Shown here in pieces: positions 1 to 64,000 of a stretch of 64,000 nucleotides of DNA (the stretch's first letter is position 1; each line of letters opens with the position of its first letter). The notes under the pieces are model-generated. The model ran no database searches, had not been told where the DNA came from, and saw only the letters and a list, made by a program, of their open reading frames with translations. Both the position numbers and the translations under genes were made by a program. The DNA lies in the NCBI RefSeq assembly GCF_008329945.1, contig NZ_CP035807.1, forward strand, positions 3,348,001 through 3,412,000. The letters are read 5' to 3'. The DNA comes from Thiospirochaeta perfilievii (lineage in GTDB: Bacteria > Spirochaetota > Spirochaetia > DSM-2461).

Positions 1-349
1 TCTCTGGGGCAGAACCTGGTTGTCCTGTTCTTAAAATAATTCTTATTAAGTTGTTTTTTAATGTTTCTCTTATATCTCTTGCTACTAACAATCCTGCATC
101 ATCAGTCTCCATAACAACATCTAGAAGCAGAACTGCTATGTCATCATGCTCTTTTAGTATCTCTATTGTCTCGCTTCTAGAATAAGCGTCATATATTTCT
201 ACTTTTCTATTTTCATATATAAAATTAGATAAGACAATTTTTGTAATTGTATGTATCTCTTTTTCATCATCTGAAATTAAAATTTTCCAAGGTTTAAGTG
301 AGATTTTTTGTGTTTCAGTAATTTCTTCTGCAAAAATAAAATCGTCCAT
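1..349 (-). CDS. Response regulator with N-terminal receiver domain (DUF3369 type), 3' part outside window
   Basis: The minus-strand frame opens with ATG at 349 and is still open at base 1, giving 116 residues. It reads as a receiver domain: an acidic pair near the N-terminus (ILISDDEKE), then a hydrophobic strand with the likely phosphoacceptor aspartate (LLLDVVMETDDAG), then a strand rich in R and T (IRIILRTGQPG). The LKPWKIL lead-in and the METDDAG and RTGQPG motifs are typical of regulators whose next domain is DUF3369, often followed by an HD-GYP or similar output. That part lies outside the window, so the output is unknown. The insertion sequence begins only 50 bp upstream of the start, so the native promoter may have been replaced or separated. 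Confidence 0.8.
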   Translation of the reverse strand, partial: MDDFIFAEEITETQKISLKPWKILISDDEKEIHTITKIVLSNFIYENRKVEIYDAYSRSETIEILKEHDDIAVLLLDVVMETDDAGLLVARDIRETLKNNLIRIILRTGQPGSAPE

Positions 350-406
350 AAAAATAATTGTAGCAGAGTGGGATTCTAAGGTCAAATAAAATATAAATAA
401 AAAAGG

Positions 407-448
407 GGCTGTTGCAAAAGTCATTATGACTTTCAACAGCCTTTTTTT
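407..448 (+). terminator. Terminator-like hairpin in the left end of the IS
   Basis: GGCTGTTG plus AAAGTCAT pairs with ATGACTTT plus CAACAGCC around a tiny loop, with one bulged C, and is followed by seven T. Read into the element, this would block transcription entering from the left flank and so protect the transposase gene from outside promoters. Confidence 0.7.
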
Positions 449-549
449 ATTTATAAACGTGATTTTCAGTAGTTTTCAAAATAAAAGGGACCACAAAGTA
501 GTCCCAACGTGCTAAAATTTGGTTGTTGACATCAAAAAGGAGCACGTAA

Positions 550-2133
550 ATGTATATTACAGACTTTTGCAATCATAAACAATCATATTTAGACTTAAAT
601 ATTTCTATTCCATTAAAAGTAACAGACCATCAAGCGGCACTAATGCTTATGTTACAGGGTCTAGATTATAGTAAATTTGAAAAACCTAAGAAGAAGTCTG
701 GACGACCTCCTGCTGTGGATAGTTATACAATGATGCTGATACTTCTATATGCTCGAACACAGGGAAAGTATAGCTCTCGTGATACCGAGAAGTTATGCAA
801 GAGAGATCTCTTTCTATTAAAAGTTCTTGATGGTAAAAAAGCTCCTGACCATTCAACCATAGATAGATTCATACAACAGCACTCAGATGCAATAGACAAC
901 CTTTTTTATCAGCAAATTAATCGTCTCGGATCTTTGGGAGAATTAACAAAAAATATAGTTTTCCAAGATGGAACCAAAATTGAGTCCAAAGCTAACAGAT
1001 ATACATTTATTTGGAAAAAATCTATTAAAAAGAACCTTCCTAAACTAATAAATCATATAGAAGAAATAATACATGAATCTGTAAACTTATATCCAATAGA
1101 ATTAGAGAATAGTTCTCCCGAAGATGCTCTAAAAAGTATAATAGAGTATTTAATGGGAACTACTGATAACCTGAAGCCAAATAAAACAGGACGTGGTCAT
1201 CGGATTACAGCGGAACAGAGAATATTTAGAGATACTAACATATATTTAAAGAAATTAGAGGATTACAAGAATCAACTAGATGCTATGCCCGAGCGAAATA
1301 GTATGAGTAAAACTGATCCCGATGCTACTTTTATGAGGATGAAAGAGGACCATATGCGGAATGGACAATTGAAACCTGCATATAATCTTCAGGTTCTAGT
1401 TGATGGAGGTTATATCGTTGGAAACTACGCTAGTTCAGACAGAACTGATTACGCAACAATGATTCCAGCTATCGACCACATGCATGAAAGAATAGATTGG
1501 AAGTATAAAAAATATTGTGCTGATAGTGGGTATGATTGTCAGCACAACCATGAGGCATTGGAAAAAAGGGACATTGAGTCATATATAAAGCCAATGAAAT
1601 ACGAACACTCAAAAAAGAGGAAAGTAAAATCAGACATTGGGCTAAAGGATAATATGACCTATGATAAGGACAATGATTGTTTCATCTGTTCTAGAGGTAA
1701 AAAGTTAGTTCTAAAACATCTGAAAGTTAAGAAGGATAAGTATGGTAATGAACAAGTTACGCATGTATATAGATGTAAACGGGGATGTAAAAGTTGCCCT
1801 GTAAAATCTGCCTGTATGAAAAAAAGTAAAGCAAAATATAAACAGGTACAGATAAATCATACTCTTGCAGAGTTTCAGAGAAAATCTACTGAAAGGATTT
1901 CTAGTCCCTTAGGTAAAGAGATAAGGGTTAACAGAAGTATTCAAGCTGAAGGAGCTTTTGCACAGATAAAAAACAACTGGTCATTTAAAAGGTTCTTAAG
2001 AAAAGGGATTAAAGGTATACATACAGATTGGAATCTGATGTGTATGTCTATGAATATTATTCACTTGGGTTATAGACTAGCAAGAAATGAACTTGGTATC
2101 CCATTTTATCATACCCTTGAAAATTCCGCTTAG
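550..2133 (+). CDS. IS1182-family DDE transposase
   Basis: A 527-residue transposase, full length for the IS1182 family. The N-terminal part (about 1-115) is the DUF772-type domain. The DDE catalytic residues can be placed: D near 140 in VFQDGTKIE, D near 323 in CADSGYD, and E near 467 in IQAEGAF, which lies in the DDE_Tnp_1_6-type C-terminal domain. The C-x2-C and C-x4-C residues around 405-430 (RCKRGCKSCPVKSAC) resemble a zinc-binding insert common in this family. Start ATG at 550 has a good ribosome site, AGGAG, 7 nt upstream. No internal stop or frameshift is seen, so the element may still move. Confidence 0.95.
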   Translation: MYITDFCNHKQSYLDLNISIPLKVTDHQAALMLMLQGLDYSKFEKPKKKSGRPPAVDSYTMMLILLYARTQGKYSSRDTEKLCKRDLFLLKVLDGKKAPDHSTIDRFIQQHSDAIDNLFYQQINRLGSLGELTKNIVFQDGTKIESKANRYTFIWKKSIKKNLPKLINHIEEIIHESVNLYPIELENSSPEDALKSIIEYLMGTTDNLKPNKTGRGHRITAEQRIFRDTNIYLKKLEDYKNQLDAMPERNSMSKTDPDATFMRMKEDHMRNGQLKPAYNLQVLVDGGYIVGNYASSDRTDYATMIPAIDHMHERIDWKYKKYCADSGYDCQHNHEALEKRDIESYIKPMKYEHSKKRKVKSDIGLKDNMTYDKDNDCFICSRGKKLVLKHLKVKKDKYGNEQVTHVYRCKRGCKSCPVKSACMKKSKAKYKQVQINHTLAEFQRKSTERISSPLGKEIRVNRSIQAEGAFAQIKNNWSFKRFLRKGIKGIHTDWNLMCMSMNIIHLGYRLARNELGIPFYHTLENSA

Positions 2134-2282
2134 ACTTTAGAGTTGATAACTATTATAAGTAGTCTCATTTTATTTGGTATTACAATCTAACTTTAAATTA
2201 AAAAGCTGTTAGAAGAGGATTTTCTTCCATTTTTATACAATTTTTATCATAATTTATATTCTTTATGTTTATAAACAAAAAA

Positions 2283-2321
2283 GACTGTTACAAAATATTA
2301 CTTTTGCAACAGCCCCTTTTT
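2283..2321. terminator. Hairpin at right end of the IS
   Basis: GACTGTT-CAAAA pairs with TTTTG-AACAG-C, closing into the right terminal repeat; T-rich sequence follows at 2317-2324. It mirrors the left-end hairpin and probably ends transposase transcription before the tRNA genes. Confidence 0.5.
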
Positions 2322-2331
2322 ATTGTAATTA

Positions 2332-2404
2332 CTCCCCCGGACGGGCTCGAACCGCCGACCTAGTGATTAACAGTCACCCGCTCTACCAACTGAGCTACAG
2401 GAGA
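2332..2404 (-). tRNA. tRNA-Asn (GTT), copy 3 of 3
   Basis: A 73-nt cloverleaf on the minus strand with acceptor TCTCCTG/CGGGGGA, anticodon loop CTGTTAA giving anticodon GTT, and T-loop TTCGAGC. The CCA tail is not encoded. It is the last gene of a three-copy tandem set reading towards the IS. Confidence 0.95.
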
Positions 2405-2466
2405 AAGTAGGTTTTTTTAGTTCTCCTTATGAACTTTTTTAGTAAGTAAAAACTTATCTAAAATTA

Positions 2467-2539
2467 CTCCTCCAGACGGACTTGAACCGCCGACCTAGTG
2501 ATTAACAGTCACCCGCTCTACCAACTGAGCTATAGAAGA
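2467..2539 (-). tRNA. tRNA-Asn (GTT), copy 2 of 3
   Basis: A 73-nt cloverleaf whose body is nearly identical to the neighbouring copies, with a diverged acceptor (TCTTCTA/TGGAGGA, still pairing) and T-loop TTCAAGT. Anticodon GTT. The compensatory acceptor changes suggest it is still functional. Confidence 0.95.
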
Positions 2540-2555
2540 ATATTAGTTAAAGTTT

Positions 2556-2628
2556 CTCCCCCGGACGGACTCGAACCGCCGACCTAGTGATTAACAGTCA
2601 CCCGCTCTACCAACTGAGCTACAGGAGA
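2556..2628 (-). tRNA. tRNA-Asn (GTT), copy 1 of 3
   Basis: A 73-nt cloverleaf with anticodon GTT and acceptor TCTCCTG/CGGGGGA. First gene after the promoter at 2650-2678, about 15 nt downstream of the predicted transcription start. Confidence 0.95.
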
Positions 2629-2649
2629 ATATCTCTAACAACAAGCAGT

Positions 2650-2678
2650 AATATACAAAAGAGTTAAAAATGTGTCAA
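2650..2678 (-). promoter_or_regulatory. Sigma70-type promoter of the tRNA-Asn cluster
   Basis: On the minus strand, TTGACA (2678-2673), 17 nt, then TATATT (2655-2650). This is near consensus, with transcription starting about 2643, just ahead of tRNA-Asn copy 1. The promoter overlaps an imperfect hairpin (GAGTTAA..TTAACTC) that may also serve as a weak terminator for metK. Confidence 0.8.
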
Positions 2679-2700
2679 TATTCTTAACTCTTTTTTTTTA

Positions 2701-3879
2701 TTATAGTAGTGCCTTTTTTAACGCCTCTACAACATCTGTCTTTTCCCAAGGGAAATCTGGTCTACCAAAGTGACCATAAGCAGCTGTAGGTGAGTATATA
2801 GGTCTTTTAAGATCCAATGTTTTAATTATACCAGAAGGTGTAAGGGAGAAATTATCCCAAACAGCTTTCTCAATTAAGCTATCATCGATCTTACCTGTAT
2901 TAAATGTATTTACAAAGACTGAAACAGGTTCAGCTACTCCAATAGCATAGGCTAATTCCACTTCACATTTATCTGCAATACCAGCTTTTACTATGTTTTT
3001 AGCAATGTATCTAGCCATATATGCTGCAGACCTATCAACTTTAGATGGGTCCTTACCACTAAAAGCACCACCACCATGGGCAGCAGCACCTCCGTACGTA
3101 TCTACAATTATTTTTCTACCTGTTAAACCTGCATCACCCTTTGGTCCACCAATAACAAAACGACCTGTTGGATTCATATGGAATATTGTTTTATCGTCGA
3201 TTAAATGACTAGGTAGGGCTTTTTTTACAATCTCTTCAATTAAACCCTCTCTAATCTCTTCATATTTAATCTCCCGCCCATTAACAAACTCATCGTGTTG
3301 ATGGGAAAGAACTACAGCAGGAATTCTATATGGAACTCCATCTTTGTACTCAACTGTAACCTGGCATTTTGAATCCGGTCTTAAGAAGTCTAAGACCCTG
3401 TTATGTCTAACTTCTGATGCTTTTTTCATAATCTCATGGGAGTAGAAAATTGGTGCAGGCATTAACTCTGGTGTATCCTTACACGCATAGCCAAACATCA
3501 TCCCTTGGTCTCCGGCTCCCTGCTCTTTATGTAGTCCAGCTCCAGCTGTAACTCCCTGGGAAATATCAGCTGATTGTTCATTTATAACAGAAAGTACTGC
3601 ACAGGTTTGATGATCAATTCCATACTCGGCATTATCATAACCTATCTTCTCTAGGGTTTTTTTTACAGTTTTTATAATATCAATATAACTATTGGTGGTC
3701 ATCTCTCCACCAACTAGAATCATACCAGTTGATGCAAAACACTCACAACCTACCCTTGATTCTGGGTCGCTTGTTAAAGCTGCATCTAATATAGCATCTG
3801 ATATTTGGTCACATACTTTATCAGGATGCCCTTCCCCGACACTTTCAGATGTAAATATATAGTTATCTCTATTAGCCAT
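2701..3879 (-). CDS. metK: S-adenosylmethionine synthetase
   Basis: Makes S-adenosylmethionine from methionine and ATP in the cytoplasm. The 392-residue length is normal for bacterial MetK. Family signatures are all present: [13 protein letters not shown] at the N-terminus, [12 protein letters not shown] near 120, and the glycine-rich [19 protein letters not shown] near 270-290. Start ATG at 3879 follows a strong ribosome site (GGAGG, 7 nt). I see no SAM riboswitch in the 49-bp gap to the upstream gene. Transcription would run on towards the tRNA-Asn promoter region. Confidence 0.98.
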
Positions 3880-3928
3880 TATTTAGCCTCCATTCGTAAT
3901 TAAGTATAATATATTATAAATCATTATT

Positions 3929-4597
3929 TTATACAAATAGGGTTTTAGTTAAGGATTTGTAATCTGTTGAATCATTAATAATTTCGCAAAGTAGGGTAGA
4001 ACCTAGTAGTTTTACTTTAAAATCTACATTAATGATACTCTCATCAATAGATAATGAGGAGTTTAGAATAAGATCATCATTTTTTATATTAGCTATTTCA
4101 TCTATGGATTCTGGTAAAAAAATAAAACTATCCCGATTTATTTGGGTTATATAACCTGAGATAAAAGAGAAGTCTTCTGGTTTTACAAAACCTAATCCAA
4201 TCTCATCCTGTTTGGGAAAGTAAACCTCTGTGCTTATACTTTTAGGTAGTTTCTCCAATATTAATTTTTTTACATCTTTGTAATTTTGATTGTTTATAGG
4301 AACTATCAAGCTACCACGTAGAAAATTAAACTCTTTTATCTCTTTATTACCTAGTTCTCCTTCTAATATAAATAGGGTTTGGGTCTCATTGTAGATATCC
4401 CTTAGGGATGATAAAAATATTTTCCACATTCTAGGGTAGTCATTACAGGAAAAAAAAACGACACTTGGCTCAATTTCTACTAAGTTATCAATCGCTTTTA
4501 ATGGATTTTTATATGAAATAGTCTCTATTCCTAGGGATTTGTAAAGGGATTTATATCTATTGTCAAATGGTTTTTCACCAACATAAATCAGTTTCAT
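3929..4597 (-). CDS. Unknown protein, degenerate receiver-like fold plus possible PilZ-like domain
   Basis: 222 residues, not recognised by name. The first ~115 residues look like an alpha/beta receiver-type fold (MKLIYVGEKPF..., then PSVVFFSCNDYPRMW where a phosphoacceptor Asp would lie, then GSLIVPI), but the acidic pocket is missing. Residues ~120-222 are mostly short beta segments that could form a PilZ-like barrel; I do not see the RxxxR and D/NxSxxG c-di-GMP motifs. It starts 3 bp after the stop of the upstream exported protein gene, so the two are probably co-transcribed. The domain guesses are inference from strand pattern only. Confidence 0.55.
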   Translation of the reverse strand: MKLIYVGEKPFDNRYKSLYKSLGIETISYKNPLKAIDNLVEIEPSVVFFSCNDYPRMWKIFLSSLRDIYNETQTLFILEGELGNKEIKEFNFLRGSLIVPINNQNYKDVKKLILEKLPKSISTEVYFPKQDEIGLGFVKPEDFSFISGYITQINRDSFIFLPESIDEIANIKNDDLILNSSLSIDESIINVDFKVKLLGSTLLCEIINDSTDYKSLTKTLFV

Positions 4598-4600
4598 CTA

Positions 4601-5545
4601 CTACTCTGTTCCAAGATTTAATACTTCATATGTGCTTATATACCAAATACCATCTGTTTTATTTAGATGATATATATACTTTTTATTCTCTATATAGTCT
4701 GGAAATTTATACTTTGTATAAACAACTACCTCGGCTTTCTCAGAGGTATAACTAGTATTTGTTATTTCAAACGAGTAGGGAATAGATATCATATTACTTT
4801 CAACACTACCATCCATTATATCTCTTTTAAAGTTATCCATCATAGTTAACTGCTCTTCCTCAGTTGCTCTACTGTATTTCCTGCTTCTATCCTCATTATT
4901 TAAAAATAGTTGTTTTAAGTCTAAGTATAAAAAGAATTTATTCCACTGGGATTTTGATCTAGCAAGTATAGTGTATTCAACTACCTTATCTGGAGATAGG
5001 GCATCTTTTTTTAATACTTCCTTTGTTATCTCTTTTGCAAGTTCCTCTTCTGTGTCCTTGTTTGAACCATTTTTAACAGATAAGACTAGGCTGTTACTCT
5101 CGATAACACTATTTTTTACACCATTACTTATATCAGTTAAGAAGTTAGCAGTAACTCTATATAGTCCTGGTTTGTCAATTATTATATATCTTGCAAGGTC
5201 AACAATAAAATTATACTCATCCCCAGGTTCTAATCTAACTTCTCTTATAAATACAGGTTGATTTGTGTTCCTCGCTATGATAAATTTCTCCTGGTGGGGA
5301 AGAATCTCTTTTTTTAGGGTTTCAACAACAAAGTCAACGTTGAAAATACGTTGATCTGCAATATCAAAAGTTTTGGAAGAAGTAGAGTTGTTTTGTATTA
5401 ATATCTTTACTGGGATGCTTTTATTTGGATAATAAATAGTTTTATTAAAGTACCTAATTGTGCACTGTAGCTCATTGTTTGCTGCAAAAGCCAATGATGA
5501 GAAAATTGAAAATATTATTATTGCTGTAATATGTTTTTTTAGCAT
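4601..5545 (-). CDS. Exported protein of unknown function
   Basis: 314 residues with a clear signal peptide (KKHITAIIIFSIFSSLAFAA, cleavage near residue 21) and no lipobox cysteine, so probably periplasmic. Residues ~25-150 look like an Ig-like/beta-sandwich module (YPNKSIPVKILIQNNS, VRLEPGDEYNFIVDL, GLYRVTANF). The remainder contains a charged alpha-helical part and a C-terminal NTF2-like-looking segment (VVVYTKYKFPDYIENKKYIYHLNKTDGIWYIS type pattern). Ribosome site GGAG precedes ATG 5545. It is divergent from mfd (48 bp apart) and followed directly by the 222-residue unknown. Function not known. Confidence 0.7.
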   Translation of the reverse strand: MLKKHITAIIIFSIFSSLAFAANNELQCTIRYFNKTIYYPNKSIPVKILIQNNSTSSKTFDIADQRIFNVDFVVETLKKEILPHQEKFIIARNTNQPVFIREVRLEPGDEYNFIVDLARYIIIDKPGLYRVTANFLTDISNGVKNSVIESNSLVLSVKNGSNKDTEEELAKEITKEVLKKDALSPDKVVEYTILARSKSQWNKFFLYLDLKQLFLNNEDRSRKYSRATEEEQLTMMDNFKRDIMDGSVESNMISIPYSFEITNTSYTSEKAEVVVYTKYKFPDYIENKKYIYHLNKTDGIWYISTYEVLNLGTE

Positions 5546-5593
5546 GTTTACTCCACACTTGTTATTGTTATTTTTATAGTATCGGATGTTTAT

Positions 5594-8500
5594 ATGGTTT
5601 CATTATTAGAAAATAAAATTTTATCACTCTTAAATAAAAGTGAGAGTTTCAATTTAGCTACTTCAGCTTTTATTAATAGGGAGTTCCCTATCGAGGTAAC
5701 TGGGGTACGTGGTGGCTTCTCAACTTTCCTGCTATCAGCCTTTAATAGGTATACAAAGGAGAACTCAGTTATTGTTGTTCCTACTGAACAGGACGCAATA
5801 GATCTATACAATGATTTAAGTTTAGTTACAGATAGTGTTCAAATTATGCCTTGGTGGGGGACCATGCTTTATAAGGGTATATCCCCTGGTTCCCAGGTTT
5901 TTGGTAAACGTGTTGATTGTTTAAATAACCTGCTATTTAATAAGAAGATAACTACTATCTTATCCCTTAGAAGTTTTATCACCAATTTACCAGATCCTAA
6001 ATACCTAAAACCTTTAAATAAAGAGTTAAAGATCAAAGATGAGATAGATCTTTTTGAGATTGATACTCTATTAAGTAGTTTTGGATATAATAAGGTTCCA
6101 AGGGTAACTATTCATGGGGAGTTTGCATTAAGGGGAGAGGTTTTAGATTTTTTCCCTCCAGGATCTATGGAGGCTGTTAGAATTGTATTTGAATTTGATG
6201 AAATAGAGGATATTAAACTTTTTGACCCTGTAAATCAGATCTCCACAGAGAGTATTAAAAAAACAACTATACACCCTATAAAAGAGGTTACTTGGACTGA
6301 TGAAAGAATCAACTGTTTAGAAAAGAATATCGCGAACTCCTTTGATGGGGACTTCTCTGACCTGATACAGAAGCTAAAGGATTTTAGGGAGTTACGTGGA
6401 GAAGAGCTGCTATTTCCTTTAAGTTTTGATGATAAGTTTACTATTTTAGACTATTTAGAGCCATCTTCCCATGTTTATATAATTGACCCTGAGTCCCTTG
6501 AGGCTAGAAGCCATAATCTTGATAAGGAGTATTTAGAACTCTATACAAAGGCGCTAGCAACAAACTTAATAGTTCCCAATCCAAAGGATGTTATGTCATC
6601 CTATAGTGATCTTTATAATAAGATTGAAAGACTGGTTCTTTTTCCTGCATTGAAGCAAAAGTTTGATTACAATACTAAAGTAAACGTCGATTTTATATGT
6701 GAATCTGGAAGGTCTTTTTTTGGTAATGTAAACTACTTAAAAGAAGAGCTTACAATGTATAAAAACAGTGGGTACTCAGTATATATTTTCGCAGAGAGTA
6801 AATCCCAGGGAGAGAGAATCTCTCATATGCTTAAGGATTATGATGTTAATGTTATAACAGAGGGGATCTCCTCTGGTTTTATACTACCAAAACTTAAAAT
6901 AGCTGTAATACAAGAGAATGAAATTTTTGGAAGAAGAAAACGTAACTCAACTGCTGTTAAGAAGGTTAAATCCCAGGTTATTGACTCCTTTATAGAGCTT
7001 AATCCTGGGGACTATATAGTTCATGTTAACCACGGAATAGGTCTATTTCAGGGTATTAAGAGAATGACTGTAGGTGGTAATGAAAGAGATTATATAACCC
7101 TATTATATGCCGAGGAAGAGACTGTCTTTATCCCTATTGAACAGGTTAATATGGTTCAGAAGTATATAGGGCAAGAGGGGAAAAATCCAAAACTAGATCA
7201 GATCGGTGGTAAAAGCTGGGCTAAGAAAAAAAATAAAGTAAGAAAAAGTGTAGAGGACTTAGCGGATATGCTTATTCAGCTCTATGCTAAAAGAGAGAGG
7301 GCTGTAGGCTTCTCATTTCCTGCTGATGATGACTTTCAATTAGGTTTTGAAGCTTCATTCCCCTATCAAGAGACATCTGACCAACTTACTGCAATAGCTG
7401 AAATTAAAGAGGATATGGAGAGGCCTAAACCTATGGATAGACTGCTTTGTGGAGATGTTGGTTTTGGAAAAACCGAGGTTGCTATGCGTGCAGCATTTAA
7501 GGCCGTAATGGGTGGAAAACAGGTAGTCTTTCTATGTCCAACTACAATTTTAGCAGAACAGCATTATGAAAATTTTGTTGAGAGGTTTAAGCAATTCCCA
7601 GTTAAAATATCTATGTTATCTAGATTTGTTAATAAGGCTGATCAGAAAAAAACTCTAACTAATATAGAGAGTGGGGAAGTAGATATTATAATTGGAACCC
7701 ATAGGCTCTTATCAAAGGATGTAAAGTATAAAAAACTAGGTCTAGTTATGGTTGATGAAGAGCAGAGGTTTGGAGTAAAGGATAAGGAGAAATTAAAGGA
7801 TATGAAAAACTCCATTGACTCCCTGGCCCTATCTGCAACACCAATTCCAAGAACACTTCATATGTCCCTTGTTAAAATTAGGGATATGTCTGTATTAAAA
7901 ACTCCTCCATATAATAGACAACCTGTAGAAACATTTGTACAAGAGTTTACAGAAGAGGTTGTAGTAAAGGCTATAAGACGGGAAGTTGACCGGGGAGGAC
8001 AGGTCTTCTTTCTGCATAATAGGGTAGAGAGCTTAGATAATATAAGACTCTTTTTAGAGAAACTAATGCCGGAGGTACTAATTGAGACAGCCCATGGGCA
8101 GATGAGTCCCCATGAGTTAGAAGATATTATGCATAGGTTTATCCATGGTGCTTACCAGGTTCTAGTTTCAACAACAATTGTTGAAAACGGTATAGATATA
8201 CCAAATGTAAATACAATAATAATTGATAAGGCAAATACCTATGGACTCTCCCAACTATACCAGTTGCGAGGAAGGGTTGGCCGTGGAGGCAAACAAGCCT
8301 ACGCCTATCTACTATACCCTGATGGCAGGGCTTTAACAGACATAGCTATGAAGCGACTACAGATAATTTCAGATTTTACAGAACTAGGTGCCGGTTTTAA
8401 AATAGCAATGAAAGATATGGAGGTAAGAGGGGCTGGAAACCTTCTTGGAAGAGAGCAGTCTGGTGAGATTCATACTGTTGGTTTTGACATGTATCTAAGA

Positions 8501-8998
8501 CTTTTAGAAGAGGCTGTATTAGAGAGGTCTCCAGATGCTAAGGATAGGGCTCCTGAAGTATACTTAGAGCTTAGTTATACAGGATTTATTCCCGATTCAT
8601 ATATTACAAGTCAAACAGAAAAGATGGAGATTTACAAAAAAATTGCTGCAATTGATAGTGAAGCTGAACTTGAGGCTGTTCATAAGGAGATTTATGACAG
8701 ATTTGGACCACTTCCTGATGAGATACTTAGTCTTATATCCCTATCTGAGATTAAAATTGTATGCAAAGAGTTGTGGATTAAGAGTATTTTAGAGAGAAAA
8801 AATATACTAGATATTGAGTTTGGGAAGTTAACAGTAATTGAGCCAGATAGAGTTTTAAGATTGATAACAATAAGTAAGGGTAAAGTGCGTTATAATCCAA
8901 GTCGACCAAATTTTTTAACTATGGAAGTTGACCCAAATATTGGTTTAAAAGAGAAGTCTGAATTTATAAGGGATAGAATTTCAATGCTTAAGTCATAG
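5594..8998 (+). CDS. mfd: Transcription-repair coupling factor
   Basis: Mfd removes RNA polymerase stalled at DNA lesions and recruits UvrA for nucleotide excision repair. At 1134 residues it is full length. Visible parts: an N-terminal UvrB-homology module, the RNA-polymerase interaction domain starting near 470 (GDYIVHVNHGIGLFQGI), helicase motif I near 620 (CGDVGFGKTEVA), the DEEQ box near 719, motif III (LSATPIPRTL), motif VI (QLRGRVGRGGKQAYAYLLY), and the C-terminal TRCF domain. No clear Shine-Dalgarno sequence precedes ATG 5594. trmB follows closely with its own promoter-like sequence. Confidence 0.98.
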   Translation: MVSLLENKILSLLNKSESFNLATSAFINREFPIEVTGVRGGFSTFLLSAFNRYTKENSVIVVPTEQDAIDLYNDLSLVTDSVQIMPWWGTMLYKGISPGSQVFGKRVDCLNNLLFNKKITTILSLRSFITNLPDPKYLKPLNKELKIKDEIDLFEIDTLLSSFGYNKVPRVTIHGEFALRGEVLDFFPPGSMEAVRIVFEFDEIEDIKLFDPVNQISTESIKKTTIHPIKEVTWTDERINCLEKNIANSFDGDFSDLIQKLKDFRELRGEELLFPLSFDDKFTILDYLEPSSHVYIIDPESLEARSHNLDKEYLELYTKALATNLIVPNPKDVMSSYSDLYNKIERLVLFPALKQKFDYNTKVNVDFICESGRSFFGNVNYLKEELTMYKNSGYSVYIFAESKSQGERISHMLKDYDVNVITEGISSGFILPKLKIAVIQENEIFGRRKRNSTAVKKVKSQVIDSFIELNPGDYIVHVNHGIGLFQGIKRMTVGGNERDYITLLYAEEETVFIPIEQVNMVQKYIGQEGKNPKLDQIGGKSWAKKKNKVRKSVEDLADMLIQLYAKRERAVGFSFPADDDFQLGFEASFPYQETSDQLTAIAEIKEDMERPKPMDRLLCGDVGFGKTEVAMRAAFKAVMGGKQVVFLCPTTILAEQHYENFVERFKQFPVKISMLSRFVNKADQKKTLTNIESGEVDIIIGTHRLLSKDVKYKKLGLVMVDEEQRFGVKDKEKLKDMKNSIDSLALSATPIPRTLHMSLVKIRDMSVLKTPPYNRQPVETFVQEFTEEVVVKAIRREVDRGGQVFFLHNRVESLDNIRLFLEKLMPEVLIETAHGQMSPHELEDIMHRFIHGAYQVLVSTTIVENGIDIPNVNTIIIDKANTYGLSQLYQLRGRVGRGGKQAYAYLLYPDGRALTDIAMKRLQIISDFTELGAGFKIAMKDMEVRGAGNLLGREQSGEIHTVGFDMYLRLLEEAVLERSPDAKDRAPEVYLELSYTGFIPDSYITSQTEKMEIYKKIAAIDSEAELEAVHKEIYDRFGPLPDEILSLISLSEIKIVCKELWIKSILERKNILDIEFGKLTVIEPDRVLRLITISKGKVRYNPSRPNFLTMEVDPNIGLKEKSEFIRDRISMLKS

Positions 8999-9007
8999 TC
9001 TTTCTGC

Positions 9008-9036
9008 TTGATTTTTATACATCTTTTTAGTAATAT
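9008..9036 (+). promoter_or_regulatory. Promoter for leaderless trmB
   Basis: TTGATT (9008-9013), 17 nt, TAATAT (9031-9036). The expected start of transcription coincides with the ATG at 9044 (7 nt after the -10 box). Confidence 0.55.
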
Positions 9037-9043
9037 ATATTCA

Positions 9044-9718
9044 ATGGATAGTAAAATGAAGCAGATTAAGAGTTATGTCTTAAGAGCTGGAAGGATGAGC
9101 CCTGCCCAAAAAAAGTCTTATGATGAGTTTTTTCCTAAATACTCAATTGAATATAAAGATCATAAAATTGACCTAAATAATATATTTGAGCAAAAAAAAA
9201 TAGTAGTTGAAATCGGCTTTGGCATGGGTGATGCAACATGGCAGATTGCAAAAGAGAATCCTGATGTAGGTTATATTGGTATTGAAGTCCACACTCCAGG
9301 GGTTGGTAAACTACTACATCAAATGAAGAGTCATAACTTAAGTAATATTCGTGTTATAGAACATGACGCTGTGGAAGTATTTAATAACATGCTAGAGAGT
9401 GAATCCCTAGATGGAGTACATATATTTTTCCCAGATCCTTGGCCTAAGAAGAAACATCATAAAAGAAGACTGATTCAGGTCGATTTTATAAATAATATTC
9501 TTAAAGCAGTAAAACCTGGTGGCTATATTTATGCAGTAACTGACTGGGAAGAGTACGCTGAACATATTTTAGACGTTTTTGAATCTATAGATAGTTTAGA
9601 AAATCCTTACAACGGTTTTGCTACGGCACAAGATTGGAGACCTAGAACAAAATTTGAGAACAAAGGTTTGGATAAAAACCATAAGATAAATGAGGTTTTA
9701 TTCAGAAAAAATAGTTAA
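9044..9718 (+). CDS. trmB: tRNA (guanine-N7-)-methyltransferase
   Basis: Methylates G46 in the variable loop of tRNAs. 224 residues from the chosen start. The SAM-binding motif VEIGFGMGDATWQIA lies near residue 57, and the TrmB signature FFPDPWPKKKHHKRR near 130 and the C-terminal TDWEEYAEHI segment are clear. A longer frame starts with TTG at 9008, but its 12 extra residues overlap a promoter-like sequence and the family starts later. ATG 9044 (or ATG 9056) fits better. No ribosome site is present, and the -10 box spacing predicts a leaderless mRNA. Confidence 0.93.
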   Translation: MDSKMKQIKSYVLRAGRMSPAQKKSYDEFFPKYSIEYKDHKIDLNNIFEQKKIVVEIGFGMGDATWQIAKENPDVGYIGIEVHTPGVGKLLHQMKSHNLSNIRVIEHDAVEVFNNMLESESLDGVHIFFPDPWPKKKHHKRRLIQVDFINNILKAVKPGGYIYAVTDWEEYAEHILDVFESIDSLENPYNGFATAQDWRPRTKFENKGLDKNHKINEVLFRKNS

Positions 9719-9731
9719 ACTATTTTTTTAC
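9706..9731 (+). terminator. Terminator after trmB
   Basis: AAAAATAGT pairs with ACTATTTTT around the trmB stop codon and is followed by a T-run. A/T-only stem, so moderate strength. Confidence 0.5.
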
Positions 9732-9793
9732 ACTTAGCTGTGAAAAATAGTACAGACAAATAGACTTATAACAACAACAGGAGGCTAACCCAA

Positions 9794-11170
9794 GTGAAGA
9801 AGCAAGTTAAGAAAGATGTAGAGGGACAAAATCCACTACTTAGTAATTATTCAGGGTTAGCCCAAGAACACAACAAAATCCCCAGGGATCTCTATGAGAA
9901 GTATAGTGTTAAAAGGGGTTTAAGAAATCCTGATGGTACTGGTGTTGTAGTTGGTTTAACAGAGGTTGGAGAAGTTCACGGTTATATTATGGAAGAGGGG
10001 GATAAAATACCCCACCCAGGAAGATTAAGATATCGTGGTTATGATCTTTACGACTTAGTTGAGGGATTTCAAAAAGAAGATCGGTTTGGATTTGAAGAGA
10101 CATGTTTTTTACTACTTCTAGGTAAACTCCCAACAAAGAGTGAATTAGACGACTTTAACTACTATCTTGGACAGCATAGAGAGTTACCCGATGGTTTTAT
10201 AGAGGATATGATTCTTAAAGCTCCCAGTGATGATATTATGAATAAGCTAGCTAGAAGCGTCTTAGCTTGTTATACATTTGATGACGATCCTGATAATTTA
10301 GATATTAGTAATATAGTTAAACAGAGTATGACTCTAATTGCACAACTACCTGTTATGGCAGCCTATGCTTATCAGGCTAAAAATCACTACTATGATAGAC
10401 AGTCTCTGCATATACATGCTCCAGAGCCTGGTTTTTCCACTGCAGAGAATATATTACGGCTTCTAAGACCAAATAAAAAATTTACTAAACTTGAAGCTGA
10501 GATTTTAGATCTCTCCCTGGTTATTCATGCTGAACATGGTGGTGGTAATAACTCTGCATTTACTATGCATGTTGTATCCTCATCAGGAACAGATACTTAT
10601 TCATCAGTCTCCTCTGCTATTGGTTCTTTAAAGGGACCTCTACATGGTGGTGCTAATATAAAAGTTAGACAGATGATGGAAGATGCAATGAATACAATTC
10701 AAAATTGGGATAATGCAGAGGAGGTAGAGAAATATATTCGATCTCTACTAAATAAGGAAGCCTTTGATAAATCCGGTCTTGTTTATGGAATGGGGCATGC
10801 AATATATACTATCTCGGATCCTAGAGCTGTTCTATTAAAAAAGAAAGCTAGAAGTTTAGCTATAGAGAAGGGACGGGAAAAAGAGTTTCATCTCTATCAT
10901 TTAATAGAGACATTAACACCAAAGATTTTTCAAGATTTTAAGAAAACTGATAGGGTAATGTGTGCAAATGTGGATCTCTACTCTGGTTTTGTTTACAATA
11001 TGTTAAGTATCCCATGGGAGATGTTTACTCCTATATTTGCAATTGCTAGAATTTCAGGGTGGTGCGCCCATAGAATTGAGGAGATTGTATCAGGTGGTAA
11101 AATTATTAGACCTGCGTATAAGGCTGTTGCAAAAAAACATCTCTATTCTGATATTTTTGAACGAACATAA
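9794..11170 (+). CDS. gltA: Citrate synthase
   Basis: Condenses acetyl-CoA with oxaloacetate. 458 residues. The catalytic set is visible: His in GPLHGGAN near 284, His in GMGHAIY near 336, and Asp in VDLYSGFVY near 395; HAEHGGGNNSAFT is the other active-site segment. The N-terminal ~60 residues form an extension (QNPLLSNYSGLAQEHNKIPRDLYEKY) seen in a subgroup of anaerobe citrate synthases rather than in the E. coli form. The start is GTG at 9794, set by a strong AGGAGG 9 nt upstream. Monocistronic: its own leader is ahead and a hairpin terminator lies directly after the stop. Confidence 0.95.
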   Translation: MKKQVKKDVEGQNPLLSNYSGLAQEHNKIPRDLYEKYSVKRGLRNPDGTGVVVGLTEVGEVHGYIMEEGDKIPHPGRLRYRGYDLYDLVEGFQKEDRFGFEETCFLLLLGKLPTKSELDDFNYYLGQHRELPDGFIEDMILKAPSDDIMNKLARSVLACYTFDDDPDNLDISNIVKQSMTLIAQLPVMAAYAYQAKNHYYDRQSLHIHAPEPGFSTAENILRLLRPNKKFTKLEAEILDLSLVIHAEHGGGNNSAFTMHVVSSSGTDTYSSVSSAIGSLKGPLHGGANIKVRQMMEDAMNTIQNWDNAEEVEKYIRSLLNKEAFDKSGLVYGMGHAIYTISDPRAVLLKKKARSLAIEKGREKEFHLYHLIETLTPKIFQDFKKTDRVMCANVDLYSGFVYNMLSIPWEMFTPIFAIARISGWCAHRIEEIVSGGKIIRPAYKAVAKKHLYSDIFERT

Positions 11171-11199
11171 AAAAAACCGCATTTAAATGCGGTTTTTTT
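11171..11199. terminator. Bidirectional terminator between citrate synthase and ankyrin gene
   Basis: A perfect stem, AAACCGCATTT/AAATGCGGTTT, with A-tract before and T-tract after, so it can work on both strands for the two convergent genes. Confidence 0.9.
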
Positions 11200-11206
11200 C
11201 TCTAAT

Positions 11207-13741
11207 CTATTTTACTAAAGCTTCTGCTTCTTCGTAATTCTCTTTTACGGCTAGGTCATATGGAGTATCCCCATCCTTATTTATATTCTCTTTATTGGCT
11301 CCTATATCAAGAAGATAATCAATTACTTCAATATCAGCATGGTATTTAATTGCTAAATGTAGAGGTGAAAATCCTTTATTATCCATAGAGTTAATATTTT
11401 TATCATCAAAAAATGTATTAACACTACTTAGACCATATGTTAGGGCAATAGATACAGGTGTATCCCCATACTTATTTTCTGCATATATATCAGACTTTTT
11501 ACTAATAAGTATTTTTACAGTATCTTTATTTTTACCAAAAACTGCAGCGTGTAAAATTGTGTTTCCTTGTCTATCCCTAAGTGAAATATCTGCTCCAGCA
11601 TCTAAAAGTAGGTTTAGTATATCTGGGAAGTTATTTTTTACTGCATAAAATAAGGGAGTTTGCCCATTATTATCCCTAGCATTTAAATTGGATTTGTTTT
11701 TAATAAAAAAGGTTACAATATCAGTATCTTCTGTTAAAACCGCCTCGTGTAGTGGTGTTCTGTTTTTAATATTTTTTGCATTGATATCAGCCTTTTTCTC
11801 AACTAAAAGGTGGGCGGACTCATATGCATTCCAATAGACACAGGAGTGTAGAGGTGTATTGAGTTGGTTATCCTTTGCTTCAATTGATGCTCCCCTTTCA
11901 ATTAGTAGGTTAGCAACTATAACATTGTCAGTTGTAATTGCTTGATGAAGAGGTGTCTCCCCATTAATGTTTTTTGCATTTATATCAGCACCTTTATCTA
12001 GGATTACTTGAACAATCTCCTTTGAGCCCCAGTCTATAGCATAGAATAGTGGAGTATTTTGTCTGTTATTTCTAAGTGATACTAGTTCAGGGGTTAATAT
12101 TTCAGTTGCAAACTCTACACCTTTTTGAAAAATAAGATCAAATGGGTTATCTCCACTGTTGTTTATGGCAAAAAAATCAGCTTTATTAACATTAAGTAGG
12201 TTTATTATATCTGAGTTGCCAACCATAATAGCTTCATGTAGTGGTGTAGACCCACTTTTGTTTCTAGTGTCAACCTTTGCTCCTTTTTTAATTAGGAACT
12301 CTATAATTTTAGAGTCAGCTTTCTCCCTTATAGCTATAATAAGAGGAGTATCTCCATCATTATTTTTAAAATTAATGTTGTTATTATTCATTAACCACTC
12401 AAGAACTACTTCACCTTTTTTTATTCCAAGAGTTAAAGGAGACTCTCCTTTATCATTTTTTGCATATATCTCTGCGTCTTTTTCAAGTAGTAATAGTGCA
12501 ATTGATTTATTGTTTTTATTTACAGCTTCAGTAAGTGGCGTATTTCCTGCCTTATTTCTAACTGTAACATCAGCCCCATTATTAATTAATAACTTGGCAA
12601 TAGAGCTATCTAGTTTAAGGGAGAGTGTTAAATGTAACGGAGTATTACCAAAATTATCCTTTGCATCTATGTCTGCTCCCTTTTTAATTAAATAGGACGG
12701 AATTTGATCTGAGTAACTAAATGCTAAAGAGAGATGTAGTGGTGTATTATTATTAAAATCCCTGGCATCAATATCTGCACCACTATTAATAAGTAGTTCG
12801 ATTATTTTAAAGTTATTGTTAACTACTGCACCATGAAGAGCTGTATTTCCAGGTCTATCCTTAAGTTCAAGGTTTACACCCTTTTCTATAAACAGTGCCG
12901 CAAAACCATAATGTCCATTTTCTGAAGCAATATGGAGGGCTGTTTTATTGAAATCGTATCTAAACTCTAAGTCCTCTGTTTTTAGAACTCTATAGATATA
13001 CTCAAAATCATCATTTTGTGAGTTCAAAGATCTATTTTTTATTAAAATCTCCGCTGTTTTAGCATGATCTAAAGAATCTTTATCCGTTAATGCATAATCA
13101 AGGGGTAGAAGTGATGCCTTATCCCTTAAATTTACATCAGCTTCACTCTCTATTAGATACTCACATACTTTATAATCTCCAGCTTGAGCTGCTAAATGTA
13201 AGAGAGACATGCCCTTACTATCTACGCTTTTTATACTCTCTGGGGAGATAAGTGCTTTAACACTCTCTATACCCATTTTTACAGCTTCATTGTAAGGTGT
13301 TCTTCCTAAATTATCTTTAATGAAAATGTCCGCACCATTTTTTGCCAAGATTTTTGTTAACTGGGTATTTCCACTTTTAATAGCTATATGAAGCGGTGTA
13401 TACCCCTGTTTATCTTGTATGTTTATTTTTGCTCCTTGAACAATTAAAAGTTGAGCTATTGTTATGTTTCCTGACTCGCAAGCTACATGTAGTGGTGTTC
13501 TTCCATTTTTATCTAGTTCATTAATATTAGTATCAATTTTAAATATTTCATTTAATTTTGATTCATTTCCAGAAAGGACTAATGCGTGGAGTGAGTCTGT
13601 TACTACCCCTTCATCTACTGTTTCTACATCCTTTGAGTTATTAGAGTTTCCCTCTTTTACTTCTGGTTGAGAAAGAGCATTAGTAAAAGATGTAAATAAG
13701 AATAGATTGACTAGTATAAAAATAAAGCCTTTTTTAGACAT
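11207..13741 (-). CDS. Large exported ankyrin-repeat protein
   Basis: 844 residues: a signal peptide (about 1-24, hydrophobic FIFILVNLFLFTSFTNALS), a short acidic linker, then an almost unbroken array of roughly 23 ankyrin repeats of about 33 residues (recurring TPLHxAxxxG...LLxxGADIxxKDxxGxT) to the C-terminus. There is no lipobox and no membrane anchor after the signal peptide, so it is probably periplasmic or secreted. Ankyrin arrays bind protein partners; the target cannot be read here. One internal repeat (near 230-255) is degenerate. Ribosome site AGGAG is 5 nt before the ATG. It is divergent from tex across a shared promoter region. Confidence 0.9.
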   Translation of the reverse strand: MSKKGFIFILVNLFLFTSFTNALSQPEVKEGNSNNSKDVETVDEGVVTDSLHALVLSGNESKLNEIFKIDTNINELDKNGRTPLHVACESGNITIAQLLIVQGAKINIQDKQGYTPLHIAIKSGNTQLTKILAKNGADIFIKDNLGRTPYNEAVKMGIESVKALISPESIKSVDSKGMSLLHLAAQAGDYKVCEYLIESEADVNLRDKASLLPLDYALTDKDSLDHAKTAEILIKNRSLNSQNDDFEYIYRVLKTEDLEFRYDFNKTALHIASENGHYGFAALFIEKGVNLELKDRPGNTALHGAVVNNNFKIIELLINSGADIDARDFNNNTPLHLSLAFSYSDQIPSYLIKKGADIDAKDNFGNTPLHLTLSLKLDSSIAKLLINNGADVTVRNKAGNTPLTEAVNKNNKSIALLLLEKDAEIYAKNDKGESPLTLGIKKGEVVLEWLMNNNNINFKNNDGDTPLIIAIREKADSKIIEFLIKKGAKVDTRNKSGSTPLHEAIMVGNSDIINLLNVNKADFFAINNSGDNPFDLIFQKGVEFATEILTPELVSLRNNRQNTPLFYAIDWGSKEIVQVILDKGADINAKNINGETPLHQAITTDNVIVANLLIERGASIEAKDNQLNTPLHSCVYWNAYESAHLLVEKKADINAKNIKNRTPLHEAVLTEDTDIVTFFIKNKSNLNARDNNGQTPLFYAVKNNFPDILNLLLDAGADISLRDRQGNTILHAAVFGKNKDTVKILISKKSDIYAENKYGDTPVSIALTYGLSSVNTFFDDKNINSMDNKGFSPLHLAIKYHADIEVIDYLLDIGANKENINKDGDTPYDLAVKENYEEAEALVK

Positions 13742-13839
13742 AAAATCTCCTGTATATAGTTTTTTTTATTATCGACAAATTTATTTATTGGTAAAGTAAA
13801 AATAATAATTTATTCCTATTTTAAAAACTAAAAATTAGT

Positions 13840-13845
13840 TATAAT
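13840..13845 (+). promoter_or_regulatory. -10 box of tex (leaderless arrangement)
   Basis: Consensus TATAAT ends 6 nt before the tex ATG at 13852. The -35 region is weak (T-rich, no TTGACA). No Shine-Dalgarno sequence lies between it and the start. Confidence 0.5.
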
Positions 13846-13851
13846 GTCACT

Positions 13852-15948
13852 ATGAATTTATATTTACAAATTGGAAAAGATTTTGGGATTAGGGAAAATC
13901 AAGTAAAAAAAGTAGTAGAGTTATTAGATGACGGATCTACAGTACCCTTTATCTCTAGGTATAGAAAAGAAGTTACAGGTGAATTAGACGAAGTAGCCGT
14001 ATTAAATATTAAGGAGTCTCTAGAGAAGTATAGGGATTTAGAAAAAAGAAAGGTCGCTATATTAAAGTCCTTAAAAGATAATGATTTTTTAACTAAGGAT
14101 TTAGAGTCTAAAATATCCAATACCACTTCTATGTCTGTTTTAGAGGATCTATATCTGCCATTTAAACCTAAAAGAAAAACTAGGGGAGTTAAGGCTAAAG
14201 AGGCTGGACTAGAACCCCTTGCAAATGAAATCCTTTTAGGAAAAAGTTTTAGTGTTGAAGACTTTTATAATGATATTGTAAAAAACGAGGAAGATGCTAT
14301 TAAGGGCGCTAAGGATATTATTGCTGAATTGATAAATGAAGATCCTATGGTTAGAAGTTCCTTAAGAGGTGTTTATGAAAAAAGAGCCTCTCTAAAGTGT
14401 AGTGTAGTAAAAAGTAAGTTAGATGATGATGCTGAAAAGTTTAAAGATTATTTTAAATATGATGAGCCATTAAATAAGGTTCCTTCCCATAGGTTATTAG
14501 CCATTTTAAGGGGAGTGTCAAAGGGTTATTTAAAATTTGGAATCTCGATAGATAAAGATGAAGCCCACTATGTTATTAGTAAATACTACCCCGGTAATAG
14601 GCATAGAACTATTATTGAAGACTCTATAGCTGATAGTTATAAGAGATTGCTTCATCCATCTTTAGAAACAGAGATGAAAAATAGGTATAAATTAAGCGCA
14701 GATGAGACTGCTGTAGAGATTTTTCAAGGGAATCTAAGGGAGTTGTTATTAGCACCACCCCTAGGGGAGAGGGTTGTTTTAGCTATTGACCCGGGTTTAA
14801 GAACAGGTAGTAAAGTTGTATGTCTTAATAAGCAGGGTAATTTATTAGAAAATGTATTAATAAAACCTCTTCCTCCCCATAATAGAACAGAGGAGTCTGG
14901 AAAAGTTTTAAAGAGTCTATGTAAGAAGTATAATGTTGAGGCTTTTTCTGTTGGGAATGGAACAGGTGGACGGGAGATGGAGGAGTTTTGTAAATCCCTA
15001 AACTTAAATATACCTATAATAATGACCAATGAGTCAGGAGCTAGTATATACTCTGCTTCAAAGTGTGCAAGGGAAGAGTTTCCCGATCTAGACTTAACGG
15101 TAAGAGGTGCTATCTCTATTGGAAGAAGATTAATGGACCCTTTAGCTGAGTTAGTAAAGATAGATCCTAAATCAATTGGAGTTGGACAGTATCAACATGA
15201 CGTTGATCAGAAGTTATTAAAAGTTTCCCTTGAGAATACTGTTGTTAGTTGTGTAAATGCTGTAGGAGTTGAACTTAATACTGCTAGTAAGGAGATCTTA
15301 TCCTATGTAGCAGGGTTAAATAGTTCTACAGCTTCAAATATTGTGGATTATAGGGGCACTGTTGGTGGATTTAAATCAAGATCAGAACTATTAAAGGTAA
15401 AGGGTGTTGGTAAGAAGGCTTATGAGCAAGCTGCTGGTTTTTTAAGGGTTAGAAATTCTAAAAACATACTTGATCATAGTGGGGTTCATCCAGAGAGATA
15501 TAGTTTGGTTGAAACTATGGCAAGGGATCTTAATGTTAAGGTTGATGACCTGATTCTTAATAGTAGTTTACGGGATAGGATTGATTTAAAAAAATATATC
15601 TCTGAGGAAGTAGGTATTCCTACATTGAATGATATTTTATTAGAGCTTTCAAAACCTGGTCGGGATCCAAGGGATGAATTTGAACTTTTTGAATTTGAGG
15701 ATTCAATTAAAAATATTGAAGATTTAGGTGTGGAGATGATAGTCCCTGGTATTGTAACCAATGTGACAGCTTTTGGAGCTTTTGTTGATATTGGAGTGCA
15801 TCAGGATGGGCTTGTTCATATTAGTCAATTATCAAATTCATATATTAGCGATCCTTCTCTGATTGTAAAAACGGGGCAGAAGGTAAAAGTTAAAGTTATG
15901 GATGTTGATATTAAACGTAAAAGAATATCATTAAGCATGAAATTATAG
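13852..15948 (+). CDS. tex: Tex-family S1 RNA-binding protein
   Basis: Tex is a conserved nucleic-acid-binding protein linked to transcription. 698 residues, slightly short for the family. The N-terminal Tex helical region opens with the characteristic PFISRYRKEVTGELDE near 30-45, followed by a RuvC/YqgF-like fold near 311 (AIDPGLRTGSKVV), helix-hairpin-helix motifs near 490-535 (ELLKVKGVGKKAYEQAAGFLR), and a C-terminal S1 domain from about 628 (VPGIVTNVTAFGAFVDIGVHQDGLVHISQLS). No ribosome site precedes the start, and the -10 box lies 6 nt upstream. Confidence 0.96.
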   Translation: MNLYLQIGKDFGIRENQVKKVVELLDDGSTVPFISRYRKEVTGELDEVAVLNIKESLEKYRDLEKRKVAILKSLKDNDFLTKDLESKISNTTSMSVLEDLYLPFKPKRKTRGVKAKEAGLEPLANEILLGKSFSVEDFYNDIVKNEEDAIKGAKDIIAELINEDPMVRSSLRGVYEKRASLKCSVVKSKLDDDAEKFKDYFKYDEPLNKVPSHRLLAILRGVSKGYLKFGISIDKDEAHYVISKYYPGNRHRTIIEDSIADSYKRLLHPSLETEMKNRYKLSADETAVEIFQGNLRELLLAPPLGERVVLAIDPGLRTGSKVVCLNKQGNLLENVLIKPLPPHNRTEESGKVLKSLCKKYNVEAFSVGNGTGGREMEEFCKSLNLNIPIIMTNESGASIYSASKCAREEFPDLDLTVRGAISIGRRLMDPLAELVKIDPKSIGVGQYQHDVDQKLLKVSLENTVVSCVNAVGVELNTASKEILSYVAGLNSSTASNIVDYRGTVGGFKSRSELLKVKGVGKKAYEQAAGFLRVRNSKNILDHSGVHPERYSLVETMARDLNVKVDDLILNSSLRDRIDLKKYISEEVGIPTLNDILLELSKPGRDPRDEFELFEFEDSIKNIEDLGVEMIVPGIVTNVTAFGAFVDIGVHQDGLVHISQLSNSYISDPSLIVKTGQKVKVKVMDVDIKRKRISLSMKL

Positions 15949-15955
15949 AGTTAAT

Positions 15956-15984
15956 TTGACTTATAGAGTCAATAAATATATAAT
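15956..15984 (+). promoter_or_regulatory. Strong promoter immediately upstream of the YesL-like gene
   Basis: TTGACT (15956-15961), exactly 17 nt, TATAAT (15979-15984). Transcription is expected at about 15991-15992, the first base of the ATG. The promoter follows tex by only a few bases. Confidence 0.75.
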
Positions 15985-15991
15985 CCTGCCT

Positions 15992-16767
15992 ATGATTGGA
16001 TTTATTATTAAGAAAGCTTTTTTTGATACTTGGGATAACTTAATTAGGTTTATAGTATTTAATTTTATGACTTTGCCATTTTTAATATTGGCATATTGGG
16101 GCCTAAAGTTAGTCGCTTTAGGTGGTTTTATAGGTTTTGTTGTTATTCTAATAGCTCTTATGGGGTTAGTTGTGCACCAAGGTACTATATTTTATTTTTT
16201 AAGAGATATAGGGAACTCTCACGCTGTATCTCTTAAAGATTATCTTAAATACTTAAGATTAGATTTAAAGATAAAAATACAGTTTGCTGCAGCTTGGGCT
16301 ATATTTATTACTGTTACGTCGTTTTCCATAGTTTATTATTTAAATGGAAACGGTGTAATCTCTCTTATCCCCTTGCCCTAGTTTTCTGGTTCTCTGTAAT
16401 GACTTCTATGGCAACACTTTTCTACTTTCCTATTAAAATAAGGTTAGAGGGTGATTTTAAAAAAGTTTTAAAGAAGTGTTTTATACTTTTATTAGATAAT
16501 CCGGGTGCAGGAATTTTTGTTTTTATATATACAATTTTTCTACTTATTTTATCTATTCCTTCTTTAGGGTTATTACCGCCTGGTTTAGCAGCTATTGGTT
16601 GTGTTATAGATACAACGGTACATCTATATGAACTTAAGTATGACTATTTAGAAAAGAACCCGGATGCTAATAGGAAGAAAATACCATGGACTGAGTTAAC
16701 TTGGGACCTAAATGAGAATATTGGACCTAGAACTTTAAAGGGCATGATTTTCCCTTGGAAGGATTAG
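15992..16767 (+). pseudogene. Polytopic membrane protein (YesL/DUF624-like), interrupted by a -1 frameshift
   Basis: Two overlapping frames join into one protein of about 258 residues. The first half (ATG 15992 to TAG 16381) and the second (frame entered near 16370, to 16767) together give five or six hydrophobic segments, including FIVFNFMTLPFLILAYWGL, FIGFVVILIALMGL and FVFIYTIFLLILSIPSLGLL, and a soluble tail ending RTLKGMIFPWKD. The shift falls at CCCC (16369-16372): one extra C would restore ISLIPLALVFWFS. It may be a real mutation or a sequence error. The overall pattern resembles YesL/DUF624 proteins, assigned with modest confidence. The start fits a leaderless mRNA. Confidence 0.65.
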
Positions 16768-16789
16768 TTGTTTTTTTTTGAAATGTTTA

Positions 16790-16818
16790 TTGACAAAAAA
16801 AATGTGAGTTGTTATATT
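16790..16818 (+). promoter_or_regulatory. rRNA operon promoter
   Basis: Consensus TTGACA (16790-16795), 17-nt spacer, TATATT (16813-16818), preceded by A/T-rich runs that could act as an UP element. Predicted start about 16825, roughly 205 nt before mature 16S. Confidence 0.85.
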
Positions 16819-17030
16819 CATCGAGCGTTGCAACAGCAACTCTAACTTAAGAGTCTGTTGAGACGAAAAACTTAATAACTTTTATTAGTTGTTAAGGCAT
16901 GAACTACTTTGTAGTATCATGTTTACATTAGTAATAGAGAAGGGAAGAAATACTTTTAACATTTAATGTTAATTAAAACCTTGAGTATAAAGATCAACTT
17001 AGTTATTACTAACTTCGGTTAGTAAACATA
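16819..17030 (+). other. rRNA operon leader with several hairpins
   Basis: No gene. It contains inverted repeats: CAACAG..CTGTTG with ACTCT..AGAGT inside (16830-16861), CATGA-ACTAC..GTAGT-TCATG (16899-16922), TTAACATT..AATGTTAA (about 16957-16973), and TTACTAAC-TTCG-GTTAGTAA (about 17005-17024), which has a UUCG tetraloop. These are probably processing or antitermination structures. I did not find a clear boxA. Confidence 0.6.
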
Positions 17031-18568
<1,538 letters not shown>

Positions 18569-19032
18569 CTACGAGAAAGGGAAGCTTAGTTTTTACTAAG
18601 TACCTTAAAGATTTATCTTTAAACCCTAAATGTCTTGGGTAAAAGACATTCAAGAGAGGTAACTCTTGTAAAGTAAAACTGCAGTACAATAGGTTAGTAT
18701 TTCTTCCTCCTTCTATTTTTATATTTGTCCTAGTGACAGTTAAGTCTTTGGTAAGTATTATTCTGGTTCGATTCCAGTGGCTTAAATATCAAACTTTTCT
18801 ATTAGAAATGTTTGACTTGCCTTAATTGGCATAAAACTCAATTTAAGTTTCTAAGAGACTTTTTTAGAGTACAACCTTATCGAAGTTTCTATAAAACTTC
18901 TGTCAGGTACAACTAAGTAGCGAAGGGTATAAAAATTATAGTGTGAAAGCACAAATATTTTTGATAGTAACGATATGTCTGTCGAAGTTTCTTTGAAACT
19001 TTTGTCGACTATATTTTGCTAGCAAAATATAT
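18569..19032 (+). other. 16S-23S internal transcribed spacer without an intact tRNA gene
   Basis: 464 nt without the tRNA-Ile or tRNA-Ala often found here. It contains a T-arm-like stretch (CTGG-TTCGATT-CCAG, about 18762-18776) that may be a tRNA remnant. Repeated hairpins are built on GAAGTTT/AAACTTC (about 18890-18901 and 18980-19003). A terminal stem is made of AAAATAT-ATGGTCAAGC with the matching sequence after 23S (GCTTGACCATATTTT), the likely RNase III processing stem of 23S. Confidence 0.75.
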
Positions 19033-22002
<2,970 letters not shown>

Positions 22003-22192
22003 ATTTTTATTTTCCTTAACAGGATATGATTTTTATACCCTATTTAGTTACTCATAATCTTAGATTATGAGGGAGTATAAAGAATGCTTGCATTCTTGGG
22101 CTCTTAGCTAAGCTTTTTGTTGAAATAAACTTAAGTTTTCTTAAGTTGTTTTAATTAAACACTTTTTTTAAGAGTTTTTAATTAAAATTTTT

Positions 22193-22302
22193 GTCTAGTG
22201 ATGATAGCACTTGGGCCACACCCGTTCCCATACCGAACACGGAAGTTAAGCCAAGTTGCGCCGATGGTACTGCGTTAGTGGGAGAGTAGGTGATCGCTAG
22301 AC
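22193..22302 (+). rRNA. rrf: 5S ribosomal RNA, operon copy
   Basis: 110 nt; GTCTAGTGAT pairs with ATCGCTAGAC to close the molecule. The central CCCGTTCCCATACCGAACAC and TAAGCC segments are typical. A T-run at 22303-22309 follows and probably ends the operon. Confidence 0.96.
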
Positions 22303-22705
22303 TTTTTTTATTTATAATAGTTTTATTTACCATGTATCTGTATTAGGATTTCTCCACTATCGCAGTACAAATATCTTATCATTATACTTAATAAAAAATT
22401 ACATAGGATTATAACCGCAAATTTAGGAGTGTCAAACATTCTCTGATCGAGAAGTTTGATGTTAGTGGGAGAGTAGGCTAATTGCACTGCAATTAGGTTC
22501 ATACGCTAGACTTTTTTTATTTATAATAGTTTTATTTACCATGTATCTGTATTAGGATTTCTCCACTATCGCAGTACAAATATCTTATCATTATACTTAA
22601 TAAAAAATTACATAGGATTATAACCGCAAATTTAGGAGTGTCAAACATTCTCTGATCGAGAAGTTTGATGTTAGTGGGAGAGTAGGTGATCGCTAGACTT
22701 TTTCT
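22274..22705 (+). repeat. Tandem repeat of the 5S 3' end plus downstream spacer, 2 full units and a partial third
   Basis: Unit 1 is 22274-22460 (187 nt), unit 2 is 22461-22669 (209 nt), and unit 3 is only the first ~36 nt (22670-22705). Each begins with the last 29 nt of 5S (GTTAGTGGGAGAGTAGG...). Units 1 and 2 are otherwise identical as read, but in unit 2 the four bases TGAT are replaced by 26 nt containing a perfect palindrome (CTAATTGCA-C-TGCAATTAG, 22478-22496). Each unit ends in another hairpin, TCAAAC..TTCTC/GAGAA..GTTTGA. No protein is encoded. This and the stretch to 22743 hold nothing else I can name. Confidence 0.9.
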
Positions 22706-22743
22706 TTTATAATCAACAGCTTTAAGCTGTGTTAATATAGATC

Positions 22744-22799
22744 GCCAACCTTTTGAAAGTATTTTATGAAAATAGAATTTATTTCTGGTTGGCTTTTTT
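22744..22799 (+). terminator. Long-loop terminator-like hairpin
   Basis: GCCAACC (22744-22750) pairs with GGTTGGC (22787-22793), followed by six T. The loop of 36 nt is unusually large. It lies between the 5S repeats and the truncated recombinase. Confidence 0.5.
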
Positions 22800-22868
22800 A
22801 TTTATAAATCAGAGCAGAAATAGTTTTATTAAGATAGTATCAATAAAGTAATTTATATAGTTTTCTAA

Positions 22869-23219
22869 ATGTTATCTAGGAATTTAAGTGGTCATAAACC
22901 TAAAGGAGTAGATATAAATCAGAAATCTCTCTTTTTAAACTTCTCCTATCAGAAACTATCAGCAGATATGGTAAGAAGAAGGTTTAAGAAATACCTAGAG
23001 TTATCAGACCTTGATGGTCAGGGTTTTACTCCCCATTCTTTACGCCATAGCTGTGCTACACACCTACTGCAAAACGGTGCAGACATTAGATATGTTCAGG
23101 AGTTATTAGGACATGACTCTATCCAGACTACAGTTGGTTATACCAAAGATATAGTTAAGGGATTAAAGAAACTACATAAAACTTATCATCCAAGAGAAAA
23201 TGAGCTTTATCCAGAATAA
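22869..23219 (+). pseudogene. C-terminal fragment of a tyrosine recombinase (integrase)
   Basis: 116 residues match only the catalytic C-terminal part of XerC/XerD-type integrases: [21 protein letters not shown] with the HxxR box, LGHDSIQTT with the second His, and a candidate nucleophile Tyr in VGYTKD. The arm-binding domain and the first catalytic Arg and Lys are missing, and a stop codon lies directly before the ATG. It is therefore a remnant and probably not active alone. It marks this stretch as an old mobile or integron-like region. Confidence 0.8.
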
Positions 23220-23225
23220 AAGATA

Positions 23226-23254
23226 TTGTTTTGTCTGTACATTCGATGTACAAT
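23226..23254 (+). promoter_or_regulatory. Promoter with embedded operator for the toxin-antitoxin pair
   Basis: TTGTTT (23226-23231), 17 nt, TACAAT (23249-23254). A perfect inverted repeat, TGTACAT-TCG-ATGTACA (23236-23252), fills the spacer and overlaps the -10 box. That is the expected place for autorepression by a CopG/ribbon-helix-helix antitoxin. Predicted transcription start falls on the GTG at 23261. Confidence 0.7.
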
Positions 23255-23260
23255 AGTAAC

Positions 23261-23551
23261 GTGAGATATGAATGGAATCCAGAGAAAAATGAATGGTTAA
23301 AGATAGAACGTAATATTTCTTTTGAGAAGATTGGTTTTCATTTAACTAGGGGAGATGTTTGGAAGATTATTAAGCATCCAAATAAGGAACAATATCCAAA
23401 CCAAGAAATATATTATGTTATCGTCGAAGATTACATTTATGCTGTTTCTTTTGTTGTAGGTACAGATTATGTATTTCTTAAGACAATAATTCCTAATAGA
23501 AAAGCAACAAAGGAATATCGTAAAGAGATGGAGATAAACGATGAAATTTGA
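23261..23551 (+). CDS. BrnT-like toxin of a type II toxin-antitoxin module
   Basis: Probably a ribonuclease-type toxin of the BrnT/COG2929 (DUF497) group, by resemblance. The sequence MRYEWNPEKNEWLKIERNISFE shows the family N-terminus, and the C-terminal half has the FLKTIIPNRKATKEYRKE segment. The frame can be extended to 23231, but family proteins begin with the YEW motif, and GTG 23261 lies exactly where transcription should start, so I use 96 residues. It overlaps the antitoxin gene by 11 bp. The toxin-first order is usual for this family. Confidence 0.75.
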   Translation: MRYEWNPEKNEWLKIERNISFEKIGFHLTRGDVWKIIKHPNKEQYPNQEIYYVIVEDYIYAVSFVVGTDYVFLKTIIPNRKATKEYRKEMEINDEI

Positions 23552-23816
23552 TGAAGAAGAAGAGATGATTCTCAGTGCAATAGAAAATGACGAAGTAGAA
23601 GCAAGAACACCTAGTAAGGAAGATATCGAATTTATTAAAGAGACTGCTAAAAATACTTTTAAGAAGAATAAGAGTATTACAATTAGACTCTATGAACATG
23701 ACTACGTTAATATACAAAAGAAAGCTATGGAGATGGGAATCCCATATCAGACTTTAATATCAGGTTTAATTCATAGGTATGTAGAGGGTGATGTTTCACT
23801 TAAAACTGTTTCGTAA
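23541..23816 (+). CDS. BrnA/CopG-like antitoxin (ribbon-helix-helix)
   Basis: 91 residues. The C-terminal half (ITIRLYEHDYVNIQKKAMEMGIPYQTLISGLIHRYV) is the classic ribbon-helix-helix DNA-binding pattern of COG5304 antitoxins, and the N-terminal acidic half (KFDEEEEMILSAIENDEVE) would contact the toxin. It overlaps the toxin gene. It likely binds the palindrome in the shared promoter. Confidence 0.8.
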   Translation: MKFDEEEEMILSAIENDEVEARTPSKEDIEFIKETAKNTFKKNKSITIRLYEHDYVNIQKKAMEMGIPYQTLISGLIHRYVEGDVSLKTVS

Positions 23817-23932
23817 AATTTAGTGGTTTTTATTCTATAGCTGAGTTATATTATTGATAGATAGTTAAGAGAAGGGAATTTTTAGAGAGAGCTATAGTGT
23901 TTTGATTTCTTTAATTTTGTGTGAATCGCTGA

Positions 23933-24732
23933 GATGGTAACAACTGGTTTATTTATGCTGGTAATAACCCATTAAGATTCATAGATCCTACTGGATTAGC
24001 AAGTCGTGATGCTGATGGTAATTGGTCATATGATGGAAATCTAAATTTATATGAAGCTTCAGATATGGATAATAATGACTCTTCAAAAGGTTTATTAGCT
24101 ACACATCAAGAAGTTGATTCTGCATATGCTACAAATATAAATAAAGAACTAGACTCTTCTGCTGATATTGCTATAAATGATAATCTAACAATGAAATGGG
24201 GTGATTTATCGCAGCAGTTTAAAGAAAACGATCTTATGAAATCCGATATTAAAAAGAACAATTCGAAAGCTGGTGATTTCTTATTAAACGATGGTTTTAT
24301 GTCGCTAGATGAAGCAACTGAAATATTTGATAATTTTAACAAGACAGGAGACTTAAATGTAGATGATCTTACTGTTCACTTCAGTGTTCGGTACGCATTA
24401 AATGATAATTTACAATTTAATAAAATTTCTCCATCTCAGAAACAAAGTCTAATAAATAATGATAATGTTTCTATGTTTGGTACAAATTGGAATTCATTGT
24501 CGTTTATTAAGTCTATATTCATGGTCCATTTAGTAATAAAAAGTGGGTTAGTGAAAATGGTCATAGAGAATTAGTAACTAATAAGAAAACTGGAAATGTT
24601 GTTACAGATTTTAATATCTTTGGAACATTTAATTTCCGAGGTCCAGATGACTTTAATGGACACAAAAAATATGATGTAGACCCTTATGGTAAATATGGAT
24701 CTACTCCAGAAGAATATTTTAGTAAACAATAA
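23933..24732 (+). pseudogene. Displaced polymorphic-toxin C-terminus (RHS type), N-terminus missing and frameshifted
   Basis: The frame opens just after a stop at 23930 and begins inside an RHS-associated core motif (NNWFIYAGNNPLRFIDPTGLA), the junction that normally precedes a variable toxin tip. The toxin portion continues to TAG 24572-24574, but homologous-looking sequence continues in the -1 frame (IHGPFSNKKWVSENGHRELV ... FGTFNFRGPDDFNGHKKYDVDPYGKYG) to TAA 24730-24732. The shift therefore lies near 24508-24520. The RHS repeat body and any start are absent. I cannot name the toxin fold. A gene starts 12 bp later that could be its immunity partner. Confidence 0.7.
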
Positions 24733-24744
24733 GGTTGTGTGTAC

Positions 24745-25089
24745 ATGATAAAACGTAATGGGATAGGCTTAAATATTATTATTTATACAACTATTGCTCT
24801 TTTAAGTACAATTGTTTATGAGCAAATTTTTGACTTTGGAATTTCTTCTACATTCTTAATTGTTTTTGTAGGTTTGATCTTACAATGTTTGTTAAGTATA
24901 GCTTTAATTGGGAGTGGAACCTTTTATTTAGCTATTGGAATAATTAATATTTTATTCAGCATTGTGGCAGTTTTCTATATTATTAAGTTTATTAAACATA
25001 AAAAGAGTACTTTTTTAGTTGTTAATACTATTTTATGGGCAATTTCAGGGAATGTATCTATTTATTATTTGTTAGTTTATAGTGTGTAA
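24745..25089 (+). CDS. Small four-helix membrane protein, possible immunity protein
   Basis: 114 residues from ATG 24745 (a GTG two codons earlier is also possible). Four hydrophobic segments: GLNIIIYTTIALLSTIVY, TFLIVFVGLILQCLLSIAL, FYLAIGIINILFSIVAVFYIIKFI and FLVVNTILWAISGNVSIYYLLV. An AAGG sequence lies 10 nt upstream. The only functional hint is position: it starts 12 bp after the toxin-tip remnant, as immunity genes of polymorphic toxins do, and some immunity proteins are small membrane proteins. No family recognised. Confidence 0.6.
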   Translation: MIKRNGIGLNIIIYTTIALLSTIVYEQIFDFGISSTFLIVFVGLILQCLLSIALIGSGTFYLAIGIINILFSIVAVFYIIKFIKHKKSTFLVVNTILWAISGNVSIYYLLVYSV

Positions 25090-25095
25090 AATTGA

Positions 25096-25209
25096 TATAT
25101 TAAGCGTAAGCTTTTAGATTTAGTAGTTATTATTATCCATAATATGGACATTGGAGTAGACCCAACAAGTTGGGCAACTCAATTTTTTCATTATGGTTAT
25201 TTCAGGTAA
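25096..25209 (+). pseudogene. Possible 3' tail of another toxin tip
   Basis: A short open stretch without a start codon ends DIGVDPTSWATQFFHYGYFR and stop, followed directly by a terminator. The HNMDIGVDP-type ending resembles the DVDPYGKYG end of the adjacent toxin tip, suggesting a second, almost fully deleted cassette. The evidence is thin. Confidence 0.3.
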
Positions 25210-25222
25210 CAGTTAATTTAAT

Positions 25223-25249
25223 AGGCTATCCGGTTTGGGTAGCCTTTTT
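25223..25249 (+). terminator. Rho-independent terminator
   Basis: AGGCTATCC pairs with GGGTAGCCT around GGTTT and is followed by TTTTT. It closes the toxin/immunity remnant region. Confidence 0.85.
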
Positions 25250-25965
25250 GAGTTTATAGTCACATCAAATAATATTTGACCCCAAGTAAAAAGGTAGATC
25301 GAGGTTGTTTTTACGATAGTTTGGAATATAGACACCTATTACCCTATTCGTAGGAAGTTCTTGATGAAGTAAACAACTTCTGTTTGTGCTTGGACAGGTG
25401 AACAGAATACTTCTTATCGGGTGGAAGCGAAGCCGTAACGAACCGTTAATTTAGTTTAGTGTCTTTGACTGCAACAGTTTGGGAAAACTACCTATAGCCT
25501 TAATTTAACCTTAACTAAGTTCACTGCCAATAACCCGTGTTCTGATCTTTCCAGAAGGAATTCCCTGGTTAATTATTATGTACTAACAAAAAGTTATGAT
25601 AAATAACATTCATATCAACTCTTTGTAATTAATTTTAATTACATTGTATGTACAATATATGTATTAGTTGTTTAAAGTTTGAATAGGAAAGGTAACTGTT
25701 ACTTTAATTAAGTAGTCTAATGTTTTTAGTAGGGCTCTTTTTTATAATCAATAAACTTCTATATTTCAGTTAGTTTAATCTGTATTAACTCTTTTGATTT
25801 TCCTATAACAGAAATTGTTGACCAATAATTTTTCATTATGGAAATCTACTTAATAATCTTTCTCTATTACTCTAGGCAACAAATTATTAAAATTATATTA
25901 ATTGTTAGTAAATAGTATAGTTTTAATTATGTAAAATAGTAAAATGTATATATATAGGAGATTAA
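25250..25965. other. Unexplained non-coding block upstream of the MATE gene
   Basis: About 715 bp without a supportable reading frame. The first ~310 bp (25260-25570) are richer in G/C than the surroundings and contain several pairing possibilities: GACAC/GTGTC (25332 with ~25460), CCTA/TAGG (25336 with 25351), GAAGTT/AACTTC (25355 with 25375). They do not match any RNA family I know. The rest is A/T-rich with one small inverted repeat, ATTGTA-TG-TACAAT (about 25643-25656). Confidence 0.5.
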
Positions 25966-27321
25966 ATGAACAAAGAGATGAATAAACTCGGTACAGAAAA
26001 AATTGATAAATTACTATTTAAAATGTCAATGCCAGCAGTTATTGGAATGATGGTAAATGCTCTGTACAACGTAGTTGATACAATATTTATTGCCAGAGGA
26101 GTAGGTACAGATGCCATAGGTGGATTAGCTATTGCATTTCCAATACAGATCCTAATTATGGCATTTGGAATGTTATTTGGAACAGGAGCAGCTTCAATAA
26201 TTTCAAGGGCCTTAGGAGAGGGTAATCACGACAAAGCAAATAGTAGTGCAGGTAACGTTTTAATTATATCTGGAATTGTAGGTATACTTATTGCAATTCC
26301 TTCAATGATCTTCATTGAACCTATTTTACAGCTATTTGGAGCAACTGACAATCTACTTCCATACAGTAAAAGTTATATGGAAGTTATATTATTAGGAGCA
26401 CCACTAATAATATTTTTAATGGGTGGGAATAATATTGCAAGAGCCGAAGGTAATGCCAAGGTTGCAATGGTTTCTATGGTTATAGGAACAGGTCTTAATA
26501 TTGTTCTAGACCCTATTTTTATATTTATTTTCAACTTAGGGATAAGAGGAGCAGCTTTAGCCACAATAATTTCACAGTTTGTATCTGTAATTTATCTATT
26601 AAATTACTTTATTAGGGGTAAAAGTTCATTACATTTTACAAAACACGCACTAACACTCCAACCTAAAATAGTAGTTAGTATACTCTCTCTTGGTGTTCCA
26701 TCATTTATTAGACAGGCAGGTGGTAGTTTTGTTGCAGTAATCCTTAATAACGCTTTAGGTACTTATGGTGGGGATATTGCTATCTCTACATTTGGGGTTA
26801 TGAATCGACTATTAATGCTTGGTTTAATGCCTCTATTTGGAATAGCACAGGGTTTTCAACCAATTGCTGGGTATAACTTTGGTGCTAAAAAGATGGATAG
26901 ATTATGGGAGGTTTTAAAACACTCAATGGTGTATGCAACAATACTCTGTTTAATTTATAGTTCAATACTATTTTTCTTTCCAGAGTTTATGTTATCGATA
27001 TTCTCAACAGATCCTGAACTAATCTCTCTTGGGTCCTACGCAATGAACTATATAATAATGTTTTTGCCATTTATTGGTATTCAAGTAGTAGGTTCTACAT
27101 ACTTTCTTGCAATTGGTAAAATTGCACCATCTTTTGTTTTAGGATTAAGTAGACAGGTAATACTACTACTTCCATTAGTATTGATTTTACCAAAGTTTTT
27201 AGGGATTCAAGGTATATGGTTATCATTTCCTATTGCTGATGGCTTAGCACTTTTATTAACAGTTACCTGGCTTGTTTTAGATATAATTTATCTTAGAAAG
27301 AAAGAGTTAAATAAGTGTTGA
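25966..27321 (+). CDS. MATE-family multidrug/sodium antiporter
   Basis: A 451-residue inner-membrane exporter with 12 hydrophobic segments arranged as two MatE halves. The N-terminus (KMSMPAVIGMMVNALYNVVDTIFIARGVGTDAIGGLAIAFPI) and the second-half motif GIAQGFQPIAGYNFGAKKMDR are typical of the NorM/DinF-like MATE group. Substrate cannot be predicted. Ribosome site AGGAG is 5 nt before ATG. The stop codon overlaps the -35 box of the orphan 5S promoter. Confidence 0.93.
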   Translation: MNKEMNKLGTEKIDKLLFKMSMPAVIGMMVNALYNVVDTIFIARGVGTDAIGGLAIAFPIQILIMAFGMLFGTGAASIISRALGEGNHDKANSSAGNVLIISGIVGILIAIPSMIFIEPILQLFGATDNLLPYSKSYMEVILLGAPLIIFLMGGNNIARAEGNAKVAMVSMVIGTGLNIVLDPIFIFIFNLGIRGAALATIISQFVSVIYLLNYFIRGKSSLHFTKHALTLQPKIVVSILSLGVPSFIRQAGGSFVAVILNNALGTYGGDIAISTFGVMNRLLMLGLMPLFGIAQGFQPIAGYNFGAKKMDRLWEVLKHSMVYATILCLIYSSILFFFPEFMLSIFSTDPELISLGSYAMNYIIMFLPFIGIQVVGSTYFLAIGKIAPSFVLGLSRQVILLLPLVLILPKFLGIQGIWLSFPIADGLALLLTVTWLVLDIIYLRKKELNKC

Positions 27322-27347
27322 CTTAAAAGAGTAAAAAGTATTAAATA
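27318..27347 (+). promoter_or_regulatory. Possible promoter of the orphan 5S gene
   Basis: TTGACT (27318-27323), 18 nt, TAAATA (27342-27347); transcription would start about at the 5S 5' end. The -35 overlaps the MATE stop. Confidence 0.45.
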
Positions 27348-27352
27348 TCAAG

Positions 27353-27460
27353 GTCAGCGATGATAGCTCCAAGGCCACACCCGTTCCCATACCGAACACG
27401 GAAGTTAAGCTTGGATGCGCCGATGGTACTGCGTTAGTGGGAGAGTAGGTGATCGCTGGC
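27353..27460 (+). rRNA. rrf: 5S ribosomal RNA, orphan copy
   Basis: 108 nt, closely similar to the operon 5S through the whole core. The differences in helix I (GTCAGCGAT/ATCGCTGGC) and in the GCTCCAAGG/GCTTGGATGC arm keep base pairing, so the gene looks functional. A T-run follows. It is separated from the rRNA operon by about 5 kb of accessory DNA. Confidence 0.93.
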
Positions 27461-27509
27461 TTTTTTATTTATAACCAAAAGAATCAATCAGCTAATTACT
27501 ATTAAACAT

Positions 27510-27540
27510 AAAAAAAAGCCTGTAAAAATACAGGCTTTTA
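27510..27540. terminator. Bidirectional terminator after 5S and gpsA
   Basis: AAAAGCCTGT/ACAGGCTTTT stem with A- and T-tracts on either side, between the convergent 5S gene and gpsA. Confidence 0.9.
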
Positions 27541-27555
27541 TATTAGATTTGAAAA

Positions 27556-28611
27556 TTAAAATTTTGTTATTTTTAAGTACTTTTTAACTTCATCTTCTGG
27601 AGTGGAGTTCTTATTAAGGATATTCCAAACAGTATTTATTATATCTAATTTCAAACCATGCTTTTTAGCTAATTTATATGCATGGCCGACTGCTACAGCA
27701 CCTTCAGGTAGATATGGAAGTTTATCTAAGTTATCTATTAAGTCATCATAGTCTTTAAAGTTATCTAAAATATTGTTTAGTATAATATCCCTACCAAATC
27801 TTCTATTTCGACCATGTATACTTCTACATGTAACATCTAAATCCCCAACACCAGCTATGGATGTAAAAGTCTCAGCATGGGTTGCACCTAAACTTTTACC
27901 TAGGGACATAATCTCATTTAAACCTGCAGCTAGTAAAAGTGATTCAGTATTATCTCCAATAGCACTCGATCTCTCTTTTATAGCATCAAGTACACCAAAG
28001 GCTATAGCTATTACATTTTTTACAGCAGCTGATATTTGTACACCTACAACATCAAAACTTGAAAAAACATTTAATGAGTCAGAACTTAATAACTCTCTGA
28101 TTTTTATTGAGTTTTTTGGGTTTTTAGAAGCACTAATTAGGCCAGTAAAGCCTCCAGTTGCAACCTCTTCAGCATGACTAGGTCCAGATATATAGACTAA
28201 GTTATCCCTATAAAAACCAGGTAGATAGTTCTCAATTGTTTCAAGGATAAGTTTAGGTTCATCCTTAGATGGAATAAATCCTTTAGCTACAATACCAATT
28301 GTCGTTTTTCCCTCTTTTACAAATGGAACATCTAGTAATTTTTTTACACTATCTAATATAAATAGTGACGGACTTGCTAATATTATAATCTCTTTATCAT
28401 TAGCTGCTTCTAATATTGATGTAGTAGCAGTAATATTTTCTGGTAATTTTATTCCTGGTAAAAATTTCTTATTTTCATGTACTGAATTTATTTGATCACA
28501 GCCCTCTTTATCAAAGGACCACATTGTAACATCAATACCTTTTTCTGCAACTATTTTTGCAAGGGCAGTTCCAAATGCACCAGCACCAATTATACCTATT
28601 TTGTTAACCAA
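27556..28611 (-). CDS. gpsA: Glycerol-3-phosphate dehydrogenase [NAD(P)+]
   Basis: Reduces dihydroxyacetone phosphate to glycerol 3-phosphate for phospholipid synthesis. The Rossmann motif GIIGAGAFGTALA is at the N-terminus. The catalytic Lys region AAVKNVIAIAFG lies near 190, and the C-terminal GVGDLDVTCRSIHGRNRRFG motif is intact. The frame can be extended to ATG 28644 inside ndk, but AGGAG sits 7 nt before TTG 28611, giving MVNKIGIIGAGAFG, so I choose TTG (351 residues). It follows ndk closely and is probably co-transcribed. Confidence 0.95.
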   Translation of the reverse strand: MVNKIGIIGAGAFGTALAKIVAEKGIDVTMWSFDKEGCDQINSVHENKKFLPGIKLPENITATTSILEAANDKEIIILASPSLFILDSVKKLLDVPFVKEGKTTIGIVAKGFIPSKDEPKLILETIENYLPGFYRDNLVYISGPSHAEEVATGGFTGLISASKNPKNSIKIRELLSSDSLNVFSSFDVVGVQISAAVKNVIAIAFGVLDAIKERSSAIGDNTESLLLAAGLNEIMSLGKSLGATHAETFTSIAGVGDLDVTCRSIHGRNRRFGRDIILNNILDNFKDYDDLIDNLDKLPYLPEGAVAVGHAYKLAKKHGLKLDIINTVWNILNKNSTPEDEVKKYLKITKF

Positions 28612-28631
28612 GTTATTTCTCCTAAGGATAT

Positions 28632-29075
28632 TTAATCTATCCACTCTCTATTGTTATCGTTATATTCTATAATTTCTTCATCTTTAAAATATATGCTTAT
28701 CTCTCTCTCTGCGCTCTCCACAGAGTCTGAAGCATGTATTATATTTCTCATGGAGAATCCATAATCTCCACGAATTGTACCAGATGGAGCTTCTGGTGAA
28801 AAGGTCGGACCTACAATACTTCTTAAAATTTGTACTGAGTTTATACCCTTTAATACTAATAAAACTACTGGACCACTAGTTATATATTTTTCCATACCTG
28901 GATAGAAATCTTTATCTAGGTGCTCTTTATAATGCTCCTGGGCTAAACCTTTAGTTAATTGTATCATTTTTAAACCGACAATTTGAAAACCTTTTTTTTC
29001 AAGTCTACTAATAATCTCTCCAACAATCCTTCTTTGTAAAACTCCAGGTTTTAACATAGCAAAAGTTCTTTCCAT
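28632..29075 (-). CDS. ndk: Nucleoside diphosphate kinase
   Basis: Balances NTP pools by phosphate transfer through a histidine. 147 residues. ERTFAMLKPGVLQR at the N-terminus, GPVVLLVLKG, and the active-site His in NIIHASDSVESAEREI near 115 are all present. Compared with the usual NxxHGSD signature, the loop reads NIIHASDS, with the Gly changed to Ala. Ribosome site AGGAG precedes ATG. Confidence 0.95.
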   Translation of the reverse strand: MERTFAMLKPGVLQRRIVGEIISRLEKKGFQIVGLKMIQLTKGLAQEHYKEHLDKDFYPGMEKYITSGPVVLLVLKGINSVQILRSIVGPTFSPEAPSGTIRGDYGFSMRNIIHASDSVESAEREISIYFKDEEIIEYNDNNREWID

Positions 29076-29083
29076 TTTATCTC

Positions 29084-29794
29084 CTAATTATATGTAAAAG
29101 AGTATATAAGAGTTTTTTTTAGAAGGATAACATCTAATAGTGGAATATTAAATATTGCACTACTGTTATTCTCTATTTTACCCCCAACAATACTAGTTAT
29201 AGTTCCATTTATATTAATTTTTAAGTTAATGTAAGATCCTAAAATATCATTAGGTCCATCATCACCTAAAGAAAAACTCATCATCTCCATGTACTCATCT
29301 TGAGAAATACCTTGATTTGCATCAGGGCCTAACATATCTATACTCTCAAGTTTTAGTATAGGCAAAAACTCTTTTAAATATTTATAGTTATCTATGGATA
29401 AGTTTATTTTAAATGTTTTATCACCATTACCTTCGGTTATGGAAAATATTTTATTATTGTCAGGTATATTAATAAGTGGATTATAAAAAATATTGTTTAT
29501 ATTAGATACATTAAAGCTACCTGAATACCTATTTTTTATTGTTGATTCAACATTTACATTACTAATACTGTAGTTTCTCTCAAGACCTTTTTCTAATTCT
29601 TTAGGGTTTATAATTGAACCATTGTTATTACTATCTATAGCCCCCCACTCATATAGGGTCTTAACTAAGGACTCCTTATTTAAGGTATTAAACTTTACAG
29701 TAGCGCTATTATCTTCATTTATATCAATTATATGATTAGATGAGCAGGATAATACAAGAAAGGTCGTTAAAAATAATATTATAATGTTTTTCAC
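29084..29794 (-). CDS. Lipoprotein of unknown function
   Basis: 236 residues with a signal peptide and lipobox (FLVLSCSS, lipidated Cys at about 17). The mature part is rich in Asn, Ile and Ser and looks mostly beta-stranded; no known domain. The start overlaps the stop of the upstream exported protein gene by one base (ATGA-type junction), so the two are one transcription unit and may form an envelope pair. Function unknown. Confidence 0.75.
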   Translation of the reverse strand: MKNIIILFLTTFLVLSCSSNHIIDINEDNSATVKFNTLNKESLVKTLYEWGAIDSNNNGSIINPKELEKGLERNYSISNVNVESTIKNRYSGSFNVSNINNIFYNPLINIPDNNKIFSITEGNGDKTFKINLSIDNYKYLKEFLPILKLESIDMLGPDANQGISQDEYMEMMSFSLGDDGPNDILGSYINLKININGTITSIVGGKIENNSSAIFNIPLLDVILLKKTLIYSFTYN

Positions 29795-30756
29795 TATTTT
29801 ACTCCGTAGAAATTAGACATTCTCCTATCTGTACCTACTAGCTCATTGTCGCTAAAATCAAGGGTTTGAGTATTATACTTAAAAATATAATCTCTATTGT
29901 TTTCAATGTCACTAATATTATACTCTACAATTATGTAAAAACCATTAATAAAATTTATACTATTAGCTTCAACAATATACTTAGGTTCTCTGTCTGAAAT
30001 GTTACTATAAAACTCTTTTCTTAGTATAAGGTTATTATCTTCCCCTAGGTATAAAACTATCTTTTTATATTTAGCTGGCTCATAAACTACTTTATCCTCT
30101 TTAGGTTGAGTTATAATACTAGGTGTTAATGGTGTTAGGGGATATGAATTTTCTTCTTTATTATTATTTAATAAAGATGAATCTTGACTCTTTGATAAAT
30201 CTAAAAAAGTTGATGTTTCATTTACAATTTCTGAATCTTCAATAGTATTCTCTTCTATTGAAGGAATCTCATCACTTGTTGTATTCTCTTCTATTGTAGG
30301 AGCCTCTATTACTTCCTCTTTTTCAGTTACTAAAATTTTATCAGCATTTAAACCTTTATATTTAAATACAGAAGATTTTTCTAGAATTTTAAAATCTACA
30401 TTTCTGAATCCATAGTTTAACAGGTCAAGGGGTAGGGAGTCATAAAAATAGTTGTTATCTTCCATTTTTGAATTGTTTTTGTAACTAATGTCATTAGTTT
30501 TTTTTGCTGATGATTGGTATAAGTCTTCATTTATTTTAATAGACAAATCAAAAAAGCCATCTCTGTTTTTTGTTCTATATATTTTAAAAGAATCTATACC
30601 CTTTTTGCTACTTATACTTCCCTGTGCAAATAACATTTCACTACTTGCATTGAAACTATCTTCTAATAAATTTTTATCTATTATATTTTGACTATTAATT
30701 ACAAAAATATTAAATAATGATATAATTAAAAAAACTAATACACTTCTTTTATACAT
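29794..30756 (-). CDS. Exported acidic protein of unknown function
   Basis: 320 residues: signal peptide (RSVLVFLIISLFNIFVINSQN), an N-terminal folded part (SFKIYRTKNRDGFFDLSIKI), a low-complexity Glu/Ser/Thr/Asn linker (about 145-215, with EEV/ENTTSDEIPSIEEN repeats), then a beta-rich C-terminal part (YKKIVLYLGEDNNLILRKEFY). The C-terminal half resembles outer-membrane-lipoprotein-sorting (LolA-like) patterns only vaguely. AAGGAT precedes the start. First gene of a run with the lipoprotein gene, then ndk and gpsA. Confidence 0.7.
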   Translation of the reverse strand: MYKRSVLVFLIISLFNIFVINSQNIIDKNLLEDSFNASSEMLFAQGSISSKKGIDSFKIYRTKNRDGFFDLSIKINEDLYQSSAKKTNDISYKNNSKMEDNNYFYDSLPLDLLNYGFRNVDFKILEKSSVFKYKGLNADKILVTEKEEVIEAPTIEENTTSDEIPSIEENTIEDSEIVNETSTFLDLSKSQDSSLLNNNKEENSYPLTPLTPSIITQPKEDKVVYEPAKYKKIVLYLGEDNNLILRKEFYSNISDREPKYIVEANSINFINGFYIIVEYNISDIENNRDYIFKYNTQTLDFSDNELVGTDRRMSNFYGVK

Positions 30757-30960
30757 ATAAATCCTTTATATAACTCTTTATTCTAAAATAAATTATGTTA
30801 TTTTATGTGTAAAACATTATAATGTAAATGAAAGTTAGAATCAAGCTTAGGTTTAAAGTGTATAATTGTTAATATTTGTAGTACAAATTATTGCTTAGGT
30901 AGTGATAAAAGCAGGTTTTTTATGTTAATATTTTCAAATAATTATTAAAAAAGAGGTATT

Positions 30961-31215
30961 ATGAAACAAGAACTTCAATTTCCATTAATATATGATTTAA
31001 GAGTTATTTATGGAGGTGTAGCTACTGAAGGAATTTCAAAAATTACTAGACTGCTAAAGGATCTTTCAATTGAGTGTTGTAATGAAGTAATTAAGCCTGG
31101 GGGGAAACCTAATCTTTCTAGATTAGCTTTTAGTATTACTTTAATTAGTAAAGAGCAGATGGACTCCCTTTATAGTAACTTAAACAGTGTTCCAGGGATT
31201 AAATGGGCGACATAA
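30961..31215 (+). CDS. DUF493-like small protein
   Basis: 84 residues. The pattern FPLIYDLRVIYGG ... SFSITLISKEQMDSLYSNLNSVPGIKWAT-like ending resembles the DUF493/YbeD ferredoxin-like regulators (strand, helix, strands, then a helix with LYxxLxxxPGVK). A GAGGT ribosome site precedes ATG. The stop TAA overlaps the ATG at 31215 of the ligase gene (TAATG), so translation is probably coupled. Role unknown. Confidence 0.65.
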   Translation: MKQELQFPLIYDLRVIYGGVATEGISKITRLLKDLSIECCNEVIKPGGKPNLSRLAFSITLISKEQMDSLYSNLNSVPGIKWAT

Positions 31216-33062
31216 TGGATAGAGAGGAAGAGTTATATAGAGTTCTACTAGAAGCTAAGGATAAGTATTATAACAGTGATACTCCTAAAATGAGTGATGC
31301 CCAGTTTGATTCCTATGAAGATGAGTTAAGGGAGTTAAATCCTAACCATGAATATTTTAAAATAGTCGGTAGTGAGGATGTTAAATTAGGTAAAATTGTT
31401 CACCCAGAACCTATGTTATCAATGGGTAAAGCCAAAACTGCTGAGGATGCAAATAAGTGGTTCAAGAAATTAGATCTACCTGGTATTGAGTACTGTCTAC
31501 AACCTAAAATTGATGGCCTAGCTGCAACTTGCAAATACAATAATGGACGCCTTGTCTATGTAGCCACTAGAGGGGATGGGAAGATTGGTCAGGATATTTC
31601 ACATATTGCCAAATATGTTGATGATATAAAAGAAGGTATAACTTTCTCCCTTGGAGAAGTAGAGGTTAGAGGTGAATTATATCTACCTAAAAATACAGAG
31701 TATGATACAAAGGGTAAGGCTCTACGTAATAACTGTGTAGGATTAATTAACAGAAAAGAGAATAGGGCAGACTTAAAGTATGTTAGGTTTGTTTGTTATC
31801 AAATATCTGGGGATCATAATATAACACTAGAATCTAAAAAAATTGAAACACTGGCTAAAGATGGTTTTAATGTTGTTGATTTTTCAGTACTAAAAACTGG
31901 ATCTGATATAGGAAACTACTATAAAGAGTATCTAAAAAGCAAAAGAGTTGTTTGGGAGTATGAAACTGATGGAATAATTCTTACTGTAAACGATAATACA
32001 AAACATCAAGAAATAGACTCTAGATGGGTTGTTGACCACCATCATCACTATAATTTAGCTATTAAACCACCCTCTGAAGGTAAGGAGACAAAACTACTAG
32101 GTATAGATTGGCAGGTTAGTAGACAGGGAAGTATCATTCCTGTAGCCATGTTTGAACCAATAGATATTGGAGGAGCAAAACTAGAGAGGGCTACGCTGCA
32201 CAACTATGATAATGTCGTCAGCTTAAAATTAAAAAAAGGTGATATTCTCTATGTCGAAAGGGCTAATGATGTTATTCCATATGTAAAAGAAAACAGGTCA
32301 AATATTAATAGAGAAGAGGATTTTTTAAGTAACCTTATTCCTAAAAATTGCCCATCCTGTGGGGAAGATTTAGATAGAAATGGTGTTCACATTAAATGTA
32401 ATAATACAGATTGTAAAGAAATTCTTATTCAACAGATAATATATTGGGTTAAAGAGTCTGATATTGATGGTGTTGCAGAAGGAACCCTTCGAGCACTTTA
32501 TAAAGAGGGAAAAGTTAAACATATAAAAGACTTATATCATCTAAAATATGAAGACCTTTTTGGGTTAGAAGGTTTTGGGGATAAAAAAATAAATGGTTTT
32601 ATTAATGGTGTAAAAAATTCAAAAACGGTTACTGCTATAAAGTTATTAAGCAGATTAGGTATACCCCTTGTTCAAGAAAAAGCGTTAATGAAATTGAATA
32701 TTAAAAGTATTGATGATTTTCTAGTTTTTAATGATGAGACTTTTGTCACAGGACAAAATATTGTAAAGTGGAAAAAAGATCGAGTTAATTTAACATTTTT
32801 AGAAGAGTTAATAGAGTCTTTAGATATAATCAAAACTGAGGATGTGGAAAGTCGTGGATTTATATGTATGACTGGAAAGGGTCCAAAATCAAGGAAGGAA
32901 ATTATAGAGATTATTGAATCTAAAGGATGGTCATTTTCATCTACTATCTCAAAAGATGTTGATATTCTACTTTGTGAAGATCCAGAAGGTAGCAGTAGTA
33001 AGTTAATAAAGGCAAAAAAATTAGGAATTAAATTACTCTCTTATAGTGATTTTATTGAGTAG
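31203..33062 (+). CDS. Divergent NAD+-dependent DNA ligase
   Basis: 619 residues, shorter than usual LigA (~670). Order of parts: a reduced domain Ia (YYNSDTPKMSDAQFDSYEDEL), the adenylation site KIDG with Lys near 102, TRGDGKIGQDI, GEVEVRGELYLP, an OB-fold region, a four-Cys zinc finger near 382-400 (CPSCGEDL...CNNTDC), a shortened helix-hairpin-helix region, and a C-terminal BRCT domain (about 545-619). Start may be ATG 31203 or ATG 31215; the latter overlaps the upstream stop. Sequence divergence and the short HhH part suggest either a fast-evolving LigA or a second, specialised ligase. The 3' end overlaps the convergent kinase gene by 11 bp. Confidence 0.85.
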   Translation: MGDIMDREEELYRVLLEAKDKYYNSDTPKMSDAQFDSYEDELRELNPNHEYFKIVGSEDVKLGKIVHPEPMLSMGKAKTAEDANKWFKKLDLPGIEYCLQPKIDGLAATCKYNNGRLVYVATRGDGKIGQDISHIAKYVDDIKEGITFSLGEVEVRGELYLPKNTEYDTKGKALRNNCVGLINRKENRADLKYVRFVCYQISGDHNITLESKKIETLAKDGFNVVDFSVLKTGSDIGNYYKEYLKSKRVVWEYETDGIILTVNDNTKHQEIDSRWVVDHHHHYNLAIKPPSEGKETKLLGIDWQVSRQGSIIPVAMFEPIDIGGAKLERATLHNYDNVVSLKLKKGDILYVERANDVIPYVKENRSNINREEDFLSNLIPKNCPSCGEDLDRNGVHIKCNNTDCKEILIQQIIYWVKESDIDGVAEGTLRALYKEGKVKHIKDLYHLKYEDLFGLEGFGDKKINGFINGVKNSKTVTAIKLLSRLGIPLVQEKALMKLNIKSIDDFLVFNDETFVTGQNIVKWKKDRVNLTFLEELIESLDIIKTEDVESRGFICMTGKGPKSRKEIIEIIESKGWSFSSTISKDVDILLCEDPEGSSSKLIKAKKLGIKLLSYSDFIE

Positions 33063-35226
33063 ATATTTTTAACCACTTATCCACTTCCCTTAGAAACATC
33101 TGCTTTCTTATTGGTTTTGTTATTATACCATTCATTCCAGTATCTAGGCATGTCTGCTTTGCTGTATCCATAGCGTTAGCAGTCATGGCTAGTATTGGAG
33201 TAGTGCTATTTAAACCCGATGCTCCACGAATCTCTTTTGTTGCCTTAAATCCGTCCATTATAGGCATTTGTAAGTCCATTAAAATAAGATCAAACTTTAT
33301 CTCTTCACACTTAATAATTGCTTCTTGTCCATTTTCTGCAATTGTAACTATGTGATTATCCATTTCTAGATGTTTTTTAGCTACAATTTGGTTAACAGGA
33401 TAATCTTCTACTAATAAAATCTGACTACCCTCTGTATGTTTAATATTATCATCCTGTATCTCAAGGGTTTCATCTACTTTTTTTTCTAAAGTTTGTGCTT
33501 TAACAGGTATTTTAATATTAAAAGAGCTTCCTCTATTTATTGTACTCTCTACAGATATGGAACCACTCATTAATTCTATAATTTTTTTACATATAGTAAG
33601 TCCTAATCCAGAACCTCTAAACTTTCTAGTTAAACTACCATCAACCTGTTCAAATTTATTAAAAATTGAGTCTATTCTATCCTCTGGAATTCCAATTCCA
33701 GTATCAACTATTAATATATCTAGTATTAGATTTTCATCATTATCCATATTTGATGAAATTTTGATTTTAACACTACCTGTTGGTGTAAACTTAATCGCAT
33801 TGTAAAAAATATTAGAAACTATCTGATAGAGTCTTAACTCATCAGATATAATAATATGTGGTACATCTTCATCAATCTCGCTATATAAAATAATATTTTT
33901 ATCTCCAGCTTGCACCTGTCCTGACTTCATTAAACTATTTATTAATGATCTTATACTAAGTTCTGTTTCAACTATATTCATTTTACCTGCATCAATTTTT
34001 GAATAGTCTAAGAAGTCATTGATTAAATGTAAAAGAGTCTCAGACTCATGAAGTATCTGTTTTACCTGAACAGTTACTGATTCACTGTGATCTTCAGTTA
34101 AAATAATATCACAGAATCCCATAATACAGTTTAAAGGAGTTCTTATCTCATGGGATATATTTGCTAAGAATTGGGATTTAAGTGCATTTGCTTCTTCCGC
34201 TTTTTTAATAGCCACTGTTAATTGATCATTAGTAGAAATTAGCTCCTGGGTTCTTTTATGAACAACACTTTCCATCTGCTCAAATGACCTAAATAGTTTT
34301 ATTTCAGAAAGTTCTCGACTTAATAAAACCTTATTAAATGTCTCGGCTAGTTTTTTGAACTCATCATAGGGGTAGTCAAATCTATTTAACTTTTCACAAA
34401 CTTCATGGGCTGCTAGTTTCTCTGTATTTTGTACTAGATCATCTAATGGTTGAATAATCTTTCTAATATTTCTTTTAGCATTTAAGATTGATGCTAAAAA
34501 TCTAAATGTTGAGAATATTAGTATAGCAATAAAAAGTTTTAGGTTATCAAGATATTGCTCCTGTGTAGAAAAATATACATATATATCTTCTATGGAATTC
34601 TTTACTTTAAGTTTCTTTAAAAGTGTCTTGCTTGTGGACTCTAATTTAACACCGTTAAATATAAATTTCTGATCATTAAATATAAAACCCATTAAGCCAT
34701 CTTTTTTATATAAAGTTAATAAACTTTTACAATTATTAATATTAAAAAACTGGATGTATCTATGCTCCTTAAAAGTTCTCTCATTTAAAATATAGAGGTT
34801 ATTATTGTAGGTAACTATTTTATTAGTATAGTCCTTGGAGTTTAAAAATCTTTTATATATTTTATACTCAATTGGTTTAAGTTTTTTTATTAATGGATCA
34901 TCTATATTACCAAAAAAGATCGAAACACCTCCACAAAATGAAAGTTTATTATTAATTAGGGTGTTTATTTCCGCTATGTATGAGTCTTGATTATCTGCTT
35001 TAGTAGTTTCTAGTTTAGAGATTTTATTATAAATTTCATCATTAGTATTAATATTGTTTATATAATCTGAAATATAGATCTTTGACTCATTATATTTGTT
35101 ATTATAAATGTTTCCTATTAAATTTATACACAGTAGCAACAAAAGTGATGATGTTAATACATTTGTTATTATTGATGTGATAAATGTTGACTTATATATT
35201 GTTTTTGTAAATGATTTTAATTTCAT
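33052..35226 (-). CDS. Membrane-bound hybrid histidine kinase
   Basis: 724 residues. A transmembrane helix (about 15-40), an extracytoplasmic sensor region (about 41-228) of unknown ligand, a second helix (about 229-248), a HAMP-like linker, coiled coil (305-350), and HisKA with phospho-His near 359 in FLANISHEIRTPLN. Then comes an HATPase domain with N, G1 and G2 boxes (NIFYNAIKFT, DTGIGIPEDR, GSGLGLTICKKI) and a C-terminal receiver with phospho-Asp near 655 in LILMDLQMPIMDG. No dedicated response regulator gene lies next to it, so output is through a phosphorelay elsewhere. Confidence 0.95.
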   Translation of the reverse strand: MKLKSFTKTIYKSTFITSIITNVLTSSLLLLLCINLIGNIYNNKYNESKIYISDYINNINTNDEIYNKISKLETTKADNQDSYIAEINTLINNKLSFCGGVSIFFGNIDDPLIKKLKPIEYKIYKRFLNSKDYTNKIVTYNNNLYILNERTFKEHRYIQFFNINNCKSLLTLYKKDGLMGFIFNDQKFIFNGVKLESTSKTLLKKLKVKNSIEDIYVYFSTQEQYLDNLKLFIAILIFSTFRFLASILNAKRNIRKIIQPLDDLVQNTEKLAAHEVCEKLNRFDYPYDEFKKLAETFNKVLLSRELSEIKLFRSFEQMESVVHKRTQELISTNDQLTVAIKKAEEANALKSQFLANISHEIRTPLNCIMGFCDIILTEDHSESVTVQVKQILHESETLLHLINDFLDYSKIDAGKMNIVETELSIRSLINSLMKSGQVQAGDKNIILYSEIDEDVPHIIISDELRLYQIVSNIFYNAIKFTPTGSVKIKISSNMDNDENLILDILIVDTGIGIPEDRIDSIFNKFEQVDGSLTRKFRGSGLGLTICKKIIELMSGSISVESTINRGSSFNIKIPVKAQTLEKKVDETLEIQDDNIKHTEGSQILLVEDYPVNQIVAKKHLEMDNHIVTIAENGQEAIIKCEEIKFDLILMDLQMPIMDGFKATKEIRGASGLNSTTPILAMTANAMDTAKQTCLDTGMNGIITKPIRKQMFLREVDKWLKISTQ

Positions 35227-35309
35227 AATTTAAGAATTATATTAACTTTTATTCTTTTAGTTCGCAAGTTATTATTCCTTAGATCTAAAAAAAATAATAT
35301 TATGAAAAA

Positions 35310-36344
35310 ATGATAAATAAAAAGAACTTAATTGGGATGACTCTATTAGAATTAGAGAGCTTTGTTCTAACTCTTAATATGAAAAAATTTAGAGCAAAAC
35401 AGATTACAGACTGGATATATAATAAAAAAGTAACAAGTTTTGATGAATTTACAAATTTTTCTAAGGATGATAGGGAGAAGTTAAAAAACAGTGCTGTAAT
35501 TAACTCTCTTAAACCATCTAAAGTTATGGTTTCCAAAGATGGAACAAAAAAGTATCTATTTACCATTGATAGTTGGAAGTCAATCGAGGTTGCATATATT
35601 CCTGAAAAGAGGCGTAATACACTATGCATATCTTCCCAGGTTGGCTGTAGAATGGGGTGTCAATTCTGTATGACTGATAAACAGTCATTACAGAGAAGTT
35701 TAACTTCCTATGAGATAATAAATCAAATTTTATCCCTACCAGAAGGGGATAGTATTACAAATATAGTTTTTATGGGTATGGGTGAACCTCTTGATAACTA
35801 TGAAGAGGTGACAAAGGTTTTAGATATTTTAACTAAGCCCTGGGGGTTGAATATTAGTCCCCATAAGATAACCCTTTCAACTGTTGGTCTAATCCCAAAA
35901 TTGAAACAGTTTTTACAAGAGAGAGAGTGTAATTTAGCCTTAAGTGTTCACAACCCTATTAGTGATGAAAGAAGTTCATTTATGCCAATAGAGAGGGCAT
36001 ATAAAGTTAAGGATGTAATTGATGTAATTAGAGATTTTGATATGCCTAAAAACAGAACTTTTTCAGTAGAGTATATTTTGTTTAAAGATTTAAATGATAG
36101 TTTAAAACATGTTAAAGCTCTGGTGAAACTTCTTCATGGACTACGAGTAAAAGTTAATCTAATATCATATCATGAAATACCAGGGGAGGATTATAAAGGG
36201 TTATCCTATGATAATATGGTGTGGTTTAAGGATGAATTGAAAAAAAGAGGTGTTATTACAACTATTAGGAAAAGTAGGGGGCAGGATATAGATGCGGCCT
36301 GTGGACTATTATCTACAAAAGAGAGTCTTGGTTTAAAAAAATAG
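35310..36344 (+). CDS. rlmN: 23S rRNA/tRNA adenine-C2 methyltransferase (radical SAM)
   Basis: 344 residues. The radical-SAM cluster motif CRMGCQFC is at about 112-119, followed by GMGEPLDNY and the GlcNS-type LALSVHNP segment. The C-terminal resolving Cys lies in DIDAACGLL near 333. It modifies A2503 of 23S rRNA and A37 of some tRNAs in this family. No ribosome site is present, and TATTAT (35298-35303) ends 6 nt before ATG, so the mRNA may be leaderless. Divergent from the histidine kinase. Confidence 0.95.
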   Translation: MINKKNLIGMTLLELESFVLTLNMKKFRAKQITDWIYNKKVTSFDEFTNFSKDDREKLKNSAVINSLKPSKVMVSKDGTKKYLFTIDSWKSIEVAYIPEKRRNTLCISSQVGCRMGCQFCMTDKQSLQRSLTSYEIINQILSLPEGDSITNIVFMGMGEPLDNYEEVTKVLDILTKPWGLNISPHKITLSTVGLIPKLKQFLQERECNLALSVHNPISDERSSFMPIERAYKVKDVIDVIRDFDMPKNRTFSVEYILFKDLNDSLKHVKALVKLLHGLRVKVNLISYHEIPGEDYKGLSYDNMVWFKDELKKRGVITTIRKSRGQDIDAACGLLSTKESLGLKK

Positions 36345-36362
36345 GAGGATTAAATCCTCCTA
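36342..36362. terminator. Inverted repeat between rlmN and DUF445 gene
   Basis: Perfect TAGGAGGATT/AATCCTCCTA stem that includes the rlmN stop codon. The T-run is short, so termination strength is uncertain. Confidence 0.6.
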
Positions 36363-36366
36363 CATA

Positions 36367-37077
36367 TTATTTAATAAAGTTCATCCCTGCACCAATTAGG
36401 CCTCCAAAGACACCTCCCCAGACAACTAACCATCCAAGATGTTTTTTTATCATATCCTGAATAATTTGTTTAACCATCTTAGGTGTAAGTTCTTCTAGTC
36501 TAGACTCAATAATTGTTATTATCTTATCCTCAACACCTCTGTTTATATCAGATGAGAATGCAGCATCTTTAAGGGCTAACCTAAATTTATCCTCATTAGA
36601 TGCTTCAACTATTCCATCCTTCATTTTTTCAGCAAATGGTTCTCTAAAGGATTCAAGAGCGGAAGCTCCACCAAACATACCTAACATACCACCAAAACTT
36701 GAAGATAAGATAACTTGGGATAACTTATCAAAAAAGATGTTGTAGTTTATGGTCTCAGCTACATGAGAAAAATCAATTTTATCAATCGCATCCTCAGATT
36801 CATTAAGGAATCTATCTATATTTTCCTTAGTGAAAAACTCTTCCATAATCAGATGTTTTATTCCCGCTTTAAATTCAACAAAATGGTTTGGTATTACTCC
36901 TGAACCATAAAGCCCTGGAACCTTCTCAAATAACATGTGAATTGCTAACCAGTTTGTAATAGCACCTGATAATGCAAAGTAACCAATTGATAAAATTAGA
37001 TCACTAAAAACAGGTGTTATAAACCCTACAATAATTAATAAAACTGCAACTAAATTTGTAACTATACTCTTATTCAT
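36367..37077 (-). CDS. DUF445-family membrane protein
   Basis: 236 residues. Begins with a hydrophobic pair (NLVAVLLIIVGFITP, LILSIGYFALSGAITNWLAIHMLF), where the GAxTNWLAIHMLF motif identifies DUF445. The central part is amphipathic helices, and the C-terminus has a last membrane helix (LGWLVVWGGVFGGLIGAGMNFI). Compared with full-length family members it is short. Function unknown. Confidence 0.85.
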   Translation of the reverse strand: MNKSIVTNLVAVLLIIVGFITPVFSDLILSIGYFALSGAITNWLAIHMLFEKVPGLYGSGVIPNHFVEFKAGIKHLIMEEFFTKENIDRFLNESEDAIDKIDFSHVAETINYNIFFDKLSQVILSSSFGGMLGMFGGASALESFREPFAEKMKDGIVEASNEDKFRLALKDAAFSSDINRGVEDKIITIIESRLEELTPKMVKQIIQDMIKKHLGWLVVWGGVFGGLIGAGMNFIK

Positions 37078-37143
37078 AGAAAGAAGTTACTAAATCGAAA
37101 TGTAAATGACAATAGGAAAATTAAAAGATATGAAAATAAAAAT

Positions 37144-37217
37144 TAGGCCCAAGAGGATTCGAACCTCTGACCCTCGCCTTAGAAGGGCGATGCTCTATCC
37201 AGCTGAGCTATGGACCC
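37144..37217 (-). tRNA. tRNA-Arg (TCT), copy 2
   Basis: 74-nt cloverleaf, acceptor GGGTCCA/TGGGCCT, anticodon loop CTTCTAA, T-loop TTCGAAT. Identical to the copy at 37330. Confidence 0.96.
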
Positions 37218-37230
37218 ATATTTTATTATA

Positions 37231-37303
37231 TCGGGATGGCAGGATTCGAACCTGCGATCCCCTGGTCCCAAACCAGGTGCCCTAGCCACTGGGCCACATC
37301 CCG
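37231..37303 (-). tRNA. tRNA-Pro (TGG), copy 2
   Basis: 73-nt cloverleaf, acceptor CGGGATG/CATCCCG, anticodon loop TTTGGGA giving TGG, T-loop TTCGAAT. Identical to the copy at 37417. Confidence 0.96.
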
Positions 37304-37329
37304 TTATATACTACAAAATAAATAAAAAT

Positions 37330-37403
37330 TAGGCCCAAGAGGATTCGAACCTCTGACCCTCGCCTTAGAAGGGCGATGCTCTATCCAGCTGAGCTATGGA
37401 CCC
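37330..37403 (-). tRNA. tRNA-Arg (TCT), copy 1
   Basis: Same 74-nt cloverleaf as the gene at 37144, offset by exactly 186 bp. Confidence 0.96.
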
Positions 37404-37416
37404 ATATTTTATTTTA

Positions 37417-37489
37417 TCGGGATGGCAGGATTCGAACCTGCGATCCCCTGGTCCCAAACCAGGTGCCCTAGCCACTGGGCCACATCCCG
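37417..37489 (-). tRNA. tRNA-Pro (TGG), copy 1
   Basis: Same 73-nt cloverleaf as the gene at 37231. It is the first gene after the promoter at 37503-37531. Confidence 0.96.
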
Positions 37490-37502
37490 TAGTACGTTAA
37501 GA

Positions 37503-37531
37503 ACTATACAGATTCCTTTTTTTTTAATCAA
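37503..37531 (-). promoter_or_regulatory. Promoter of the tRNA-Pro/Arg cluster
   Basis: On the minus strand TTGATT (37531-37526), 17 nt containing an A-tract, TATAGT (37508-37503). Start of transcription about 8 nt before tRNA-Pro copy 1. Confidence 0.75.
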
Positions 37532-37581
37532 TAGGATTTATAAACAAAATTAAGAATTGTTTATAAAATTTAATGTTTCTA

Positions 37582-37610
37582 TTGACAGTAACAATCTCTT
37601 GTTGTACTTT
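37582..37610 (+). promoter_or_regulatory. Promoter of the trp operon
   Basis: TTGACA (37582-37587), 17 nt, TACTTT (37605-37610). The leader to trpE is only about 20 nt, too short for a peptide attenuator or T-box, so control must act at this promoter or by feedback on the enzymes. I see no TrpR-like palindrome. Confidence 0.6.
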
Positions 37611-37637
37611 GTATCTATTGGTAGAAACGAGGTGAGT

Positions 37638-39041
37638 ATGAAAAAAAGAACAGATGGAATAATTAAAGTCATTTCTGGTGAGAGATTCACTCCATTTGCA
37701 TTGGCGGAAAAACTAGATGCTAAAGTTATTTTAGAGTCATCTTCCTTAGAAAAGGGTAGGGAGAGATACTCGTTATTATTAATTGAAGAAGCCTTTAGGG
37801 TTAAGCAGATAGATGATCAAATAACCCTAATAAAGGATGGAAAGAGGTTTAAGTTGGAACATAAGGGTAGGGATATTCTCTCTGTTCTAGAGTATTTTGC
37901 ATCCCAACATCCAACAGTTCATCAGGATTTTCCATTTCCAGCTGGTGGTATTGGTTTCCTATCCTATGAGTTTTGTAGGTTTTGCGATGATATTAATATT
38001 TCTAAGCAAAACAATGAGTTAGACTTACCAGATGCTGAGTTTATATTTCCCCATGTAGTTGTGGTTGTTGATCACTACTCTGACCTTATCTACTTAATTG
38101 GTTTAAATTATAAGGAGTCTGAAACAGACTTAAATGCTCTTGTAGATGAAACTGAAAATAGGATTCATGATCTCAATTTTAATTATATGGCAAAAAAAGA
38201 GAGGGAGTATAAGTCTGAAATATTAACACTTGGTGCTGGTAAAGATGAATTTATTAGAGGTGTTGACCTTATTAAGGATGAGATAATAAAGGGTAACCTG
38301 CTACAGGGAGTTTTATCTAGAAGACTAGATATAAAAACTGATATACCTGCCTTTGAGGCTTATAGAAATTTACGTTCAGCAAACCCATCCCCATATATGT
38401 TTTATATAGATTTTGGTGAGTATCAACTATTTGGTGCTAGCCCTGAAGTCCATGTGAAAATTGATAATGATAGGGTCTTAATGCGTCCAATAGCTGGAAC
38501 TCGAAGGCGAGGGAAGGATTACCAGGAGGATCAAGATTTGGAAAAAGAGCTCTTAGGAGATGAGAAAGAGAAAGCTGAGCATCTAATGCTAGTTGATCTT
38601 GCAAGAAATGATCTAGGACGAATTTGTAAGGGAGGAAGTGTTGTTCCTACTGATTTTATGAGAATAGAGAGATATTCTAAACTTATGCATATTGTCTCTG
38701 AAGTTGAAGGAAGACTCCCAGAAGATTTTAAACCCTCTGATGCTATAAGAGCTACTTTCCCTGCTGGTACAGTATCAGGAGCCCCAAAAATAAGAGCTAT
38801 CGAGACTATCTCAAAATTAGAACCAGAAAAAAGAGGTTTTTATGCAGGCCTTGTTGGTTACATGGGTGTAGAAGGCGAGCTTGATACATGTATTAGTATT
38901 AGATGTGCCTTAAAAAGAGGTGAGCATCTATATTTACAAGCAGGGGCGGGGATTGTATATGATTCAACACCCCAGAGAGAGTTTGAAGAGACAGGTGAAA
39001 AGATGAGAGCTTTAGCCTTAGCTGTAGGAGTTAACGTATGA
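37638..39041 (+). CDS. trpE: Anthranilate synthase component I
   Basis: Converts chorismate to anthranilate with the TrpG glutamine amidotransferase. 467 residues from ATG 37638, which has GAGGTGAG upstream. The frame runs 27 codons further up, but that part overlaps the promoter. Chorismate-binding signatures are clear: GVLSRRLDI, ANPSPYMFYIDFG, RPIAGTRRRGKD, HLMLVDLARNDLGR, and TVSGAPKIRAIETI. The N-terminal allosteric LLES-type Trp-binding motif reads ILESS here. The stop overlaps the start of trpGD. Confidence 0.97.
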   Translation: MKKRTDGIIKVISGERFTPFALAEKLDAKVILESSSLEKGRERYSLLLIEEAFRVKQIDDQITLIKDGKRFKLEHKGRDILSVLEYFASQHPTVHQDFPFPAGGIGFLSYEFCRFCDDINISKQNNELDLPDAEFIFPHVVVVVDHYSDLIYLIGLNYKESETDLNALVDETENRIHDLNFNYMAKKEREYKSEILTLGAGKDEFIRGVDLIKDEIIKGNLLQGVLSRRLDIKTDIPAFEAYRNLRSANPSPYMFYIDFGEYQLFGASPEVHVKIDNDRVLMRPIAGTRRRGKDYQEDQDLEKELLGDEKEKAEHLMLVDLARNDLGRICKGGSVVPTDFMRIERYSKLMHIVSEVEGRLPEDFKPSDAIRATFPAGTVSGAPKIRAIETISKLEPEKRGFYAGLVGYMGVEGELDTCISIRCALKRGEHLYLQAGAGIVYDSTPQREFEETGEKMRALALAVGVNV

Positions 39042-40618
39042 TACTTATATTAGATAATTTTGATTCGTTTACCTTTAATGTCTATCAGCAACTTTTGCAA
39101 GTTACAAATGAAGATGTAAAGGTTATTAGAAATAATAAGATTAGTGTTGATGAAGTGAAAAAACTTAAACCTACCCATATTATTATATCCCCTGGGCCTG
39201 GTCGTCCTGAAGATGCTGGTATTTCCATTGATATAATTAAAGAGTTTAAGGGGGTTATTCCTATTCTAGGGGTCTGTCTTGGGCATCAAGCTATAATTAG
39301 CGCTTTTGGTGGTGACATAATTGGAGCAAAGAATATAGTCCATGGGAAGGTTGAACCTATAAAATGCGATGGAAAGGGAATTTTTAGAAACCTTGGATCT
39401 CCAATAAATTTTACCCGATACCACTCCTTAGTTGGAGATATAAATACTCTTCCGGAATGCTTTGAAATTACATCAACAAGTAGTGATGGGGAGATAATGG
39501 GGGTAAGACATAAAGAGTATGATATTGAAGGGGTTCAATTTCATCCAGAGTCTATTGCCAGTGAAAATGGATTATCCCTATTTAAAAACTTTATTAATTA
39601 TAAAAGAGAACCTTTTGATACTACAAATAAGTTAGAAAGAATAATCTCTGGAGAGGATTTGACCTTTCTTGAAGCTAAAGAGTTTATGGAAGAGTTAACA
39701 GATGGTAATTTAAGTGACTCTATTATCTCTGCATTTTCTATAGCCTTAAATTGTAAGGGTATAAGCTCCCAGGAGATAGCTGGATGTGCTAAAGCTCTTA
39801 GGGATAAAAGAACCAGGGTTAATGTTCAAGTTCCAGTTATTGATACCTGTGGAACAGGTGGAGATGGGTTAAATACATTTAATATTTCTAGCTTTTCAGC
39901 ACTTATTGTTGCCTCATGTGGGGTTAATGTTGCTAAACATGGCTCAAGGGCGGTTTCTAGTAAAAGTGGTAGTTCTGACTTTTATACAGAATTAGGTATT
40001 AGTTTAGAATCTGATCCAAATTCGATTGTAGATAACATAAATAATACTCAATTCTCATTTATGTTTGCACCCCACTTCCATAAAGCTATGAGGTTTGCAG
40101 CCCCAGTTAGAAAAGAGCTTAAGATAAAAACTATATTTAACCTTATTGGTCCCCTTTCAAATCCTGCTAGTGCAGATTATCAAGTTATTGGAGTTTGGGA
40201 TGAGAGGTTTTGTTTAGTAGTTGCAAAGGCTGCAAAACTATTAGGAGTAAAAAAAGTGATGGTCGTTCATGGCTTAGATGGTATAGATGAAATATCAATC
40301 TCTGATAAGAGCAGGGTTGTATATATTGATGAAAATGACAAGGTTGAAGAGTTTATATTTGACCCAAAGAGTGAAGGGATACCAATGTATAACCTATCTG
40401 ATCTTAGTGGTGGTAGTGCTGAAGTTAATGCATCTATGGCTAGGGAAATATTAAATGGTGGAGGATCAGAGGCTATAAAAGCGGCATGTAGTTTAAACGC
40501 CGGAGCAGCCCTAATGGTATATGGGAGAGTTTCAACTATAATAGAGGGGTATGAACTTGCAATGGATGCCATTGAAAGTGGAAAAGTTAAAAATAAGCTA
40601 GTAGAGATAGTAGGCTAG
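39038..40618 (+). CDS. trpGD: Bifunctional anthranilate synthase component II / anthranilate phosphoribosyltransferase
   Basis: A 526-residue fusion. Residues 1-190 are the class I glutamine amidotransferase: nucleophile Cys near 79 in GVCLGHQA and His-x-Glu near 169 in QFHPES. Residues about 195-526 are anthranilate phosphoribosyltransferase, with the PRPP-binding DTCGTGGDGLNTFNIS, KHGSRAVSSKSGSSDF and GPLSNPA motifs. It overlaps trpE by 4 bp (ATGA), implying translational coupling. Fusion of G and D is also known from enterobacteria. Confidence 0.97.
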   Translation: MILILDNFDSFTFNVYQQLLQVTNEDVKVIRNNKISVDEVKKLKPTHIIISPGPGRPEDAGISIDIIKEFKGVIPILGVCLGHQAIISAFGGDIIGAKNIVHGKVEPIKCDGKGIFRNLGSPINFTRYHSLVGDINTLPECFEITSTSSDGEIMGVRHKEYDIEGVQFHPESIASENGLSLFKNFINYKREPFDTTNKLERIISGEDLTFLEAKEFMEELTDGNLSDSIISAFSIALNCKGISSQEIAGCAKALRDKRTRVNVQVPVIDTCGTGGDGLNTFNISSFSALIVASCGVNVAKHGSRAVSSKSGSSDFYTELGISLESDPNSIVDNINNTQFSFMFAPHFHKAMRFAAPVRKELKIKTIFNLIGPLSNPASADYQVIGVWDERFCLVVAKAAKLLGVKKVMVVHGLDGIDEISISDKSRVVYIDENDKVEEFIFDPKSEGIPMYNLSDLSGGSAEVNASMAREILNGGGSEAIKAACSLNAGAALMVYGRVSTIIEGYELAMDAIESGKVKNKLVEIVG

Positions 40619-40619
40619 T

Positions 40620-42029
40620 ATGGATATAAGAGAAGAGATATCTAATAATAGGAAAAAAAGAGTAGAGAGAGAGGGATATGGGTTATCTATAACTATTCCC
40701 GAAAAAAGAGAAGCTCCTTTAATTGATTTTAGTAAGGGTCCCTTTGTCATATGCGAAGTAAAAAGAGGATCTCCTTCAAAGGGACATTTTGCTAAAGAGT
40801 TGGACGAAGTAGAGCAAGCAACAAAATATTGGGATAGTGGGGTTAAACATGTTAGTATTTTAACAGAAGAGGACTACTTTTACGGTTCTCTACAAGATCT
40901 AATAAACATAAAAAAAAGGTGTCCCACCCTTTCAGTATTAAGAAAGGATTTTTTATTAGACCTTACAGATGTGGAAACAAGTTATCTCTGTGGAGCAGAC
41001 GCATATTTATTAATTACTTCCCTTCTTGATAGAGACCTTTTATACAGTATGTATTGGCGTGGTAAAGAACTAGGTATGACACCATTAGTCGAGGTTCATG
41101 ATAAAGATGATGTAGAAAAGGTTAGAGAACTAAGACCATCTATAATAGGTATCAACTCAAGGGATTTAAAAAATTTTACGATCGATCCTTTAAGACCACT
41201 TAAAATTAGATCCTATATCGATTGGGAGTGTGACATTATCTATGAGTCTGGAATTAGTTCTAAAGAAGATGGGGAGTTTGCCCGTGACTCTAATTTTTCT
41301 GGGGTTTTAGTTGGTGAGTGGGCTGTTAAAAAAGAATCCCTACCAGGGGAATTAGTTTCAGTATTTGAAAAAAGTAGGGTCTATAATCCTTGGGAAAGAC
41401 TTTTTAATAGTTACAAAGAGAATAGACCCTTTATTAAAATTTGTGGTTTAACCAATAAAGAGGATGTCGATCTAGCAGTGGATCTAGGGGCAAATCTTCT
41501 AGGCTTTATACTAGCAGAATCTCCAAGGAAAGTTGAGATAGACTTTATTAAAACCCAAATAATTGATAAAAGAATTTTAAAAGTAGGTGTTGTTGTACTC
41601 TCTAAAGGAGAGAAACTATCAGATGATATTAAGCAGTTAGTTTACGATGGTTATTTAGATTTTATCCAGTACCATGGGGATGAAACCCTAAAAGAGTGTA
41701 TTAATAATGGTGTTCCATTTTATAAAGCTATAAGTATAAAAAATAGGGAATCACTAAATAAAATGAATAGTTATGGTCCTGTCGTTCTATTAGATTCATT
41801 TTCAGCTAGTAAGCGGGGAGGAACAGGTAAGAGTATAGATAGAAAGTTAACAGCCATAGCAAGGAATAACCCTAATCTTTGGTTAGCAGGGGGACTTAAT
41901 ACGGAAAATATTAGTTCTGTTTTAGAGGAGTTTAAACCTGAATTTATAGATGTTTCTAGTGGATTAGAATTGTACCCGGGTAAAAAGAGTAAAGAGAAAA
42001 TGATTAAATTTTTTAAGGAATTGATATGA
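40620..42029 (+). CDS. trpCF: Bifunctional indole-3-glycerol-phosphate synthase / phosphoribosylanthranilate isomerase
   Basis: A 469-residue fusion of two TIM barrels. TrpC part 1-255: CEVKRGSPSKG, LSVLRKDFLLD, and IIGINSRDLKNFTID with the catalytic Lys and Glu residues. TrpF part from about 268: FIKICGLTNKEDV with catalytic Cys, LGFILAESPRKVE, FIQYHGDE, and VLLDSFSASKRGGTGK with catalytic Asp. It begins 1 bp after trpGD and overlaps trpB by 4 bp. Confidence 0.97.
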   Translation: MDIREEISNNRKKRVEREGYGLSITIPEKREAPLIDFSKGPFVICEVKRGSPSKGHFAKELDEVEQATKYWDSGVKHVSILTEEDYFYGSLQDLINIKKRCPTLSVLRKDFLLDLTDVETSYLCGADAYLLITSLLDRDLLYSMYWRGKELGMTPLVEVHDKDDVEKVRELRPSIIGINSRDLKNFTIDPLRPLKIRSYIDWECDIIYESGISSKEDGEFARDSNFSGVLVGEWAVKKESLPGELVSVFEKSRVYNPWERLFNSYKENRPFIKICGLTNKEDVDLAVDLGANLLGFILAESPRKVEIDFIKTQIIDKRILKVGVVVLSKGEKLSDDIKQLVYDGYLDFIQYHGDETLKECINNGVPFYKAISIKNRESLNKMNSYGPVVLLDSFSASKRGGTGKSIDRKLTAIARNNPNLWLAGGLNTENISSVLEEFKPEFIDVSSGLELYPGKKSKEKMIKFFKELI

Positions 42030-43234
42030 AAAAATACAATAACTTTTTTGGTAGATTTGGTGGAAGATATGTAGCTGAAGTTTTAAGGGAGCCCCTTAGG
42101 GAGTTAGAAGATGCATATAAGAAATATATAGTAGATACTGATTTTATAGATGAGTTAAATAAGTTTGCTAAGGATTTTATAGGTAGGCCAACACCATTAC
42201 TATTTGCAGAGAACTCTACAAATCAGATCGGTGGTGGTCAAATTTATATTAAACTAGAAGGGCTTGCTAATACAGGTGCACATAAAATAAACAACGCAGT
42301 TGGTCAAGCTTTGTTGGCTAAAAGAATGGGTAAAACCCGGGTTATCGCAGAAACTGGAGCTGGACAGCACGGAGTAGCAACAGCAGCTGCATGTGCAAGG
42401 TTAGGTCTTGAGTGTGTAATTTATATGGGAGCAGAAGATATAAGACGGCAACACCCAAACGTCTACTGGATGGAGCTATATGGCGCAAAGGTTGTATCTG
42501 TTGAATCAGGTTCTAAAACCCTAAAGGATGCAGTAAATGAAGCTTTAAGGGATTGGAGTGGTAGTTTTAATAATACCCACTACATTATAGGTTCTGCCCT
42601 AGGCCCATCACCGTATCCAGATATGGTTAGGGAATTCCAATCTGTTATTGGTAGGGAAGTTAAGGAGCAAGCTAAGGATTTAGACATAGCAGTTATGGTC
42701 GCCTGTGTAGGTGGAGGTTCCAATGCTATAGGTTTTTTTGAACCATTTTTAGAGATGAATACACCTAGGCTTGTTGGCGTTGAAGCAGGGGGTAAGGGAT
42801 CTGGTTTAGGGGAAAATGCTATAAGAATGACTGATAGTGGTAAAGATGGAATAGTTCAGGGATATAAGAGTAAATTTCTTATTGATTCTGATGGACAACT
42901 TAGTGAAACCCACTCGATTTCCGCGGGACTAGACTACCCGGGGATTGGGCCACAATTAGCAAACCTAGGGGAGATTGGAAGGGTTGAGTTTACATCTATA
43001 AATGATAATGAGGCCCTTGAAGCTCTAAAGTTTTTTGCAAGGAATGAAGGTGTTATATTTGCAATGGAGTCTTCCCATGCAGGTGCAGCAGCGATTAAAA
43101 TTGCTAAAGGACTACCTAAAAATCGAGCAATTATAGTTAATATGTCAGGTCGAGGGGATAAGGATATATTTATTTCAGCTAAAGCTTTAGATGAGAAACC
43201 TTGGAAGGAGTTTTTAATGGAGGAGTCAAAATGA
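42026..43234 (+). CDS. trpB: Tryptophan synthase beta subunit
   Basis: 402 residues, PLP enzyme joining indole and serine. NNFFGRFGGRYVAE at the N-terminus, PLP Lys near 88 in GAHKINNAVGQ, GAGQHGVATAAACARLG, GGGSNAIGFF phosphate loop, and AGLDYPGIGPQ are intact. This is the TrpB1 type expected to work with TrpA. The stop overlaps trpA (ATGA). Confidence 0.98.
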   Translation: MKKYNNFFGRFGGRYVAEVLREPLRELEDAYKKYIVDTDFIDELNKFAKDFIGRPTPLLFAENSTNQIGGGQIYIKLEGLANTGAHKINNAVGQALLAKRMGKTRVIAETGAGQHGVATAAACARLGLECVIYMGAEDIRRQHPNVYWMELYGAKVVSVESGSKTLKDAVNEALRDWSGSFNNTHYIIGSALGPSPYPDMVREFQSVIGREVKEQAKDLDIAVMVACVGGGSNAIGFFEPFLEMNTPRLVGVEAGGKGSGLGENAIRMTDSGKDGIVQGYKSKFLIDSDGQLSETHSISAGLDYPGIGPQLANLGEIGRVEFTSINDNEALEALKFFARNEGVIFAMESSHAGAAAIKIAKGLPKNRAIIVNMSGRGDKDIFISAKALDEKPWKEFLMEESK

Positions 43235-43980
43235 ATAGAGAGATAGTTTCCCACTTAGTAGCAGGTTATCCCACATTAGAGGGTTCTTTTGAGGTCGCTA
43301 AAGGGTTAATTGACGGAAAAGGTTATGCCCTTGAGATCCAGATACCATTTTCTGACCCTTCTGCAGATGGCCCAACTATTGAAGTAGCTTGTTCCCAATC
43401 ATTGAAACTCGGTTTTAAGGTTGATATGGGGTTTGAACTAATTAAAAGAGTTAAATTATACAGTCCAGAAACACCTATATATTTAATGAGTTATGCAAGT
43501 ATTGTTTTTACAAACGGTGTGGAAAACTTTGTAAAAAAAGCTAAGCTATATGGTGTTGAGGGATTAATAATTCCTGACTTAACAGTAGGAGCTGATGAGG
43601 GTTTATATGAACTAGGTAAAAAGTATGATGTAAACATTATCCCTGTTCTAGTAACCTCTGTTCCCAAAAATAGAGTAGATGAAATTTTGAGGAACAGTAG
43701 TTCAGACTGGGTTTATATCGCTTTAAGAGGGGGAATTACTGGAAGTTATACAGAGATCACCAAGGATAACTTAGACTTTCTAGACTATGTTAAAGGGTAT
43801 AATAAACATGTTATGGCAGGGTTTGGTATACAGTCAAAGGAGCAGATAGATGTTTTAGATAAGCATGTGGATGCATCTGTTGTTGGGTCATATTTTGTTA
43901 AAAAGACAAAAGAACTTTTTGATAAAAAAATGGATCTATCAAAGGGTATTAGTCAGGTTATTTCAGATCTAAGAGAGTAA
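43231..43980 (+). CDS. trpA: Tryptophan synthase alpha subunit
   Basis: 249 residues from ATG 43231, placed by GGAGG 7 nt upstream and the ATGA overlap with trpB. A longer frame to 43201 lies inside trpB and is not needed. The catalytic acids correspond to Glu35 and Asp46 (LEIQIPFSDPSADGP), separated by 11 residues as in E. coli Glu49 and Asp60. The N-terminus is about 14 residues shorter than in E. coli and lacks helix 0. The C-terminal GFGIQSKEQI and ASVVGSYFVK phosphate-binding segments are present. Its 3' end overlaps the convergent sirtuin-like gene by 12 bp. Confidence 0.96.
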   Translation: MNREIVSHLVAGYPTLEGSFEVAKGLIDGKGYALEIQIPFSDPSADGPTIEVACSQSLKLGFKVDMGFELIKRVKLYSPETPIYLMSYASIVFTNGVENFVKKAKLYGVEGLIIPDLTVGADEGLYELGKKYDVNIIPVLVTSVPKNRVDEILRNSSSDWVYIALRGGITGSYTEITKDNLDFLDYVKGYNKHVMAGFGIQSKEQIDVLDKHVDASVVGSYFVKKTKELFDKKMDLSKGISQVISDLRE

Positions 43981-44640
43981 CTTAAAAAAAGTCTCCGGTG
44001 ATGATTTAAAGGAGTACTGTTTCTTTATTGTTGAAGGAATACCTAAATCACTGGAGTTGACTCTTAAAAGAGTCACATTTGGCAGTGCTGTAGCAATATT
44101 TTCAAACGGTCCCTTTATTAGTTTTGTATCTAACTCGCTTGTTTCAATCTCTAGTAGCAGTATTTTATTATTGTAATTCTTATGTATCCATTTGTAATAG
44201 GATTTTTCTTGAATCTGTAAGTGCTCATCTACAAAGTAGGTATCTGTTGTTATATTCATAATTAAAGGGGAGTTACAATAGGGGCATTTAGGATGGGAAG
44301 ACCTATCTTTAAAATCTATAAAATCCCATAATTCCTCTGTACAAGCGTTATAACACTGTAGCTTGTTACAACTACCGTTTGGTGTAAAAACTCTACCAAT
44401 ATGGTCTGATAAGTTACTATTCCATGATGTGGAAATAATAAAATAATCCTTATTATTGAATATTTTACTAATTTTACTATTTATATCTATTGTGTTAGAT
44501 AGGAATCCATTGTATTCCTTAATCTCATCCCAATTAAGTGGATCTATAGGAGGATCTACTTTTTTTAAAATTGAAGCACCTAAACCAATTAATATATAAC
44601 TTGACTCTTTAACTATTTTTTTTATCTCTTTTACTTTCAC
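43969..44640 (-). CDS. Sirtuin-like protein, degenerate NAD pocket
   Basis: 223 residues starting with GTG 44640. The order ILIGLGAS, IISTSWNSNLSDHIG (in place of the usual TTNxDghhq), a zinc finger (C-x3-C-type KLQCYNAC ... CPYC), and ILLLEIETSE followed by NIATALPNVTLLRVN is that of the Sir2-family proteins of anaerobes with a YxxW...LEiG motif. The usual GAGxS..GIPxFR stretch is lost (only GLGAS remains), so deacylase or ADP-ribosyl activity is doubtful. The family call is inference from motif order. Not part of the trp operon (opposite strand). Confidence 0.55.
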   Translation of the reverse strand: MKVKEIKKIVKESSYILIGLGASILKKVDPPIDPLNWDEIKEYNGFLSNTIDINSKISKIFNNKDYFIISTSWNSNLSDHIGRVFTPNGSCNKLQCYNACTEELWDFIDFKDRSSHPKCPYCNSPLIMNITTDTYFVDEHLQIQEKSYYKWIHKNYNNKILLLEIETSELDTKLIKGPFENIATALPNVTLLRVNSSDLGIPSTIKKQYSFKSSPETFFKLLS

Positions 44641-44763
44641 AAACTCTATCCTAGATAAATTATAGTTTAGATATAAAATTAAGGAAATAATATTCGTATA
44701 TTTAATTATAATTTTATTGATTTAAAATATCATTAAATATAATCTATTAATAGGAGTATAATC

Positions 44764-45864
44764 ATGTTAGATAAAAAGTTTAATGACATTTATAAGAATC
44801 ATTTTTTTGATGGATTATTAGAAGATGAGCTTAAAAGTGTGGATATGAGACTTTTTAAAGAGAAAAAATATAAGGCTGGAGATGTTGTTATACAACAAGA
44901 TACCCGGGGAGACTTTATGTTTTTAATAGTATCTGGCGAGGTTATAATATCAAAGGTTATGCCCACATCTGAGATTGAGTTAGCTAGAAGAGTTAGTGGT
45001 GAATATGTCGGAGAGATGGCTCTTTTTGATGGACAATTACGTAGTGCTAATGTTGTCGCAAGTAGCGATGTAACTGGTTATATAATAGATGCAGACCTTT
45101 TTTTCTATCTTTTTAGAAATTTTGAACAGATAAAAATAAATATAATTAAAATTATCAACTCAACAGTTCGAGATACAGGTATAAAGCTTGGTGAGAGTAG
45201 TGTAAGTCATAATAAACAGCTCTCAATAAAGGATTCCGAGCTTCTAAAAACTAGAAGTTTATTAAACGAAACAATTGAGTTAAAAAGATATATAGATGAA
45301 CAGAAGTGTGAATTAGAGTTGATTAATAGGGAGTTAGAAAAGAGAAATAAAGAGTTATATCAACTAACTATTAAGGATGATCTAACCCATCTCTACTCTA
45401 ATAATCACTTTAATACACTATTAGAAAACGAGTATTCAAGATCAATAAGGTACAGTATTAACTTCTCCTTATTAATGGTTGATATAGATGATTTTGCAAA
45501 TTTTAATAAAAACTACGGCTATTTTACAGGTGATAGGATTTTAAAGGAGATGGCCTCCACCCTATCAACACTAGTTAGAAAAGAGGATGTTTTAGGTAGA
45601 GTTGCAGGGGAGAGATTTGGTATAATTTTACCCCATCAATCTATTGATGATGCAGTAGAATTATCAAATAAGATCTTAAATACTATTGAGAGTAATATGT
45701 TTATTTTAGATGGCAAAAAAACTGGACTAACTGTAACTATAGGTATAACTGATAATTATATAGGAGATCCTAATTCAAGTGATGATATGAGAAGTTATGC
45801 TGAGATAGCAATGAAAAAAGCTAAGGTTAGGGGTAAAAACTGTTTAGAAGTTTTTATCAAGTAG
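44764..45864 (+). CDS. Cyclic-nucleotide-binding/GGDEF protein
   Basis: 366 residues. Residues 10-130 form a CAP-type cNMP-binding beta-barrel (FMFLIVSGEVIISK, GEYVGEMALFDGQLRSANVVA). The phosphate-binding cassette ends in RSA, close to the canonical RxA. A coiled coil (about 165-205) links to a GGDEF domain (DDLTHLYSNNHF, LLMVDIDDFANFNKNYGYFTGD). The active-site loop near 280 reads AGERF instead of GG(D/E)EF, so catalysis is uncertain. Ribosome site AGGAG precedes ATG. The stop abuts the convergent sua5 gene. Confidence 0.9.
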   Translation: MLDKKFNDIYKNHFFDGLLEDELKSVDMRLFKEKKYKAGDVVIQQDTRGDFMFLIVSGEVIISKVMPTSEIELARRVSGEYVGEMALFDGQLRSANVVASSDVTGYIIDADLFFYLFRNFEQIKINIIKIINSTVRDTGIKLGESSVSHNKQLSIKDSELLKTRSLLNETIELKRYIDEQKCELELINRELEKRNKELYQLTIKDDLTHLYSNNHFNTLLENEYSRSIRYSINFSLLMVDIDDFANFNKNYGYFTGDRILKEMASTLSTLVRKEDVLGRVAGERFGIILPHQSIDDAVELSNKILNTIESNMFILDGKKTGLTVTIGITDNYIGDPNSSDDMRSYAEIAMKKAKVRGKNCLEVFIK

Positions 45865-46799
45865 TTATGCAGAAGCTCTTTTTAGCTTGTCATTTATAGC
45901 TTGTCCTATACTTATCTCCGGTATATATGATGTTAATATAAGGTCAAAATTCTCTTTATCAAGATCCCTTAAAGCGCTATATAAATTCTCTCCAGCCTCT
46001 ATATAATCACTATCTTCTGAAAGATTAACAACACTACTAAGTTTTATATTAGGGGTATTATCCCCAAAAGCTATAAATGCTATATTTCCAGAGTACTCTT
46101 TATTGTTATCATATATTTCCAGTTTAGTTGTTGGTGCATAGTGCTTTTCTAACATTCCAGGAGCTTCCGGCTTTGATGAGCTATTAATATTTACAGTAAC
46201 ACTTCCAATGACACTCTCAATCTCTTCCTTGGTAATCCGTCCTTTTCTTAAAATTGTAGGAGTACCAACAAGTGAAATAATTGTAGACTCTATACCAACT
46301 CTACAGCTACCTCCCTCTAGGATATAATCAACACCCTCTATAAGGTCTGTAATATGGTTACTCTTAGTTGGGCTTATATAGCCAAATTTATTAGCACTAG
46401 GCCCTGCTACAGGTCTATTGGCTTTTTAAGAAACTCAAGGGCTACAGGATGTTCTGGAATTCTAACACCAACACTATTTAGGCCTGAAGTAACAATATCA
46501 GGAATATCCTTACTTTTTTCTAAAATTATAGTTAGAGGGCCTGGCCAAAACTTATTAGCAAGCATCTTAGCATTTTCTGGGAAGTTTGAAACGACTTGTT
46601 CTATTTTATCAACAGAGTCTATATGGACAATTAATGGATCGTAACTAGGTCTCTCTTTAACTTTAAAAATATTCTCAACAGCACTCTTATCCAGTGCATT
46701 AGCTCCTAGACCGTAAACAGTTTCTGTTGGAAATATAACTAAACCACCACTCTTTATTATATTACCAGCTCTGTCTGTATCAATACCAATCTTGTCCAT
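45865..46799 (-). pseudogene. tsaC: Threonylcarbamoyl-AMP synthase (Sua5/TsaC), split by a -1 frameshift
   Basis: Makes threonylcarbamoyl-AMP for t6A37 in tRNA, normally essential. From ATG 46799 (GGAG 6 nt upstream; ATG 46811 also possible) the YrdC domain is clear: GLVIFPTETVYGLGANA, KERPSYDPLIVHI, FWPGPLTIIL, GVRIPEH. The frame stops just after EFLKKP. In the -1 frame it continues ANRPVAGPSANKFGYISPT ... SCRVGIESTIISL ... the Sua5 linker PGMLEKHYAPTT and a C-terminal Sua5 domain, to 45865. One extra A in the A5 run (T5 at 46423-46427 on the plus strand) restores about 311 residues. Sequence error, recoding or real loss cannot be separated here. Confidence 0.85.
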
Positions 46800-46941
46800 A
46801 AAACGCTCCATAAATAGTTATTAGATAATAGTTTAATCAGTTATAGCATGTCAATTGAGTTTATATCTTCTCTATTGATTAATATTCATTTTTTTTAGAT
46901 ATTTATACCTTCTAATAGATGATATTTTAAGGAGTTATGGG

Positions 46942-48093
46942 ATGTACCCTCTTAGTAAGAAAATAGGTATAGTAGGTGGTGGCCAATTAGGTAAAATGAT
47001 GATTCTAGACGCAAAAAGGTTAGGTTTTTATGTTGTCGTCCTAGATCCATCAGAGAATTGTCCAGCCCACTCAATATGTGACAAACATATAGTTAAATCA
47101 TTTGATGATATAGAGGCATATAGGGAGTTAGCAAGTTGTGTTGATGTTATAACATATGAGTTTGAACACATCAATTCAAAAATACTCCAAGAGATTGAAA
47201 ACAGTGGTCATCCTGTATATCCAAGTCCCCACTCATTAGAAATTATTCAAGATAAGAAGATCCAAAAGGATACAATTGTAAAGCACGGTATAAAAACACC
47301 AGAGTATATAGCTATAAATAATGTAGAAGATATTAAAGTTGCTGGGGAGAGATTTGGTTACCCTCTTATGTTAAAAGCTCGTAAGGGTGGTTATGATGGA
47401 AAGGGTAATACTGTTGTTAGAAATATAGATTCTATTGATAAATCTTATAAAAAACTTGGAAGTGGTAATATCCCACTTATTGCTGAGAAATTTTGTAGTT
47501 TTGAAAAAGAGATCTCTGTTTTAGCTTGTCGTGATATTCAAGGGCAGATATATGTATATCCAGTTGCGGAAAATATACATATTGATAGTATTTTAGATGA
47601 GACCTTAGTACCTGCATCGATAACAGAAGAGAGTCGGGTAAAAGCTATGGAGATGGCCCACTCTGTTATGGAAGTATTCTCAGATGTTGGAATGTTTTGC
47701 ACAGAGATGTTTGTTACAGCTGATGGAGAGATTCTTCTAAATGAAGTAGCTCCTAGACCCCATAACTCTGGGCATTACACTATAGAAGGGTGTTATACTA
47801 GCCAATATGAAGCACATATTAGAAGTATTGTAGGCTTACCAATAGGAGATGTTTCTCTAAGATGTCCTACTGTTATGAAGAATATACTAGGTAGTGGAAT
47901 AGAGGGTGTAAGTAAAATAACTGGAATAGATAAGATGTATAGGGACCCATTTGTAAAACTTCATCTATATGGTAAAAATATCTCTAAACCAAAAAGAAAA
48001 ATGGCACATATAACAGCTATAGGAAAAACATTAGAAGAGGCACAAACTCGGGTCAAAAATGCCTATAATGAAATAGAAATAAAAGGTGAATAG
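46942..48093 (+). CDS. purK: N5-carboxyaminoimidazole ribonucleotide synthase
   Basis: ATP-grasp enzyme of purine synthesis that carboxylates AIR with bicarbonate. 383 residues. IGIVGGGQLGKMM at the N-terminus, the ATP-grasp segment LMLKARKGGYDGKGN near 145, EKFCSFEKEISVLACRD, and NEVAPRPHNSGHYTIEGC are typical. AAGGAG lies upstream of ATG. It is followed by purE after 9 bp. Confidence 0.97.
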   Translation: MYPLSKKIGIVGGGQLGKMMILDAKRLGFYVVVLDPSENCPAHSICDKHIVKSFDDIEAYRELASCVDVITYEFEHINSKILQEIENSGHPVYPSPHSLEIIQDKKIQKDTIVKHGIKTPEYIAINNVEDIKVAGERFGYPLMLKARKGGYDGKGNTVVRNIDSIDKSYKKLGSGNIPLIAEKFCSFEKEISVLACRDIQGQIYVYPVAENIHIDSILDETLVPASITEESRVKAMEMAHSVMEVFSDVGMFCTEMFVTADGEILLNEVAPRPHNSGHYTIEGCYTSQYEAHIRSIVGLPIGDVSLRCPTVMKNILGSGIEGVSKITGIDKMYRDPFVKLHLYGKNISKPKRKMAHITAIGKTLEEAQTRVKNAYNEIEIKGE

Positions 48094-48102
48094 GAGAAAA
48101 AG

Positions 48103-48618
48103 ATGAATCCATTAGTAGGAATAATCATGGGCAGTGACTCTGACCTTCCAGTTATGAAGTCAGCTGCAGAGATGTTAGATAAGTTGGAAATACCCTATGA
48201 GTTAACTGTAGTATCAGCCCATAGAACACCTGATAGATTAGTTGATTATAGTAAAAAAGCTAGGGATAGGGGAATTAAGGTTATAATAGCTGGAGCTGGT
48301 GGTGCTGCCCATCTTCCTGGAATGGTTGCATCCATGACACCTCTACCAGTAATTGGAGTTCCTGTAAAGACTAAGGCATTAAGTGGTTTAGATTCACTAT
48401 ACTCTATTGTTCAAATGCCTCCTGGTATACCTGTGGCTACTGTTGCTATAAATGGGGCGAATAATGCAGGAATTCTTGCAGCTTCTATTTTAGGTGTGTC
48501 AAATTCAGATATTTTAGATAGGGTAACTCTATATAAGAGGGAACTTGAAGATATGGTTTTGAATAAGGCGTCTAAGTTAGAAGATCTAAAGTATAAAAGT
48601 TATTTAGATCAAATGTGA
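48103..48618 (+). CDS. purE: N5-carboxyaminoimidazole ribonucleotide mutase
   Basis: 171 residues. [24 protein letters not shown] with the catalytic His, [14 protein letters not shown] and a loop reading [14 protein letters not shown] are present. Together with the adjacent purK this is the class I (bacterial) two-step route from AIR to CAIR. AGGAG is 7 nt upstream, and a terminator follows at once. Confidence 0.97.
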
Positions 48619-48619
48619 A

Positions 48620-48645
48620 AATAACCCCGTTAATTCGGGGTTATT
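48620..48645. terminator. Bidirectional terminator between purE and hisS
   Basis: AATAACCCCG/CGGGGTTATT around TTAATT, T-run after it. Serves both convergent genes. Confidence 0.9.
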
Positions 48646-48650
48646 TTTAT

Positions 48651-49949
48651 CTATTCTAAGATAATATCTATAGCCTTACTAATAGATATTCCTTCATAGT
48701 TATCTTTTGTATTTAAATCCTTAAGATTAATGGTATTGCTAGCCACTTCATCTTCACCACAAAAAATGAGGTATGGAATTGTCTTGTTATCAGCGTATTT
48801 AAATTGTTGTTGAATCTTTTTCTTTATTGGGAAGACTTCTACATTTATCCCATTTTTTCTAAGTTCTGTGGCTATCTTATGGTAGTGACCAATAATTTTA
48901 TCATCCAAAACTAGGATTAAAACCTGGGTTAGACTCTTTAATTCTGATTTTTTACCTAAAACTTCAAGACCAGCTAACAGTCTGTCTAATCCTATAGATG
49001 CACCAACACCAGGTAGTTCAGTTTTTGTATAAAGGGAAGCTAAATTGTTATATCTACCCCCTGAACATACAGATCCAATTTCTGGAAGTTCATTTAAAAA
49101 TGTCTCATAAACTAAACCTGTGTAATAGTCTAATCCTCTTGTAATTGAAGGGTCTAGGATAAAGGATTTCTCAATTTTATTATCAATAATATATGAGTAT
49201 ATCTCCTCTAGTCTCTTTGTATCATCACTCTCTCCCCCTGATAAAAATATCATCTTATCTAAGGTATCTCTAAAGTTTTTACCTGGCTTTATAAACTCAA
49301 GAATTTTTAATGCATTTTCTGTTGTAGTAAGCTCTTCTAATAACTCAACTACTTTTACTTCACCAATTTTACCAAGTTTATCTACAACTCTTAAAACCTC
49401 AACAGTTTTATCCTTAAGGCAGAGAGTCTCTAACATTCTATTAAAAATTCCACGGTGGGAAAATCTTATAGTTACATCATTAACACCTAGTTTAAATAGG
49501 GAACTTTGCATCATTAGCATTATTTCAAAGTCACTTGAGGGTGAGTCTACTCCAACAATATCAAAGTCACACTGGGTAAACTCTCTATATCTTCCTCTTT
49601 GTGTATTTTCCCCTCTCCATACTTTTGCAATATGGTATCTTTTAAATGGAAGATATAACTCATCTAAATGTTGGGATATATATCGTGCAAATGGAACTGT
49701 TAAATCAAAACGCAGTGCAACATCCCGTTTCCCACTGTCTTGAAAATTATAAACCTGTTTATCGGTCTCTCCACCACCTTTACCTAGAAGAACTTCTGTA
49801 TACTCTAGAGCAGGGGTATCAATTGGTACAAATCCAAAATTTTCAAAAATATTTTCAAGCTTTTTTATAACTGATTTTCTCTCAATCTCATTTTCTGGTA
49901 AAAAGTCTCTAAACCCTTTTAAAACCCTAGGCTTAATTATTGAACTCAT
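48651..49949 (-). CDS. hisS: Histidyl-tRNA synthetase
   Basis: Class II aminoacyl-tRNA synthetase charging tRNA-His. 432 residues: motif 1 region GFRDFLPENEIERK, motif 2 VWRGENTQRGRYREFTQCDFDI, the His-specific TRGLDYYTGLVYE, motif 3 GVGASIGLDRL, and a C-terminal anticodon-binding domain (VLILVLDDKIIGHYHKIATELRKNG). It is clearly distinct from the HisZ paralogue at the end of the window. AAGGA precedes ATG. Confidence 0.97.
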   Translation of the reverse strand: MSSIIKPRVLKGFRDFLPENEIERKSVIKKLENIFENFGFVPIDTPALEYTEVLLGKGGGETDKQVYNFQDSGKRDVALRFDLTVPFARYISQHLDELYLPFKRYHIAKVWRGENTQRGRYREFTQCDFDIVGVDSPSSDFEIMLMMQSSLFKLGVNDVTIRFSHRGIFNRMLETLCLKDKTVEVLRVVDKLGKIGEVKVVELLEELTTTENALKILEFIKPGKNFRDTLDKMIFLSGGESDDTKRLEEIYSYIIDNKIEKSFILDPSITRGLDYYTGLVYETFLNELPEIGSVCSGGRYNNLASLYTKTELPGVGASIGLDRLLAGLEVLGKKSELKSLTQVLILVLDDKIIGHYHKIATELRKNGINVEVFPIKKKIQQQFKYADNKTIPYLIFCGEDEVASNTINLKDLNTKDNYEGISISKAIDIILE

Positions 49950-50015
49950 TATATATCCTTATTACTAAATTATAGACTATTTTGCATCAAAAAGAGTTTT
50001 AATTCAATCTTTTGT

Positions 50016-50156
50016 TTAAACTGTTCTTTTAGTTGTTGATGTTCTAGCCTTTACTATCTCTAGTTCTTTTACTAAATCATCTCTGTTGTTTTTTAAGGAT
50101 TGAACCGCCTTTTGAAGTTCAACTATTTTTTTATCTAATGCAGTGATTCTATTCAT
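50016..50156 (-). CDS. Small coiled-coil protein, 46 residues
   Basis: Start ATG 50156 with a strong ribosome site, AAGGAG, 7 nt upstream. The protein begins MNRITALDKKIVELQKAVQS and is almost entirely one charged heptad-patterned helix, ending RTSTTKRTV. Size and pattern recall ZapB-like or SlyX-like helpers, but no family can be claimed. It lies between the methyltransferase gene (48 bp upstream) and hisS (66 bp downstream) on the same strand, so probably in one transcript. Confidence 0.7.
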   Translation of the reverse strand: MNRITALDKKIVELQKAVQSLKNNRDDLVKELEIVKARTSTTKRTV

Positions 50157-50203
50157 TTCATCTCTCCTTAAAATAAATAACGGCACCTTCTAAAAAAAGT
50201 TTA

Positions 50204-50938
50204 TTATTTAGTTCCTATTACTACTAATCTTTTTGAATCCATATTATAGGGATCCCCACTGTAATTTCCAAAGATCTCTACCTCTTTAAAGCCTACACTA
50301 TACATCATTGTTGCTAACTCTACCGCTGAATAGATCCTTGTATCAAATGTTCTCTCGTGCATAACACTATCCTTGTAGTACATCCATTTACTCTGTAAAA
50401 CAGTAAAGCAGTCCTTTACTATATACTCTAGAAATACTTTAACCCCTCCAGACTCAAACCAGATGTTTCTTTCGTAATCCCTACACAGTAGCTCTTTGCC
50501 TTGGGTATCTATTAGATATTTCCCCCCAGGTTTCAATCCGTTAAAAACGTTTTTCAAACCTTCTATTTCATCATCTTCACTATCTAGCAACCCAAAGGAT
50601 GTAAACATGTTAATAGCGTAGTCATATTTATCAATCTCTTTAAGCTCTGTTATATCACCTAATATATAGTCAAGGTTTTTTACACCTTTTCCGCTCTCTA
50701 TAGCCCTATCTATATAGTATTTTGTAATATCGATACCTGTAGTTTCAACTCCTTTAAGAGCAAAAAGTTTGCTATAACGACCAAAACCGCAGCAGACATC
50801 TAGAAGTTTGTCCCCTTTTTCTAATTTAAGGAGTGTAAATAAATTATCAACATCTTCTTTGGTTTTATCCATTCTGTTTCTATCATACATAAGTAATTCA
50901 AACTCTTTCCAAAAAGATTCATCATAACAAATATTCAT
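50204..50938 (-). CDS. Class I SAM-dependent methyltransferase
   Basis: 244 residues. The SAM-binding motif LLDVCCGFGRYSKLFALKG is near 60, an acidic strand end (TGIDITKYYIDRA) follows, then GDITEL and the post-motif GGKYLIDTQGKEL. Substrate cannot be predicted; small-molecule methyltransferases of the Methyltransf_25/11 type look similar. AAGGGG lies 6 nt before ATG. Confidence 0.85.
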   Translation of the reverse strand: MNICYDESFWKEFELLMYDRNRMDKTKEDVDNLFTLLKLEKGDKLLDVCCGFGRYSKLFALKGVETTGIDITKYYIDRAIESGKGVKNLDYILGDITELKEIDKYDYAINMFTSFGLLDSEDDEIEGLKNVFNGLKPGGKYLIDTQGKELLCRDYERNIWFESGGVKVFLEYIVKDCFTVLQSKWMYYKDSVMHERTFDTRIYSAVELATMMYSVGFKEVEIFGNYSGDPYNMDSKRLVVIGTK

Positions 50939-51036
50939 AAATACCCCTTAACACGTTAAAATAGTAATTTTATACTATATTCTAAAAAAAGATATGTATA
51001 TAATAAAGAATAGAATTATGGGGAGGTTAATTTTTC

Positions 51037-54000
51037 ATGAAGAAATTTAACTCAGTTGTAGCACTACTATTAGTTGGAAACTTATTATTTGGTGATGTTT
51101 TAGAATTAGCTTCACCTGGACTTACTGCAAGTTCAGCTTATTACGAAAGTAATAAAAACACATCAATAGCAATAAAAAATCCTGCTTTAACAGCGGATAT
51201 ACAAAGATATACTTTTGATTTAAGTTATCTATTATTACAGGGAATAACAGGGGATGAGACAGGAACAGGTCACTCTATAGGTATAGGTGGTGCCTTACCA
51301 TCTAAGTACGGTGTCTTCTCAACATCCTTAAACCTACTTTTAACCAACGGGTTAACCACATCTGATCTTAAGGTGGGAACAGCCGCAGGTTTAAATTTAA
51401 ACTTTTCAAAGGAGATCTATAGTGATCTCTATTTTGGAGCTGGATTATCATCTATATTTGGTTCTGATTCAACTGGTTTTGATTGGAGTCTTGGTTTAAA
51501 TCTTGGAATTGTCAAAAATTCAGGAGACTTATCTAAATACTTTAAGGATGTTAGATGGGGTTTTGCTCTAAATAATTTAGGAAAAGGGTATAAACAGGAT
51601 GGTTTAATAGATGCAAACTCACCATCACCAACCTTTACTCCCTCTGGTTTTTTTGAATTCTCTCTTCTTAATAATTCTGTTTTAGATCTAAATATCGCAT
51701 CTGAGGTTTCACTTCCATCTTTAACGGATCTAAATCTTGAAATTGGAGCAAGGGCTGTTTTATATAATAAAATAATTATAGATACATCTTTAAATGCAAA
51801 TCTAAGGGAATTAATTGATGGAGATGTAAGTAGGTTAATTCCATCCCTCTATTTTGGGTATGATTTTAATCTAGGTTCTGATGAAGCAAGGGGTTCACTA
51901 TCTGCTAATCCATATGCAAACGGAGTTTGGGCTATAGGAGCTTCAGGAACCGTTCCCTTAGGAGATAAGGATAAAAATCCTCCTGAAGTGGAAATTAATT
52001 ATAATGATATTCAGTATGTATCTCCAAACTTTGATGGAGTAAAGGATGAATTAAACTTTCCTGTAAATGCCACTGACGAGAGATATATTGTTGGATATGA
52101 GGTTGTTATTAAGGATAACTTTGGTAAAGTTGTAAAAAGAATAGTAAATAAGGATGAAAGACCTGAAAATGAGTCTATAAAAAATCTATTTACTAAACTA
52201 GTTGGTCCAAAAACAGGAATACCAGTGCCAGAGAGTTTTAGATGGGATGGTAAAAAAGATGATGGAGAGCTAGTCCCTGACGGTCAATATAGCTTCTTTA
52301 CAAAGTTTATAGATGATAATGGAAATTCAACCACATCTGAAATCTATAAATTCTACATAGATAATACAAAACCAAGTCTTGAGATCTCTGAACCTTCCGG
52401 TTTAGACCTGATCTTTAGTCCAAATGGTGATGGTAATAAGGATCAGTTATTAATCCCTCAATCAGGGAGTAATGAAGTAAGATGGTATGCTGAGATTACA
52501 GATTTTCTTGGTAATGCTGTTAAATCCCAGGCTTGGGATAATAATGAATTAAGTGATTTTACCTGGGATGGAAAGGACGATAGTGGCCAATTAGTTCCAG
52601 ATGGTGTGTATAAATATAAGGTTTCAAGTACAGATTTAGCAGGTAATAGCAACGAAGACTCTGTTGATAATATAATTATCAATACAAAACAGCCTCCTAT
52701 AGGGATTAATATAGACACTAATACCTTTTCTCCAAATGATGACGGTGTAAAGGACTACATGGAGTTTGTTTTAGATATACCAGTGAAAACAGGAATTCTT
52801 AACTGGAATTTAGTTATTAAAAATAAAAGTGGGGGGATTGTTAACGAGTTCTCTACTAAAAAACAGGGTTACTCAGTAATAGAAGATAATATTAGATTTA
52901 ATGGAGAGGACTTAAACGGCAAGTATCTTGAAGAGGGGATCTATACTGGAGAGTTAAGTGTAGTTTATCAAAATGGACATAGTCCAAAAGTTTTATCCCC
53001 TGAATTTAGTATCGATAATACTGCTCCAAAGGCTAGTGTAAAGGCTAAATATACTATGTTTTCTCCAAATGGAGATGGTAGTAAGGATCAGATTATATTT
53101 GATCAAACATCCTCAAAGGAAGAGGAGTGGTTTGGAGAGATTTTTGATGAGTTTGGAACATCAGTTTATAATGTTAACTGGAAGGGTGAGATTGATAAAC
53201 TTTTCTCATGGAATGGAAAAACAGATGATGGAGAACTTCTAAATGACGGGAAATTCAAATATATTTTATCATCAACTGATAAGTCTGGTAACAGCTACAA
53301 AGGTGAACCTGTTGAATTTGAGATTAATACAACTCCAACAGGAATAGACTTAGCCCTTAATAAAGACTCTTTTTCCCCTATTGATGGTAAAGACTTTATA
53401 GAACTAAAACCTGTTGTTCAAAGTAGCGTAAACCTAACTAACTACTCATTAGACATTGTTGATAGTAGGGATAGGGTTGTTAAAAATATATCAAATAGTG
53501 GAGAATTAGCCCCATCCTATAAGTGGTATGGAAAGGACAACCGTTCTAATCAGTTAAAGGATGATAACTACTATGCTAGAATATCCGGGGAGTTTTTAAA
53601 TGGAAACAAGGTGGTAACACTCTCTTCTCCAATTATATTAGATACTACAACTCCTGAAGTAACAGTAGTAAGAAAAGACAAATTTAGCGTATTTAGTCCT
53701 AATGGTGATGGTAAAAATGATTTTATAACTTTCTCTCAGAAAACTTCCAATGAAGATCAATGGATTGGAGAGGTAAAAAATAGTATTGGTGATACAGTAT
53801 TTACATCTAAATGGAGTGGTTTTGCTCCTAATGAATATATGTTTACCGGTAAAGATATGGATAACAAAAATCTTCCTGATGGTAAGTATATTTATACTCT
53901 TTATTCTAGGGATAAGGCTGGGAACATTGGTCGATCTAAGGATATGAGTGTTGAAATTGATACTGAAAATGTAGAACTCTTTGTAAGTAGTGATAAAACT

Positions 54001-56262
54001 CACTTTTCGCCTAATGGGGATAGTGTAAAAGATAGTATCGATTTTATTCCTGTTATTAAAAAAAGTGATGGTATCGACTCTCTAACCTATGATGTATTAG
54101 ACAAGGGTAATAAAACCATCTATTCAAAAAAACTTACAGGAGACTTTACTAATAAAATAACCTGGAATGGTAGAAGTAGTGATAATAAGAAAGTTGCTGA
54201 TGGGGAGTATTTAGTTCGTCTTACTGTAAATTACAAAAGGGGGGACTCTCCTAATGCATCTACTAAATTTATCCTAGATACAGTGGCTCCTGTAGCTAAC
54301 ATTACAGTTAATAACCTAATATTCTCACCTAATGGTGATGGAAATAAAGATTTTGCAGAGATTATTAATAGTTCAGAGGATAAGGCGACATGGACTCTCT
54401 CTATAAAAGATGAAGAGAATAGGGTTGTTAAAGAGAGAACCTTAAATGGTCTAGTAATTAAAGAGTGGAATTTTGATGGTAGAGCCCAGGATTTATCTCT
54501 ACTTAATAATGGTCGATATACTTACTCTTTAAATGGAATTGATGAAGCTGGTAATAGTTTTAACTCTAAAAATGTTATATTAACTATGGATAACAGCTCT
54601 TCTACAGTACTCGTAACCAATGATTATGAAGTTTTTTCTCCTAATAATGATAAAATAAAGGATGAAATAACATTTACAACAAGGGTTGATTCAAAAAGTC
54701 CTGTAGAGTCTTGGCTATTTAAAATTGTTAATGAGAAAAATGTAACTGTAAAAGAGTTTAGTGGAAAAAGAGCTCCTAAAGAGATTGTTTGGAACGGACT
54801 TAAGGATGATGGTAAAAACCTTGTTAGTCAGGGTAAATATAAGGGCGTTATGAGTGTTATCCATGAAAATGGTAATAATCCTTCAACTTCAACACCTCTA
54901 TTTGAATTAGACTCACTATATCCAGAGATTGATATAAAAACCTCTAATAAGCTATTTTCACCTAATGGTGATGGTTTAAAAGACTCTGTTTATATTACTC
55001 AAAAAGCTACTGGAGAGGATCTATATCATGGTGTCATTTATGATGATAAAAATAGTGTTATAAATGAGTGGTACTGGAAAAACTCTATAGATAATCTAAA
55101 CTGGGATGGTAAGGACTCATCTGGAAACACTGCTAGGGATGGTGTATATAAGTATGTTGTTGATACTACCGATTTAGGTGGGAATAAAAGTGTAAAAACT
55201 ATTAAGGATATTACAATAGATACAGAGGATACAGATATCTTTATTACTTATAAAAAACCTGTATTTGCACCGGACCTTTCAAATAGACTCGGGGGGCAAA
55301 TATTTGGTTTAATTGTAAATAATAGAAAGGGTATTGAGAGCTGGAAAATAACAATTAAGGATAAGACAGAAGTTATTAAGGTTGTAGAAGGTGAAGGATC
55401 AATTCCTGATACATTAGAGTGGGATGGAAGGGATAAAAATGGTTCCTTTACAAATGGTTTATTAACTGCCGAGTTTAACGTTGTTTATACTAAAGGGAAC
55501 TCACCTACCTACTTAACTAAAGAGTTTGTTGCAGATAGTGATACCCCTTTAATTAGAGTAGAGACAACACCTACTCCATTCTCCCCTGATAACGACTTTG
55601 TAGATGATGAGTTAGAGATTAGTATAGGTGTAAAAGATCTCTCTAGTATAAAGAGTTGGTCATTTGATATAAAAGATCCTAAAGGAAATGACTTTATCTC
55701 ATTCCAAGGAGAAGGTAAGCCTGGTAATAAAATTATTTGGGATGGTAAAAGTAGTAAGGGTGAGCTAGTTCAAGCAGCAGAAGAGTACTCATATACTATG
55801 AGTGTAGAGGATGTTGCAGGACATACTGGAGTATTTAGAGGTGAGATACCTGTAGATATTATGGTTATTAAAGATGGAAATAAGTTAAAAATTAGGGTTT
55901 CAAGTATAATTTTTGAACCTAATTCTTCAAGATTAGCTCTGTCTGGAACTAATGGGGAAGCAAACTTAAAAATACTTAAAAGATTAAGTGAAATATTAGA
56001 TAAATACTCAAGTTATAAAATTGAGGTTGAAGGTCATGCCCATAATATTTATGGAAATAGAATAACTAAGAGTCAAAGAAGTAGCCTAATAGATTTTTCT
56101 AGAGAGAGGGCAGAAGAGGTAAAATCTTCCCTTGAAGATCTAGGAATCTCAGGTAACAGAATGACAACAGTTGGTATTGGTGGTAATGACCCTGTAGTTG
56201 AATTTGATGATGTAGAGAATGCATGGAAGAACAGACGAGTAGAGTTTGTTCTTGTGAAATAA
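51037..56262 (+). CDS. Giant surface protein: outer-membrane barrel, 12 alternating Ig-like repeats, OmpA domain
   Basis: 1741 residues. Signal peptide 1-20. Residues about 25-300 resemble a PorV/UPF0164-type outer-membrane barrel (YGVFSTSLNLLLT, LNLNFSKEIYSDLYFGAGLS). Twelve repeats of about 105 residues begin with a motif like FSPNGDGxKD (near 327, 460, 565, 674, 777, 885, 989, 1096, 1198, 1306, 1407, 1513), a FlgD-Ig/CHU-like fold with possible Ca2+-binding Asp/Asn loops. The C-terminal ~120 residues are an OmpA-type peptidoglycan-binding domain (SSIIFEPNSSRLALSG, VEGHAHN, RAEEVKSSLEDLGI, NRRVEFVLV). It may link the outer membrane to the wall. GGGGAGG lies upstream of ATG; rlmKL follows after 9 bp. 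Confidence 0.88.
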   Translation: MKKFNSVVALLLVGNLLFGDVLELASPGLTASSAYYESNKNTSIAIKNPALTADIQRYTFDLSYLLLQGITGDETGTGHSIGIGGALPSKYGVFSTSLNLLLTNGLTTSDLKVGTAAGLNLNFSKEIYSDLYFGAGLSSIFGSDSTGFDWSLGLNLGIVKNSGDLSKYFKDVRWGFALNNLGKGYKQDGLIDANSPSPTFTPSGFFEFSLLNNSVLDLNIASEVSLPSLTDLNLEIGARAVLYNKIIIDTSLNANLRELIDGDVSRLIPSLYFGYDFNLGSDEARGSLSANPYANGVWAIGASGTVPLGDKDKNPPEVEINYNDIQYVSPNFDGVKDELNFPVNATDERYIVGYEVVIKDNFGKVVKRIVNKDERPENESIKNLFTKLVGPKTGIPVPESFRWDGKKDDGELVPDGQYSFFTKFIDDNGNSTTSEIYKFYIDNTKPSLEISEPSGLDLIFSPNGDGNKDQLLIPQSGSNEVRWYAEITDFLGNAVKSQAWDNNELSDFTWDGKDDSGQLVPDGVYKYKVSSTDLAGNSNEDSVDNIIINTKQPPIGINIDTNTFSPNDDGVKDYMEFVLDIPVKTGILNWNLVIKNKSGGIVNEFSTKKQGYSVIEDNIRFNGEDLNGKYLEEGIYTGELSVVYQNGHSPKVLSPEFSIDNTAPKASVKAKYTMFSPNGDGSKDQIIFDQTSSKEEEWFGEIFDEFGTSVYNVNWKGEIDKLFSWNGKTDDGELLNDGKFKYILSSTDKSGNSYKGEPVEFEINTTPTGIDLALNKDSFSPIDGKDFIELKPVVQSSVNLTNYSLDIVDSRDRVVKNISNSGELAPSYKWYGKDNRSNQLKDDNYYARISGEFLNGNKVVTLSSPIILDTTTPEVTVVRKDKFSVFSPNGDGKNDFITFSQKTSNEDQWIGEVKNSIGDTVFTSKWSGFAPNEYMFTGKDMDNKNLPDGKYIYTLYSRDKAGNIGRSKDMSVEIDTENVELFVSSDKTHFSPNGDSVKDSIDFIPVIKKSDGIDSLTYDVLDKGNKTIYSKKLTGDFTNKITWNGRSSDNKKVADGEYLVRLTVNYKRGDSPNASTKFILDTVAPVANITVNNLIFSPNGDGNKDFAEIINSSEDKATWTLSIKDEENRVVKERTLNGLVIKEWNFDGRAQDLSLLNNGRYTYSLNGIDEAGNSFNSKNVILTMDNSSSTVLVTNDYEVFSPNNDKIKDEITFTTRVDSKSPVESWLFKIVNEKNVTVKEFSGKRAPKEIVWNGLKDDGKNLVSQGKYKGVMSVIHENGNNPSTSTPLFELDSLYPEIDIKTSNKLFSPNGDGLKDSVYITQKATGEDLYHGVIYDDKNSVINEWYWKNSIDNLNWDGKDSSGNTARDGVYKYVVDTTDLGGNKSVKTIKDITIDTEDTDIFITYKKPVFAPDLSNRLGGQIFGLIVNNRKGIESWKITIKDKTEVIKVVEGEGSIPDTLEWDGRDKNGSFTNGLLTAEFNVVYTKGNSPTYLTKEFVADSDTPLIRVETTPTPFSPDNDFVDDELEISIGVKDLSSIKSWSFDIKDPKGNDFISFQGEGKPGNKIIWDGKSSKGELVQAAEEYSYTMSVEDVAGHTGVFRGEIPVDIMVIKDGNKLKIRVSSIIFEPNSSRLALSGTNGEANLKILKRLSEILDKYSSYKIEVEGHAHNIYGNRITKSQRSSLIDFSRERAEEVKSSLEDLGISGNRMTTVGIGGNDPVVEFDDVENAWKNRRVEFVLVK

Positions 56263-56271
56263 GAGGATATA

Positions 56272-58404
56272 TTGATTAAAGATTTAAAATTATTTTGTAC
56301 CTGCCCTTTAAATACAGAGGAGTTATTAGTTAACGAGCTTGTAGATTTAGGGGCAGAAAATTGTAAGATATCACCATCAGGTGTTGCTTTTAATGGAAAT
56401 TTAGAGATTGTCTATAAGGCTTGTCTATGTTCTAGAATTGCAGGAAAACTGTTTCTAGAATTAGTTGAGTTTGATCTTAATGATCAACATGATATCTATA
56501 AATTTGCTAAAGAGATTCCATGGGATGAACACTTCTCTGTTGATGATACCTTTGCTACTTCTGCTGCTGTAGTTAAAAGTAGGGTAAAAAATAGTAAATA
56601 TGCATCCCTGTTAGTAAAGGATGCTATAGCTGATTATTTTAAAGATAAGTATGAAAGAAGGCCAAATGTAGACCCTAAAAAACCTTCGGTTAAAGTACAT
56701 CTGCATATTAGTAAAAATAAGGCAAGTATCTCCCTTGATCTCTCAGGGGAGTCTCTGCATAAACGGGGGTATAGGGATGGGAATGCCCATGCTGCTTTAA
56801 AAGAGAATGTTGCTGCTGCACTACTATATCGTGGGAACTGGCCAAAAATGTCCAAGGAAGGTCTAAACTTTTTAGATCCAATGTGTGGTTCAGGAACACT
56901 TTTAATAGAAGCTGCATATATCGCTACAAATACCCCTCCTGGATATTATAGACACTACTATGGGTTTCTAGGTTGGCTTAAACACGATGTAGACCTATGG
57001 GATGAGGTCTTTGATGATGTTGAAAAGTCTATTAGACCTTATAGTGGAGTAATACGAGGTTTTGATATGGATAGGGATGCAATATCTCAATCTATTCATA
57101 ATATTAGTAATGCTGGTTTCTCTAAGCTAATTCACGTAGAAAAATCTGAGTTATCTGAATTTGAAGTTGTTGAGAGTATGACCTACAAAAGTGGATTAAT
57201 ATGTATAAACCCACCCTATGGTGTAAGGTTAGGGGATGTCCCTGAACTTAAAAAACTTTATGCAGAGTTTAGTAACCTGTTTTTAGAAAAATTACCTGGT
57301 TGGAAACTCTCTGTAATTACTGGCGAGGATGAACTTTCAAGGGTTATACCACTAAAAATCGATAAAAAACATACCCTTTTTAATGGGGCAATAAAGTGTA
57401 CAGTCTCCCATTTTACCCTTGAGGATAATAAAAAGAAGGTTGAAGCACCTCTTTCCCAGGGTGGTATTTCCTTTAAAAATAGATTGATAAAACGTAGTAA
57501 ACACTTAGGTAAATGGGCTAAAAGATCAGGGGTATCCTGTTACAGAGTATATGATGCTGATCTTCCAGATTACAATGTAGCAATAGATATATATGAGAAT
57601 ACTTGGATTACTGTTTCTGAATACCAAGCTCCAAAAGAGATTGAGTTACATGTTGTAAAAAAAAGGTTAGATGAAGTTTTAAGGGTTGTTCCAGAGGTTT
57701 TAGACGTAGATAGTGATAACGTATATCTAAAAGTTCGAAAAAGACAAAAAGGTTCGACACAGTATTACAAAAATGATACATCAAAAGAGTTTAATATTGT
57801 ACATGAGTCGGGAGCAAAATTTTATGTTAACTTTAAGGATTACCTAGATACTGGTATATTCTTAGACCATAGACCTATAAGGCGATGGATTAGGGATAAT
57901 GTTGAAGGAAAGTCTCTTTTGAATTTATTTAGCTATACAGGTACAGTTACTAGTTTAGCAGCTATAGGAGGTGCTAAATCAACAACAACAGTTGATGCAA
58001 GTAAAACCTATATAGAGTGGGCTAAAAGAAATATACAGTTAAATGGACTCTATAGTGAGAATCATAAATTCTTTGTTTCTGATACCAAGGAGTGGTTAAA
58101 AAAAGATAGAAATAGTTACGATGTAATATTTTTAGACCCACCTACCTTTTCTAACTCTAAAAGTGGAAGAGATATATTTGACGTGCAAGTGGATTATATT
58201 GAATTAATTCAATTATGTGCTAAAATACTTAAAAAGAGTGGTGTAATAATATTTTCAAATAACTTTAGAAAATTTAAATTTGATGAAACACTCTTTCCTG
58301 ATCTTGAGATAAAAGATATTAGTAGTAGTACTATAGATCAAGATTTTAGTAATAATCCTAAAATACATAGATGTTGGGAGATTAAATGGCAGACGAACCA
58401 TTAG
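56272..58404 (+). CDS. rlmL: Bifunctional 23S rRNA methyltransferase RlmKL
   Basis: 710 residues, the fused form. The THUMP domain (about 45-160) is followed by the RlmL half, with the SAM motif LDPMCGSGTLLIEAAY near 205 and catalytic NPPYGVRL near 318. The C-terminal RlmK half has LLNLFSYTGTVTSLAAIGG near 550 and DPPTFSNSK near 625. The two halves methylate G2445 (N2) and G2069 (N7). Start is TTG 56272 with AGAGGA nearby. It overlaps the next gene by 19 bp. Confidence 0.95.
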   Translation: MIKDLKLFCTCPLNTEELLVNELVDLGAENCKISPSGVAFNGNLEIVYKACLCSRIAGKLFLELVEFDLNDQHDIYKFAKEIPWDEHFSVDDTFATSAAVVKSRVKNSKYASLLVKDAIADYFKDKYERRPNVDPKKPSVKVHLHISKNKASISLDLSGESLHKRGYRDGNAHAALKENVAAALLYRGNWPKMSKEGLNFLDPMCGSGTLLIEAAYIATNTPPGYYRHYYGFLGWLKHDVDLWDEVFDDVEKSIRPYSGVIRGFDMDRDAISQSIHNISNAGFSKLIHVEKSELSEFEVVESMTYKSGLICINPPYGVRLGDVPELKKLYAEFSNLFLEKLPGWKLSVITGEDELSRVIPLKIDKKHTLFNGAIKCTVSHFTLEDNKKKVEAPLSQGGISFKNRLIKRSKHLGKWAKRSGVSCYRVYDADLPDYNVAIDIYENTWITVSEYQAPKEIELHVVKKRLDEVLRVVPEVLDVDSDNVYLKVRKRQKGSTQYYKNDTSKEFNIVHESGAKFYVNFKDYLDTGIFLDHRPIRRWIRDNVEGKSLLNLFSYTGTVTSLAAIGGAKSTTTVDASKTYIEWAKRNIQLNGLYSENHKFFVSDTKEWLKKDRNSYDVIFLDPPTFSNSKSGRDIFDVQVDYIELIQLCAKILKKSGVIIFSNNFRKFKFDETLFPDLEIKDISSSTIDQDFSNNPKIHRCWEIKWQTNH

Positions 58405-60182
58405 AACTGGAAGATTCAGAGATAGTATTAAATCCGATACCTGATTATATAAATAAGGATAGAAAGGAGAGAGAGTCCTTTCTATCCCAAGTTGGTAACT
58501 TCTCAACAGAGGAGAGAGAACTTTTTAACCTATTATGCGACAACTGGGAACATGAGATAGGTTATGCAAAATTTGTCACAAAAATAAATAAAAAACATCC
58601 TATTGATGAAAAATTCCTCGACTCTCTAATGAAAAAATTACGATCAAGTAGTTGTGGGATTTTACTAACTAAATTTGTTAGAGGTGAGAGGGGAGTAGAT
58701 AAGATAATATTAACTAACGTTGATTCTCATTTTTTCTACTACTACTTTATTAATAATGAGTTCCAAAAAAATCTGGAAGAAGTATCAAATGATTTTATAG
58801 ATGAGTCTAATTTTGAAAAGTATGATATTAATACATCATCTTTTACTCCATTAGAACTTCCTATTAATCAACTAAATAAGGGTTTTATTCGAAGAGAACA
58901 GAATAGAAATAGTGTTTTTCAGATAAAGTTAGAGGGGTATAAAGCCTTCTATGTTACTAGTGAATCACTCCAAGATCTACTGAAAATTTCCATAAGAAAG
59001 ATAAAGTACTATTTTAAAAGTGATAATTTCATCGCCTTTATTGCAAAAATATTGAATAGCTCAATATCTAAAGTCAGAACAATAATTGCAAATTTTGATA
59101 TATCTACTTGGAAAACATTTTCTTTTGAAATATTAAAAAACAAGAAACTAATTAACTCTAAATTCAAAAATATGAGCAGTAGCTTTTTTAAAGCTGTAAG
59201 TATCCTTTACCACTATAGTAATAGTGAACTTAAGCAAAAAGATAAAGAATTAGAAGACGAAAAAAAATTAAAAGCTACTCTAAAGGAAATTTCAGAGAAA
59301 GTTAGAGCTAATGAGTTTAAACCACTAACTCAAGAGAGCTTTAATTCACTATTTGAAGTGTATGATAAGAGTGCACCTGAAATAAAGGCTAAATTTTATG
59401 AACTTTATGTTGATAATAAGACTAAAACAGGGTTAACAGAGGTTGTTTTTGTTGGGCAATACTATATTCATCAAGACAACTTATATAAGGTTTTTTTAGA
59501 CCAGGTAGCATTAGCAACAGCTGAATTAAACGAGTATTATATTGGAGAGTTTAGAAAGTGTCTCTTATCCAATAGTTCAGATGCTTCACTTTTAGAGGGC
59601 TATCCATTTGAAGCTAGTATTTCTGATAAACTACAGTCCGATTATCCAATTATATATGATCTTTTTAATAGAAAGGGGATATTAGCTGAGTCTATTATAC
59701 ATTTTTCAAAAAAGCGGAGTCACTCCCAGGGTAAAATGCACAATTTACTTGCAATGTATTTTATAGAGGGGAGTTCAGAATTAAAGAGTTTTAGTCGAAT
59801 TTTCAATTTAGATGTTACCAATCTATTTGAAAAGGCCTATGATATCCTTCCAATTGTTAAACGATTTTTTATTATAATCTTTGGACAATATAATAAGTAT
59901 GTTGAAAGGTTCACAGGACATAAAAAATCCAAGAAGGGGAGCAATAAAAAGGGGCGAACTAAAAGTAGTTCATACTCATCATACTCCAATAGTAATGACT
60001 ACTCTAATATAAACGATTATAGCCCTAGAAGCAAAACCAAGGAAAAAGATACAAAATCTTCTTATAAGCAGAAAAAAGTATATAATAAAGAGCAAATTGA
60101 TGATGCTTGGAATAATCTAGGTAGTGAATTGACTAAAAAAAGAGAACTTAAAGTTCTCTTTTTTTTATATCTTTTGTCTTAA
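58386..60182 (+). CDS. Unknown 598-residue protein
   Basis: Not recognised. No signal peptide or membrane helix until the very end. The N-terminal ~330 residues mix charged helices with winged-helix-like stretches (NLLCDNWEHEIGYAKFVTKINKK); 280-305 is a Lys/Glu coiled coil. A Ser/Lys/Tyr/Asn low-complexity tail runs from about 512 to 575, and the last residues (KKRELKVLFFLYLLS) are encoded by a terminator hairpin and its T-run. It overlaps rlmKL by 19 bp, implying coupled translation, and overlaps the convergent TPR gene by 18 bp. The true stop may lie earlier if the frame is disturbed. Confidence 0.65.
   Translation: MADEPLELEDSEIVLNPIPDYINKDRKERESFLSQVGNFSTEERELFNLLCDNWEHEIGYAKFVTKINKKHPIDEKFLDSLMKKLRSSSCGILLTKFVRGERGVDKIILTNVDSHFFYYYFINNEFQKNLEEVSNDFIDESNFEKYDINTSSFTPLELPINQLNKGFIRREQNRNSVFQIKLEGYKAFYVTSESLQDLLKISIRKIKYYFKSDNFIAFIAKILNSSISKVRTIIANFDISTWKTFSFEILKNKKLINSKFKNMSSSFFKAVSILYHYSNSELKQKDKELEDEKKLKATLKEISEKVRANEFKPLTQESFNSLFEVYDKSAPEIKAKFYELYVDNKTKTGLTEVVFVGQYYIHQDNLYKVFLDQVALATAELNEYYIGEFRKCLLSNSSDASLLEGYPFEASISDKLQSDYPIIYDLFNRKGILAESIIHFSKKRSHSQGKMHNLLAMYFIEGSSELKSFSRIFNLDVTNLFEKAYDILPIVKRFFIIIFGQYNKYVERFTGHKKSKKGSNKKGRTKSSSYSSYSNSNDYSNINDYSPRSKTKEKDTKSSYKQKKVYNKEQIDDAWNNLGSELTKKRELKVLFFLYLLS
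60139..60167 (+). terminator. Terminator hairpin inside the 3' end of the unknown gene
   Basis: AAAGAGAACTT pairs with AAGTTCTCTTT, followed by eight or more T. The open frame continues through it and stops at 60180-60182. Confidence 0.85.
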
Positions 60183-61298
60183 TTCTAAAAGGTAATCTGA
60201 AACCTGGGAGTTTCTTATTCCCAGCTTTTGGAACTGGTTTAAGGCTTCAATAGCTTTACCAATTTCATTTTTAGCTTCGTAACACTCTGCAATTTCTATA
60301 TATAGTCTAAAGTTTTTAGGCTCGTTATATACTAAATCTACTAGAGAGGATATAGCCTCTTCAAAGTTTCCTTCTTCTTTATTTATTAGAGCAATACCTA
60401 TAATAGCGTATACGTCAAACTCAATGTTTAGAGCTTTTCTATAGTATCTTTCAGCATTTCCAAGATCACCCATATGACGGTATGCATCCCCTGCTCTTGT
60501 TAATATCACCTTATTTCTTGGATCTCTTTCCAATATTTTTAACCAATGAACTAGAGACTTATCAGGCTTATTTAAACCTCTAAAACAGTCAGCTAAACCA
60601 AAAAGAGCATAAAAGTTGTTTGGCTCTATAAGTAGGGCTTTTTCAAAATATTTAACACCATCTTCATAGGTTTTTAACTTCCTATGACAGTTCCCTAGGG
60701 AGGTTAGAACTCTAATATCTACATTATCTTCATTATGATTATACATCTTTTCCCAATATTTCAGTGCAGATGTATACTCTTTAAAGTCGTAATGAAGATG
60801 ACCTAATCCTATTAATGCGTAGGAGTTTTCAGGTTGCATATCTAGAACTTTTAAATATATCTCATTGGATTTTCTAAAATTTCTAACCTTTCTATAGGCA
60901 TCAGCTATTCTTGTTAAAACAGTAATGTTTTTATCATCGTGTTTTAAATACTCTTCCCATATATCAATAGCTCGATTAAATTGTTTAAGAGCTTTAAAAC
61001 AGTCAGCTAAACCAAAAAGAGCATAGTTATTACCACCATGTAAATCTAAGCATTTTTGATAATAATTAATAGCATCACGATACTTTCGATCTTTTCTATA
61101 TGTATCCCCTAATCCAACTAATGCATAATTGTTATTATCATCAATATTAAGAATTTCTTTAAAACAACTAACAGCTCTATCTGTTAGACCCTCTTTCAAT
61201 AATTGATAACCTCTTTTGGACAACTCTGAAATCTCATTAATCTGATCCTCATTTAGATCACTTACGGGACTCTTTGGGATTTCCAAATCTTCAAACAT
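60165..61298 (-). CDS. TPR-repeat protein
   Basis: 377 residues made almost wholly of tetratricopeptide repeats: about nine 34-residue units with recurring pattern NNYALFGLADCFRxLxxxxxAIxxWEKxL. Alternating repeats share a YALxGLGD and a VLTRxADAYRKxxNxRxA form, so the basic unit is a pair. No signal peptide, so cytoplasmic scaffold. GAGGT precedes ATG. It follows a small helical protein gene by 16 bp and lies downstream of the his genes on the same strand. Confidence 0.9.
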   Translation of the reverse strand: MFEDLEIPKSPVSDLNEDQINEISELSKRGYQLLKEGLTDRAVSCFKEILNIDDNNNYALVGLGDTYRKDRKYRDAINYYQKCLDLHGGNNYALFGLADCFKALKQFNRAIDIWEEYLKHDDKNITVLTRIADAYRKVRNFRKSNEIYLKVLDMQPENSYALIGLGHLHYDFKEYTSALKYWEKMYNHNEDNVDIRVLTSLGNCHRKLKTYEDGVKYFEKALLIEPNNFYALFGLADCFRGLNKPDKSLVHWLKILERDPRNKVILTRAGDAYRHMGDLGNAERYYRKALNIEFDVYAIIGIALINKEEGNFEEAISSLVDLVYNEPKNFRLYIEIAECYEAKNEIGKAIEALNQFQKLGIRNSQVSDYLLELRQKI

Positions 61299-61314
61299 AT
61301 CTAATACCTCTTTA

Positions 61315-61656
61315 TTAACTTTTTAACCAAACTCTTAACACATCAGCCATTTTTTTAGATATGTTTTCGAGTTTTGCTTGGGCTTTCGCCGCTTTATACA
61401 TTTTAAGAGCTTCTAGAGTATTACCATTATTTTCATAATAATCTCCAAGTCTAATTAGACCAGCAGAATACTCTATGGCTAAGTAAATTCTTTTAGCTCC
61501 ATTATAGTCTTTTTTATTCATCAATTCATTTGCTTTACGAACTAATACAACTCTATCCCCAGAACTAACAACAACAGAACCTGTTTTGGGGATTTTAATA
61601 AAACCTTCTTCAGGTATAATATTAAATATAGTCTTTTTTTTATTATTATCAACCAA
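61315..61656 (-). CDS. Small helical (TPR-like) protein of unknown function
   Basis: 113 residues, start TTG 61656. The N-terminal ~35 residues are beta-like (IFNIIPEEGFIKIPKTGSVVV). The remainder looks like one and a half TPR-type hairpins (KANELMNKKDYNGAKRIYLAIEYSAGLIRLGDYYENNGNTLEALKMYKAAK in pattern). No strong ribosome site. It sits between hisB (23 bp) and the TPR gene (16 bp) and is probably co-transcribed with both. Confidence 0.65.
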   Translation of the reverse strand: MVDNNKKKTIFNIIPEEGFIKIPKTGSVVVSSGDRVVLVRKANELMNKKDYNGAKRIYLAIEYSAGLIRLGDYYENNGNTLEALKMYKAAKAQAKLENISKKMADVLRVWLKS

Positions 61657-61679
61657 TTTTATATACCATATTTATTATA

Positions 61680-62270
61680 TTAAAGTTTTCCCTTTGTGGA
61701 CATAGCATCAGTTCCACTTTCTATTGGTGTATAAGCATCCTTAATAGCCATACCTAAAGCTTTAAATAAAGCCTCTGACATATGATGGGAATTCTCTCCA
61801 TATCTACAAATAGCGTGAAGGGTAAATGCTCCCTTAGAAGTTAAACCATGGAAAAACTCTCTAAGTAGATGCATCTCAAAATTACCAGATCTCTCTTGAG
61901 GATAGTTAACATTATATACTAAGTAGGGTCTCATACAGACATCAATTACAACCTCAGATAGTGCTTCATCCATAGGAATAACTTTGTAAGAGTATCTCTT
62001 TACTCCCCCATACTTAGTAACTGTCTCTTTTAAAGCTTCTCCTAAAACAAGTCCTAGATCCTCTACAAGGTGGTGTTCATCAACTTCTATATCCCCACTC
62101 GCAACTACTTCTAAGTCGAACTTACCATGGAAGGCCATAGCTGTAAACATGTGGTCTAAATAAGGTATGCCAGTTGTGGATTTTACTATACCACTACCGG
62201 AAAGATTTAACGTTAAATCTATATTTGTCTCTTTTGTTACTCTATTTATATGTACAGTTCTATCACTCAT
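61680..62270 (-). CDS. hisB: Imidazoleglycerol-phosphate dehydratase
   Basis: 196 residues, the monofunctional dehydratase. Metal-binding motifs DHMFTAMAFHGKFDLEV, DEHHLVEDLGLVLGEA, HLLREFFHGLT and GENSHHMSEALFKALG are all present. Sixth step of histidine synthesis. Two bp after hisG. Confidence 0.97.
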   Translation of the reverse strand: MSDRTVHINRVTKETNIDLTLNLSGSGIVKSTTGIPYLDHMFTAMAFHGKFDLEVVASGDIEVDEHHLVEDLGLVLGEALKETVTKYGGVKRYSYKVIPMDEALSEVVIDVCMRPYLVYNVNYPQERSGNFEMHLLREFFHGLTSKGAFTLHAICRYGENSHHMSEALFKALGMAIKDAYTPIESGTDAMSTKGKL

Positions 62271-62272
62271 AT

Positions 62273-62887
62273 CTAATCCCTAAGTATCTCAATTAATTTA
62301 TTTATTTTCTCATAATTTGTCTTATAATACGATGGGTTAGCAATCAAATTAACTTTAATATCACTTAAAGTTCTAATAACTTCTAAATTATTTGCTTTTA
62401 GAGTACTTCCTGTCTCTACTAAATCCACTATATATGGAGTTAAACCTAAAATTGGAGCTAACTCTACAGAACCATTTAAGTTAATTATTTTTACAGGAGT
62501 TCCTTCATTATGAAAAAAATCCTTTGTAAACTCAGTATAACTTGTTGCAATTCTAAGCCCATCAAGATCTGATTTTTCACCAATACCCTTAGGTCCACAT
62601 AGACAGATTTTAGTTCCACCAAAATCAAAGGGTAGTAGATTATTAAATTTTAATCCAGATTCATAAACTACATCGTCTCCACATACACCTAAACCAGCTA
62701 TCCCATAGTTAACATATGTAGGTAGGTCACTGTTTTTTACTAAAAATATTTTTAATAAACCCTGGGAATCATAGGCTGTTAGCTTTCTTTTTTCAAAAGA
62801 GAATTCAATGCCTTTAGTAGCAAAATGTTTCTGAACATTATCAAAAAGTCTACCCTTAGGCAGAGCAAGAGTTAACGGTTCGCTCAT
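62273..62887 (-). CDS. hisG: ATP phosphoribosyltransferase, short form
   Basis: 204 residues: the short HisG type that lacks the C-terminal regulatory domain and needs HisZ. LTLALPKGRLFDNV at the N-terminus, GIAGLGVCGDDVVYE, LRIATSYTEFTKDFF, and ELAPILGLTPYIVDLVETGSTLKANN (PRPP loop) are present. It overlaps hisZ by 4 bp. Confidence 0.97.
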   Translation of the reverse strand: MSEPLTLALPKGRLFDNVQKHFATKGIEFSFEKRKLTAYDSQGLLKIFLVKNSDLPTYVNYGIAGLGVCGDDVVYESGLKFNNLLPFDFGGTKICLCGPKGIGEKSDLDGLRIATSYTEFTKDFFHNEGTPVKIINLNGSVELAPILGLTPYIVDLVETGSTLKANNLEVIRTLSDIKVNLIANPSYYKTNYEKINKLIEILRD

Positions 62888-63987
62888 ATGTTTTCTCCTT
62901 TAATTATTACACATTTACCAGAAGATCTTAACTCTTCCGCTCTTAGATATTTAGCTGAAAATCCATTTAATCCATCCATTATCACTGTTTCTGGAGGATT
63001 AAATCTATCTGAGTTTATTTTATGTTCTATCTTTCTTAATAGAATAGAGAAACCAACAGATGGTATTTTCTCACCAAAACTACTTATTAAGTTATCATAC
63101 CTACCACCAGAAGCGATGGCACTATCAATATCCTTTGTATAAGCCTTGAAAACAATTCCGGTATAATAATCCCTATTAGCAACTTCTGATAAATCAAATC
63201 TAAAATCATCTATAATCTTTATATCCAGTAGAGTTTTACCAATATTGTGAAGATACTTAATTGATTTAGTAATATTTAGTTCGAGAAGAAGTTTTTCATT
63301 TATTGATACAAAATCATTAAACTCTTCAAAAGTTCCAATAAATAGGAATAGTTTTGTTATCTTAAGTGCAATAGTAGAGTTTGCAAAACTTTCCAAATAA
63401 GTTGTTAGTGCCTCAGGATCCCTTAAATTTATTAGGGAGATTAATCTATCAATATCAACTGTTGGAAAATTATGAACTACTTCATCTAAGAGGGATCTTG
63501 ACCCTAAATGTATCTTAGTCTCAGCAAGTTCTAAATCCATAAAAATTCTATGGAGTAGGGTTATAGCTTCTAAATCTCCATCCATACCCTTTGCCCCAAC
63601 TAGGTCGGCCCCTGTTTGGAAAAATTCGTTACTAGATATATCAATTTCAGACTGATGCCTTAGTATTGAGTCCGCATAGTGTACTCTAATTACATCATCT
63701 TTCTTTGCTACTCTACCTAATTGTCTTGCTAAAAAAAGTGTTATATCGTTTCTTAATAGAAGAAGTTCTCCATCCCTATCCATTAATCTAAAACAATTTT
63801 TTTTACTTTCTGCTGATAATAACTTTTCGTAGGTCTCATAGTAGTCAAAAACAGGAGTTTTTATTGGTAGGTAGCCCCATGTTGTATAGATATTATTTAT
63901 TACTTCATTAATCTTTTCATGTTTATACGCCTCATCTAAGAATATAGATTCAGCACCCTGTGGGGTCTTTAATAATTTCTCTTTCAT
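62884..63987 (-). CDS. hisZ: ATP phosphoribosyltransferase regulatory subunit
   Basis: 367 residues, a HisS-like catalytic core without the anticodon domain. GDQ- and motif-2-like pieces (LLLRNDITLFLARQLG, SILRHQSEIDISSNEFFQTGADLVGA) and RDYYTGIVFKAYT are visible, but the class II catalytic arginines are changed. With the short HisG next to it this is HisZ, which gives the complex its histidine feedback control. GGAG is 7 nt before ATG; the start lies 13 bp from the window edge. Confidence 0.95.
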   Translation of the reverse strand: MKEKLLKTPQGAESIFLDEAYKHEKINEVINNIYTTWGYLPIKTPVFDYYETYEKLLSAESKKNCFRLMDRDGELLLLRNDITLFLARQLGRVAKKDDVIRVHYADSILRHQSEIDISSNEFFQTGADLVGAKGMDGDLEAITLLHRIFMDLELAETKIHLGSRSLLDEVVHNFPTVDIDRLISLINLRDPEALTTYLESFANSTIALKITKLFLFIGTFEEFNDFVSINEKLLLELNITKSIKYLHNIGKTLLDIKIIDDFRFDLSEVANRDYYTGIVFKAYTKDIDSAIASGGRYDNLISSFGEKIPSVGFSILLRKIEHKINSDRFNPPETVIMDGLNGFSAKYLRAEELRSSGKCVIIKGENI

Positions 63988-64000
63988 TTCATACTCCGAG

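Follow-up and report, generated by a model that had tools for sequence, protein, structure and literature searches.

A single-copy spirochaete protein with a predicted outer-membrane barrel, an alternating Ig-like array that in its class changes by four domains and an OmpA-like domain: a candidate tether between outer membrane and wall

The 64,000-nt stretch of DNA analysed here (the window) carries, at 51037-56262 on the plus strand, one ORF of 1741 amino acids, which we call the tether gene after the function proposed below; it is present in one copy in the 3.7-Mb genome. In its product, FlgD_ig, CHU_C, Big_13, and OmpA score above their Pfam cut-offs. A methyltransferase gene, RlmKL-like by eye, lies at 56272-58404 (+), with a TTG start 9 bp past the tether gene, and an RlmKL-like gene stands directly 3′ of the tether gene in six loci, the window among them. 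No conserved gene neighbourhood was found around the tether loci; no neighbour is shared by more than 15 loci, and the most frequent ones vary by clade. Elsewhere, the window holds an 844-aa protein built almost wholly of ankyrin repeats and matching PEGA weakly (11207-13741, -), and a full 16S-23S-5S rRNA operon (17031-22302, +).

The protein begins with a signal peptide (residues 1-19, MKKFNSVVALLLVGNLLFG; 51037-51093, +) that is type I by eye and has a putative cleavage site; since cysteine is absent from the whole chain, there is no lipobox. Residues 20-310 (51094-51966, +) correspond to the barrel-like N-terminus suspected in the initial annotation, which had called for a structure prediction of this domain. 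No Pfam family was found in the region at E ≤ 1. An AlphaFold2 model (pLDDT 90.9, pTM 0.86), built with 67 homologues as input, consists of an N-terminal hatch and fourteen strands, so that a domain lying outside the membrane, the outcome that would have spoken against the annotation, did not arise in the model. On structure alignment (VIA-align), FadL and PorV gave the top Z of 27.1, with an rmsd of 3.1-3.2 Å over 265-268 residues; the solved FadL, PorV, TodX, and Bacteroidota BAM-complex chains scored Z 22-27, and the next barrel class about 19. The window barrel also shares the NPA motif of the FadL/PorV superfamily: N48-P49-A50 is invariant among the 17 homologues aligned, and the motif is present across the phylum. 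Unlike the solved FadL/PorV-type chains, which have 345-444 residues, the window barrel has only about 290, is fused to an Ig array, and has no known substrate. Barrels from outside the organism's class scored 17.6-29.2 bits against the PorV/PorQ model NF033709 (cut-off 90), and 16.7 bits against PF03349 (cut-off 29.7), all below threshold. We confidently predict that the N-terminus is a 14-strand membrane barrel of the FadL/PorV type. Its predicted odd turns have 7, 12, 2, 17, 7, 14, and 4 residues and its even turns 4, 2, 6, 3, 3, and 2. Long odd and short even turns are usual in barrels with periplasmic termini and, because the strand number is even as well, both barrel ends probably face the periplasm.

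The barrel is not always part of the same chain. In one treponeme clade, it is encoded by a separate gene directly upstream of the Ig-OmpA gene, with gaps of -13 to +66 bp, and a signal peptide is encoded at the start of the Ig-OmpA gene itself; that the split genes adjoin supports the idea of two modules acting together. In Leptospira-type members, a barrel was found neither in the same ORF nor in the flanking stretch fetched, and a search for the barrel on plasmids gave no match.

Downstream of the barrel, cutting the array at FSPNGDG-type anchors defined twelve Ig-like repeats, R1 of 131 aa and R2-R12 of 102-110 aa, in line with the twelve repeats of about 105 residues counted originally. 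Pairwise identity among them is 15-39%. For R2-R11, the odd/even split ranked best by pairwise score among all 126 equal bipartitions, with mean scores of 124 within types and 68 between types, and models trained solely outside the class labelled these repeats A,B,A,B,A,B,A,B,A,B. The A/B clustering that a repeat alignment had been expected to reveal is therefore there, with R2-R11 split perfectly by parity. The alternation had been described as running without exception from the first repeat to the last, which holds for R2-R11 and fails at both ends. The best bipartition of all twelve repeats placed R1 with the A types, so that R1-R2 reads A′-A, and the best split of R2-R12 placed R12 with the B types, so that R11-R12 reads B-B′; strict alternation including R1 and R12 was rejected on these results. 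R12 had been misread as type A because it carries the A-like end motif DVAGH, and the end motifs listed at the time were eleven, that of R1 (DDNGN) being missing. The architecture of the window protein is F-(AB)5-Z. Cap F is R1 (51979-52371, +), an A-like Ig domain with an insert in the NKDERPEN... region, delimited by anchor cutting, pairwise scores, and HMMs. R2 (52375-52683, +) is A1, the opening A domain of the alternating array, as indicated by pairwise scores and by position-specific and out-of-class models. R11 (55225-55536, +) is the final B domain and gives a position-specific match to B3 of proteins with three AB pairs (n = 3). Cap Z is R12 (55540-55857, +), a B-like Ig domain by pairwise scores, HMMs, and the model.

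To survey the family, HMMs were built for A, B, F (R1-like), and Z (R12-like) domains, and 80 named tether loci were fetched, almost all of them labelled spirochaetes and many uncultured or environmental. Most genomes sampled from the phylum and from the class contain relatives, and nearly every complete member reads F-(AB)n-Z by HMM labelling. We thus describe a phylum-wide spirochaete family whose members nearly all follow the order F-(AB)n-Z-OmpA and mostly carry a barrel at the N-terminus, and the A-B alternation whose presence in other spirochaetes had been left to be looked for runs through essentially all of it. When A and B models trained only on out-of-class sequences were applied within the class, all 797 of 797 repeats were typed as their position predicts, and the alternation is therefore not a training artefact. 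The two types are sharply told apart by a few near-absolute positions, and the distinct end motifs first noticed in the window protein generalize family-wide as D-x-A-G-N in A and Y-x-(N/K)-G-N in B. B domains carry three extra residues (G-I-E type) relative to A, and the repeat spacing is 104 aa past an A and 107 aa past a B. Among complete ORFs, some organisms being counted twice, n = 3 was found 75 times, n = 1 34 times, n = 5 ten times, and n = 7 four times, together with a few variants. Outside the class, two arrays end in two or three Z-type domains (FABZZ and FABZZZ; L151 3504-6899 and L152 3415-6426), another route to lengthening, and an n = 2 paralogue without a barrel (L157 4557-7085, -) carries the lipobox ILVISGC; judging by this motif, its product is probably a lipoprotein form of the tether. 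L166 and L167 encode FABABABZ proteins without a barrel and no barrel ORF was found nearby, and the L166 genome also has a fused copy, L176.

Within the class, n took only the values 1, 3, 5, or 7 in the sampled genomes, giving arrays of 4, 8, 12, or 16 Ig domains. The A-B pair had been proposed as the true repeating unit; it is indeed the minimum unit, but in the class change comes in two pairs, that is, four domains. Position-specific models made from the n = 3 proteins tell A1, A2, A3, B1, B2, and B3 apart, and their agreement of 564/564 is a resubstitution figure that was not cross-validated. The n = 5 arrays of L141 and L172 read A1 B1 A2 B2 A3 B1 A2 B2 A3 B3, an order that fits tandem copying of B1-A2-B2-A3, and every in-class n = 1 array reads A1 B3, which fits loss of this block. 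The independent gains and losses fit copying or deletion of this one block. In the window protein, R3-R6 (52687-53961, +) and R7-R10 (53965-55221, +) are assigned through homologues as two such four-domain blocks (each B-A-B-A), although its own blocks have diverged and the pattern is less clean there. A class tree built from the F and Z caps and the OmpA domain shows at least ten changes of n, five to n = 5, four to n = 1, and one to n = 7; all ten are by an even number of pairs, and six are forced by well-supported branches. A block tree supports L141 and the window clade having arisen separately, with a later additional copy in the n = 7 clade. Assembly collapse is an unlikely source of n = 1, as the repeats differ far too much to be merged. 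The four-domain rule is strong in the sampled class and not absolute in the phylum, and the independent events are modest in number. A universal rule that n is always odd was rejected phylum-wide by L157 and the FABZZ and FABZZZ variants; it holds in the sampled class only.

Whether these steps reflect structure or chance bears on the length rule alone. With three to five gains, three to four losses, and one n = 7 clade, the independent events are few enough that the steps might be an accident of a handful of recombination events with no structural rule behind them, and the n = 2 paralogue and the Z-type variants outside the class agree with this; we regard it as a serious possibility, though not an even one. 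Against it, ten even changes in the class would be expected about once in 1000 under a fair-coin parity null, and the six well-supported ones once in 64 under the same null. Moreover, with repeats only 15-39% identical in the window protein, DNA similarity is not obviously directing the recombination. A bolder reading, which we consider unlikely, is that the array acts as a quantised molecular ruler, each structural period of which would comprise four domains; the wall-binding domain would face the wall only with whole periods (4, 8, 12, or 16 beads), and the number of blocks would set the distance from the outer membrane to the wall in flagellated spirochaetes.

The C-terminal part of the chain is an OmpA-like domain (residues 1615-1741, followed by the stop codon; 55879-56262, +). 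The OmpA C-terminus recognized in the initial annotation scores 34.8 bits against PF00691 (gathering score 27.2), and its model is canonical (pLDDT 93.4). The arginine of the wall-binding motif (Arg1691 here) is present in 129 of 129 sequences. At the DAP-coordinating position, all 87 of 87 class members have Asn, Val, or His and 28 of 42 out-of-class sequences have Asp, counts that ignore phylogeny; in the window protein, the residue is His1669. TDx7NxxLSxxRA has been given as the DAP-binding motif (PMC5104382), and the window protein departs from it, reading EGHAHN...LIDFSRERA, with Asp replaced by His and Arg kept. Tp0624 of Treponema pallidum, another spirochaete OmpA-like domain with Arg kept and Asp lost, bound no DAP, and ornithine replaces DAP in most spirochaetes, as noted in the same study (PMC5104382). 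Its N-terminal domains are different from those of the window protein, with no barrel and no Ig array described (PMC5104382). From these residues, the altered pocket of the class appears fitting for ornithine-type peptidoglycan. The missing Asp, together with the behaviour of Tp0624, counts against the tether reading favoured below (PMC5104382). Because the DAP-coordinating residue is His here and never Asp in the class, we put peptidoglycan binding by the OmpA-like domain no higher than likely.

Several other functions could be imagined for such a protein. Its best NCBIfam match is Lsa66_OmpA (NF053608), at 430.5 bits, below the curated cut-off of 700, with the best stretch at residues 1246-1739; no genome among 393 in the phylum sample passed this cut-off. 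Lsa66 has been reported on live leptospires, where it binds laminin, fibronectin, and plasminogen (PMC3130794), and the closest solved multi-domain folds include those of giant Ig arrays like SiiE, so the Ig array might lie outside the cell as a surface adhesin, binding partners or surfaces. We find this improbable: the OmpA domain downstream and the 14-strand barrel upstream put both array ends in the periplasm, the outer loops of the predicted barrel are short, and family members are common among spirochaetes that are free-living or come from uncultured environmental lineages, while surface detection in Leptospira was based on recombinant protein and antisera. Leptospira-type relatives such as Lsa66 (LIC10258) do have a signal peptide, F-A-B-Z, and a C-terminal OmpA-like domain; Lsa66, however, is about 600 aa long with n = 1 and no barrel, and has been studied as a host-binding adhesin (PMC3130794). 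The F-A-B-Z and OmpA order is common to the short relatives L002-L007, and the window protein has two extra four-domain blocks.

The strong fold match of the barrel to FadL, TodX, and PorV, the NPA hatch motif invariant in the aligned class members, and the making of the barrel as a separate protein in one treponeme clade would also suit a protein concerned mainly with transport or assembly, in which the barrel serves as a channel for hydrophobic substrates or for docking, with an Ig-OmpA arm that does no more than position it. The arm is nevertheless retained without the barrel in Leptospira-type members, neighbouring transport genes are not consistent, and the barrel is shorter than the solved FadL/PorV-type chains; we give this reading little credence. 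Descent from a type IX-like secretion system, with the Ig repeats as type B sorting domains handled by a PorV-like barrel and the protein a relic or a substrate, appears very remote. T9SS sorting domains are single and C-terminal, whereas here twelve internal domains are followed by OmpA. SprA was matched in 0 of 21 genomes, although no control genome matched either. The repeats do pass the CHU_C cut-off and the T9SS type B model TIGR04131 (63.5 bits, cut-off 35), the window barrel is PorV-like, and PorE-PorP-type B CTD complexes are known from Porphyromonas gingivalis (PMC9143113). The parts of that Bacteroidota bridge are of the same kinds, namely an outer-membrane barrel (14 strands in SprF), a CHU_C-type domain, and an OmpA-like peptidoglycan-binding domain (PMC9143113); there they are separate secretion-system proteins and here one chain with an internal Ig array, and PorE has TPR and propeller domains in place of Ig repeats. 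By analogy, the window protein resembles a one-chain PorP-PorE bridge, a likeness that stops short of established T9SS membership.

We favour, with somewhat better than even confidence, a single-chain tether from the outer membrane to peptidoglycan, made of the barrel, the Ig arm F-(AB)n-Z, and OmpA on the wall. To the domain order, A/B code, four-domain steps, barrel prediction, and pocket change described above, this reading adds a topology, wall binding, a tether function, and a flagellar rationale that we infer from them. A FadL/PorV-type barrel of predicted fold would sit in the outer membrane with both ends facing the periplasm, and from it would hang an arm of Ig-like beads, F-(AB)n-Z, with n = 5 in the window protein. 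At the end of the arm, the OmpA-like domain would grip the wall through its invariant arginine, its pocket apparently changed toward an ornithine type and away from a DAP type. Copying or loss of the block B1-A2-B2-A3 would alter the arm between 4, 8, 12, and 16 beads, or about 15-60 nm if extended at about 4 nm per bead, and the long arm would probably keep the outer membrane tied to the wall across the periplasm that holds the flagella. Some members may have the arm outside the periplasm, as Leptospira relatives of the Lsa66 type lack the barrel and Lsa66 has been reported on the cell surface (PMC3130794). OmpA and Pal likewise join an outer-membrane part to an OmpA-like wall-binding domain with an invariant Arg, but their linkers are short compared with the 4-16 Ig domains of the tether family, and class members are without the DAP-coordinating Asp.

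The flagellar marker fliG was present in 165 of 166 strong-match genomes, the exception being an 87%-complete assembly, and in 43 of the 82 remaining genomes; this correlation counts genomes rather than independent events, and a single clade may account for the families without fliG. Carriers, then, are flagellated, but flagella do not require the tether protein, as fliG occurs without it in Borrelia-sized genomes (f5), in family f9-g14, and in the 1.1-Mb treponeme G056. The pattern is consistent with a tether useful in a flagellated periplasm and is no proof of a link.

To our knowledge, no dedicated single-chain link from an outer-membrane barrel to the wall is known as described in spirochaetes. 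In the literature searched, the coverage of which was incomplete, we found no account of the fused domain architecture, the F-(AB)n-Z code, the steps of four domains, or the pocket pattern. We offer the novelty as a lead, in which the parts were already known and their combination is apparently undescribed. It would be misleading if such a protein were automatically annotated as a host adhesin or as carrying T9SS sorting domains. The pocket change alongside ornithine-type peptidoglycan opens wall recognition in spirochaetes to direct test, and the four-domain steps offer a rare, simple, and testable rule by which repeat proteins may lengthen. A long arm in the periplasm would matter for the question of how a membrane remains attached around internal flagella in motion.
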